From positions 1,805,501-1,869,500 of the forward strand of contig NC_135245.1 of NCBI RefSeq assembly GCF_947623445.1: DNA of 64,000 bases, read 5' to 3'. The stretch comes from Clavelina lepadiformis. Taxonomy: Eukaryota > Chordata > Ascidiacea > Aplousobranchia > Clavelinidae. Shown here one piece after another: positions 1-64,000 of this stretch. Below the pieces are notes generated by a model. It made no database searches and was not told the origin of the DNA. It saw only the letters and a program-made list of their open reading frames with translations. Position numbers and translations under genes: made by a program. Each line of letters starts with the position of its first letter. Position 1 is the stretch's first letter.

Positions 1-348
1 TAACGAACTGCGTGCTAGCAACCTTAGAGCGCCTGGCTGTTATAAATTCGTGCTGTTGTTTCAAATTGCAGAAAGACACACTATGTTGTCATACAGAAAA
101 CCTACTTCGCGTAAGCATTAAGTGCTGAAGCACTTTTGTGAACCAAAAGATCGTCCAATCTTTTTCGTGTCTGTTTGATTGTCACAATATTTTAACTTAA
201 CAAACTTGCATACGGCAATGTTATATAGCTCAGTCACTTTCAACAACAAGCTTGTGTGTACGTATCTGAAGCTTTTATTTTTCTCTACCATCATATTCCA
301 ACGGTCAGTAGTAACACTTTCCTTAATTCAGATGAAAAAAAACTGCAT
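1..348. other. Flank downstream of the actin gene
   Basis: No gene is supported here. Short open frames on the plus strand are A+T-rich and match no family I recognise. Confidence 0.5.
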
Positions 349-354
349 TTTATT
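349..354 (-). terminator. Candidate polyadenylation signal of the actin gene
   Basis: Read on the minus strand this is AATAAA, about 330 bases past the actin stop codon. It would give a 3' UTR of ordinary length. It is the first canonical hexamer I noticed downstream; no transcript end is visible in the sequence. Confidence 0.45.
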
Positions 355-681
355 TTCCGAGTAAATTGTATTAGTTTTATGGAGGAACAGTGCGCATTAA
401 CATTTGAACAAGTCTCTCTTGGTCCATGAGCAAGCGAAACAAGGCTTTTTAGATTCTTACATGTATTTCTTAAGTCACTGCAAGCACAGTGGGATTTTTG
501 AACTCCCCAACTATCCGGTAGACATTCTTACAGATATATATATCGTATTTTATACAAGGACTAAGCAGCTTTCAAACGAAAATTGCTCATCTCAACGAAA
601 AAAAGAACGAACCCAAATAAATGTAAATGCGTTTACAACAACAAATCACTATAATGTTTATGGTTAAGTTTGGTATTGCAT

Positions 682-2227
<1,546 letters not shown>

Positions 2228-2603
2228 TTATCAGCTACTGATTGCCTGCAAACACCAACGCCCTTTTTAAAAATCGGAACGCTAAAGGTCATTTTCTGCC
2301 ATTTCAAGTTTCAAGTTTCAATTCTAACTCTTCCAATAAAGAGTTAACCATGCTAGCATATCTCCAGTAATTGAATAACGTTGTCTATAGAAGGACGGCT
2401 TAATAACCGAAGATAACAAACTACAAATAAAGTTTTCTGTCTCTCTGCAAATGACACACGTCTGCTCCATGGGCGAGTTCTCATGCACTGAACTAAAAGC
2501 CGGGCAGGTGCCTAGAAGTAAGTAGGCTTTTGTTTGCTGAAGGCCTATTTCCTTCTCTCTCGTTTCCGCAATCATTCCCACCTTGTTCTACCATCGCTTG
2601 TTA

Positions 2604-2674
2604 CCAAATAAGGCGACGCAAAGCACCCGGCGTGTGACGTATTTTTTTCTGTGCCGCGACATGACCAAATATGG
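2604..2674. promoter_or_regulatory. Proximal pair of CArG boxes (SRF sites)
   Basis: CCAAATAAGG at 2604-2613 and CCAAATATGG at 2665-2674 both match the SRF consensus CC(A/T)6GG exactly. They lie about 430-490 bases upstream of the actin ATG, a typical place for proximal CArG elements of actin genes. The transcription start itself is not evident. Confidence 0.7.
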
Positions 2675-4127
2675 TCCGCTTTTGCGATGAGCCGGTTTTT
2701 GGCGTCGCCCAAGTCGGCTCTGATTGGTTGCGAGTTTAGTGCAGGTTATATGGAGACTACAAGGCAAGGGCCAGGCCCTGTTTTCGGCAGAAAGGAAGCC
2801 GCACTATTTCGGTTCAGGCTGTCGAAACAATTATTGCATTATGATATTGCCCAATGGAATCTCGTTCTTATTTTGTCCGATTTATGCCTCTTTTTATCTT
2901 GTTTCAAATGTCGTAATAATCGGTCGCCTCGAAATACAAGACACAATAAGGTTTACATTGAACGCAATATCGGCTTCAAATTACCATGTACAACATAGAT
3001 GAAAATTTTGTTTCAGTCATGATAAAAACACCGAAATGAATTTCTCAGCCAGATAAAGTTACGTGACATACGCCAGATGACGAACCGCCGCCAATTTATA
3101 ACACTAAAGCACGCAATTGCCCTAAAAAGCTAACGTCGTAGAGAAATTGCAAGATTACCCATCTGTTCTGTGTTCGTTTCGCAGCTGACGTTATCGACCT
3201 TGCGACACCAAATTTTGAATGTATAGTTTGGAGAAGCCATTTGAGTTGCATAAGTACAATCTAGAACTGTTATTGTGACGTTTGGGTGTTTTAAGTGACC
3301 CTCCATGAATTAGTCGATTCAACTACTTAATGACTACGCCATCGGCCGCTTTATATTCTGTACAGTCATTGTGGAGTGAACTAACCTATTATCAATTCGG
3401 TTACGCAACATGCTTACTAACTCCTGTTTTACACGAATTTTAAAAACAACCTTTTAGTAAGCGTAAACTTTACTTGACCAAATATGTCCGGTGTGTTGGT
3501 ACTGATGAAATAATAGTTAAGCAACGATGAAATAATTCAGTTTACTAATCCGCCAGAGTAGATATGTAAGAACATATAAACACGTGCAACCGACATTGCT
3601 GGCATCCGGCCACTCAGATATTTGCGCGGGCGAATGACGCAAGCACATACACGCCGCATTGCGCGCGCACGAAGCGACCAGTCTGAAACAACGATGATAG
3701 TTTGAAATGCGCGGTGGTAGAATTAGTCAGTATCACGCAATCGTTTCCTTCCTTTTCCCGGTAAATAACAGCAGATATGTTGCTGCCAATAGTTTGTAGA
3801 AACGCTTATGCAGGCAAACTGATTAACAAGAGTTACGGTTACGAAACGGACCGAGACCTATTTACTTTTCTTGCAATACTTCCCTATGTCTGACTTGTTA
3901 CCAGAAAATAGATTTAGTTTCTAAATCTTTTCATTCCGTGTCACTCTTTTCGCAAAGTTTGTCTGAACTTCTGTTTTATAACGATGTTCTATTCTAGCCT
4001 TCACCTTAGCTCACTTCCCAATGTAACTTGGTGTTGTACATGATGCCCTTACAACGCCACCTCTATTTAAATGCTTTCGCCGGCCTACACGTTTTAGCCT
4101 GTTTAGAATCAGGCATAGTTGTCAAAA

Positions 4128-5571
4128 CCATAAAAGGCGTCCGAAGGGTTTACCGTCAATTCAAACCGATTTTTCGTTGCCTCGCCCTTCAGACGTGATG
4201 CGATTGGTCGCTTGTGACGTCACAAGATAGATCGTTGTATTATTTGAAGTGCGTGACGAAAGAGGCCATATTGAGGCAAGCGGCAAAACACTCTGGCGCA
4301 TTTCTCAAAACGTATAGCGTTTTTGGGCGAGTTTATAGACAAAAACACGGGAATATGGATTACGACTTATACCCACAAAAAGCTCGTTTTAATTGTAATA
4401 AAATTGCCGTAGGTATGCATTAAACTTCCACGGGCGGTTATGGTCGATCCTGTATGCCACACAATGCTTTGTAAGTTAATAATTGACCGGTGTCGGCCGC
4501 CCAGTGCAATGCGATCCATACCTTATTAGGATGAATTTAGCCTCGCATGATTTTTGATTACTTTAGGCCTGTAATTGTCTTTATAAGGTAGGCTACTGAC
4601 CAGGCGGTGTTTAACTTAGGACAAACATTAACTACTCCCCACTCTGCTACGCACAACTTAATTGCGCAACGTTTAATTTCCGCCTTTGTTTACATTTCGC
4701 AAATGAGTCTTACGTGGCACAATTTGTTGTCTATTTGATGACACTTCCAAATATGGACGGCTCTTAGAGCCTGGCAGTAGTCTGTAAACTTCAAACATAA
4801 CAGCGCAATAAAACATTCTTTGCTTTGAGTCCGAATTTAAGGCCTACGAATCATCGCTCCATTTGATTGGTCGAGTCGGTAAGAGGAACGCAAAGCCTGT
4901 TCCAAATATGGTAACGACGAAAAAACGATTCTTTATGACGATCGAGCTAAAGTCAACTTACGGAAATCGCCCGCATTTATACTGTATAAGTCTTTGATGA
5001 TTAATAATGCGTTCAGGCTATCACATACATTGTCCTTAATGAGAAAACGTTCCGCAACCAACAACTATTGCAACAAGCTTCAACATCAAGTCAACGGATG
5101 TAGTGACGTCCTACAAGGAACCTTCCAAATAAACGCGTTGAATTGACTGGATACAAGGAAGTTGGAACCAGTTTTCGGTTTGTGTTCTAACTCGAAGTGC
5201 ATCTAGCTTGGTCTACAACGTTGAAAAACGCATGTCATTGCATTTTCACGTCATAAAATGTTTTGTTACGTACATTGAAATGTAATGATGTCGAAATTTT
5301 CGTTTCCACCCAGTTTCCATTGACTGGGTACTACGGTGACTTAAGTTAAAGGCTTTGTAATAGCAATGGCGTTAGCATGCTGGTACCACTGGGCCACGCC
5401 CTGGTACTAAAAAGCCAGTAAGCCAGGTGGTAAGCCTTCAGCTACATGGTTTTTGCTTCTGTTGGCCAAGCCTTTCGTTTTCGAGTAGCTGGTCAAAATG
5501 AAAGCAAAATTTCTTTAAACAGACAATTAATTTGCGATATGTTTGTTCGATTGATATACTTCCTTATAAGG
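4128..5571. promoter_or_regulatory. Distal cluster of five CArG boxes
   Basis: Exact CC(A/T)6GG matches occur at 4128-4137, 4521-4530, 4747-4756, 4902-4911 and 5562-5571. There are one-mismatch forms near 3479 and 4579. I estimate well under one exact match by chance in 3 kb at this base composition. The segment lies 2-3.4 kb upstream of actin, so an SRF-dependent enhancer is likely. It may also mark an unseen noncoding first exon or an alternative promoter. Confidence 0.6.
4211..4226. promoter_or_regulatory. CRE palindrome within the actin upstream region
   Basis: TGACGTCA (4215-4222) is the consensus CREB/ATF site and is embedded in a perfect 16-base palindrome. A second TGACGTCA lies at 6042-6049. 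Both are in the actin 5' flank near the CArG boxes. Function is inferred from motif identity only. Confidence 0.45.
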
Positions 5572-5599
5572 CTAAACGGTGCAAAACCGAAAATGGAAT

Positions 5600-8500
5600 C
5601 GGATAATTATATTGAAAAGAACAGTAGATGCTTATTGTTCAAGAGTGTTCTGATGAAAAGCCGACAAACACATGACGCGACAATCCCTAGTGTGACGAAA
5701 TACTTTCTCTTTCATCTTTGCGGAAAATGTAACCAGCTTGGATGCTATTGGAGGCCCAAATTATTTATGAGCGTGAGAGATGAGAAAGGACCACACACTT
5801 ATTAAAATTAGTTCCAAGGTACAAGGCTACACCAATTCCTACGTCGATGAAATCATGTGCAACAAGCTCCCATACTGAATTATACATGTCAGCAAACAGC
5901 AATGACCTACTTGGACAACCACTGTCGCTCTAATTCCACTGCACGCATGCGCAGTAGCCTGTTTAGCGCCAACCGTAGAGATTTCTAGAACTTTTGCCTC
6001 TGAATTACCAGTGTAATTCCACGTTTTGCAATCGAACGTTGTGACGTCATGGTGAAATCGATAAAAGACAGAGGCTAAAAATCTGGTATCCCAGACGCCA
6101 TCTACAGTAACAATAATTATTCCATTTGGTGCACTGTTGTTATCGATTGGACTATATCTCAAGAGGTAGCCAATGGTTGACTGGTCCGTGATGGGAAATA
6201 TCGAATTTTTAAACCTTGCTGCTTAAGCTAGACTTGGTCAATGAAGTGTTGCAATTCCTTGCCTGGTGACGTTAAAATTACTAGTTAAATGCTTTGGACG
6301 TGCCCAACTATATTTGACGTTTTTTTTTCGCTAAATTCTTCACGAATGAGGTATTGTGTTGACGCTGTGGGTCTTGGGCGGTGCGGTTAGGCTAAATATG
6401 CGTATCCAACCTTTAGCGGCAAACCGCTGTATGTTGAGTGTTTCTAAGCCCGCATTATGCGTTTAATATATGCTTGCGAATAGTTTCACTATTCCGGCGC
6501 TCTTTGCTTTGTAAAGTTCTCTAAAAGAAGTCACGGCTTATTATGTATTAATTATATTGATACATCACTCCTTTATACATGTCTAGTTTTCAACACATGC
6601 GACTTTTGTCGATTTAAAAATTTTTTTTTATTTGATTCGGAAGTCGTCGTCAAACGTCGACATTTATTACATCACCATGATTAATTTTTGTCGTCTTTGA
6701 ATTTTAATTTCCAACAAAACCTTCACTTCGCCGTGTCAACTCCCAAGGGGCGTCCGTGCGCGACATATGATATTGCCATAAAAGTGCAGAACAGACGTTT
6801 CAATAACGGAATCGCTGTGGATCTCCACGTGATCTCAGTGTTGTAAAAGTCGCGACAATTTAATACTTTTATGCGGGTTTTATTAGTTTTATAAAGATCA
6901 ACAGCGCTCTTTGTCAAAACTTGTTTCCAATTCCTTATTTGGGTATCATCGCGCTCTCATAAATAATAACAACAAAGTAACCGGTTAAACTTTCACCTTA
7001 TACCTTCAAATTTGCTTACGTCATGGTTCTATTGAGGTCTTGGTTTAAAGTCACCACGTCGCCTATAATTTACGTGATGATCTTACTAGCCCCGAGGCAA
7101 TTTTTATCGGTCCATTGCACGTCACATGCAGGCGATGACGTTATCACAGATTGTTGTCAACGTCGTATCCCAAATAAACTCCTATGGCCTCACAATGGGT
7201 CTTTTGTTACGAAGTAATTGGCAATTGGTCGATACATTTGAAGTGAAATTATTGCATTCGAATGTCCCTGGTTGGCTCAACAATATTAACTTGATTAGAG
7301 ACGTAATTTCGTTGTATTGGTTTTAACCTATAACATTTTGTCAAGTTCAACGCCGTTCAAAAGCCATAAAAGTTATGAATCAATCTTCAATTATGAAACA
7401 GAAAAAAATCAGCATCAAAGTTTTGGGAGTTGCGACTTATTAGCGGAACGAATACCAGTGCTTCGTCCAGTAGACAACATATTTATTTCTCAGACGTTTC
7501 GGTCGATGTTGTCTCGGTTGGAGCCGAGAAAAATGCTACTACACAAGAAGTTGCGTAGCAAAAAAATCGAATTATGAAAATAGTTGCAGTATCGATCGAA
7601 ACATCTGACGAATAAATTTGGTTTCTACTGTTTGGACTTTATAATGTTCGTTTGTGGGTAGAAAAGTATTAAGTTATTACCACCATGCTATTCGCCTATA
7701 ACCTATGCTTCTATATAGCACCGTTTAGTTTTGCATTTGTTCGGTGTTGCGCATGTTTTTGCTCAATCATTCGCTAACCCTAACGTACTAATTTACAAGG
7801 TTTTGCTTCGAGGAAAGTTCTGCTCTTTGCTGTCACTTAGCGGCATTATTTTAACGTCTCAACGCCGCTTGTATAGAAGTTGTTGCATTTGTGTTTGATA
7901 TTCTTTTCTGGAAGTTTCACCGAAAATAACTGTAATTAAGACCCTAGTTATATACTTATGCTTTCTTATAAACTGATTGTGATTCCATTTAAAACACGCC
8001 GCATTCTTTCGAAGCCAACATTAATCAAAAACTTTATACTATCGTTGGGGACTCTAAAGGGAAACGCGTAAAACGGAAGAACTCGTGTGATGAACAGGAA
8101 ACGGCTCACTCAACATGCTGGACCCGAAATGCTATATAACAACTTTGATACTAAAACTTAAAAAAAAAATTGATTAATGATAATTACTCTTCGCCTGGAA
8201 AGATATCAAACTGCAGTAACATACAGGGCCGGGAATTGCCTTCACGCTTATTGAACTTTGCTGATTGCAGCAACAAAATTATGAACAAATTGTACCCTTA
8301 GCGAAACGACAGTTGGCATCAGCGCTTGGATAGTTCTCTTGCTTGTAACAATGGACCAAGAATTAATCAAACGGGAACAGCTTTGGTTAAATAAAAAATT
8401 GAAATATAAGCGCATAATAATGTTTTTCAATTCCATGACGCACAAAAAGTATTCAATTATTTCGATTTACTTGTCAAGGAAAATCTAGGGATGATAAGAA

Positions 8501-11030
8501 GCAAAATAAACAAATTAATATTAGTTATAAAAAAATTTCACTTTTCTGACTGGCAGCATAGGTTTCCATGATTTTACACTATTGTCGTCTTCCATTATTG
8601 TCCTTGTTCAATGCCATCACTGTTCATAATCCTTATTATCGTCACCACCATCTTCTGCGCTCTCAAGTTCGACAAACGTAATATCCATTTACGAGAAATC
8701 TATTTGTTTATCTAACCATGGTCAATAAATTTATGTTTGTTTGCTATGACCAGAATTTAAGCAAAGATAAGGTGCTTAACTGAAATATTTGGCACTCGAG
8801 CATAACACTTAGAGAAACTAGAAATCACAACGGTGAAATTATTACGACAAAAGCAAGTAAATTTAATTAATTTTCGTTATGTTGCTTTACATACAAAGTT
8901 TTTTTTGCAAAGAATGCTCTTTTGGTGTAGACCTGTGACCTTTTTTACATAGCCAACGTTTCGTTTGTTACAAACCGCTTTGAGTTGATACAAAACGATT
9001 TCGTAAATTTTCTTTTCCGGTAATCTGATTCAAATTTAAACACATAAGCGTTCTTCTAACCTACCAATGTTTTTTTTCTAAAGCCTCTTTTGGGGGTCTT
9101 GCCATGTCGAAAGTTTTTGGTGTTTGACTTGTGTTCTTTCATTCTCGTTGCCAAAGATCGTTTTTTTTTTTATTTATGTAAGTAGCCTTAGAGCTTTTAC
9201 AAAGAATTTCATAAATGACACTTTGTCAATTTTCCGTTGGTACAGGGTCTTTGGAATAGAAAAAGATGTCTCCAATCTTCAAAGACAATTTGAAAGCAGC
9301 TTTGATTTTGTGATCACCAAAAACTTGTTTCAACTTTTCGTCGAGGAGGGAAATAAACTCGAAGGCAGAAGGTTGAAAATAAACTTAAAACGTTTGCTAA
9401 TAAAAATGATTGGTAGTTTTTTTTGCTCCAATATTTATTCTTAGTGAAGAACCATCTACTACTCTGTTAAATTTGCTCATTTTGGTTCAGCAGAGTAGCT
9501 GACGAACAGACTAATCATGCTTGACAATTTGTTGGGGAATGAAAGAAATCAACTACCTTCTCGTGAGGGTTAAAGAAGTTTAATGTACTTTTTATGATAC
9601 GAATACGCTGCAGTGGCGTGTTGAAAGTAAAAGTGTTTGTTGAATGAATTTGTTTCCAGGAGAACCTTTGTAGAATTTTATTATCTTTTAGATTTTTTCT
9701 TTGGGTAAGTTTTATTTGGATCAAGATTTAAATGTTTGCTTTGTTTGTTTTCTCTTTTTCGACTTATGCACTAATTATTATGCACTGTGTAAATCTGCAC
9801 TCCAGTACCAAGCACTTTCTTATATTTTATTGCACTACACACTTGTTTTTCTCTTTACTATGTATATATTTTCAATTGTATTCCGCTAATGGATGTTTAC
9901 TGACCTTAAGTCACATCCTGTTATTGAGTGTAGGCAACATTTAGTAATCATATTGACGAGGTTTCACTGAATTTTTGAAACACATTCACTTAGTGTATTT
10001 TTCTTTTAACTTCAAAATAGTTAAAGCTTTCCTCAACCACATGCCACTAAATTTGTCGTTAAATACTCTATACATAGGCAATAAGCATCCAGCATGCGCA
10101 CGACAATTACCTTTTGATAAAGCACTTTGATAAGATGATAGTATTGGAAATTTCGAATCGGATTAAGAAAATCCGTCTGTTTATTTATTAACTTGTCAAT
10201 TTTCAACACTCATTACACAACTATTTCGGATATTTATTGCAATTACTGCAGATCGCTTTTACATATTTTCAAGATGAAAGACTGGAACCAGTTACTGGAT
10301 TGAAACGTCACCAACAGAGCCACTCAAGTCTTCAGCTTCGGACCAAGAGAGGTTACCTTTCAGCACTACCATCTATTGGACAGAATTGACATCTTTTTCT
10401 GTACATCATTGTCGATGTTCCAGTGAAGTTTCCATCATGCAACGAGCAGTATTGTCATTACATTTTCCAAAAATTATCATTGGAATGAATTCTTGCTGTA
10501 CAAACTTGGGCTAATCAACAACGCCCTTAGTGCTATAACCACCAGAAAACCGGGCTCTTGCCCGGGATGGGGCTTATTTTACGGCGAGTTTCTTTTCCCA
10601 TTCACTGATGTAAAGCATTAAAGCAATTTTCATTCATCAGTTGCTTGAACACACCACGTGCTTGTCTGCTTAATTTTCGCATTTTCAACTTATGTTTTAT
10701 GAATTTAACTAATTATAGGTTTAGTGGCCGTGCTAGTTATTTTCAACAAATATTAACGTTATTTCTTTTGAGCACGTTTTAAGCATTTTCGGCTTTGTCA
10801 CTTTTTCCTGTTCATTGGCCCGTGTTTGTAACAACTGGTTTAAATTTTCGACACCACCGCGCTTTTGACAAAAAATAAAATGATTGAATGATTGATTAAT
10901 TGAATATGACCCTTGTTGTGATTGACTTAGACTTTTGTTTTAAACTGAGATTTCTATGTGATTATTAAAGCATAAGGTTTATTGACAAATCTCCGATTGT
11001 ATTTTTTTTATTATGTAGTGGTGATGTCAG
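5600..11030. other. Intergenic region between divergent actin and synaptojanin
   Basis: No exon with family similarity was found on either strand. Open frames here are at most about 119 codons (5446-5805) and show no domain. The sequence is A+T-rich. A short GC hairpin, CCGGGC-TCTT-GCCCGG, occurs at about 10552-10567. Confidence 0.5.
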
Positions 11031-11087
11031 CATGATGTCATCGACTGGTTTCAAACGTACGGACATAGGCTGCTAGGGTCTAGTTTA

Positions 11088-11894
11088 GTCTACTATACAA
11101 TTGCACAACTACAGGATGCCTTTGTATACTAGGCCCCAGCTACTCAAATGGTGACGTCATCTGTTTATGCACTTGTGTACTAGACCCCCAAAGTTGTCTG
11201 GAGAAACAAGACCAGGCTAAACAGTTGATTTTATAGCATATAAGTTTGGAGCATCAGTTCTCATCCGTGGGCGAGGGCGACTCGCGACCCTGCTTCCGAT
11301 TTTAATGACTCGAGTGACATTTTTTCATGACTCGACTCAGGTTAAAGGTCTTAAATGACCCGAGTCATGTTAGGCCTCATACGCGCGGTTGTGACCCGGA
11401 TTGCAGAGTATGGTAATTTGCACCGAGTTCTTGGGTGTGCAAAAGCAAATTCCGGTGTGCTGGTGTGGAAGGAAGCAGCTGCCAGTTGCTGTGCACTGCG
11501 ACTCGTGGCCCAAGGCTTCCCAGCGGTTGTGCAGTGCAGGCAAGGTGCGTCCCTAAACGATAGAAATTGGGGAAAAATCAGTGTTTTCCGTTTTTTTAGA
11601 GATATCGGTTTTAAACACTAATTTTGAGGTATAAATCGTAGCAAAAGAAAGTGTCTCCTTTTTTTATGAAGACATCGGTTTGCCTTGGTGTGCAAAGCCG
11701 TTTTAGAAAAAAAATCTCGGGCGTCCACTTGCCATACTTTGCAGTCTGTGATCTGACAGTAACAAATAGAGCTTTAAGTAACGAAAATCGTGTCTAGTGC
11801 AGAAGTACACAACCAGATGACATCACAACTGAAACAGCTGGTGTCTAGTATGCAAAGGCATCTGCGATGGTTGTGCACTTCTGCAATAGATCCC
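11088..11894. repeat. Two inverted MITE-like arms forming a foldback of about 800 bases
   Basis: The segment at 11088-11186 matches the reverse complement of 11791-11894 along most of its length, including the shared core GATGCCTTTG. Each arm is itself roughly palindromic at its ends (CTAGTGCAGAAGTACACAACC-like). Inside, a second weaker inverted match pairs about 11390-11425 with about 11725-11755. The simplest reading is two copies of one MITE family in opposite orientation around other repeat debris. Confidence 0.6.
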
Positions 11895-12370
11895 AAAAAT
11901 CTATATCTTTTTTTAAAAATTATGCTTCTCTAATGGTAAAAAGTATCAACCAGACCAATTTTTAGACAGACATGACGTTATAAACAATTTAATGCACTGT
12001 ATAACCTAGTGTAGCCTCAAAAGTTTTTGATTTGAAGACATTGACTGGACTTGAGTCACAATTTCAATGGATTTGACATGGCTTGAGTCAAAAAAATATA
12101 ACTTAATAACAACCCTGCATTCTTGTTAATTCATATTGCATTTAATGTTTTATTACAAAACAACAAAGAAACAATGTGACCTGTTTGTTGTAGCTAAAAA
12201 AATCACTTTGTTCCAAAAGTAATGTTTGAAAAGTGATTGAAAAAAAGCAAAATGACCTTCATTTTATGCTGTAGTGGAAAGTGTGGCAGCTGCACGCATG
12301 AGATTCATCAACGTGCATGCTGAATTTTTTTATCTTTACACCGATTTATAATAAATAAAGACACGCCATC

Positions 12371-15300
12371 ATGCCAAAAGTTGCATCTTTGCATGCCCAA
12401 TTTCTCGTTGAAAACTACCGTACTCTCCAATCTGGATTGTAAGTACTGTTGGCTCTGTTTTAACTTCGCTGGGAAACTAGATCATTATTTTTTACCAAAG
12501 TTTTTGTCAAATTTATAAGCAGTTTAGTATTCGGGTTTGCCACTGCTAATGTTTGTGTTCGCTCGAATTTTCCACAAAGATGATGTTCGGCGAATCTATT
12601 CAGTTTGGGTTCGTATTGGCCCATCCCTAATGATAGAATTTGTCATTTTATCACCATTGTCGAAAGCGCATGACACCAAAAATCCAATGACTCCAAAAAT
12701 CTAGGTAATTGGCTGCAATTTTGGAGTCTAGACTATATGTAAGTTTGTGGACTGTTTTTGAATGTAAAAGTGTGACCTCTAAAAAATTAAGACATGTCGT
12801 TCTGATCTTACTTTTTGTATAAAAACAGCATAAGAACAAAAGTCACTGTGTCTATTTACCTGTTAGAGAGTGCACTTTCCCCTACGATTGATATTGGAGT
12901 TTAGCAATGATATTTATGACTTTTGAGAGTAAAGTAGTAAAATGAAGAAGAGTAGGGTTGAAAGAAAGCCCTCCTCCCCCACTGTTTGACACCAGCAGCT
13001 GTCAAAGGAGATAGATTATCTTGACTGATCTCAATTACGATTAGAAGTTTGAGTTTCAGGATGTAAAACTACAAGAAGGAGTCATCTCAAAAGCATCTTA
13101 GCCCAGTGTTGTAGCGAGAATACAGATGCTAATCTGGCAGATCTGTAGAAAAATGTCATTGAAATTTAGCGCTTGCCACTTGTGCTTGTTATCACGTATC
13201 ATAACATTCTTTGATGACTTCTGCAAGAAGTTGAAGATATTGAATCTGATGTGTGTAAGTTTTGATTCATCAATTTTGTTTTTGCAGCCGGTTGGTGCTG
13301 TAGGGTGAAGGTGATAGCTTAGTATGTCACTTGGCCGGCACTTAAAGGTATTGAAAATACAACAACCAAGCCTTGGCGTTCTCTTAGAACATAGAAACAG
13401 CAGAGATTTTTTATGGGTTGAAGACAGCTATTCCATTATTCTTGGTTAGTATCGATATATGTATTTGCTGAAATGTGTTGTGTTATTACGTAAAACTTCA
13501 TGTAAATTATTTTGCTGAAAGATGGCCAAGAAGGCAATGAACTAAAAACCAACTCATCAAAACTGGGAGATGCGTATGGTTGCCTTGGGGTCATCACTTT
13601 AGGAAGAGGTATGTTTGGTTCTGTAAATACAAGTTTTTTTATGGGTTTAGTTAATCGAGAATTCATATGCTGTGCCTCAAATACTAATTATTTCTTTATA
13701 GATCATAATATATATAAATTAGAATAAAATTGTAATCATATTACTGTATATGATATTAGTAGTTATTTGCAATTTGATAGCACTAATTAGCCCAATTCAT
13801 ATTTTCAAAATTGAATAAAAATGATTTCAGTGTTAACGGGAAGTTTTTTGCCACAAATTATTTTTCTTTGGTGTTTAATATTTAGGTTCTGAAGCTTTAA
13901 GCAGCCATTTAATTCTTGTGACTGGATGTCGAAGTGTTGGGCGCTTGCTGGATAGCGAGATATATCGCATCACTGACGTCGCGTTTGTCTCCATAAAAGA
14001 AGCAACTATTGACACATCTGGTTCTGACGTTAGTCTTTGTACAGTATTTTATTGTGTTTGCACTGGTTAGCAACCTATGCATTTTTATATCTCAAAGTAC
14101 TGCATACTATAGACCCCTCTGTAGTCTCTAGTATTAAATCGTTTGGATTAAAACTTTGTTCGAATGCTGCTATCTTAGATTATAAATTGCCTAGGCTGAA
14201 CCATCAACAGCCTGTAATTATTATGTTTATCTGTCAATCGATCCTTCAGAAATTGTAAATTTTTACTTCTTCACTCTCTGTGCAGTTCAAGAGGCTTCTA
14301 TGCTCTGGTTCATTTTACTTTGTTGCTCCAAATGCTGAAGGAAGCAAAAATACATTGGACATAACATGCTCACTGCTTAGTCAATCTAAAGGAGAGAAAC
14401 CAACTCATTTTCTATGGTGGGCTGTGTGCTATTTCAATATCCTGTGAAACTATTGTGTAGCAGTGTAGCCAAATGTACTTTGCACAGCAAATGTCGTAAT
14501 GTGCATTCTATTTAGTAGAAATTTGATTTTAAAGCATATTTTGTTCAGGAATCGCAACCTTCTTACATATTTTATGCTGAGGGGCATCGAAAGCAAGATC
14601 TGGTTTTTAGACATCATCTGTGGCGGAGTGGAAATTCGTACCATTTATGTTGGGGCACAGCAGGTAGAATCTTTTTGTATAGAAGGCATTTTATAGGTAT
14701 TTTCCCGCATGCTTTGGATGTCATTGGAGCATGAAATTAGTTTACACTTGTTACAACTTGTATAGAAATTTATTTTTAGTGGGCTATAGCTTTTATCCAA
14801 ATCCACTCTTCATTTTCTCTTAATTATTTTGCCCAATATTTATTAGTAACAGTATTTTCATTTTGGAATTACTTGCTTTTTTAAAATTAAAAGCAGAGAT
14901 TTGCAGATGGCTAGTATTTACTCCGGCCTTTTTCATTGATCCTTACATTGAAAGAATTTCCTAACTGATAGTCGGCATAATGCCCAGAAATGTTGGTCCT
15001 AACTCAAGCATGCTTCCAAGTTGAATATTAAATAATTTTCTAAATTATATCTTTAGGCCAGAGCTGGAATCATCAACAGACTGAGCTGTGAAAGAGTTGG
15101 CACCAGGTATAATGTCCGTGGGGTTGACCACAGTGGAAATGTGGCAAATTATGTTGAAAGCGAACAGGTAGAGCTTCTCCAATAACTATGACTGTTGTTT
15201 TTGATATGCTGTGTTTGTTTGAAATCAATTCGTGGTTGCTGGCCAGAAATTTGTATTTATGAATGTATTTTAGTTTGTATGATATTTGTTTTAATGCACA

Positions 15301-18300
15301 GATCATTTCCATCGGAGACTATTATACATCATTTCTGCAAACACGTGGATCTGTACCTTTATTCTGGGAGCAGCCAGGTCTTAATGTGGGCTCACACAAA
15401 GTGAAGATGCCATTTGGACACGAGATCTGCGCAGAAGCTTTCGACAGGTGAGCTAACTTTAATGGAGGCTACCAGTAACTTATTGCATCTCAGTCTCTTC
15501 CAAACACAGTCGTTTGTCATTGAAAGGACAGTTACTTGTGATCTATTCGTGGTTGTAAATGTTTCTGTGAACTGGTTGTTCCGTTGTTGATGACTTATGA
15601 TTAACTATATGACCTTTTCACTTCTAACAGGCATGTGGACAAATTGCACAAAACTTATTCCAACTGTGTTCTGGTCAATCTTCTTGGCTCCAGGGAAGGG
15701 GAAGCAAGTTTAAGTCGTGCATATCAGGTATATGAAGCTTTATGATGCAGATTTTATGTTCGATATACATTTTCCATGTATGTGCATTGTACAATGCACA
15801 TGTACAATGTCAGGTAAATACCTACAACATTTAGTGATGTTTTGTGCCAAAATCGCTCACTTCAAGAACTTTAAAAAAGTCTGGCAAAAAAGCCTGGCAA
15901 AGATCGCCCGTTTCTTCACACAGTGATTCACTGCAGCCATTGGTGCTGTTGTATAACAAAACAAACGATGGCTGATGCATTTCGTAGTATGCTACAACAT
16001 GATATTTGTCCACTTCGTCCAGATTCATCATGACCAGAACAGATATTGCGAGTTGATGCCGTTGATAGAGTTTGACTATCACACTGAGTGCCGTGCGGGA
16101 AAGTTTGTCAACATATCTAAGCTGATGGGTGGGTTGGCATCGCTGTATTTATTTATCGCGCTATTTGTTGTGAATTTGTAATAACGTGGTTTCACAGTCA
16201 AGAAATGTTTGCTTTTCAGTCGCTTATTAGACACGGGTATCTACGTAATGAAAGTCTGTATATTAGATCCAAATGGGTGGTGGTAAAACGTTCATAGTAC
16301 ATTGCATATTTCTGCAAAGTTTTTCTAACTTCGGTCATTTGGTGCATAATGTTTGGAGTGGTTTGTAATTCAAAGAATGAATTAAACAGCTGGAATATTT
16401 TTAAACATGATGAGCAGACATTTCGTTTCAATCTGGAATCATAGACAACGACAATGTTTCTAGATTGAAACAAAACGTTTGCTCATCGTGTTTAAAAATA
16501 TTCTGGCTGTTTTATTCATTTTTTCTGCTTTGCTTTGTATTGAATGCCCTGACCATGAACGCTGGCCTAAACAGCAGCAATAAACAAGCGCCATTAAAAC
16601 CTACCGTTGTGATATTCACACAATGTATTGTCTGAAATTGGAACATGATCATTGTACAATATGCAGTTCTGCTTTACATACACATCATTAGATAAGCTTA
16701 ATCTGCATTTGGACAAGTTTGGAGTGCTGTGCGTCTCGGAAAGCAACCAAGCAACGCAGTCTGGAGTGCTAAGAGTTAATTGTTTGGATTGCTTGGACAG
16801 GACCAACAGCGTTCAATCTTATGTTGGCCTGCAAGTAAGAAAAAACTGAGAAAGCAATATTTCAATCCATTTGCTACTGATTCTAAGCTAAATTGAAATA
16901 AAATCAACAATTGTGAACTAAGTTATTGTGTTTTTTTTTGTTGTTTTGATCGATGAGTGAATTTATCGATTATCTCGTCTGCTCATAAAACCATGACTGT
17001 TTAGATGATTTCAAAGCAATTGGAATCACTAGGTTATGTTGACAACACACAACTCCAGGCCAGGTTTTCGGAATCTTTAAAATCAGCCTGGCAGGTCACG
17101 GGAGATTTAATCAGCAGGATGTATGCTGGAACCGGTGCACTGGAGGGAAAAGATAAGGTATATAGTTGAAGTCATTACAGTCTTCTGCAGTAGCATTTAA
17201 GGCAAACGACTTTGCTTAAAGAGGAGGGTAAATTAGATTAATTTTTGACTTCCAATCAATAATTTTCTTGGCCATGCCCGCTAAGCACATAGGTATTGAT
17301 TTTGTTGAAGTAAACGGATAGTAGAGTCCTTGTCATACTTCTAGTGACATTCAGGTTTGTTTCAAAACATCTCTGTCCAAGTAACACTTGACTCTGTTCT
17401 CTGTGAGTGCTTTTGTTGTCTAATATATCCATTTCACTCTCTGTTGTCTCAAATTGTTTTCACATGATCACTAATCGTAGTTATTAAGTCGAATTGTTTG
17501 TCTTTAGATTAATAATAATTAATAGGTAACGATTCATCAATTACTTTAAAAAATTGACTAACTGCTTACGTTAAGCGTTTACAGCGATGAGATGCGTTGA
17601 CTTCGTTCCTATTTTAAGGTTGGAAAATTGAAAGATGGAGCTCGCTCTGTGTCGCGAGCGATTCAGAATAATTTCCTTGATCAAGGTAAACAAGACACGA
17701 TGGATAAATTACTACGAGTCACATTCCCTGATGTTGAACTCTCTCAAATTTCACGCTCATTGCTGGATCGGCAGCAGTATATGATGAGTATGTTGCCTTG
17801 TTTATGAGATGTTTATGATGAGTATGTTGTGACTTTGGGAAATTTAACTTTGATAATTTTAACTTAGTGCTTAGATGCTTAATTATCTTAAAACATAAGT
17901 TAAGCATTAGTGGCTTGTCTTAGCTTAAAATTAACTACATGTTCAGTGCTTGAGGTACAGTGCAATGCACTGAAATAGGCAAAAGTGCCAAGTGATTGAG
18001 AGCATGTTGTTTTTTCCATGACTCGTAACTTCGAATAATGTTATTCCAACAATAAAACTGGCTTTTGTATGAATGATGGTGTCAGCAATAAGTATGTTAC
18101 AGATTTTATCTTACAAAAATCTCATCACAATAATCTCACTACAAAAATCTCAGCACAATAATCTCATCCCAATAATCTCATGCAGGCTCTGCAAGTATCT
18201 CGATGAAGATGTTTGAGAAGGAGGCGGAATATTGTGAAAATCTACCCCTAAGAGTCTGTGTCGGGACATGGAATGTCAACGGTGGAAAAATGTTTAGATC

Positions 18301-21300
18301 AATCGCTTACAAAGATAAGGTAACGTTGGTTTACAGCAATTATATGTTGTTAACCAAGCTAGCTGCATGCAATGATTTCATGACTACTACGCTATCGGGT
18401 ATTCTGTCATATGCTTCAGCTTACATTTGCATCTGATGATTCATGCCATTGCCATTATATATAACATTTGGTTTACGGGGTTCCCCCAGTATTTCAAAGA
18501 ACTCTTAGGCTTACCGTGTACGAATTGAGAATTTATAAAGTCAGATGTTTCGTTACTGGTTAATTTTGTCAATTGTTCCAGACATTGAAAGACTGGCTCA
18601 TATTTGATGAAAATCCGGTCAGCACTAAATCATATTATCAGGCAGTTTATGAATATTCCTCCAGTGAAGAAAGCGACTTATCGTTGGCGTTAAGTGACAT
18701 TGTTACTGGTGAGTTTGTTATACTTCCACTATCCCTATAGCAGTGGTTCCCAACCGTTTCCTACTTTCGGGCCCCAAGCTGCAATAATTCCTTTCTCACG
18801 GATCCCCAACTTCAAAATTGTTACTAACGCTGTTTACTAGGAATTAAAATATAACTCTTGCACCTCCTGCCCCACATTTGTTGGCCCCACCACTGGTATA
18901 TAGTATTATTGCAAGAATAATGTAAGGAAACCAAATAAAGGCATTGCCATCACAATGCGACTATGATGTCATAATATAGTGGATTATGAGCTGGAAGGTG
19001 GTGATTGGCTGCATGGTTCAATTGGTGATAGCGAAGGAATATTTCCTGCAGCCTACGTCCAACAATTATTGAATCCTCACGTCGTCGATCACGACTTTCC
19101 CGCACAGCAGGATGGAGATCTTGAACTACGGACCAATGAGGTTAGAGTTAGACTTACTGTTGTGTAACAATCATATTTGTCATCACTTGAGTTGTTTTCC
19201 TAAAATGAAATGAAATTGAGATAAGGCTTCAAATGCGACCAGTTTATTCAAAAGAACCAAAAATCAAAAGTTATCCTTTCAACAACATATTAATGCTTCT
19301 GTTTCTTTTAATATAAGATTTGTTTATGAAGTGAATGAGTTCAATTTAGGTTGTTTCCTTCCATTCGACTTTGAGACAGGGCTTTTATGCAGTAGAAGCC
19401 TAATCCTGGCTTACTGTGGGATATGTTAGCATTAGTCCACTACATCTATTTAATATCTACCTGCTGGACACATTATATGCAGTTTGAATTGACCGATCTC
19501 ATATACAAAATACTCAAAAGTTTCTAACAATAGACTTTCATAATTTCCCTGAATAAATCAAGCATTTTATACCATCGTAGTTGACGAATTATTCTTAGTT
19601 TTTGGAACAGACTAAGGTTCAGCAAAGGTGTTTAATGTTTATTTGGTACCAGGTATGTCACACGATTTACGTCTTTTTCAGGTAGTTGATGTCACAGAGG
19701 AAAAAGGGGAATGGTTTCACGGGAAAGTCCTCAGGGATGGTGAATGCCAGGAAGGGATGTTTCCTGCCAATTTTGTCACCAAAGTAAATTTTTTCTGTTG
19801 TAGCTGTATTAGTTTTCTGTGCCTTGCTTTAATTTATCTCATGTAATCGCCTAGTTTTCTACCGAAATAAAACTCCCATAAAAAGGATCTTGCTAATAAT
19901 GTGGACACTTGCACTTATGCGGAAGAAATTAGATGTCTGATTGAAATCTTTCACAGATGGATGAGGGCTCGGAAGAGAGCGGATCGGTTGATATTTATGC
20001 AATCGGATTCGAAGAAATGGTGGAGCTCAATGCAGGAAACATAGTAAATGCTAGGTGCCGCTGCATGCTTTACTTGTGCTAATTCTACTTGTAAAAACTG
20101 CTGGGTCGCCTTGGCTTCTTTATTGTAGCTGGTATGGTCACAGCTGTTATTCAGTTGTTTAAACTCGACTTAAACATTTACACTTCAAGCATTTGTGCTT
20201 GTGTGATAAAGCTGCGACAATTGCTTGGTATGACGTCAGATATTTACTTAATTCATGTTGTATTCAGTTGAATATTGACTTCGCTACCACTAAGTTATCA
20301 TTACATATTCACCTTTCAGCCAAGCCAACCAGCAAGCGTGGGCCACGGAATTGCAAAAAACACTTTCTGAAAAGCAAGAATATGTTCTTGTGACGTCGGA
20401 ACAACTTGTTGGCGTTTGTTTGTTTCTATTTGTAAAGAAAAACTTGGCGGCTCACGTCAGGCAAGCTATTATTTGCCTATTACCATAAACTACTATTAGT
20501 TTACTCTTATCTAATTATTTTCAACATATGATGAATTAACTGTTCAGAAAAAAGTAATTTTGTTTTTCGTGGAATCCATGCTTAAAGCCAATAATAATAC
20601 GTATGTGCTGTCATTGCTGTAACTATAGAAGTAGCATAATGTCTTAGGGTAATTCCCTTGTGATATTGCAAAATTTTGCTAAAATGCATTTTAAATGCAA
20701 AAAATAAATAACTGGAGGTGATCTAAAGTCGTTTTGCCGACTTCAAACATCAGAGCTTTCTTCTCTCATCAGGGAGGTTTCCATTTCAATGATAAAGACT
20801 GGGATGGGAGGAGCGGCCGGAAACAAAGGAGCCGTTGCCATCTCGCTCATCCTCTTCAACAGTTCACTCTGCTTTGTTTGTTCACATTTTGCTGCTGGAC
20901 AGACTCAAGTTCAAGAACGAAACAATGACTTTGGTGAAATTTCGTCTCGTCTCGGATTTGCGAAGGTCTGACTTCTATATTTTTAAGACATTATGAACAA
21001 CTTTAACTTTTGGTGATTTTAGTGGTAGTGCCTCTGTTTTGTACAATTTATGAAAAAATGTTGTTCGACTTCTGTGTTAAAAATAACTTGAAAGTGTAGA
21101 TTGTCATCGATTAAGACACCACAATAATACTGTCAGAATTACAAGTTGTTATTTGCTGCGAAACACAGGGTCGGGCTTTATTCATGCATGACTACGTGTT
21201 CTGGTGCGGAGATTTCAACTACAGGATTGACATGACAGGAGATGAGGTCAAGCAGCTTGTAAAGGAGGAAAACTGGGAAAAACTTCGAGAAAATGATCAA

Positions 21301-24300
21301 CTTCTTGTTCAGAAGAAAATGGGCAACGTTTTTAAGGTGGGTTTCCGACATACATGAATTTTATGGTTCCTTCCCTTCTTCTTCCCTTATAGTTCTACAT
21401 GAATTCTATGTATTTTATAAGAGCTCTGAGTGTTCGAACTACTTGCAATTGCAGCCAATTTGTTCCAACACTGTCACCTTCCTCCTCTTCTATTTAGGGC
21501 TTCATGGAGGGCGTAGTAAACTTTGCTCCAACATATAAATACGATCTCTTCTCTGACGATTATGACACAAGCGAAAAGTGTCGCGTACCGGCGTGGACTG
21601 ACCGAATACTCTGGAAAAGACGAAAATGGCTGCAGGATAATGACCAGGTGTGTTTTTGTATAAAACTCAGCAACTCGATTGCATTTTTTGTGCTAATATT
21701 TGCTACAATAAAGATAAACTATACAAGAATATATTTTAACATTGTTTTTGCAGAGTCTTGTTGAGATAGACACTGATCCATCATTCGATGGCACTTTGAA
21801 GCATTACAACCGTGCAGAACTTAAAACTTCTGACCACAGGTGGGTTCTCGTTATTAACTGAGCTCTGTTTTACTGTAGAGTTATGGTGGCGGTACCACTG
21901 CTATATTTGCTGGTGCTGCAGCAAACTCTGTCAGCTTTCATAGTTGGCTTCATGTTTATGCTCACTACATAATGAAATCAATGTCAAAATTAAGAAAAAG
22001 TGATTAAAGATATTAAGCTTGAAACTGCTCTAACGCCAAACTTGCGCAGGGCTGGTGAATAGACAGAATACAATTTGAAAACATGATGTGAAATATTTCC
22101 ACCTTAAACTGTTGCTGCATTTTGCATTTCGTCATCGTTTTTTCTCCATTTACAGACCTGTGGTTGCTTTGATTGAGATTTCAATACGGGCTGTTGATGA
22201 AACAAAACGGAACAATGTATTCTGTGACCTCTGGCGAAATCATCAGCCGTCGTGTTGTCCAGTGTTTGTTTACATTGAAGGAAAACCGAGCAATGAAGCA
22301 ATTTTTAACAAATTCTTGGCGACCTTTGACCTTGGCGAGGACAGAATATGCAGGTATGTAGTGACGGTTTTTTTATATTCAACTTTACAATGACTGCTGC
22401 AAGGACGAGATCATTTCTACCTCTGTTGTAATTATCTAAATCAATAAATGTGATAGAAAATAATAATATAAATACTAATAATATAATAAATAATGAGAAA
22501 TATTTATAAATATTTCATCAAAATGAAATCGCATTTACTTTAGTCTTTAAAGGACTCAAAAGTTTGACGCTCGTAAATTGACTTAAGTCAAGAGAACTCA
22601 TGTTTTTATGCATGTTTTTCAAATGATTCAGATCTTTTCGGAGTTGTATGCTTGTCATATATCCTGAGCCTTGGATGGCAGAGGAAGCATCGACTTTTGA
22701 TGGCAGCATGTTCGAAGGAGTTAGGATTCGGGTTTCCAACAAAAATGGTGGGATGTGATTGTTATTTACATGAAGTTGTTTTTTTAACTTTTAGAAAGTT
22801 GGAAGTAGCCACTTCAGTTATCAGTGAAGCAATTGATGATGAAATAAATTTGCTTCGACTTCAAGCAACTGTTTTGTTCAGATAATGAGAGTTTGGAAGC
22901 TGATGTAGTAAGTCTGGGAGGTATCTCCGCCAAATCGGACGATTCAAATTCCCAACTCGATGAAGCGGAACTCGACCAGCCTTCAAATGGTCATGTGACC
23001 CTACCGAGCAGCCAGTCAAGCGACAACATCAAATCGCTTCTGGTTCCACCTCCGAGACCTCGTCCCAGCTCCACTCCGCCGACCCCTAATAAGCTTGATC
23101 CCGTTGAAGCCATTGCCCCTTCAAGCAAGGCTCCGAAAAAGGCCCCTCCTCGACCGCCCGCCATCAAAAGAAACTATTCACCTACGGGGCCTCCTCAAGC
23201 TTCTCTTTGTGGGGAATCCCCTATATCAACCTTTGAACCCCAAGACTGTTCCGCCGCAGATGAGCTGCCGAGTCAACCAGCCGTCGACATGACAACCTGG
23301 GACCTCTCATCTCTCGATGTGAGTGTTCAATCAATATTTTCTTGTTGAAAGATGGGACAAGTGCTCAGGCAAGGCAACTTCAAGTCGCAGAAGACTTGTC
23401 AATTAGAACCGAGAAAATATTTTATAACAAAGCAGTTATTGCCAGAAATATATCTCATATTCACCACTTATCATGACGCAGAGATTATAACGTCACAATG
23501 TGAAATCAGTATGCGTGACCCCCGGTGTTAGATTGAAGCCTGGGTAGAGATGCTGAATAGGAGGTCTCGTGTCCCAAGGGATAAGCAGCAAACGGAATTT
23601 AAACGTACCAAGTGCCATAACAAGAGTGTCATGGTTTAGTCAGGTTTACAGTAACCTAACTTTCAGTCAATGCGTTTTAGTTGCGAGTTTTAGTTATCGG
23701 GTTTTGGGTTTTGGTTATATGGGGTTTAACATGGTAATGTAACCACATTAATATCTTGTTATTGTCTTTTCTGCAGCCTCCTAAGATTAAACCGCGGAAG
23801 ACTTTGCCCAAGCGGCGTGCGCCGGTGCCACCATCTAACCCAACTCAGCCGTCTAACAATCCGCGGCCTGCGGCCAGAACCATCTCTAGAGCCGCGCCAC
23901 CACCCCCTTTTGCAAAGGCGCCATCAAAGCCGAAGCCACGCCAACCACCTCCCTTGCCAGCTAACCCTCCAGTTCATTACCCGATGGAAACTGGCAATTT
24001 ATTGGATGATAGTTATATTTGTGGCATTTCTATGCCGCCGCCACTGATGCCCATGCAAAGCTCAAGCGTGGTTACGCCATTAATGCCGACCTCAAGCGAA
24101 AAAAATGCCGGACCACTCTTCAGTCAGTCTGTTAAAATAGGCACTTCATTAATGGCACCACACCCCGCTGGTATGGCGCCGCCACTGTTACCTTCACAAC
24201 CAAATACACTGGCGCCATCGCAGGGAGCTACAGTTTCACGGCCATTAATGCCGACAAAGCCAAATGGCTTAGCAGCGCCACTTATACCAGAGCCGGCCGC

Positions 24301-24433
24301 CGTGAAGCCTGTCTCTGACGTCTTTTCCGCGCCCTCACAGCAAGACCCGTGGTGCTCTGGCGCCACGTCACAAACAAATAATCAAATCAACAAGTCGTTC
24401 ACAACCGATTTCAGCGATTTCAAGTTCCAATGA
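12371..24433 (+). CDS. Synj: Synaptojanin with two SH3 domains inside the 5-phosphatase domain
   Basis: Phosphoinositide phosphatase that strips PI(4,5)P2 from endocytic membranes. About 1423 residues. Exons: 12371-12438, 13260-13294 (both tentative), 13522-13608, 13886-14028, 14286-14416, 14549-14663, 15057-15167, 15302-15447, 15631-15727, 16023-16128, 16692-16834, 17005-17157, 17619-17787, 18186-18319, 18582-18708, 18980-19140, 19682-19783, 19957-20054, 20320-20460, 20773-20965, 21169-21336, 21498-21647, 21754-21839, 22156-22353, 22632-22747, 22882-23318, 23777-24433. The SAC catalytic CLDCLDR loop (377-383) is intact. The 5-phosphatase motifs TWNVNGG (529), WCGDFNYR (832), PAWTDR (907) and SDHR (952) are intact. 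SH3 folds occupy about 564-618 and 623-677. Residues from about 955 to 1059 are a diverged RRM-like part. The remainder is proline-rich with many PxxP motifs and one DPW. The exon at 20460 uses a GC donor. The first 35 residues resemble the fly N-terminus ([16 protein letters not shown]) but rest on weak splice sites. Confidence 0.95.
15780..15801. repeat. 22-base perfect palindrome in a synaptojanin intron
   Basis: The bases centred on GTAC form an exact inverted repeat with no loop, followed by further ACATGTACAATG copies of the same words. It lies about 50 bases after an exon. Function unknown; it may be simple-sequence drift. Confidence 0.5.
16374..16522. repeat. Long intronic hairpin (arms of about 60 bases)
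   Basis: The arm 16374-16434 pairs with 16461-16522 at high identity around a loop of about 26 bases, between the synaptojanin exons ending 16128 and starting 16692. Shared words include GAATATTTTTAAACA and GATGAGCA. In the transcript it would fold into a long double-stranded stem. It could be a MITE. Confidence 0.7.
18111..18183 (+). repeat. Tandem ATCTCAT-type repeat abutting a splice acceptor
   Basis: About five imperfect copies of a 13-15 base unit (ACAATAATCTCATC-like) run directly into the acceptor of the exon at 18186. It replaces the usual polypyrimidine tract with an A/C-rich one, yet the downstream exon is unmistakable. Confidence 0.55.
18582..19783 (+). other. Three exons coding the tandem SH3 insertion of synaptojanin
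   Basis: Exons 18582-18708, 18980-19140 and 19682-19783 keep the frame (phases 0-1, 1-0, 0-0) and fill the space between LKDWL and DIYAIGFEE of the 5-phosphatase. SH3-1 has the ALYDY-like AVYEY (567-571), DGWW-like GGDWLHG with Trp598, and GIFPAAYV with Pro611 and Tyr614, so its peptide groove looks complete. SH3-2 has VDHDF (624-628), GEWFHG with Trp653, and GMFPANFV with Pro670 and Phe673, so its groove is slightly altered. Fly and human synaptojanins have only a short linker here. Neither SH3 sits in its own exon, so this is not a simple single-exon shuffle. Confidence 0.93.
18741..18895. mobile_element. hAT-like MITE in the first SH3 intron
   Basis: Starts CAGTGGTTCCCAACC and ends with CCACCACTG, which are terminal inverted repeats of the hAT type. 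The flanks CCCTATAG and GTATATAG could be an aged 8-base target duplication. Too short to encode a transposase. Confidence 0.55.
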
Positions 24434-27239
24434 CGAATGAAGTTGTCAGAGTGCAATTGTGTTTTTTCTTGTGCAATAATTTCAGATTATTCCTTAAATG
24501 CGGATTGGTTGAATTTACAGCATCTGTCATCGCAAGTTACTCCGTATTTATTCTTCGCCCCATCAACTGCACACCACTGTCAACCGTCAGTTAACATTCT
24601 TATTTAATCGTGCTCCATTTTCCGTCGCTTCGCTGCGTCCAATTGTAGCGTTCCTTGTGATTATTTATTAACATATTATTAATTATTAACGATCAACCAC
24701 TGAAACCATTCTGTTGGAAAGACAGCTTGTGAACGAAGGTGGGAGTAATTTGGATCAATGGATACCAACTGTCAATTAGCATTTGCTGTGGCGGACTGGG
24801 TCTTACCGGGAACAACTATGAAAAGCTTTCTCCCAACATTTAAAATCAACGTCTGTTTAGTCAGGTATTTCCAATATCCGTGACACGAATCATACATAGA
24901 TGGTGGATTCAGAGGTGTAGCCAGAAAAAAAATTTGGGGTGTGACAAATATCTGATGAGTTCAAGGGAACTGAACTATACAACACAAATATATACCGGTA
25001 TACAAATTTTATTATATTTTCAACAAAAGACTCACCTTTGGAATCCAAACTTTGAAAATTTTTGGTGGAAGGACCATGGCCCCTTTCGCCTCCTCTTGGT
25101 TACGCCTATGGGTGGATTGGTTTGACGCATTATGGGCGCTGTAGAAAACATTCGAACGAAACCATTACCAGCCTTCATCAGGAATTTGCTTGTGTTGGGA
25201 AAATACTTAGTTCAGCTTAATACATTGTGTAGACTGTAAAATAACAGATAGGTAAGCAGCGTAAGCTGTTCTTACTTGCCAACGCTTCGACAAAAAGAAA
25301 GCGCCACAATAAAACAACTTTGTGTGTCAAACTCTGCTTTCAATGAAACCTTTTGTATAGTTGCTAAATACCTTTCGTTCAGTTAACTTTGGGTGAAAAA
25401 GCTTTCAATTGATTAAGCAAGTTTGATGCACAAGCTCAATCGCCTTCGAACTGGCATTGGCCCCTTCCGCTCAACTATGAACAAATGGGGTATGGCTCCA
25501 TCTGCGGCCTGTGAGTGTGGTGCAGAAGAGCAGACTGCAGACCACGTCATAACATCTTGTCCCACATACCGCCATCCTTGTGGAAACCGTGGTCTGACAA
25601 CAATGGATGAAAACCTGGTCAGCTGGCTAACAAACATCTGCCCTACAATATGAGGTTTTTGTTCCCTCTCTCAAGAAAACTTAAAGAATCATCTACTCCA
25701 CACGAAGAAGAACATGCACAAGTCCTTTTGAATACAAAAATCGCTCACCTCAAAGAATATGTTAAGAAGACTAACTTCATAAGGATTGGAATGTGGGCCC
25801 AATCAAATCAGGATGAGTTTAAAATCCATCCAAATTATTTATCGGCTATTTGTAATTTTCAGGTGAAACAAAAGCAAAGAACGTAGCTCAGCTGGACTGC
25901 ATATATTAGGCTACAGAAAAATTAATCAGGAGTGAATGCCCGACAACGGTTATTGAAGGCATTTTTTGATCATACCCTAAGTGGCAGCCATTTTGAGGAA
26001 AAAAAGCACATCGGAAATACATTTTTCACAAGCGCAAATTTTATTTGTGACGCAAATTTTTACATGGTTAATGATCTTCTTTTGAAATCAAACATCGGCA
26101 ACACCATATAGATTATAGATAATCAAACTACAGTGTACAGGCTTTGACGGGGTGACAAAACCAATCAATAATGCGACTCGGTGTCTTTCCAAGTCGCTAT
26201 TTCGTACCGAGAAAATGTGCAAACATATGTAAAGTCGTCCAGCAAATTGCTTTGAAAGTCACAGGCGTTTTTTGCGAAGTTCCCACATATCTTAGCCGAG
26301 CTATGCGCTTGGACATCCGCCGAAGCCCGTGAAAACTTTCCCCCACAAATTGTTCCTGCTGCATACAAGGCCAGGAAGAGATCAATTTAAACTCCGGAAA
26401 GAGTTGTTTGCATTGTTTAGTGATGTCACTGCTGCACAATAAATAATGAGTGATTGGAAGGAGTTTGTATTAAGTAGGAAGTTCTTAATGACAAACTATT
26501 TCTGCTATACAAGACAGTTAGACACAGCAAACAAAGCGCTGCAAATAACTTTAGCACTAAATAGTCTATCAGTTTAACCTCTCAGCCGACTGAAATTAAC
26601 TTGTTCCTTCTTTAATTGCATCACATGACCATTAAAAGACATGGTAAAAATCCCCTAGACGTAACACACGACATGGTACCAGAAAATATGCCACTGCGGT
26701 CACGCCAGCAGCCAATCGGGACTTCGGCTGAAAATTTCAGTTCCGCAGTGGGATTCGATCCGGTAATTTCCGTTTTGTCACAAGACCGAAAAAAAAGAAT
26801 TATTAGCAGTTCACTCTAGCACCATTGTAAATGAAATTCAGGTGATGGGAAAAAAAGCCAAAGAAAAGTATTTTGCGGAGGAATTCACCGGTGCCCTGAC
26901 GTCATCAACACGGAAGCCTGTTACTTCCTTATACTCGTGCAGCGGCAGAAATAAAGCGACGTGCATAATGCTCATAATTAAGATTTTGTAATCAAGAGTC
27001 GGTGCTAACTGGGTCGGCAACATCGTTGCTGCTTTAAAAGCGGCGAAGGAAGCACCGAGTGACACAACCTTTCCGGCGCTGGCTGTGTAGGTACCATTAC
27101 TCAAGGACTCAAACGTTAACACGTACAATCGGTGGCGCCTCACGTTTCGATCGTTGCTGATTAAATATTAGACTGTTTAAGTGTGTTTATCTCGCCTTTT
27201 CATACAGCTGGACAGGTGCTGTTACGTAGCTTACCGACA
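24434..27239. other. Intergenic region between synaptojanin and the fusion gene
   Basis: Apart from the LINE remnant at about 25423-25653, no coding segment with family similarity was found. A minus-strand open frame (26838-27143) has no recognisable domain. AATAAA near 25306 is a possible but distant synaptojanin polyadenylation signal. Confidence 0.5.
25423..25653 (+). mobile_element. 3' remnant of a non-LTR retrotransposon ORF2
   Basis: The frame encodes LNRLRTGIGPF, then KWGMAPSAACECGAEEQTAD, then HVITSCPTYRHP, ending in WLTNICPTI and stop. This is the zinc-knuckle-like C-terminal tail of LINE reverse transcriptases. The upstream endonuclease and polymerase are absent, so it is a 5'-truncated dead copy. 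The following 200 bases may be its 3' UTR. Confidence 0.75.
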
Positions 27240-27248
27240 TATTTAAAG
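27240..27248 (+). promoter_or_regulatory. TATA-like element of the protease-phenoloxidase gene
   Basis: TATTTAAAG lies about 80 bases before the ATG at 27327, the spacing expected for a TATA box with a short leader. No other core element is evident. Confidence 0.4.
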
Positions 27249-27326
27249 GACGGACCGAGTGAGTTTTAATTACAATATTTCTGTTGTTTTCAGAATATTT
27301 TTAAACGCTGACTTGTCAAGACTATA

Positions 27327-30300
27327 ATGGCAGCTGTTGAAGGTAGTAAATGGGCAATTCCTTTAGGTGTAAATGTAATATTTAATAATAGCAACAGCGA
27401 TTTTCATGAAGCGTAACTTTTGAGTGTTTATATCTTTTAGACTACAGCCACACTCCTTATCGCTTTTCTAAGCCCAAGAAAGGAGCAGGTGAGCCACCTG
27501 AACCGTACAGATTTTAAATACTACACTACAGTCATTAGCAAAACCTATGCACATGATATTTATTCTAATTTAGACAAAAATGGACTAAAGGTGCCTCCTT
27601 GCAGTGGCCTTTACAAGGGTACGCTAGGTTACGGGCATGCCTGCAAGGCGAGCTTGGAGCTTAAGATTGACGTTGACCAACTGAGGGAATTTTCCCAACC
27701 CTTGCAATACGTGAGCGGCTCCATAACGGTTGATGGGAACGGCTTTCCGTGGTAAAGGAGAATTAGACTTAGACAGTTTAATGATATCGATTCTTCTATT
27801 GATTACTAACGAGTATAGTGACATGTGAAATTAGCAAACTACTTTTTAGAATAATGGATGAGAAACGCTTATCCTACTCATACATACAGCAGCCTATAAA
27901 TTAATTAACAGCCGGGTTAACGCAAAGCTAGACAGGCGACCGCTTGGTGGGCTATGTGTTTGTTTTGGTAACAGCGTGAACAGGAACGAAATGCAGAGCG
28001 TGTTAGACAAACTAAAAACGTGACACGCTTTTTTTAAACGAACAGGATTGAATCATCAAAGGGAATTTATTTCCGATCATTTCCGGGTGGCGTGATATTA
28101 GATGTCGATGAGAGCGGGGCAAACTACGAACGCGCGGTTTCCTGCGACATCAATGTGACGCGAAACGATGGCGTGGCCTTTCAGGGACGCGCCACAATCA
28201 TTTTACGTCTTACACAGGATGACGTAATGTGGATGGCGAACGTTAAGATCGACGTTAGCGGCGAGAGCGTTACGTTTGAGAATGTGGAACGCACCAGCCT
28301 GGTACGTCAGCTACTCTACTCCCTGCTCTAATTGTTTATTTTGTTTAATTACGTTTTTACAGACCACACAACATACAGTAAGTGCGATATAGGCCTATGT
28401 AGGAATAACTTAAATAAATAACTTAAAAGCATTGGACACTTTTTCGTCCATTTTCAAGTTTATGATACGCGGAAAACCTCGTTCCAATGTGCTCTTTGTT
28501 GAAGTTTTTCAGGACCGTTGCAATTGACGTCGATTACGTTGAAAAGGTCGCGTGGCCAACAATAGCGTTATCTGATTTCTATGAAACGCCGGATCATTTG
28601 CAGGAAAGAAAACTGGACGCATTTGCCGTGTTTGAGGACGCAGGGATAAAACTTCTTCACGATCCCGAGGACAGGGATAAAGTAAGTCACTAGAACCTTC
28701 AAATGTAGGGATTTCCAGTCGACGTGACCCACTTAACTGACCCAGCGTAACTTGAGGGTCTCGTGTAATCCCCTGACCCGATAATTAGATTTTTGATGCC
28801 GGGAAAGCTTTGCTTGTTTTCCTGTAAACACCATTGAGATCATTAAGAACTAAAGTCCCCATCAGTATGATGCGCAATTCACAAACCTACAGCTGGAGGA
28901 TCCAACACCTCACAACCCCTGGAACAGAGATGACATGTACAACGTCATGATGGACAACTTCGATGCCTACGAAGGCTCTGAGGAAGCTGACGTCACAATC
29001 TGGTGCATGATCGCAAACAAACCCCCAGACGAACGGTACATGGGGTTCTCCTTCGACAAAGGCGGTAGAAGGGGCTTCGGGATGTTTACGGGGTAATTCC
29101 ACGTTTGACTTATAATTTAACAACGAAAGTTTAACTGTTTAAAGGCATTCTCGTTGCCTATCCAGAAAGTGCTTTCAACAGCAGAATAATTCAAGCTCCA
29201 AATATTTTGATAATCGTGGATCACTTTTGGTTCCAAACTCGCTGTGTTTTCTTTCAGCCATAAATCCTTCAAGGCTTTGTTCGATGAAGCGCACGAAAAC
29301 CATCCCCGTGCAAATCGACGATTTCTTCACTACTTTGTGCACGAATGCGGCCACACCCTCGGCTTGCAACATCCTTTCGAAATAGGTTTGTAGCATCATT
29401 ATACTGTCTGTATTTGAACTGGCCATGAGTTGGCAAAAAAGTTTGAAACTCAAAGACTATAAAACCGGGCCAGAATTTGTATATTTCAACGTCACTTGTA
29501 GTTGAATGCTGTATAAAACAATAGCAATTTATTACTGTTTATGGCTGTACAAACATCGGTTTTGTGGCGATATTCTTTTATGTGTGTCGGTTTTAATCTG
29601 ATAAAAAATGGTTTTTGACGTTCTAGGCCGACCAAATGACCTGACTTGGATGAATTACGCCTGGAGGTATGACTCGATTCATGGTTCTGGTCAATTCTAC
29701 AAAGCATTCGACTTTTCCTTTACTAAGGCAGAGCTTATTGTTTTGAGGCATGCGCCAAGTCAGGTAGCAACAAATCGTCACAGGCATCAGCGATACCTAA
29801 TAAAGCGATCAGCTGCTTGCCACCTTTTCTACTTGTCTTTAGTCAGCTGTAGTGAAAGCTGTGCTAGAGACATAAAGAGATTTTTTACATTGTGACGTGG
29901 TGTTGGTGTTGGATCTCGTATAACGGTTGTTTCATTACATTTGATCATGTTTGTTTCGAGATATTAACATATTTATGCAATTATGCTTCCGCTATCATCC
30001 ATTTCTGTTGCTTGGAATCAATTCACCATTTGTCGTTTTGTGAGATCATAAAGCGAGCTCCAAAAGGAAATTGCCCATAGCGGCAATTTAAAGCAAATTA
30101 TTTAAAATGTTGCAAACATCAAACATCATCATTTACATTTCACCATCCCTGAATTCATGCTGTAAACAAAAAAAATAAGAATTTTACCGATTATCGATAA
30201 TTATCGATTAAACTGGATCCAACAACTACAACAATCTGGCCATCACCGCAAAGCGAACGTTCGAGTCTGAGCAATTACAACACAGTACCTGGTTAATTTG

Positions 30301-33300
30301 TAAAACAATTTTTTACTTTTAACTGGTTAATGCCACGTTGTCTCAGGATTTTCTCAAGTGCAAGCTGCCCCACGTCCAGTGCGGGTGCTACGGCGTTGTC
30401 AAATCGCTTCCTGTTGCCGAAGGTCTGGAAGGAGATGTCGATGACGATGACGTCAACGATGGACTTTCCTTGAAACTCACCACCCGGCCCCAGGCTTATG
30501 CGGTGGTACGTTGACGTGCTTTGACCGGTTTTGTTCCTAATGCAGTTTCTAAATCACTTTTACGCGATCTAGATTTATTATACTTGAACTCTTTTTTCTT
30601 TGTACAGGGAGAATTGGTCGAACTTGAAATTCGTTTGAAGAACTTAGGGGAAAGCCCGGTCATGATAGACGGTGACCTTGACCCGGAAGGTGGAAACGTC
30701 ATCGTATACGTCACTGGACCTGATGGCAGTACAAAGGTAACGTAACAAATACAATTTCATGATTTGTAAAGTAAACATAAAATTGTTCTACTGCGCGCCT
30801 TTCTATTTTTAGATTCACAACACTGTGTCTATGCTTTGTTACAGCGACTGGATTCCTTTGTTCGTCCCATTACCGGGGCTCCAAATGCCAAGCCCCTGTT
30901 TCTTTACCCTGCAGGAGACGGCGAAGGCGCCGGAAGATACAGACAGTTGATTAGCATTGGGGAAGGTAGTGACGGATCCTATTTTAATCAACCAGGAATT
31001 TATTCGGTTAAAGCTGCTTACGTGGGCGGAGCTTCCAACGTATATTCAAGTAAGTTTTGTTGTTTCTGTTTGACAGGGTGTTAATTTGGGGTTCTTTTGT
31101 CATATTTTATGCGTTTTTCATATCAGCCCATACTCTATCATATATGCAAACTTTTTGGTCCTTTATTGATCTATCTCTTTCAAAATGAGCAAACTATTTT
31201 GGAATACAGCTTAGTAACTTGTAATGTCGTTTCTTTTCTATTAGATCTCATTCAAGTGAACGTCGCTGAACCAACTCAAGACGAAATGGACAGCAGCGCT
31301 GTAAGTTGGCTGCAACGAACACATCCTGGAACGTATCGACATAGAAATCTCATAAAATATTATTCTTCCAAGGTCGCGGCTGCAGCAAAACTCGGTGGTT
31401 CTTGTCATGAACGTTTCAAGTCGGTGGAAACCTGGCAAAAGATAAAAGCCTTGACGGTGGATAAGAAGAAAAGTTACGTTCACAAGTTGGTGCAGATGTT
31501 CGACGGACTCACAAAGAATGAAACCAGACAGACTGGCGTTGGGTCGATCATCGGGAAAAAGAGGAAGAGAAAGGAGATCCAAATAGGGAGCGGTCTTCTG
31601 TCAAAGGAGGATTTCTTGAAAGGAACGGAGGACCTCGTCGTTTGCTTTCAGAAGAAGGTAGCTTTCAAAAAATGACGCGCCAGTTCATCTACTCTAGAAT
31701 GCGCCGTAAAAATCCATGTAAGATTTTACCAGTTTTCTTTCTCCAGGGAGTCAAAGGTGACAGCATGAACTACAAGGAATTGGTCTTTGCTCGAGCGAAA
31801 ATCTTCATCGGCAAAGGAGAGAAAGAAAATGCGACCAGCGAGTTCAACCAGCTGATCGCGCATCTCGTTTCCCGTGGAGTTTACTTGGAGGCAATAAAGG
31901 ACCTGAGCAAAGAATTCATGAAACTTTCCGAACCAGGTAAAAAGGCAAAACTGTAATATTTGTCCTTCACGAAAACATATTCTATAAATTTGTTAAAGCT
32001 AATTAAGTCAGTCAATATACAGACCATTTTTCCTGCAGAAAAAATTTAGTACTTTTCCAAATTTTTTCCCGGTTCAAACTTCTGACCCTTAGAGCCTGAA
32101 GTGAACAAAGAAACTTCTCAGTACTTGCAAGCTCGTGTTGATGAAATCCTCGACTGGTATCCGAAGAAAAAGATTAAAAATTCTTCCGAGCTTAGTGGGC
32201 TTGGTCTAAACACGTAAGTTTATGCCACGGTGCTGCAGCCTATATAATTATATTTAATAAAACCAACTTCGAGCTTCCTTTTATTTCGTTATACATGTCA
32301 ATAGTCAATAATCTATCGCAGTGGTTCTCAACCTTTCATGGTTCGTGGCCCCCTTACAGCGACCTTCAAAACCCTTGCCCACCTAATCATCAATAAAAAA
32401 TGTAGATTGTTGATTGCAAAGCACTTTCTACTTCACTACTGAGTGTGCAGTGGCCTTTGCGCCGCTAATTTTGCACCGGGAGGGCAAAAACTTGTGCCCC
32501 CCTTTGCCTCGTCGCTCTTACAGTCTTACATATAGCCCACTGGTGAAGCATCTGCTCGTGGCCCTCGTAGAAAGTCCCAATTCCCTCCTCAATGGAGGCC
32601 ATAGAGCCCTGGTTTAGAAACCCTTCATCTTTCCAGAAATTTTAAGTCTTAGCATGTCGTCGCCGCAAAATGTTTGGATGAGTTTTTACACGCAGCCGAA
32701 ATAGACTAACACTATTTTCCGCCTATAAACCGTTACAGCGAAAGTTTTATTTGTCTTTGAGCAATGAACATCACGTATTTTTTACAGCCTAACGAAATGT
32801 CTATTTTGCTTTTGTTCTAAACAGACATCTTAGCGACAGGTGTCGTTATTGTTTGCCACTCCGTTCTATCTCATTTGTTGTCTCATTTTTATTCAGAATT
32901 TTCAGCCATTTTCGTGATGATCACGTAGCAGCTGGTACTAAGATTGTTCTGCTACTTTTTAACATACTTGACGAAACCAATGACGTCAGTGACGTGCTCG
33001 ATTACGCTGACAGCTTGCAGAAAGGTTACCAGGTCAACCACCAAGTTCTACAGTGGTCCGTTGAAATTTTCATCATTCACAGTAAATTGGCGAAGAAGAG
33101 CGGCATCATGTAAGCACCTTTGACACTTAAAATGGGATCTACCTGGATCAGTTCAACTGGTTTCTGGAGTAACATTGCACTTTAAAGCTGGGGACTGCTA
33201 CAGTGCTGTTATACACATTTCCGCACTTGAAATTCAGTCTTTTGAAACAAACACTATTGAAACTTTAACATTATGATGAATGCGTTGTTATTTAGACATC

Positions 33301-36300
33301 CTTGACAGATATTTTGAAAACGTTAAAACTCAGGTACCCTGTTCCTCCCGCTAAAGACCAATCGTTGATGAGTTTGGCGGCCGTAGTGGTCACAAGTAGG
33401 ACTGGGCGACCGGAGGAGTCTTGGATGAATTATTGGAGAAGTGACGCCGACCTTAATTATCACCACAGGTCATTTATTTGACTTTATTTGTAACTTGGTA
33501 ATTATGTAACTTTGTGAGTAACCCTTTGTAAAGCCGAGAAGAATATCAACTACTATGCGCTGTGCCATAATTTTTTGTTGTACTACGGTACATTTATGAT
33601 ATTGGTTAGTCGCTAGTAGAACACATATTAGTAGGAGAACACTCAAAAGCGCCCCGTTCATTGGAACTATAGCCTACTTACTTTAACTTTCTGTGTATTT
33701 GCAACAGACATTGGCACAGCGTGTACATTGTTGGTCGAGAGATCGGTCCGTCCGTTGACTGGTTCGGAGGTTGGCGTCGCAATAGACCTGAGCTCGACCG
33801 TCAGGGGGAGCTATTTGGTTACATGCACTCCCAAATGCTTGCTCGTTACAACGCTGAGAGAGAATCGTGGGGCTTGCGTGAAGTCCAGGTGGGTTCAGCA
33901 AGTATTCTAAAGCAGGTGTAAGTTAACTTTATGTCTACTATTTCCGCTTATCGTTTAGCCTTGGGATTATGATGGTCGAGATCGGGACGGATTCAACGCC
34001 GGATTTGAGTTCCACAACGACCCGCGAAATTCGGATATGTCGCCGAGACCTGGAGCTTCTTGGCCCCAGAACGACAGGATTAGTTTTCGGCAATGGGAAA
34101 ACAGCTACAGGGCAGCTGTTGCCAATGGAGTCCTTCCAGCAATTCGCGTCCTGGGAAGGTCGGCACCACAAAGGTTAGGAGTTTGAATGTTTTAACGTTT
34201 TCATTTTTCACTTTTGTTCAGCGGTGGTTAAGTACTGCTAGCTCTTTAAAATATCAAAAATATATATCATGGCTGTACTATAATAACCTCAGAGATTCTG
34301 GCGACTAAAATTTAATCGTTTTTGCTTTAACACCATATTTCAAATATTGAAAGAGCTCATATTACTTTGTCACAGGTTTCGTATGGATTTTAATCTGTCG
34401 GGGCACGTTCTAGAAGCTTCGTCTACAACTTGGCAACGCTGGTTCGGAAGCATTCATAACACTGGACACGGCGTGTTTGGGTCAAACCGGATGCTCGGGG
34501 TAAAATTTGGAACAAAATGCCGATATGCATCGGCCTATAAAGATAGGCAAACGTATGAATGGTATTGAAGCATTAGGCTACTGAAAGATCGGGGGAATCT
34601 TACATATTTAAGCACTAAAATTTACGTCAAAAACGACTTGGGTATTTGACCGCCACAACAAAACTCTCCCGCACGCCCGCACGCACGCACGCCCGCACGC
34701 ACGCACGCACTCACGAACGCTGTAAAGCAGCTAATCATATCGACTTTATTTACCGCTCAGGGCGGCAGCTACATGCTGAGCACAGCGACCGCCATGAGAG
34801 ACCCGATCTTCTACCGCTGGCACAAGAGGATTGACGATCTCTGGCACTTGTGGAACGACACTCTGCTAACGGATGTTGACGAAAATCCGCCGCCAATCCT
34901 CATCCTGGAAGACGATATCCTCATCAAGTCCAGCGAGGAACCACTGGACAATTTTGCAAAGTATGACGTCATCGACGCAGGTTTAAGGCGTGCTGTGTAA
35001 ATGCGTTAGACAACAAAGTGTTACGCAACAGACTTCTATGACTGGTTTTGTTGTTTTAGTCACAGCAACGTGATAGTTTCAATTTTACGTCATCATGCAA
35101 CCTCCGTATCCTTTCGCAGTTTCTACGTCAAACAACTGCAGTCATCGACTACGAAACATTCTTACAATATTTTGTTTCTGTTGTTAGTTTCAGATCAAGC
35201 CCCGGATCAGACGAGTTGGTGACTGTCTTGGGTCCGGCCCAAAAACGCTTCGAGTGGGACAACAAGATTGACCACCGGCCATTCTACTACCACATCAGAT
35301 TCAGAAGGACGTCCCCAGGTATCCTGCTTATAATCATGTGGGAACGGGCTATACCGTTAGCTTAGAGTCTAGTAAGCGTATATTTACAGGGTAGCCTATA
35401 AGATGCTATGAAGCTCAGCATACATTCAGGTTGATGATTTTCTTGTCGATCATTTTTAGGCGATTTGAACCTGACCTTCAGAATTTTCATTTGTCCAAGT
35501 CGTCACGTGACTGACCGTAAGCGCTGGATTGAAATGGACAAATTTGTTTACAGGTAATCACGAATTAACAAAACCAATACGTCATCAACTCACACATATC
35601 TTGATAGCTTTTTCACATCTCAACGTTATTATATCCAAATGAACGTCATATACTACTTGACCTCGATTTAGGTTGCCTAGCGACGAAGACACCGCCTCGA
35701 TAATCCGCGCCGACCGTCATTCTTCGGTCATCAAAAGGGAACCGCGATTTATGGATGGAGATGTGGAGACAGGAACGACCAGCGTGGTGGACGGTTTCTG
35801 CGAATGCGGATGGCCGTACAACATGCTGCTGCCTAGAGGAACAGCGGTGAGTTGTTTATCCTGCGTCGTGCTCTTTTGAAAAGGTCTTTGTATCTTTTCT
35901 GGCAACTTGCTTGTTTGGTTCAGAAAGCCATCGCATATTCTGTGTAGGCGTATAATGAGGACATGAGCTTTGTTTCTCTCTAGCAAGGAGAGCAATGGCA
36001 GCTGTGCGTCTTCGTCAGCGACAATAATTTGGATCAGATCCGCGTGCGGAGTAGTTGCGGAAGTTTGAGTTTTTGCGGAGCGAGCGGAGAGCAATATCCG
36101 GACGAGCGCCCGATGGGATATCCTTTCATCACGGACATGGCCTTGAACGGACAACCGGTGAGAGGCGAGAAATATATTAAAATTTTCCTTTATTTGGTCA
36201 TGACTGTGATGTAATAGAGAAGTTGAAAGTGCTTAACTATGACCCACTGTTGTAAGGCGAGAATCGACAGGGCTATAAGAGCGATCCCTAACGCCGCCAT

Positions 36301-37169
36301 GAGCCCTTTTGTGATCCGTAACAATATCACGACCCCATCTGCTGTTGGATTAGTGGACATGTGGTCACCGTGGGGTCAGTTAGGTCAAGACGACGGTACT
36401 CAGCCACGTTCAGATGAAGTGACCGTTTTTAGGTGGGAAACGTTTCTTGCTGTGCACAGAGATGGATTAAAACGGCTTTAAAGAGCGTTAAAACGGCTTA
36501 ATAAAGCGTTTAACGATGCTAAAATCTTTCTTCTAAACACAGGAGGAGCAATATTGTAGGTCGGATGCGAGTCCTCATCGATGATCGAGCAATGACGATG
36601 AGCAACCTTCAAAATGTCGTCGCCGTTCGTTTCCAGGGTCGCGGTCCTGGAGGGGGGTCATACAGGGTCACGAGGGCTTACGTAGGCTATCGCAATGGTA
36701 CCACCGTTGACCTTCGACCTGACATACAGGTGGCCAACATTGAGGTCAATGGTCAAAGTACGTTTGACGTGCCGGAAGGTGGCGTGATTTCGGATCCAGC
36801 TCCGATAAGGTTTGTAGCCTACACGTAACATTTAGGTAATTTTGACGATTCGTAAATCAATCTTGATTCATTTTTGACGTAAATTCCCACTGATCGTGAC
36901 GTAAATTCCGACTGATGGTGACGTAATAATATGCACTGACTCTCAGACCGGGATCCGGCGACCTTTTCGTCACTTTCACCCTCCTGAGTCCCGGAGCATT
37001 CCTGAGTGGGAGGAGGGGTCAACCGGCAAGCACATACGTCATCTTGAACCCCGAAGGAGAGACAGCTTCTTCTGACCGATGGAGCGGTTTTAGCGATGTG
37101 AGGATTTCTCCTTCCATCTACTGCATCGGAGGAGTGATGCAGGCTATTCCGGATGGGAGACGCCGTTAA
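27327..37169 (+). CDS. Metzincin protease fused to hemocyanin-type phenoloxidase
   Basis: About 1573 residues. Exons: 27327-27342, 27441-27488, 27574-27751, 28046-28301, 28505-28681, 28866-29092, 29258-29385, 29627-29763, 30347-30505, 30608-30736, 30845-31049, 31245-31657, 31747-31936, 32093-32213, 32897-33109, 33334-33468, 33708-33888, 33959-34173, 34376-34499, 34761-34996, 35194-35318, 35460-35553, 35672-35846, 35984-36157, 36257-36432, 36543-36809, 36947-37169. All are in phase. Zinc motif HECGHTLGLQH (329-339) has the metzincin form HExxHxxGxxH, with a probable Met-turn WMNY (351-354). Residues about 430-560 are Ig-like. A helical linker carries KKRKRK. Then come the hemocyanin N-domain, CuA (H910, H914, H951), CuB (H1070, H1074, H1105; MRDPIFYRWH) and the Cys-rich beta domain (GFCECGWP, ERPMGYPF). 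All six copper ligands are intact. No signal peptide is seen, as in arthropod prophenoloxidases. The last 220 residues are unassigned and beta-rich. The likely role is copper oxidase activity in immunity or melanisation. The protease part resembles bacterial proteins from memory only. Confidence 0.92.
32319..32623. mobile_element. hAT-like MITE in an intron of the fusion gene
   Basis: Begins CAGTGGTTCTCAACC and ends with the roughly complementary GGTTTAGAAACCC. It is similar at its start to the element at 18741, so this family has inserted in both large genes. No transposase frame. Confidence 0.5.
34671..34719 (+). repeat. (CGCA)n microsatellite in an intron
   Basis: About eleven imperfect GCAC/GCCC tetranucleotides, 40 bases before the exon that codes the last CuB histidine. 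Likely polymorphic. Confidence 0.85.
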
Positions 37170-37432
37170 AACTCCTTTTCAACTCTTCCTTATCCTGATG
37201 GTTAAATTATCCTTCCCCGCTTATATTCGGTTGTAATTTAATCGATGTTCTCGATTCAGATAGATAATCATATACTGACTATTTTAGTCATACCCATGTT
37301 ATATACCAATACATCATATAGGGCTGAACCAGTACTGCAATTACTGCAGCCAAAAGATTAAGAAAAAATCATTGTTCTTAATTTTTGAAAGAACCATCAA
37401 GAGAAAGTGATAGCTACCGTCGAAACAAATTT

Positions 37433-37438
37433 AATAAA
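37433..37438 (+). terminator. Candidate polyadenylation signal of the fusion gene
   Basis: AATAAA about 265 bases after the TAA at 37167-37169. Confidence 0.5.
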
Positions 37439-37546
37439 CTTAGTATTTTTAAATTTAAGTTAACATATTTGTGATTAAACATTGCGTAATTCTCTCTATT
37501 AGTCTATCTGGACCACATCGTCATGGCATTACACAAGTCTTTTCAT

Positions 37547-37552
37547 TTTATT
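37547..37552 (-). terminator. Candidate polyadenylation signal of the G-alpha gene
   Basis: AATAAA on the minus strand about 380 bases past the G-alpha stop. The two convergent genes would end about 100 bases apart, leaving almost no spacer. Confidence 0.45.
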
Positions 37553-37929
37553 CAAGTAATGATAAAAAATTAATGTTACAAACAAACCCCCATGTAAACT
37601 GAAAAATGAACGTGAGGGCGCTGTAATATATGATTGAAGCGCTGTACAAGTTAAAATAAAATCACTTCGAAAAAGCAAAAAGAAAAAATAACAACGCAAA
37701 GTAAAAAAAAGTATAGTTCAAATATTAGGGCTTTGTGCAACATTTTACCAGTGATTACGCCTGTGATGATGCTTGGTCGCTGATCGGGGCAAATGGTAAG
37801 CAGAAATATACCCTGGTAAAGTTTGGGCGGAACTCAGTGTTATAAAAAGCTATACAAATATGGCGAAAATGCCACAAAGTGACGCGAGGGGATATAGCTG
37901 AGGTGACAAAAGTAAGTGGACTTGGTCTG

Positions 37930-40900
37930 TCATACCAAGTTGTAGTTGACCAAATACTGTTGCAGAATAATGTCTTTTATGGCAGCGAAAACAAAACTAA
38001 TGTTGGTGGTGTCGGTCGCACAAGTAAAGTGAGTGTACAGGGTGCGCTTTGAGTTTTTCATTTTGTCAAAACACTTGCCGTATTTTTCCGAGATGAACTC
38101 TTTGGCCGCTTCCGCGTCTTGTTTTTGTCCGGGGAATTCCGGGAAATGATCCACCAGGTGCGAGTGCTTAATTTTCTCATCGAGGATGTCGGTTTTGTTA
38201 AGAAACAAAATTACGGACATATTTCTGAAGAATTGGTTTTGAACAATCGTCTTAAACAGGGCGCAGCTCTCTGTGAGTCGGTTGATCTTGGGTGTGTCGT
38301 CTTCCTCTTCGATGTCGCGCAAACGATTCGCTCGCTGCCGTGGTGTGGCGTTCGAATCCCCGTAGCGTTCGTGATTGGTCGTCGGGAAAGGCGGGAGAGC
38401 GGATTTTAGACCCTTTTTGTCAAATGGAGGCGGCTTCTGGTTATGAACGGACGAAAATTGTCTTTGGACTGGGTTCTTAGGTGGCTGCCTGTGGGTGACG
38501 AAACGACCGGGCGTCTTAAAGTGCTGGTCGGATTGCGATCTCAGCATCGGGTTTCTTCTGTGGTTGTTGTTCTGCGCATGCGCTCCTGAAGCCTCAGCCC
38601 GGTTAAATCTGTTTCGCACATCTTGGTCGATTTCCTCCGATGGGATCGTCTGGTCGTACCTGCAGCGAAGTTAAAACGTCATGACAACAAACAAAGCGGC
38701 TTTGTAATGCTTACTACAACACAATTTCAACAAACTTCCGTTCAGAAGCTATGTAGGTGCGTACAAGGTTCGAAGCTATTCTTCGTGCTTTGAAAAATTA
38801 TGTCGATCAGTCAACATAGCGTTGCATATATTGCTTTAGCCAACCCTACTCTGATTATTGCACCATAAACCGGAATGTTTTATTGCGGATATTGCAGCAG
38901 CGCAAATGTCCATGAGTGTATTCGTATACGCCCAACTCGGAGAAACGCGCTAGAGATAATGCGTTGGTATGAATCGGCCGCTGCCTACGCAACTTCTTGG
39001 GATATTTATGCTGTTCTGTGACATTTTTTGCAATTATTCGAAGTGAATCTTCCCCAATTCGAAGGCAATGGATGAAGACATAAACACGCTCGGCTTAATT
39101 ACTTAAACTTACTCGCTGAGTGCTGCCAGAAATATAATCGACGTCACATTTTCAAAACAATGAATCCATTTTCGTCGTTCGCTTTTCTGCCCTCCGACGT
39201 CGACGATTCCGAAAACGAAGCGATCGACGTCAAAAAGATATTCGATGATCCCGGAAGTCGGCAACCTCGTTCTCAAGACGTCCTAAAACGAGATGCGGAA
39301 GTTGAAATCACGATCACAATGCAAGCACGCGCAATGGAGCCAGTTGCACCAATATAGTTGCATGCGATGATAACAAGCTGCAACTTCATTGCGGTTTTTG
39401 ATCGTCAAATCGTATACGAGATGTAGCGGTTGAAATAAGAGATTGCTTCGGCGTTTATGCCAATTTTTAGCAACCTACCTGTAAGTTTGGGATGAACGAC
39501 TCTTCACATATTCTCGTGATGTTGTTCAAATAGTAGGAGGCTGAATCATAAAGATGAAACTCGTTTCTTCGTCTGCAAAGACAAAAACGTTTATTTCATT
39601 AAATATTTAATCAAAGTCGGAGCAAGACGACATACCGTTTGCAATCATTGCGCTAACTGCCATTTGGTGGCATGCGATTAGACGACAACCTTCTGCGATG
39701 AAAGCCGAATAATCTCGGTTTCAAAGCTAATTTCTCCTACAAAGAAATCCAGTGCTACAGGACCGACGGCGTGAAGAGTGTTTTTTTAGCTTTCAGGTCG
39801 CAATTGGTCCAAACGACAAAGGCATCGTTTTCCCTTCCAGGAAGTAAGCTAGACTTGCTAAAGTTCAAATCGGCCCCTGACGCCCGCAAACGGGTCACGT
39901 GATATATATGATTCATTTATGAGATCCCAGAACGGGGGGCGTCAATCGGTTTAAATTTTAACACGTCACTATTTTTCTTGATGGAAGAAATACTGACAAA
40001 TTTTACGTCTGTTTTCAACCAAAGTGATTAAAAGCTTAAGGAGTGCACCTTAAGATGTCCTGGCTTGGCCAGTAGGTATATTTGAAAACAAACCTTCCAT
40101 CCAACCATTGCGCATTTGATGCCAGTTAAGCGAAGTGTTTCCTATTTTGACCAAATTTAGCCTCATAACGGCAATAAGCGTGTTTAGGCAAAATATTTCT
40201 CAAATGCCAACACACCGAGCGACTTAAGTAGGACAAGTAATTGCCGGACTTAATATTAGTATAGGTCCTATAATCTGGCATCATACAAGGAAATACGGAA
40301 ACTGGTGGATTGGCAAAAAGTAGCAACTAACAATTCGGTGTAGCAACGCACCAAAACGGAAGAGGAGTTGGGAATATTTTACTTTTAATACAAATAAACT
40401 TGACTTTGACTTACAGATAGCACATTTGAATCCCTTTGTCGTCCCAGAACTTTTGTATCTCCACGCCTTTTACAAGATCCAAATTAGATTCGTCATCCCT
40501 GCTCATGTCAATAAATTTCTCACCGATTTCTTGGTTCTCCACCTTCTCGTATGGAACTCCTGTCAAATATAAGCACGGAATAAGCTTTCAGTCGTTCAGT
40601 GCCTGTAGCCTAATCCATCGCCAACCTTGTTACGGTTTTTGGCAATCGAGGGCCAGGCGTCGAACCACTTAATTATATGTACACTTGCGACAGGTCAGAC
40701 ATAGAAATCACAATCGGCATTTTGATTAATTTAATCGTGGGAAAAGTTTCAAAATGTTGGTTGGGCTAACAGTATGTCATATTGCGTCAAATGAATCTTT
40801 GCGTCAAGCCGCCGACAATGATGCATGAGAAAAACGTGCTGACGATGACATGTTTGTTACAAGTTTCAGAAAGCGGATGCTTTTGTGGTCAATCACATGT

Positions 40901-43900
40901 TTGATGACTTTACGTTTGTCGAATACATGCAAGGTCAAAAGTCTATTTTCTTTGAAATTTTGTTCAAACCTGCAAAAGGATTTGACCAAAAAAGCGATTT
41001 TTCGCAAAACGATTGATCCATTTTTATATTCAATGCTCCTAACTGTTCAATAAGTTCTTAGAATATGGTTATGATTTGTCACGTGGTGCGTTTCGAAACT
41101 GTCATCGAGTGATAATAACTTAATGCCAGCACGCTTCTTTAGGCTGTACGGTTACCGTTGACTTATAGCGTTTCGTTTTCAGAGCACACTTCCGACCCTA
41201 ATACGGATACAATACGAAGTAATAGCTTATTTCTGCCGCTTGCCTGTCATGTGGCCATAACAGTAGATTACGTGCTATACATCGTAAGTTACGCTGTTAT
41301 GGTTTTAAATCGCGTATATCACGAATATTCTTTTTAACAGTTCAGTCATTTAAAAACCTTTAAAAGCATAACTGAAAAGACTTAAGCCACGGTGAATGAA
41401 AAGTGTGCATTGTATTGAAAATTTTATTGTCATTATGATTTCATTATTTATGTCCCCTCAAGAACAGGAAGCAGGTTAAGACACAGCCCAATAGCTAAGC
41501 AGAGGTGCTGAACAATAACGCACATTTCCTTCCATATCAGCGCACACGTCCGGTTCCATTGCGCAAATAAACCTACTTTGTACCAACACACGGCTATAGC
41601 TATGTTTTTAGGATTAACTCATAATAAAGCAGCAACGTGTAAAACTTTACCAAGATTTTCCATCGCCATCGCCAAGACTTTGACAGAAACATTAATATTT
41701 TGGTGGATGAGGCTGGTGTAGCCTTGTTTCTCCTCTTTGCTGTAACCTTTCCCGTGGATAATTCGCATCTACATAGAAATTAAGTAAAACATTAAAAGAA
41801 TTCAAAATATGCTCATCCGTGCGTTTAAAGATGAAGTATGACGTAAAGGGGTCGAATGGTTCGTTACTCTTGAAGTCGAAGTAAAACGTAATTTGGCGTG
41901 ATTCCCCACAAATCTCAAACAAAGTTGTCTTGGGGGTTTCAAAACCAACTACCGCCGCATGCCAATACCAGGTTGATCAGGTTAGGTTTCGTACGTGTTG
42001 CTAGAAAATCCAAGCAAGACTTACGCAGCTTCAGATTTCAACTCGATATTGGAAGTGGCTCATTACACCATCATTATACATACATGTAAGGTACATCAGC
42101 CCATAAATAGTCTACTAGCGCACATTATAAGACATGCTGTGGCGATGCTACCACATTTATTTGGGTCATTTACATTGTAACTGGGGCAGCTCGTTTCCGC
42201 TGAAAACCACATCTTAAAAAACAATCACACCGAATCCTTTTAGAGCCTACAGCGAACGCAAGCGTAAAGATAATAACAAGCCTGGTTGCGAAGAGTCTGT
42301 TAAAAAATTTAATGATTCGCTTTGAGTGAGTCGTCAAAACCGAAGCGTCACTCTGTCACGTGACTGGGTATTTCGACGCCACAATTAAAGGTAAACAAGC
42401 CGTTTTATGCGACCAATGTTGTGTCAAGCCGACGTTCAGGGTGATTAATTTTCCGGTAAAACGTTGCCAGACAGACGACATTGGAAGTCAATAGCCTTTG
42501 TCAAGCTTCGAAGGTTTTCGTCTTCGACAAAAGTAAGTCTTTACCCAAAGACAATAAGAAGGGAGAAGAATTCGGCTGTTCCAATGAACTGCTGACAGCC
42601 AAGGCATCAATGGCAACCATATATCGCGCATAAGCACATGGGTAATAATAATAACCTTTGCCGTTTTATGGCTGCAACTGAGTGAGTGAATATGACAGCT
42701 ATATAAGCTTAGCTGTCAAAGGTAGCAATGGGTGATTTGCAGCAGACAATATGTGCAGTGGTGCCATGTTTTTGCGTGAATGATAACTTAATCGGCGTCA
42801 CGTCTAAAACACTCTAAAACTCGTCATGTTTGATACCACGAGCTGAACGCCGCCTTTACCAAATAAGGTTTCCAGTAAGACTTTAGCCACTTTAGCAAAA
42901 TGGCGTAACGTGCCCCGTTTGGGTGAAATGAAAAATCCTTAATCGGGAAACTAGAAAATAGATATTTTGCTATAAGTTATTTTGGGTTGTAGTTTCCGAA
43001 CCATCACGCGTAGCAAAACCGGGATCTTTCCAAACCAAAACTGACTAAAAAGATCATGATTACGAATTAGTTGATGTGATCTGCCATGGCAGAAACCATT
43101 GCTCACTTTCGGTAAACGTAAGAGGAAAATTGTAAACAGGTTTAGTAGGCTTCCAGTTAAAACATGACGTCTGACCAATGAAGCGGAAATATGCTAAATA
43201 TGTCTGGCTTTATCGTCTCAAATTCAAACGAACAAGAATACAGCGCACACGCTGTACATCTGTATCCGCGCCAACACGTAAATAGACCAATTTTAGAACG
43301 AAAAAAAATTGCATAAATGAATTATGGCTTATCGTCTAACCTCTAACGCATGGAAAGAATAGAGACAAGACAAAAAGACCAGCTCCTATATTGCAGCTAC
43401 CTTTAATTAACAACAGCGTCTTTATACAAGGAAAGAAGCCTTATATACAGTATAACGTCTTCTGGCTGCAAGGGATAAAGCTTTATACAAATGTGATTGC
43501 ACATAAGTAAATTTAGCGACTGAGACGGGAATAAAATGTTGAAAGTATTTAAATGGACGGGTTTTCTGTTTCAATTTATTTATTTAATATTCAGTTTATT
43601 TTGACTGTTCCTGTTACGCTCTTTTTCCCTTTGGTTTTGTTTACGCAAAACACCTTATGTGTTTGCGAAGTTGTACTGCCAACAAAAACAACCAAACAAT
43701 AACAAGACGCTTAGTTACACACTATTTTCAATGCACAGTCTGATAGCTTGTAAACAGACAATACAAAGTCGCTTCAGGCAAAAAAACAAAAAAAACAAAT
43801 AAAACTTTTTATGGTTTACAGAAACCTTCACTTGAAATACGCATCTCACACAATAAAAGAAACCGATGTTCATCACCCAACAAGTTATTAAATATCAATT

Positions 43901-45519
43901 AGCAGAGGTTTTGTTACCATTTGGTGCCAGACAACGTAGATATGTTTCTGGAACCTCATACACAAAGAAAACCCCGGAAATTTTGTCGCAGAAAAACAGC
44001 AACGCCTCGTTTAATAAATCCGATGACGGGTCTACTAAGCACTTATTTGCTAAGCAACAATAGCAGCTTTAATCACTGGCGTCAAATTTTATCCTCCGTT
44101 TCTGCGAGAAAACAGCAGTTTTACCAGATTTTTAACTCAACATTTAGCAGATTGAAAAGTGCACTGGCGAGTTTTAGATGAGCGGTTAATGGGTATTACA
44201 CATCACTCAACGCTGGAGAGAAGGCAGAATATGAATAGGACAAAATTTTGCAAGCAGCCTGTCACGTGATAGAGTGTCAAACGCTTTGTTTGTCACGACA
44301 GCCATTGAAGTCACATGAATGACATCACGAAATACAGATCACTAAGACTGACAATTTTTGCTGTTTTTCACTTTTTCTGAAGTTTTAGGGTCAAAATGTA
44401 ACAACACGACAAAACTATTTTTACGCCGGCGTAATAGATATAAAAATTACATGACACCCAAAAGCAGTTCGTTCACAAGTAATGTTAGACATCGTTTCAC
44501 GTAGTATAGGACGTCACTACGTCTTTGTGACAGAAATATATCGAATGCGTATATTTGGCGCTAGACAATGCTCGTCTAATGGGAACGAATTTAAAAATAT
44601 TACTGGCACGCATTTAGAAGACAGCTTCTAAAAATAGCACAAGGTCTCACAATGGGGAAAAATTTCAGCTACATATATCTACCCAGTCACGTGACATACG
44701 TAGCTTTACGATACAAAATATAGCTATCCGTTAAAATTTCTTTAATTTCATAAATTTTACTGTAAATGTCGAGCATATATTCATCAGCCTATGTGTTCTG
44801 GACGGAAGCGATTACCAAGTCTTTAGCCTCGCAACTATGCTTCAAACGTGAGTTTACACCAACAACACGCGCATTTTACACAATTTCCTGCTTCGGAAAA
44901 AAGCCCGATTTAGATGACGTAATCTGTATAGCGATACACTGAGCACAAGCAGGTTTCAACGTGGATGACCTTTCTAACTGCATTTTGACTTTTCTTAAAA
45001 TCATTTCAAATGCTTGGCCACGAAAGTCAAGCACAACGCCCATACCACTTTCAATAGCCGTTAGGCACTTTCTAGCAAAAGGTAACAAACCAGTTGTCGG
45101 TTAGGTGACAGAAATTCAGTTCTTACAACACAAGGTACTGTTTCTTTAAGATATTTAAGCGACCGAAACGGTCGCTCAAATTTCCCCAACGGCCTCTCAA
45201 AACTTCTGCTTCTGCAATTATGGCAGAAAATTAGCAGTTGGTAGTTAAAAGCCGAGGTCTCTTAAATTTCCTTGGCAATGTCTCAAACCTTAATTGATAC
45301 AGGTTCGAGGTACACGTGCAATGGAAGGTAATAAACAAATAAACTTACTTGTTTAATGAAAGTTGATTTTCCACTCTCAGCAGCGCCGAGTACCAGAAGC
45401 TTCACTTGGCTTCTGGCTTCCTTTTTATCCTTACTTAATTGTTTTTCAATCTCACGACTTATACTCTTTGCGTCAGAAGCCACAGAACTTTTAAAACACG
45501 AAGTTAAATTTGCCATCAT
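37930..45519 (-). CDS. Divergent Gq-class G-protein alpha subunit with a large switch III insert
   Basis: GTP-binding alpha subunit that couples receptors at the membrane. 475 residues against about 355 usual. Exons: 45519-45349, 41768-41651, 40559-40415, 39572-39479, 39282-39113 and 38659-37930; phases close. P-loop GAAESGKST (45-53) has Ala47 where most have Gly (Ras Gly12 equivalent). Switch I RLPTSG keeps the catalytic Arg182 and Thr185. Switch [14 protein letters not shown] keeps Gln208 but has Lys209 for the usual Arg. NKTD (387-390) and TCAT are present. The tail VNYNLV and IIEY/SEYDQ place it with Gq. Between YDQ (234-236) and INRL (358-361) are about 122 residues where Gq has about 8. 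This stretch is basic and proline-rich ([17 protein letters not shown]) and is uninterrupted within the last exon. Only one N-terminal Cys (Cys8) is available for lipid attachment. The first intron is 3.6 kb. A 375-base 5' flank shows no clear TATA. Confidence 0.95.
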
Positions 45520-46928
45520 CTCTTCTGGTTAGAATCCGCGAACACAACTTGAACAGCAATACTACACGGTCAAGTTTAAATGAAATAGTCGCATTTCTGA
45601 AACGCAAAACACAAAATTACAGTCAAAATCACAGTCACTTTTTTCGTCTCCATCAACTATCGCGCTAAGCTCAAAGTAAACAAACACAGATTCAACGAGA
45701 GAGAAAACTACTCCCACCCTGAAATGCAATTGTTTCCTCTCGAACCAAACTAGGTCCAGGTAGCTGTCAAATATTCAAACTGCCTTTCAAAGTTTAAACA
45801 ATCTATTGCTCAGGTATCAAAACGATCAAGTTTTTCGCGAGAAAAATCGTTTCCTGTAGGCCTGGCAACATACCAGCGTGGAAAAAACGCTTTTCAGAAG
45901 TCTTATTTGACTTTCATGCTGTCTTCGGTTGCAGTTAATTCATATGAAACAACGCACCTATAATTGCGTATGTTTTGGTCGGGATTATTGTATTTGGTTA
46001 TTAGACTTACGTAAATAGAGAGTTATTCCTGTTTTTTTGGCTCCTTTATTAAAATTGGTTCCTCGTCATTATTGTAATTAGTTAGATCGTTATCCTGAAT
46101 ATATGGTTTGCGTTTTTAACCTAACTATACTTGTAAAAAGTTATCGTTTTGAGCTAACAGTAAATTACCTCGTATAAGTTATAATCTATGCGGTTTGTGT
46201 CAATGTGGTCATATGGTATTCATAACATAGTAGTTCTTACTGGAGTCTAGACTAGCAAAGCAAATTTGGTACCTGTTTTGAATTTACTTGAGATTTTTTG
46301 CGCTGTCCAGTGTTAAACCACGCAGCTGGAAAGGGCTATTTATCCGTTATTAAATCTTTATTGACTCACTGCCAAATGCGTAAACGACTTGTTCATGTAT
46401 CATATAACTACAAATACGTTCAATTACAGCGAATCCTGCTCGATTTCGACCATTCTCAAATCTGTCAATAGCGTTGGTTCTATCTCGATATACGATGGAA
46501 TAGTGGCTATGCTGTCAACTTCTGCCATCTCTGTAACTCTTGTTATGACTGTCTCCTACAAGCAATACGTCACTTCACGAAGTTTAGTCTCGTGACGCAT
46601 TAACGTGCTTTGCGAAGTGGTGGAGCTGGCAGCAGTGCTGCACTGGTACCAATATCAATTCAATTTTTCATCTTGATTTCACAGCTAACAGATAGTTTCT
46701 GACGAACGAAATCCCTTGCTCAAATCGAAACTAAAAGCACTTGCCCCTTTTTCAGTTCTCAAAATTTCTGCTCCCTATGATTTTGAAAAAACAATCCTAA
46801 ACGTCGTCGACAAACGTTTGTGTAAACAGGTTTTTAGGACTAAATATGGCCTCGAAACGAAAAACAATGATATGTAGTTGCTTATGACCGCTGGCAGATA
46901 TTTTAATGAAAACAGATGGCATTCTTAC

Positions 46929-47003
46929 CGGCAAATGTTTGCGTTTCCTCTTTAAATACATGAGACCGGGTTGGTTCCCGTAAATGTTTTCGTGAATTTT
47001 AAC
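46929..47003 (-). other. Exon-like segment of unknown gene
   Basis: On the minus strand a strong acceptor (CTTATTTCAG) precedes 75 open bases coding VKIHENIYGNQPGLMYL and KRKRKHLP, followed by the donor GTAAGAAT. Both ends are phase 0. I recognise no family and no partner exon, so it may be chance. Confidence 0.3.
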
Positions 47004-49299
47004 CTGAAATAAGAAACTGGTGTAGACGCCGTTGTTTCTTGTGTACAGGTACAGTGTGGTCAGAACACGATTAACTGATGCTAGCACAACGACAACACAG
47101 CGTGATACTTTTGGATTTGGAACTAGTAAAAACCGACTAGTACACATAAACCAATAAAATATATTCAGTTGAAATTGAAACATACAAGTAACCTTTTCAG
47201 CAACGTCTGTTAATCTTGTCTAGGACTTCGATAACTGAAATACTCTAATATCACATAAATACTTGTGGGTTAATCTTGGGTATACACTACACTATGTACT
47301 GTATACTGTGGGACCATTTACATTTGCAGTAACCCGTTTACTTCAATTGAATATTTCATCACGACTTAAAATGCGTTGCTGAGCATGTTAGTCTGAGCTG
47401 GTACTAAGTGCTTTGAGTAAATTATACGCCTCAACGAGTGAAATCACGTCACATCATCACAAAACCTAACAGTACAGACATTTGTTTTGCGGTAACAGTA
47501 CGGTCTAGGTACAAGCAGGCGGAGTACTGTAGCACTACAGCGCCAGGCTAAAGCGGCTGTTACGTACCAGCTTCAGAGCGCGAACACTTCCTGTGAACGT
47601 TCAGCGCACGTAGTGCAGTGCTGCGTATGCATAAACAACTATGTGGTACGGTACCGCGCTTGCTGATCTTTTCACCTGCCCGTCTCATTAGCTGCCTACT
47701 CTGAACGTATTAGGTTGTGCGCTATTGTTCGCTCCTGAAGTTTCACGGCTACCCTCACACTGGAGAAAAATGACCCAAATAGCTTTACCACAAGAACTCA
47801 GGCTGTTATTATAGTCTGCTCCCGGAAACCCCCTTGACTTCACATTTTAGCTTTGTCATATTTTTAGCAATTGCTGAGAAGTCCTGGAAAACAAAGGGAC
47901 GGAGTTTAACTTGAGCTATATGCTGCTAAAGTACTGGATTTCATTGTTTTAAAATCAAGTTAACAAGTCTAAACATGCTTTCGAACATTGAACATTTGAA
48001 TTTTTAAGTTTAAAGTTTAAAATTTATTTTGACGGTTTCACAGCGCATATCCCTATATTTTTTACCGTTGTTTAGACTAAAACTAAAACACGTGGTGCTG
48101 CCATTTTAACAATAGACCCATTCAACCGCGGACCTCACGCGGTTGAATCTTTCAACTACAACCTAAAAAAGGTAGCATAAACAAAATTGGCCACGTTAAA
48201 TCCTACCTGTACGGCAATAGAAGCCTTTATGATGTCTCGACTTATTCAACAAAGCTCTTTTTAATAACTGCCCGTTCTGCATCGTTTGGTGGTAAAAGTT
48301 AGAAAGAATTTGTAGCGCGGTGGACCACAAACTGCCGCTATAGGAAACTGGATTTCGTTTCACACATTTATGTTCGTTTTTTGTTTCACAACATGGACAT
48401 GACGTAATATCTACTCAAGTATAACAAAAAGTTTTCAAATTGCACAACTTGGACCATTTTCCTTTCTTGTAACTTGTATTAGGGGAAATGATCTTGCACG
48501 AATTCGTTTGTTCGAGCAATTTCCAACTATCACGACTTCTTCTGCACGAATAAGAAGCGTGCTGTTGAATGCGCGTTGTAGGCTGAAAGAACATGGAGGT
48601 TATTTCGTTCCCTTTGTTACAATAAAACAACATGCGATACGGTTTAATATGGGAACCTTATTGTAAATGTTATGCCAAATTATGCCAAACGCTTTTCTAC
48701 ACGAAGATATTCACAGCATGCCAGATTTTGGCGCGGAACATCACAACATGTTTGCATGAAAGAGAGAATAGAAGCGATGAATTTTTAATAAACCCTCTTG
48801 TATCACTTACATGACGCTCTTCATGTCTTGTGATGTAATTGCTTTCCCTAGTTCGGTTAGTTTCATGAATTTTGCCAGTACGAGGAACTTTAAGCGTAAC
48901 TTAGCCTATTTACCTAACCTGGTATAAGGCCCATGTACCATTTTTTGTACTACTGTTATATAATTTCATTTTAATTCTATCCAACTCATTTTTTCCTTAT
49001 ACAACACGGTTCAGGACGAAACTAGATAATATTTTATTCTGAGAACTTTACAAAATGATCAAAAACAATATCCTGACATCATGGGGCTTTCCCAATCACA
49101 TGACAGTCGTTGATGACTTGACAACCAATTAATGCCACGTGCGCAAGGAAAATGAAGTGAGAAAATCACGTAAAAAATCGTGATCAGAATGTGGCAAAAC
49201 TTTGGCAATCGCTTCGGGATCCGGAAGACGAGATTATAAGCCTACACTTCCAACATAAGCTTTTTAAATAAAAACCAAGATAACTTTGTAGTGGTGGTC

Positions 49300-49548
49300 G
49301 GTCAATTTAACCCAGGACAACCCAACCAACGTACGACTAACTCATCACATTTTTCATTTAGCATTCATTTAGCATTCATTTAGCATTCATTTAGCATCTT
49401 TTAGCATCATTTAGCATCATTTAGCATCATTTAGCATCATTTAGCATCATTTAGCATTTCAACCCAAGGGTTATGCAACTCACAGACGTTGGTTAAGTGG
49501 CCCTGGGTTTAGTCGTTCTTGAATTAATTGCCCTGGGTTGGATTGACC
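49300..49548. mobile_element. MITE-like element containing a minisatellite
   Basis: Ends are inverted repeats: GGTCAATTTAACCCAGG at the left and CCCTGGGTTGGATTGACC at the right. A second CCCTGGGTTT lies inside the right end. The centre (49354-49459) is a tandem array of CATTTAGCATT (11 bases, about 4 copies) changing to CATCATTTAG (10 bases, about 6 copies). No open frame. Confidence 0.65.
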
Positions 49549-50746
49549 TGAAACCTTTTGAAATGTTTACCACTGTCTATCCGATGAAAACAATTAAACG
49601 TTGAACTAAACGCATCTGGTACGATCCAGATTCCGCATAAAGGATGCACAATATTGAATAGCACTGTCGTAAATAATTCGCCAGTCATGTTCAGCTTCCT
49701 AAATTTTCCGTGATTGGTTCACACGTGATAAAGTTTTTCACGCTTGATCGCATCCAGGAAAGGTCGCGGGATTTTCCGGACTAATCGTGAATAAACACAT
49801 CTTGTGAGTGTGATGTTCTTTTGCAGATTGCTATGAGGGTAAACAGCGATTTCCATATATGGCGTGAACGTCGAGTGTATAATTGAAGTGTGCATAAAAC
49901 TTTAAAAATCTCGAAATAAGTTATTTCGAAGTTCTCCATTGGCACATCTCTTGTTTCTAAAAACATTTCTACGACTTCTAAAAAAAGATTTAATCGGATG
50001 CATTTTACTCTTAGGTTTCTAATCATTTTTGTTTTAACCTCGACCCTTCGAAAAGTTAATTGCTTCTAATTGAGGGTGCGCCGCATCACATAATGATCCG
50101 AAATCTACCGCTGTTTCTGTTATACTTGCGAATCTAATTGTAGCTGAAAAGTTTGGGTCGAATTATTTAGCGTATATTGTAAAAACAAAAAACAAAAGAA
50201 ACATTAAAGTTTTCCACTGTTTGGCTGATTTATATAGACGGTGGATTATTTGGAGTGTTTTCGCGATTTTTATTTACAACAAAAAATTAATCGTTATAAA
50301 CTTTCATATCAATGAAGTGAATACTTTAACCCTAAATCCCTTGCTTGCCAGGTAGGTTGTAACTTAAATGCAATGGGTAAAGTTGGGGGTCCAGACTCGG
50401 ACGCGATACGGATTTGCACAAACATCATAATCTTGTAATTTCTTTGTGTTCTCACAAATCCGAATCTTTTTTGATTCGTCAAGTGGCTCTTTTTATGGAT
50501 CATACGCTGGTAGAAATGTTTTCCTAATTATCTTCCACAATCTTTGGGATTATGCTGTTTCATAGCAGCAGGTTTTTCCCCATAAAATATTTAACGTTCC
50601 CGATTGGTGGTATACATTATCTTATACGATGACGTCATTTTACGCGCTTATATTTTCCTCCTCACGTCAAGAAGTAAATTTTTGAACAAGCAAGAAAGTA
50701 ACAAAAGTTTAACGATTTATGTCACCATTTTTTCCTTCCAGCAAGT

Positions 50747-50866
50747 ATGTCTAGGGCTTATAGTTTTGCAGCGCCATCAAGAAAAATTAATGCAAAGACT
50801 GTTCGACCTGAACACGACAATTACGTGCACTCAGCCCAATTTTCTCATTTCGGCAGTGACGTCTAG
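50747..50866 (+). other. Candidate small ORF or terminal exon
   Basis: A strong pyrimidine tract and CCAG acceptor is followed within five bases by an ATG frame of 39 codons (MSRAYSFAAPSRK at the start, HFGSDV at the end). Its composition looks more protein-like than its surroundings. No homologue recognised and no upstream exon found. Confidence 0.25.
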
Positions 50867-53800
50867 CGGTTAGGAATACAATGAATATTTACCGCTAGTA
50901 CATGTCTTAGAGTCGAACATGGTTTGAAAACACACCATGGTACCGATGTGATTTTGTACAGAAATGTATAATAATTTTGACCCCTTAGATATACTCGGTT
51001 AATAGCGCAAATGATTCAGTTCCTTTTAAAATTTCTGCGATAATGATTGCACTGTATCCTATTGTTATTACAGTATCAGTAATTATTACATAATAACCTA
51101 TAGGTAGCCGTGATTATGTGATAATAATCAGCCAAATGGAACTAGTAAGGCGATTATGTATATAGACCAGGTGGTCAGGTATAAGATACACGTCACATAT
51201 GTATAACGCAAAGATACGACCTGTGTAAATATTTCGCAAGCCTAAGCTTGTTTGACTTGCAGTATCAACGCCGACATAATCATAACTAATCGCCATTTAA
51301 ATGTCGGTTTGCCTGCACAGTCAGATAAGGCTTGAGCTTAATTACAACGAAGAAACCATTAACTTAACACCGTCTGGTAAATGTTTAACGTTTGCTGTAG
51401 GAAAATGTTTAGGTTAGTAAAATGTTTACTTTTTTACGACTTGGTCAAGTTTAAGCAATCGAAAACAATGATAAGTTTAAGTCAATAAGAAGTTTTTCAT
51501 TGCTTTTTCATACACCTCAACTACAGAACCGTTCACTAACAAACTTTACATCACATTCATTATGTTGGGGATGTTTGTAATAAACGGATATTTAGTGGAA
51601 CAAAATCACGGAAGCCTGAAAACCGGAGTTTTTGTGACGCTGATTATGATCGGCTATCTTTGCTTGATTTTTAATCTGTGGTAAATTTGTTTTCAAGATC
51701 CACAGTATGACAAGGTAGTGAAAGTACCCAGTACTACAATACGGTATCTAGCTACAAATTGTCTTAAGAAAATTTTGAATAATGATAATTCAGTGATGAT
51801 AAGTTAACTACTTTTACCATTGCATCAAATATTTTCTTAAATAGCTTAAAGATGTTGCTTATTTTCATTATTCACTGTCTTTGCATTTTTTATTGTTCTT
51901 ACTGAAAATTACAATTGGCTTGACAAAAAATGTTTTTAATTATACATGTTGCTGGACATTGCGTTTTTTGTTGTGAATAAAATGCTGCTGAAATATTTAT
52001 GAAGCTAACATCAACATCACAGCGCTGTACTTGAACATATGTAGAAATGCTGTGTTATAGACACTTTATTGTGTTAGACAGCAAAGTAAATTACGCAAAA
52101 TACCCAGGCTTATGTTTTACGTTCTTCTTACAACGCACACTGCGTACATCAAAAGGCAAGTCTTTGAAGGCTTAAGCCAAACGATCGAGACTCGTTAAAT
52201 TTTTTTTCAGGGAAATCAATTTTAGGTAATTTACGACTGCAAGACTGACGCAGACAGATTTCCATAAACCATGCAACAGTTTAAAATAGAATTGCAATCT
52301 CAATGTAGATTAAATGTACCGGTATCCAAATGAATGTATTCTTGTTCTAGATTTTAAACACCAAACCAATATGTCGATAGATTCTGCGATAAAGTTATAA
52401 TCAATCATGATGATATGACATCGGAACCTCCATATCTTCGGTTTGTTAAGAGGGTTTGTACATTTTGATGGATTGAATTTTTGTATTTTTTAAGTTTTGT
52501 GATTGGTCGGTTTCTTGATTTTGCCGGAACTTGAAGCTATTCATTAAAACCGCAGAACAGTGGCAAGCTTCGTTAATGAGCTACCTTGATCTTGACCATC
52601 ACTGTAGCGATTCTGAACATCGAAACCAGATCACATAAATGCGAGACCAACGATCTAACAACAACAAGACTGAGCAGGTGACTATTTGTCAGAGCCGTGT
52701 TTTCATTTTAATTAAAGAATTTGATGATCACTGCAACATTCGTTCTGAATATCTGTACTTTAAAATGTGTTTACTTATGTTTTCTATTGTCAATCCAATA
52801 CCTCGTTCGCCTTATTCCCTAATATATGAATTTATTGCGGTGTTGGTATCTTTCTTTGGGTTTAACTTGGGCGCACTAATAAAAACTTTTGAAAATAGGC
52901 TTTGCTTATGTGAAGATTTTTCCCCCAGCTAATTCCTAGAACAATCGAAGTTTGTAGTTCATGGCAATTTTATGCTTACGGGCCTCTTACGTCACAAACA
53001 AAAAAAAGCGCGAGGAAAAGACGATAAAATACGTCATTGTAATGGTGATAATTTGTAAAGTGGCGAAAACTTGTTGCGGCAGAAGGGTTACTTGCAGTGA
53101 GCCTAGACTTGAATTGCAGCAAATAAAAGAGTACTAATGATTCTACATGATTTGACATCAGCAATGGACCGTTATAGCTGTATTGGTAAACTGAAGGGTT
53201 AGGGGGCTTGGTTAGATATGTCACTTGAGTCTTGATGGACTTAGGTCAGTTGAAAAGCTTATTTGCATTTCGATTTCAGCCTTGGAGTTGTTTTAAAGCG
53301 TTTGGTTGATTTGTTAAAGAAGCAATCAAACTTGCTGATAACTAGAACTAAGTTTGTTAGAAAATTAATTAGCGGGTTATGATTACCACGAGGACACGTG
53401 GTAACCTTTCTGCCCAGCACGCAATTTCGTGTTTATCGTTGTGAGATTTACCGTTAACTGCGTACAATGACACAGCACTTTATCGGAACAGCCGACTGTT
53501 AGCGGCACAGTATTTTTTTCAATAGATATCGTGCTGATAAACACAGGCAGAGACAACACGGTGAGCAAAGTCCAATCAGTATTGTTAGCTTAGATGGATT
53601 TCTATCAGACGACACGAAAGGACAACAGGCTTGTTTGAAACATGCGAAAACAGCACCTTGGCTGTTTTTCGGTCGTTGAACGACAGTGCTCGTACAAAGA
53701 GTTCTTTGATTTCGCACCAAGTCATATAATATTTACGGCAAGCGAGAGACGCACGAGCGAAAAACAATGTGTGCTTTGTTGTACGGCTGACGTGCTGACG

Positions 53801-56800
53801 GCACTAACAGCGTTTTTTCTATTTTGGCTTTTACGTCTGCTTACGCAAGAGTTGGTAAAACTGACGCATGGCGATCTGATTCACAACCAAACATCGTAGA
53901 ATACTGGGACGATTGTTCTTACGGTTGCGGACGACCTGTTGAAATTTCCTGGACGGTTTTGTCTAATTTTAGTTCATTTGTAACACGTTGCTGCACGGTT
54001 TGCAGTGGAGTTAGCGCAGCACAAAAGCGTCGCGTGTTCAGTGTCTTTGCAACGTTAGAAAAGATTTAAAACTACTGCAGTTAATGAATTTTACTTGCGC
54101 GGACATTTCACTCGGACTCAATTGACATATTTACTAAAAATGCATTTTAAACTTGTTGTAAACAATTTCGAAGTTTGTAACGGATTCGTCACTTTGCCCA
54201 GTAAATTTAGCCACTTCGCCAACGTGAACAGAGTAAAAGCATCGATAGAAAATGGAAAACACGTTGGTGGAGGTGAAGATAGTGAAAAGGTTGTGGCGAA
54301 GTGTTAGATCGAAACGTATGAGGGGGGGCGTGCCATACGTGGATAAGTAAATAACGGGCGGTTTGATTAGCAAACTAGCGCGCCGAATCAATGAATTGTT
54401 CCGCTTGGACAAACAAAGTCTTCTCACGCGAGAAAGGCGACCCTTGATCCCAGAAGAGTGTATCTTGAGTATCGTGTTGTCAATATGTTTTTGTGACTCC
54501 AGCATCGGCCCGGTCAATGCCGTAGAGAAGACGACAGAACGTTAGAAGCAACAAAGGCAGCCCGTCGTTTTTCGCTGTTTTTAGCAACCTGCATTTTAGA
54601 GTTCACTTTAAGTTTATGGGAATGTTATCGGTGAAGTTTTGTTTTAACAATTTGCCTGTGTGTGTTGGAAAGATAAGATATTAATTGGTTTAATTCAATT
54701 CTTTTTTATTTTTATGCCCTAATATGGCACTGGACGCCGCTTATAGGGTTCAAGGTGAACCACATTAATAGAGAAAAGAAAACAGACCACAGGTAACAGC
54801 CATAAAGTGTAACAGCCATGCGGTCAAATTTAAATGCTTTTAAGTCAAGCGATAAAGGTTTTGCGCTATTTTGGTTGGCGGTCTATGGCCTAAAATAGAC
54901 TTTATCTATCGTAATAGCGATCTACTAACACAAATATGTTCACGCATGCATGCGTTAGTTTGTTACTAGCATTTGCGTTAAGCGTTAGTTCATGGAGCGA
55001 TTTAAATTTCGCGAATTCCTGACGCGTTTCAGGCGTCCGATCGAACTCTTCAATGCGAGAAATGTCAGTTCTGTCTCAACGCAAGCACTCCCTCGTTAGA
55101 CCCTGTCGAAGAACTTGCAGCTTACAGCACCGCAACAGTCCATATTTGGTGTTATGTGTTTCTCAACTATTTTGACAGCAGTTTGAGCGCTCTGTGGAGC
55201 GGTTGTTAGCTCATACACGGCTATTGTGAAATTGACGAGTGTGCCGTGGAGACGCTTTTTGGCTCCGGCTTCAAGGATAAATAGAAATTTATTCTATTTC
55301 GATACAAGTGTAATTAAATTTAAAAATTTGAGTTAAGACCACCAAGGAAAGAACAGCTTCGCCTAAGAAAGGCCGCTTCTGTCACAGGCAGCGAAAGTTT
55401 GATTGAAAATTAAGGAAATAATGCACTCTTTATGCAATACGAAAAGGCTGGTATTTGTACTGCAGTCAAATGCTGTTTATCTTAGCAGTCTATCAAGTTT
55501 AGCAAAACGGGTTGCGTAATTGTTTCTCGGGGGAGCTTTTTAGTACTAAAAGGTTTGTCTTGTTTGCAGACGTCATGTATCATATGTCGCACGGCTATGA
55601 CATAGGGCGCACGTAAGCAGTTTTGTCGCCACAGTTTCCCCACGAAGGTGGTGAACTTCGTACTCAAGTTTGTTAGTCTGATTGGTTACATAAAGTGGTC
55701 ATTTGGGGAAGTCATTGTTCGTAATGGTATTAAGTTTCGTGGAATATTTATTTTCGATTTGATACAGTTATTTATTGATTTGATTTTTTTGCCTTAAGAA
55801 TTTTTTCAGCCAGTGATTTTGCTTTCACGTTGTTCTTAAAAACAAATTTACTGTATTGGTTAATGGATGAAGTTCTTTATTCTTAACACACAAGTTGGCT
55901 TTTGGGCGATCATAACAAAACATGTGAATTTTATCCATTAATCTTGTGACTTGGCACTCATTATGAGGCCAAGTTAGGAAATGTTAACAATGTGTTAAAT
56001 GAATGTCGCTGTTGCTTCATCTATAGTTATTTTGTCGGACCAGTAAGTCATGTCAATAATTATTTGTAAAAATATTGACCAGACAATACTGCAAATTTGG
56101 CGATTTTGTCGTTATCAATTAACATTTTTCGCAAAAGAAGATTTTTAAAGAACCCTTATAGCCAATCTTTATAAAGTATATTAAAATACTAACGGTTATA
56201 ATAAAAGTGAACGAAATTTATCAAGGTCTATTTATTTATTATTGTAAATGCTGTATTTAACTTGACATCGTTAATTTTCTACACCGCCATTTTGAATGTT
56301 AATGGCCGATCTCCGGAGTAAATTTGTTCCTGTATTGTTCCTATTATTCCTGTTCCTTTGTTTGTTCCTTGTTCCTTGACACTCTGCAGCAGCATCAAGT
56401 CATATTACGCTCAATTACCTTCTTTTGTTGCTAATTTTGATTCTAAAGTTTCACGCTAAATATCTTCAAAATATGCAAAGTCAAACATTTTGGAACTTTG
56501 GCAGCATTTTTATGCGTTTGACGATGTGTCAGCAGATATCGACATGGTCACCGCCATAAAACTTAAAAGCAACAAAACATCAACTGAAAACAGAACAGGT
56601 CAATGATAGGTCAAATAGGTCAAACAGGTCAAATACTAATGATGAATGATAGGTACTTTTATCTTTCACAAGCACGTAAATGTATTCCAGCGTAGCCTCT
56701 CGAAATAAGCAAGATAAGGTGTTGTAAGTTGCGATCTATTATTTTAACATTAGCGTCGTTGAATGACACTTGCGTTTTGTATCTTGAAGATTGTCATTTT

Positions 56801-59800
56801 TCACGATGTTACAAAAGATAACCTTCACACTATTTTGAGGCTCATATCTGAAGTCATCATATGACTCAACAGCGACCTTTAACGGTCACGATTTACCAAA
56901 AATTGATCGCCTCTAGGATAGGATTTGGAACTTGACAATTCCACCCAAATCTTATACAGCTGTGGTGTTAGACACGACGTGAAATGACATGGCGTCGTGT
57001 TCTACAATCTATATCATCAGTGTAGCAAGCTCCTCGGTTATAGGTTTGTTGTTCGTTCGTTCGTTCGATATCTAAATGTACATAATGATTCATCGTCGTG
57101 TAAACTCAGTACCTCATCATAAAATCCGTCATTGTTCAACGTTTTTCGAGTTGCAGTTGGACCAGGGTGCCGCAGATTTACGAGAGATCCGCAAATAAGT
57201 TTTACTGTCCCGTACTTGCTTTTATTACATGTTGTTTTCTGCGTTTAGTTTCAGCTATTTTGAGCTGTATTTTAATACACCGAAGCATTAATGGCTTAAG
57301 AGTTAGGTTGTTATTTATAATCATTAAAGGGGAGACGTAGAATGTACATTTATCAAGTTCATCAGATTTTTTCTGGTGTTACTAACTACTAGAAACGAGG
57401 TTAGAAATTGCACGAATGACCATACACCCTTTGCAGAATGGTTTGTGATTGTGTTGTTAGAATTAGCATTTCTGATAGATGTGTAGATAGGGTGAAAAGT
57501 TGATAAAGCATAGACTTTAAGCTTATAGACTTAATTTACTTTTTGTGAAAGATATTTTTGTGTATACTTGTGATTTTTTTGCGTTTTAGGACAGCTCGGC
57601 TTTTGTTTCGAAAATATTAAAGCTAACTCTACTGGGCCAAATCTTTTTCACTGACATATTCAAGTACGTTTGCTTTTAATGTAAACAATTTTGTTTGTCC
57701 TAGCGTCTCCGTTTTTGAATTCAAATGCGACAACTGCGTCATAAACTACTCGCAACTGCGCTAAAGTGTCGATTTTTTAATTTCTCTTCTACCACATAGT
57801 GTCGCTAAGTAATAACTTTAGCCTGGGTTTGCACCGAAGATTCTCGCCTGGCATAAGCAATGCAATTAAAGCAATACGTACTGCTTACCTACCAGCGCTT
57901 ATTTGCCCAAACAATTGCCTGCAATGTATTCACCACTTCAGATTCGTAACAATAGTATTAATGTATTATTATTATAATACTATATGTAGTACAAACAAAA
58001 ACAGAGTAGATATCATCTCAAAGGCTAACTTTAATTTATTCAACAAGAGCTTTCGCAAGCTTGAGCATACTGATTCAGGTGATGGCCAAGTAAAGTTGTG
58101 GTAACAGTTCAGTAACTTTGTGCTTGGTAAATTTAATATCTCTTCAAAGGCATCCACTTATTTAACGTCAGCACACCAATTTGTTTTTGTTTAACTCGTT
58201 GTAATGTATTTTGTACAGAAAGTTAAACTTTAAGTGCAAAACATAGCAATTTTACGAAGGCAGAAATAAACAACTAAAGTGGACATGCTTTCAAAAAGTG
58301 GATTACCATACAAACATACTTCAGTTGCTTAAAGGTCAATTAGAAGTCTTGCGGCGAGCCACCGGCTACCGCAAAGGTTTATTTTTTACACCAAGGAGGT
58401 AACGACGGTGACTGTTGTGCCAACTATAAACTGGGTGAGTTGATATGATCTCCTTTGATTAATTCATTTTTAATTGGAGTGAAGTAAAACGCGTAACCTT
58501 CCCAAAAGTCGTCCAGGTCGCCGCCTTAATCAAATTACGGTTTTTGCTTACGTCAGAGCCTGCTCGCTTTAAAATTATCTTAAAATGCAAATCCAACGGT
58601 TGGTTGTCACTGTCACGTGAATGGTTTAAGTTTAAACAGAAAGCAGCTAACCTAAGAAGATGTGATTTTTGTCTTGTGTTTGTGTTGTGGCTTTTTTAAA
58701 ACTGGAATTTGTTATATGCGGCTCGAGCATGAAGCAGGTCTGGCCACCCCTGCACTATACGAAGGCCGAAGCTAAAAATATTTTTATGTCCTGTGTAACA
58801 TAAGCGGTGCACTTTTATGTTAAACTTGTAAGTAGACAACAAAAAGTATTGCCGCCGTTCAGCATAGAAGCAGTGACAACACAAAGCGATTTGATGCGAA
58901 CTAAAACAACCGCGAGGTGACGCTAACCGCACACATACTTTGCATTTCAGTGTATAATGTGAACATGTACTGTTCTTCATTACAAAACTAATTTACATGT
59001 TCTTGCTTTTTTTCTTGCTTCTTGCAATTAAATTGAAACGCGAAAACTACAAGTTGGTTTGTGTTTGTTGTATCGGTAATCGTTAGAGTTTTATATTATT
59101 GTTCAAAGCATTTGTTTATCCAAAGCTGTTTACAGCTTTCATCATATGAAAACTAAAGGTTGAGATTAAGGTGTAGTAGACTGTTCGCTCCGTTTTGCGC
59201 TACAACAACTATATGTCATAATCCAAAACGTTTTATCTGGAGTCACCGGGTGACCTTGCTGTAACACCAAATTTTATTTTGTTAATTAATTGTCGCTCAT
59301 CACCGAAACAACTACAAATACCTTTTGCAATGGTCAGGGAAACATAGCACACATATGTATACTTCTAGGGTCATTAATAAGGTTAGCTTCCAGCTGAAAG
59401 GTGGTATTGTGAATTATGTTTGAACAGTTTCTAAAACATCACACTTTGATTCGGCTTAAACATTAACTTGGCTATGATTTTACAACATCGTATGATCTTC
59501 CAGACCAACTGAAGTTTTGGTTAATTATTTCTTACACCGTACGTGGTGTTAAGTTTACACTTGTCTGCTATGTTTACGCTGTAACTAGTCTTTTGTGTTG
59601 GCTTTGCATACTTTGCCTAAGCCTATTGGCCGTCACGGTAATCCCAAAAGGATTAACAAGATGCTTAAAAGTTGTTTAAATTAGCAATTGTTTTCTCCCT
59701 TTGGTGTGACTAATGATTATGTATTTTACTCACCAAAAAATAATTACGAATTCGATCTATAATTATAACCAACTTTTAAAGGATAAAAGCGGTTTCAGTG

Positions 59801-62800
59801 ATCTTTTCACTTAAGAACGCGCTTGCAAGACCCGTTCCCGTTAACAGTGGGCTTAACAACAGCCTTGGTTGTCGCTTGTGGTTCGCATGAAGGCCACGAC
59901 CACTTTCTCCTTGGGTTTGTGTATATGTGCAGGACATATTCATAGTTAGGCGTCGACCAGAATTGTTTGGCTTAACCTGTTTTTTGTTCCACTCCCTGCA
60001 AGCGCTCAAAGTAATGAAACTTAATGTTCATGCCGTTTCAATTTGTCCTTCATGCTCGGTCGTCAAAAAGGTTGTAGTGTACCACCGGCAGTTGACAAAG
60101 ACAATTGCTGGTTACCCCAAACCAGGTTGGAAATACCCAGGGCCGAAGTATAAAAGAACGTCCAATGGTAGTGTTATAAAACCGCGTAAAGCTGTGGGAA
60201 CTATCGAATATACTTAATAGCTGTTATTAATTAAACGGGAATTAATGGCAGTGGTGCGATTGCCATTTAGCATAAACCTCTAAGAACATAGCTGGGCAGG
60301 TTATGTCATAATTTTCATTCGGTTGTCAAAATGGTATGTTATTTTCGAATATGATCGATCTTGTCTGCAATGTAACAAATGGCAGTCTCATGTATTTACA
60401 AGAAAAAGAAACACGATTTCATATTTATCCGTTTCAGCAAATTCGTTATGAAGCTTACAACCTTTCTGCTTTTTTATTGAATGTTCTGCCGGTTACAATA
60501 TATTTACACAGGCTGGCGACATAGGCTGTGGGCTGCACGGGCTTTTAGTTCAGTTTGTGTTTTTCATGTACTTTTATCTCTTTGCTTGTCGTTTCTGTTT
60601 GTTTAGTTATCTAATCGGCTTGGCCCGTATTCTCCCCCTTATCTACGGAATTTCGCTTGCTTATTGTAGCCCGCGGTTACTCGGGACTGTTCGTTTACGG
60701 GTTTATTCCGGGCCAAGCGTACAAGCCTTAATTATTTAACTGGATAAAGTACAACACGCCACTTGCCTGTCGAGCTAATTTATTTGCTCAGAAATAACGT
60801 TTGAATGTAACCTGCTGCATTTGTTTGACAAGCGGTAAAAATCACGTGTTCTGGAATTAGTAGAAGGGCGTTAAACTATGCAGCTAGGGGCGGTTTGTTT
60901 TGGAAAAGTTATAAGACAAAGCGAAGCGTCGCGCAAAACACACACCTACCTTCCATCCTTCTCGCGTTCTCAACCGCTGGCTATGGTTTGTTTACTTTCC
61001 CTTTGTCTTCTTGACTAATCCCTCTTAATTGATCGCCCAAAACGTAAATATCCAAACTCGTATGACGTCATCGATCGGTGACGCGATCTTTCATTTTGGG
61101 ATGATCTTGTTGTTTGTGCGGTTGTTCGCGATTTTACTCTTTGCTGAAAACGTGACGTTTGAGATGCGATGTTTGGGAGGAAATGCTAAGCCGTAGTAAG
61201 GCAATGTCCGGGGCCTGGCCAGCTGGACTGATGTCATTGTGGCTTTGACATTGCAACCGCGAGCTGATGATCGAATTAACTTAACAATACAAAATATGAG
61301 TCAATGGGTCTATGTCCATTTTAATAACAGTTACCGAACAGCTTTAAATAGTAAATTTTTGTCATTGATTAAAATGATCCGTGCGATATCAGCCATTGTT
61401 TTGGTTTGACTTTGATGACGATCACTTTAAACTTGTCCTGGTAAGTCTGCTTTTCTTGCCACTTTGTCTTCCAAACAAAGTGATTCATCTTTTACTGTGC
61501 ATGAGCGGTATCTTGACGTTTTAATCTTAAAATTTGCTTATTTGGATTTTTAGAAGAGGAAACATTTGTTTGTGTCCTAACAAAATGTAAACAAGTGACG
61601 GTGTGTGAAACTAGTTGAAATTGAAAACGAGAAATCCTTATAAAATTTTAGGCAAAACGAGTTTTTATTTTGCACGAGAAAAGGAAAAGTGCGATAAAGG
61701 CATCAAGTTTGTTTTGAAAACTTTCCAGCAGTTCCGCTAGCATAGACAGATTATAATTTCTCACTTTGCCGCATTTACGTAATTGTTTGTTTTTGACTTT
61801 TGCCTATCGCCGACGGTGCCGCGCACTCACTCCTGGCTAAGTTAAAAAAACAAACAAAGAAAAAGAGAAGCAAGATGTTATCTTTCTTCTCATCTCCTCA
61901 TCGGTAGCGATCAACCGCCTTCGCGCAAGAAAATCTTCTTTTCGGCGGCAACTTTACTCATCTCCGTCGCTGCACAACCCGATCGCGCATCATGCTTCGA
62001 GCTTTCGCCGTAGTCGCTTTTAGAAATGATGTAACTATTACGCTTTCCGATTGGCCGAGCACCAGCGGAGAAAACATATGTTTTAAAAGAAAAAAGGTGG
62101 TGATTTGCGAGCGGAGAGCGATATGCTCCGTGCTCAAGCAGAAAATTACGCCGCTTTGCAAGTCTGTTTTACAGCGATGACGTATAGCGTGGAGAAGTCC
62201 GAGCGAAAACCGCATAAATGACACGCTTCCAACATGGCTTATGTTGGATGAAGGATTTGTGTTTGACACAAAATAAACTAAAACCATTTTCCCGTATTAC
62301 CAGCACCCTGGCCTATAATATGAGGCTTCAATTTAGGTTGCTACCTTGACTTGCCTGTAGAAGTTAAACTGAGTTTCAAACCGACAATCCCTTTGTAATA
62401 ACAATGATCAGTGGACCACAGTGTTACATAACCTACCTGTAATTTTGGAACGAGGGTTCGCTTGAAATGGGTACGTGATGTTTATAGGTTTATGAGTCAC
62501 TCAGTCGTCTAATTGAAACCCGATCACACCAACTGTAACTTTACTCTGATAAGACCAAGATACGTCGGAAATTGTTCGAAAATGTTTCTAAAAATAGGTT
62601 CTCGGGGGTTATTTGCCGATATGTATTTTATGTTTAATGCGAAATCGTTAAATGGTTATAGTTACCATTTTAGTGTAAAACGTCAGTGTCTCGATCTTCG
62701 AATCAAAGTGTCCTTGTTAACAGCAGGTGTTATTGGTTTCGAAGCGCAGTGTTTTAGTTGAATAAAAAACGAAGAACGAGTTGACCAAAACCATTGTTTT

Positions 62801-64000
62801 TGCACTCTGATGTGGCTATTACAGGCCAAGGTTAGCATCGAAATCCGGTTAAGAACAATGGTCAGACTGCTAATTATCATCATAACCTTTCATTATCGTC
62901 TTCCTGCTACAGGCTATGGTATGTTCACGCGTTGTTTGAGTTAAGTTGGCTGTGAGCTTTAATGCATTTGTCACTCTTTGTGCTTTGCGAGGCTGGGCTT
63001 TTCGTAATGCGCGGAGTTAGTTGCTTGAGATTTATTGCTAGAAATTTCTTGATTGAAATGACCCCAATTCCGTGATTTGTCGTAATCCACCTTGAAATTT
63101 ACCGGCGCCTTGCCTCGTTTTGTAACCAGCGGTCACATCCCTTCAGTTGGGTATTTTAAGTTCATGACGTCACCGCCCACCAAGCTCGATTTTTTTCGGC
63201 GAGATTTTCCGTTTCTTTAACATGACGCGCGAAAAACTCGCTTTTCCGGGGTATCGGGTGTCGAACATCAATCAGTGAGATCTCCCCGCTCAAGAGCGAA
63301 AAATCGGCCGCCTCGTGTTCCGTTCCCTCTATGTTTGGAAACCTGATCAGCTATAACGAAATTGCTTATACAATCGACTAAACCGTCAGGGTCAATTTTG
63401 AAGTCACTCATGTGTGACCCTGCTTTACCTAAGTAGTCTTACCCAGTTGATATAAACAAATTTGAAACACTCCATACATTTGCAAACCAATTGTTATTTT
63501 GCTGGGTATCGATCAACGCTTAAATACAATAACAGGCGTAAAATCTGCCCATGAATTATGCTGCAGTAGTAAAAAGTATTCGGCTAAAGCAAGGCGACGG
63601 TAATAAGGCACAAAGGAACTACGAAAATTAAAGAAAACCTGGAAATGGATTTTTAGCAATTATGAAATCACTGACGGAAAAGGCAATTGGAATACGCAAA
63701 ATAAAATTGAACAACAACGAAGCTTAATAAGTTATAGAATCACACGAATACACCATGTTTTGCAAAGCGAAATATTAGCTTTAAATAAACGGAAGATGGT
63801 CAATGATTTCAAATTAAACTAGAATGCGTCGAAGCGCTAGTGCAAATTAAATTAAAAACGCTTTTACGCAAACTGAAAACTAAGAAAGATTGACGTGAAA
63901 AGGTGGCCAGCATATTTTCACGCACTTGATAAGGGACGAATTGAAAGATTTTGTCCCGATATAGTCATTGCCAGTTCTGATAAAGATTTGATTCAATCCA

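Follow-up and report, generated by a model that had tools for sequence, protein, structure and literature searches.

A sea squirt gene that appears to join a microbial-type protease to a hemocyanin-type phenoloxidase

In the sea squirt Clavelina lepadiformis, a protease of microbial type and a phenoloxidase of hemocyanin type appear to be joined in the product of one gene, with the junction at about the exon 13/14 boundary and presumably with a single transcript. The gene lies in the window, the 64,000-nucleotide stretch of DNA that was analysed (contig NC_135245.1, positions 1,805,501 to 1,869,500), and is assigned to chromosome 6. A paralogue is assigned to chromosome 4. The fusion is evidently not a one-off: two such genes are present in the genome.

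Results

Gene structure

The gene extends from 27327 to 37169 on the plus strand. In a hand-built model it has 27 exons with a total of 4728 nt (Table 1). All 26 introns are GT-AG, and the frame is closed from the ATG at 27327 to the TAA at 37169. The original prediction was of 27 exons with phases that close from ATG to TAA, and the model bears this out, giving a protein of 1575 amino acids with no internal stop. The final acceptor 28505, the acceptor 33334, and the donor 34499 give phases equal to those of the exons of the chromosome 4 paralogue. Other splice choices at exons 5, 16, and 19 were dropped because the reading frame was not closed. The acceptors of exon 5 and exon 25 have weak scores (-0.6 and -0.9), and at both positions an exon of equal phase is present in the paralogue.

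Exon 12 may contain an in-frame intron of 72 nt (31301-31372), which would change the model to 28 exons and 1551 amino acids. This segment starts with GTAAGT, ends with AG, and has no in-frame stops, and the donor 31300 and acceptor 31373 are among the listed sites. The open stretch around exon 12 is 196 codons long, and when the 11.5-kb region was Markov-shuffled 300 times, this length was matched in nine of the shuffled sequences. Taken alone, the length of the open stretch is not exceptional and is weak evidence. No signal peptide is obvious in the protein, and its six most hydrophobic windows all lie outside exons 1-2. The assignment of aa 22-166 to a beta-rich domain is our reading of a region that overlaps the one colinear with the Motilibacter protein, and exons 9-11 are likewise read as Ig-like, with no family match. 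A separate open frame of 246 aa is found at 37930-38670 of the window on the minus strand; we take its end to resemble the C-terminal part of a G-protein alpha subunit.

Table 1. Parts of the putative fusion gene, with positions in the window and residues (aa) of the predicted protein
Feature	Proposed part	Position	Strand	Observations
Exons 1-2	N-terminus	27327-27342, 27441-27488	+	least certain part; no counterpart found in chromosome 4 paralogue
Exons 3-4	putative N-terminal beta-rich domain, aa 22-166	27574..28301	+	colinear with Motilibacter protein (L015) and chromosome 4 paralogue
Exons 5-8	predicted metzincin domain, aa 167-389	28505..29763	+	HECGHTLGLQH in exon 7, M352 in exon 8
Exons 9-11	acidic linker and putative Ig-like region, aa 390-554	30347..31049	+	aligned with bacterial relatives
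Exons 12-13	tail, aa 554-755	31245..31936	+	exon 13 weakly similar to TPR-like tail of prokaryotic proteins
Intron 13	protease/oxidase junction	31937..32092	+	phase 1 in both paralogues
Exons 14-15	hemocyanin-type domain I	32093..33109	+	R769 in QxRV; F797/F800 in FSxF
Exons 16-20	type-3 copper domain, Hemocyanin_M aa 889-1111	33334..34996	+	six copper histidines, Glu1056
Exons 21-24	Hemocyanin_C domain, aa 1185-1344	35188..36157	+	CECGWP; cysteines 1281/1283/1321/1327
Exons 25-27	C-terminal extension, aa 1355-1575	36257..37169	+	no family found; conserved in chromosome 4 paralogue

Chromosome 4 paralogue

The chromosome 4 gene (L012-L013) has the same domain order as the window gene. Intron phases are equal in 22 of the 22 comparable introns (of 26), including junction intron 13, the chromosome 4 splice sites having been picked by hand with knowledge of the window model and their frames dictated by open frames and tblastn matches. 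Introns 1, 2, 11, and 12 were left out of the comparison, as there is no chromosome 4 model for exons 1-2 and 12. The two proteins are 51% identical in the protease domain and 46% identical in the copper half, and the zinc and copper ligands are kept. The Met-turn and the complete zinc site are intact in both. Exon 13 is joined in phase to exon 14 in both genes, and the bridge between the halves can be followed in the chromosome 4 gene from exon 13 on, the counterpart of exon 12 not being modellable. The sequence of a duplicate gene with a like layout thus lends good support to the predicted fusion in one reading frame.

The genome searches covered 209,060,895 bases in 95 contigs. With the protease domain as query, nine places were found at E <= 1, five of them in the window gene (the fifth with E 0.49) and four in the chromosome 4 gene. 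Hemocyanin_M was found in three places, all within these two genes. About 1.8 kb downstream of the chromosome 4 paralogue there is a long tandem repeat with a 10-base ATATCATACC-type unit (L013, ~7400-7880).

Oxidase half

The oxidase half starts at about exon 14, and the residues present predict that it is active. Two Pfam families match the window protein over the cut-off, Hemocyanin_M (PF00372, E 3.2e-27) and Hemocyanin_C (PF03723, E 3.6e-24). The best matches among PDB sequences are 3ixv (6.7e-45) and 3hhs (4.2e-44), which are scorpion hemocyanin and Manduca phenoloxidase. Alignment with these two sequences places the copper ligands at H910, H914, and H951 (CuA) and H1070, H1074, and H1105 (CuB), so all six of the hemocyanin-superfamily histidines that had been predicted are present. 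The oxidase half also has the FSxF motif, whose phenylalanines presumably have the placeholder role, and four cysteines. Glu1056 is aligned with a Glu of 3ixv. By residue count to the copper histidine it is equated with the particular Glu that is essential in mosquito PPO8, according to the available text of PMC4700666. Hemocyanin_N has no Pfam match at E <= 1, and phmmer aligns the protein from aa 794 onward with 3ixv from residue 42 onward. The C-terminal 220 or so residues match no Pfam family and no PDB sequence below E 0.67.

Protease half

Metzincins are recognized by HExxHxx(G/N)xxH plus a Met-turn. By this rule the protease half would belong to the metzincin clan: it has the zinc motif at aa 329-339 and the Met-turn WMNYAW. 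The original prediction placed HExxHxxGxxH at the start of the protein; the motif is present, and its position is about one fifth of the way in. A domain search of the whole protein, which takes in aa 250-400 and 860-1350, the regions singled out in that prediction, recovered the two hemocyanin domains and no protease family over the Pfam cut-off. Reprolysin_5 (E 0.0036, 18 bits vs a cut-off of 27) and Matrixin (E 0.11, 12.8 bits vs a cut-off of 24) match below their cut-offs. Identity as an astacin was ruled out, as there is no Pfam astacin match and none of the 85 astacin matches listed genome-wide is inside the window. The best alignment of the protease with PDB sequences is a weak one to a matrix metalloproteinase (E 0.16). 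AlphaFold2 was run on pieces of two bacterial relatives (L014 and L015), and the mean pLDDT of 35.1 is too low for use of the fold.

Microbial relatives of the protease half

The protease half appears to be a microbial-type module. Residues ~31-567 are colinear with uncharacterised prokaryotic proteins, aa 31-563 with a protein of Motilibacter and aa 151-567 with a protein of Geodermatophilaceae, in a comparison with these two subjects only. In a profile comparison with the prokaryotic relatives, colinearity extends over aa 163-546. Exon 13 is colinear with the microbial tail, but the match is weak (7 bits, hhalign probability 1-5%). Relatives are found in Geodermatophilaceae, Motilibacter, Nonomuraea, Embleya, Rhizobium, Arthrobacter, Methylobacterium, and Halocatena. 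Outside the two sea squirt genes, proteases that appear to be of this kind were found here only in microbes.

With tblastn, aa 169-553 of the window protein matched six of 72,556 plasmid records, the best from Rhizobium leguminosarum (E 7e-33, 92% of the query covered) and the weakest from Caballeronia (E 4e-4). The Geodermatophilaceae protein as query also matched six records. Among them is the archaeon Halocatena, which was reached only by the bacterial query and not by the sea squirt query. Two short patterns taken from an alignment of two sequences matched 414 stretches in a prokaryote genome collection, and two of these encode protease relatives. Among 396 actinobacterial genomes, three have a protease relative at E <= 1e-8 (query genome included), and none has Hemocyanin_M over the cut-off, with one sub-threshold match. 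No protease relatives were found in the viral contigs scanned. The Pfam cut-off was reached by none of five relatives (L014, L015, L027, L028, L029), and NCBIfam at E <= 0.1 matched none of three (L014, L027, L028).

The best prokaryotic metzincin-like proteins are similar to the sea squirt protein in the beta-rich domain, the zinc motif with an MNY Met-turn, and the Ig-like region. They differ from it in that they have no copper half in the loci examined and a tail that is only weakly like that of the sea squirt. The zinc motif is HExxHxxNxxH in eight of nine prokaryotic open frames, in contrast to G at this position in the sea squirt; the ninth (L031) is a piece cut without the motif. Among 1177 open frames from 11 prokaryotic loci, the protease query matched nine of the loci and the oxidase query the other two, and none of the 11 has both halves together. 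Hemocyanin_M is also absent from both of the genomes and all four of the plasmid records searched that carry a protease relative.

A protein of about 180 aa is encoded 3' of both actinobacterial protease genes (L014 7777-8322 and L015 7574-8113). The two are similar by eye and match no Pfam family over the cut-off. The protease gene and its neighbour in these loci possibly form a conserved two-gene unit.

On plasmids of Rhizobium indicum, three consecutive genes encode an S8 subtilase, an MBL-fold protein, and a hemocyanin-type oxidase (L032 4183-9683 of NZ_CP054035.1, and L033 of NZ_CP054024.1). The L032 oxidase matches Hemocyanin_M with an E-value of 6e-35. The L033 oxidase is partly annotated, and an open frame there matches the oxidase query. 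PADLOC places the MBL-fold protein as LmuA / Avs1a-like, and the gene set is near Shedu SduA. The set may be a bacterial conflict system that pairs a protease with an oxidase.

Discussion

Proposed mechanism

The best explanation, towards which we lean slightly, is that the fused protein of about 1.55-1.58 thousand residues is a zymogen that is cut between its halves, so that two enzymes act side by side. The fusion protein would be stored in blood cells as an inactive phenoloxidase zymogen. After release it would be cut at about aa 755-800, where R769 lies, and the cut could be made by serine proteases, by its own protease, or by a sister protease. The products would be a protease of ~86 kDa and an oxidase of ~91 kDa that remain side by side, with possible roles in immunity or the tunic. 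The release of two enzymes is favoured because the region resembling the arthropod cut region adjoins the junction, where one cut at R769 would be enough to part the two. This residue is just past the fusion junction and is kept in the paralogue.

R769 is 31 residues before F800. In Manduca PPO2 the distance from R51 to the matching F is about 37 residues. The available text of PMC4700666 gives 48 residues between the cut site and the matching F in AgPPO8, and a conserved cut site R51 within the pro-region of mosquito PPO8. The equivalence of R769 with the arthropod activation site is loose, because the spacing to FSxF differs in the three proteins. Ascidian phenoloxidase is assumed to be stored in granules as an inactive proenzyme and activated by serine proteases, in the accessible portion of a review (PMC5465252).

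Alternative explanations

Cleavage between the halves that frees both enzymes would be more likely than self-activation in cis. If the metzincin itself activated the oxidase, by cutting the chain it belongs to in cis or the chains next to it, the protein would be a self-contained melanisation switch; we consider this unlikely. The complete zinc site and conserved Met-turn of both paralogues would suit such a switch, as would a protease that is N-terminal to the oxidase pro-region. The protease and oxidase genes in a row in Rhizobium indicum also speak for it, since they indicate that the pairing of protease and oxidase recurs. However, the prokaryotic relatives are without an oxidase in every locus examined and in the records searched (0 of 2 genomes and 0 of 4 plasmid records have one), so activation of an oxidase is unlikely to have been the ancestral job of the protease, and activation in cis would be a secondary role. 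The review noted above, in the portion accessible, also credits serine proteases with the activation of ascidian phenoloxidase, which argues against the switch.

It is less probable still that the halves are made from separate or alternative messages, with the protease ending just past exon 13, the oxidase beginning within intron 12 or exon 13, and the joint frame unused or minor. Several features of the DNA would permit this. If exon 13 is read through, a TAA follows at 31954, six codons on, and AATAAA at 32256 and 32392 in intron 14 would allow a short transcript with the protease only. Intron 12 has in-frame ATGs at 31672 and 31699 and exon 13 has M698 and M749, any of which could start an oxidase free of the protease. 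The junction falls at an exon boundary, microbes have the two parts as separate proteins, and CinPO of ascidians, at a length of about 790 aa, would match the oxidase half alone. On the other hand, the chromosome 4 gene has an equal layout and junction phase, both genes splice exon 13, which resembles the tail of the protease, in phase to exon 14, and intron 13 is only 156 nt long. Past the junction, the first in-frame ATG is that of M866, which is beyond domain I. About equally improbable is a protease half that has no processing role and serves in targeting, in dimerisation, or as an inhibitory domain that silences the oxidase. The protease family is uncharacterised, and pro-tyrosinases are known to have domains that shield the copper site (PMC4700666, in its available text), both of which fit such a role. 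However, the zinc ligands, catalytic Glu, and Met-turn are intact in both paralogues, and a pure scaffold would have no use for them.

Origin and significance

Two features go beyond the original prediction: a protease half that looks microbial, with prokaryotic relatives that reach none of the Pfam and NCBIfam cut-offs in those tested, and the presence of two such genes. A fusion of protease and oxidase is not described in the titles and abstract beginnings found in the literature search, and the accessible parts of surveys of type-3 copper proteins and tyrosinases (PMC3658974, PMC3334994) mention no protease fusion. One possible history, which we hold to be rather doubtful, is that an ancestor of this tunicate acquired a whole microbial protease protein and joined it to a phenoloxidase, producing a dual-effector immune protein that was later duplicated. 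The bacterial gene set would be a parallel, so the pairing would have arisen more than once. If this is true, a protease and a quinone-making oxidase are combined in one immune protein. The pairing in the two sea squirt genes could give one molecule two wound or immune activities. For insect prophenoloxidase, the activator is described as a trypsin-like protease that is a separate protein (PMC4700666, in the text available).

Comparison with known systems

The protein can be compared with phenoloxidases of arthropods and ascidians and with the bacterial gene set. Arthropod prophenoloxidases and hemocyanins (3hhs, 3ixv, 4yzw) have in common with it Hemocyanin_M and Hemocyanin_C, the six copper histidines, the aligned Glu, FSxF, a GCGWP-type motif, and the cysteines. 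The sea squirt protein adds a protease-type half of ~755 residues in front and a C-terminal extension of ~220 residues. The arthropod PDB chains named phenoloxidase have 684-694 aa and prophenoloxidase b has 687 aa, in contrast to the 1575 aa of the window protein. CinPO-1 and CinPO-2 are arthropod-like ascidian phenoloxidases, as described in the available part of PMC9395347, and the window gene is similar to them in being both tunicate and arthropod-like. The plasmid genes of Rhizobium indicum, like the sea squirt genes, have a protease beside a hemocyanin-type oxidase. In the bacterium, however, these are separate genes and the protease is a serine protease of another fold, while in the sea squirt a metzincin appears to be fused to the oxidase.
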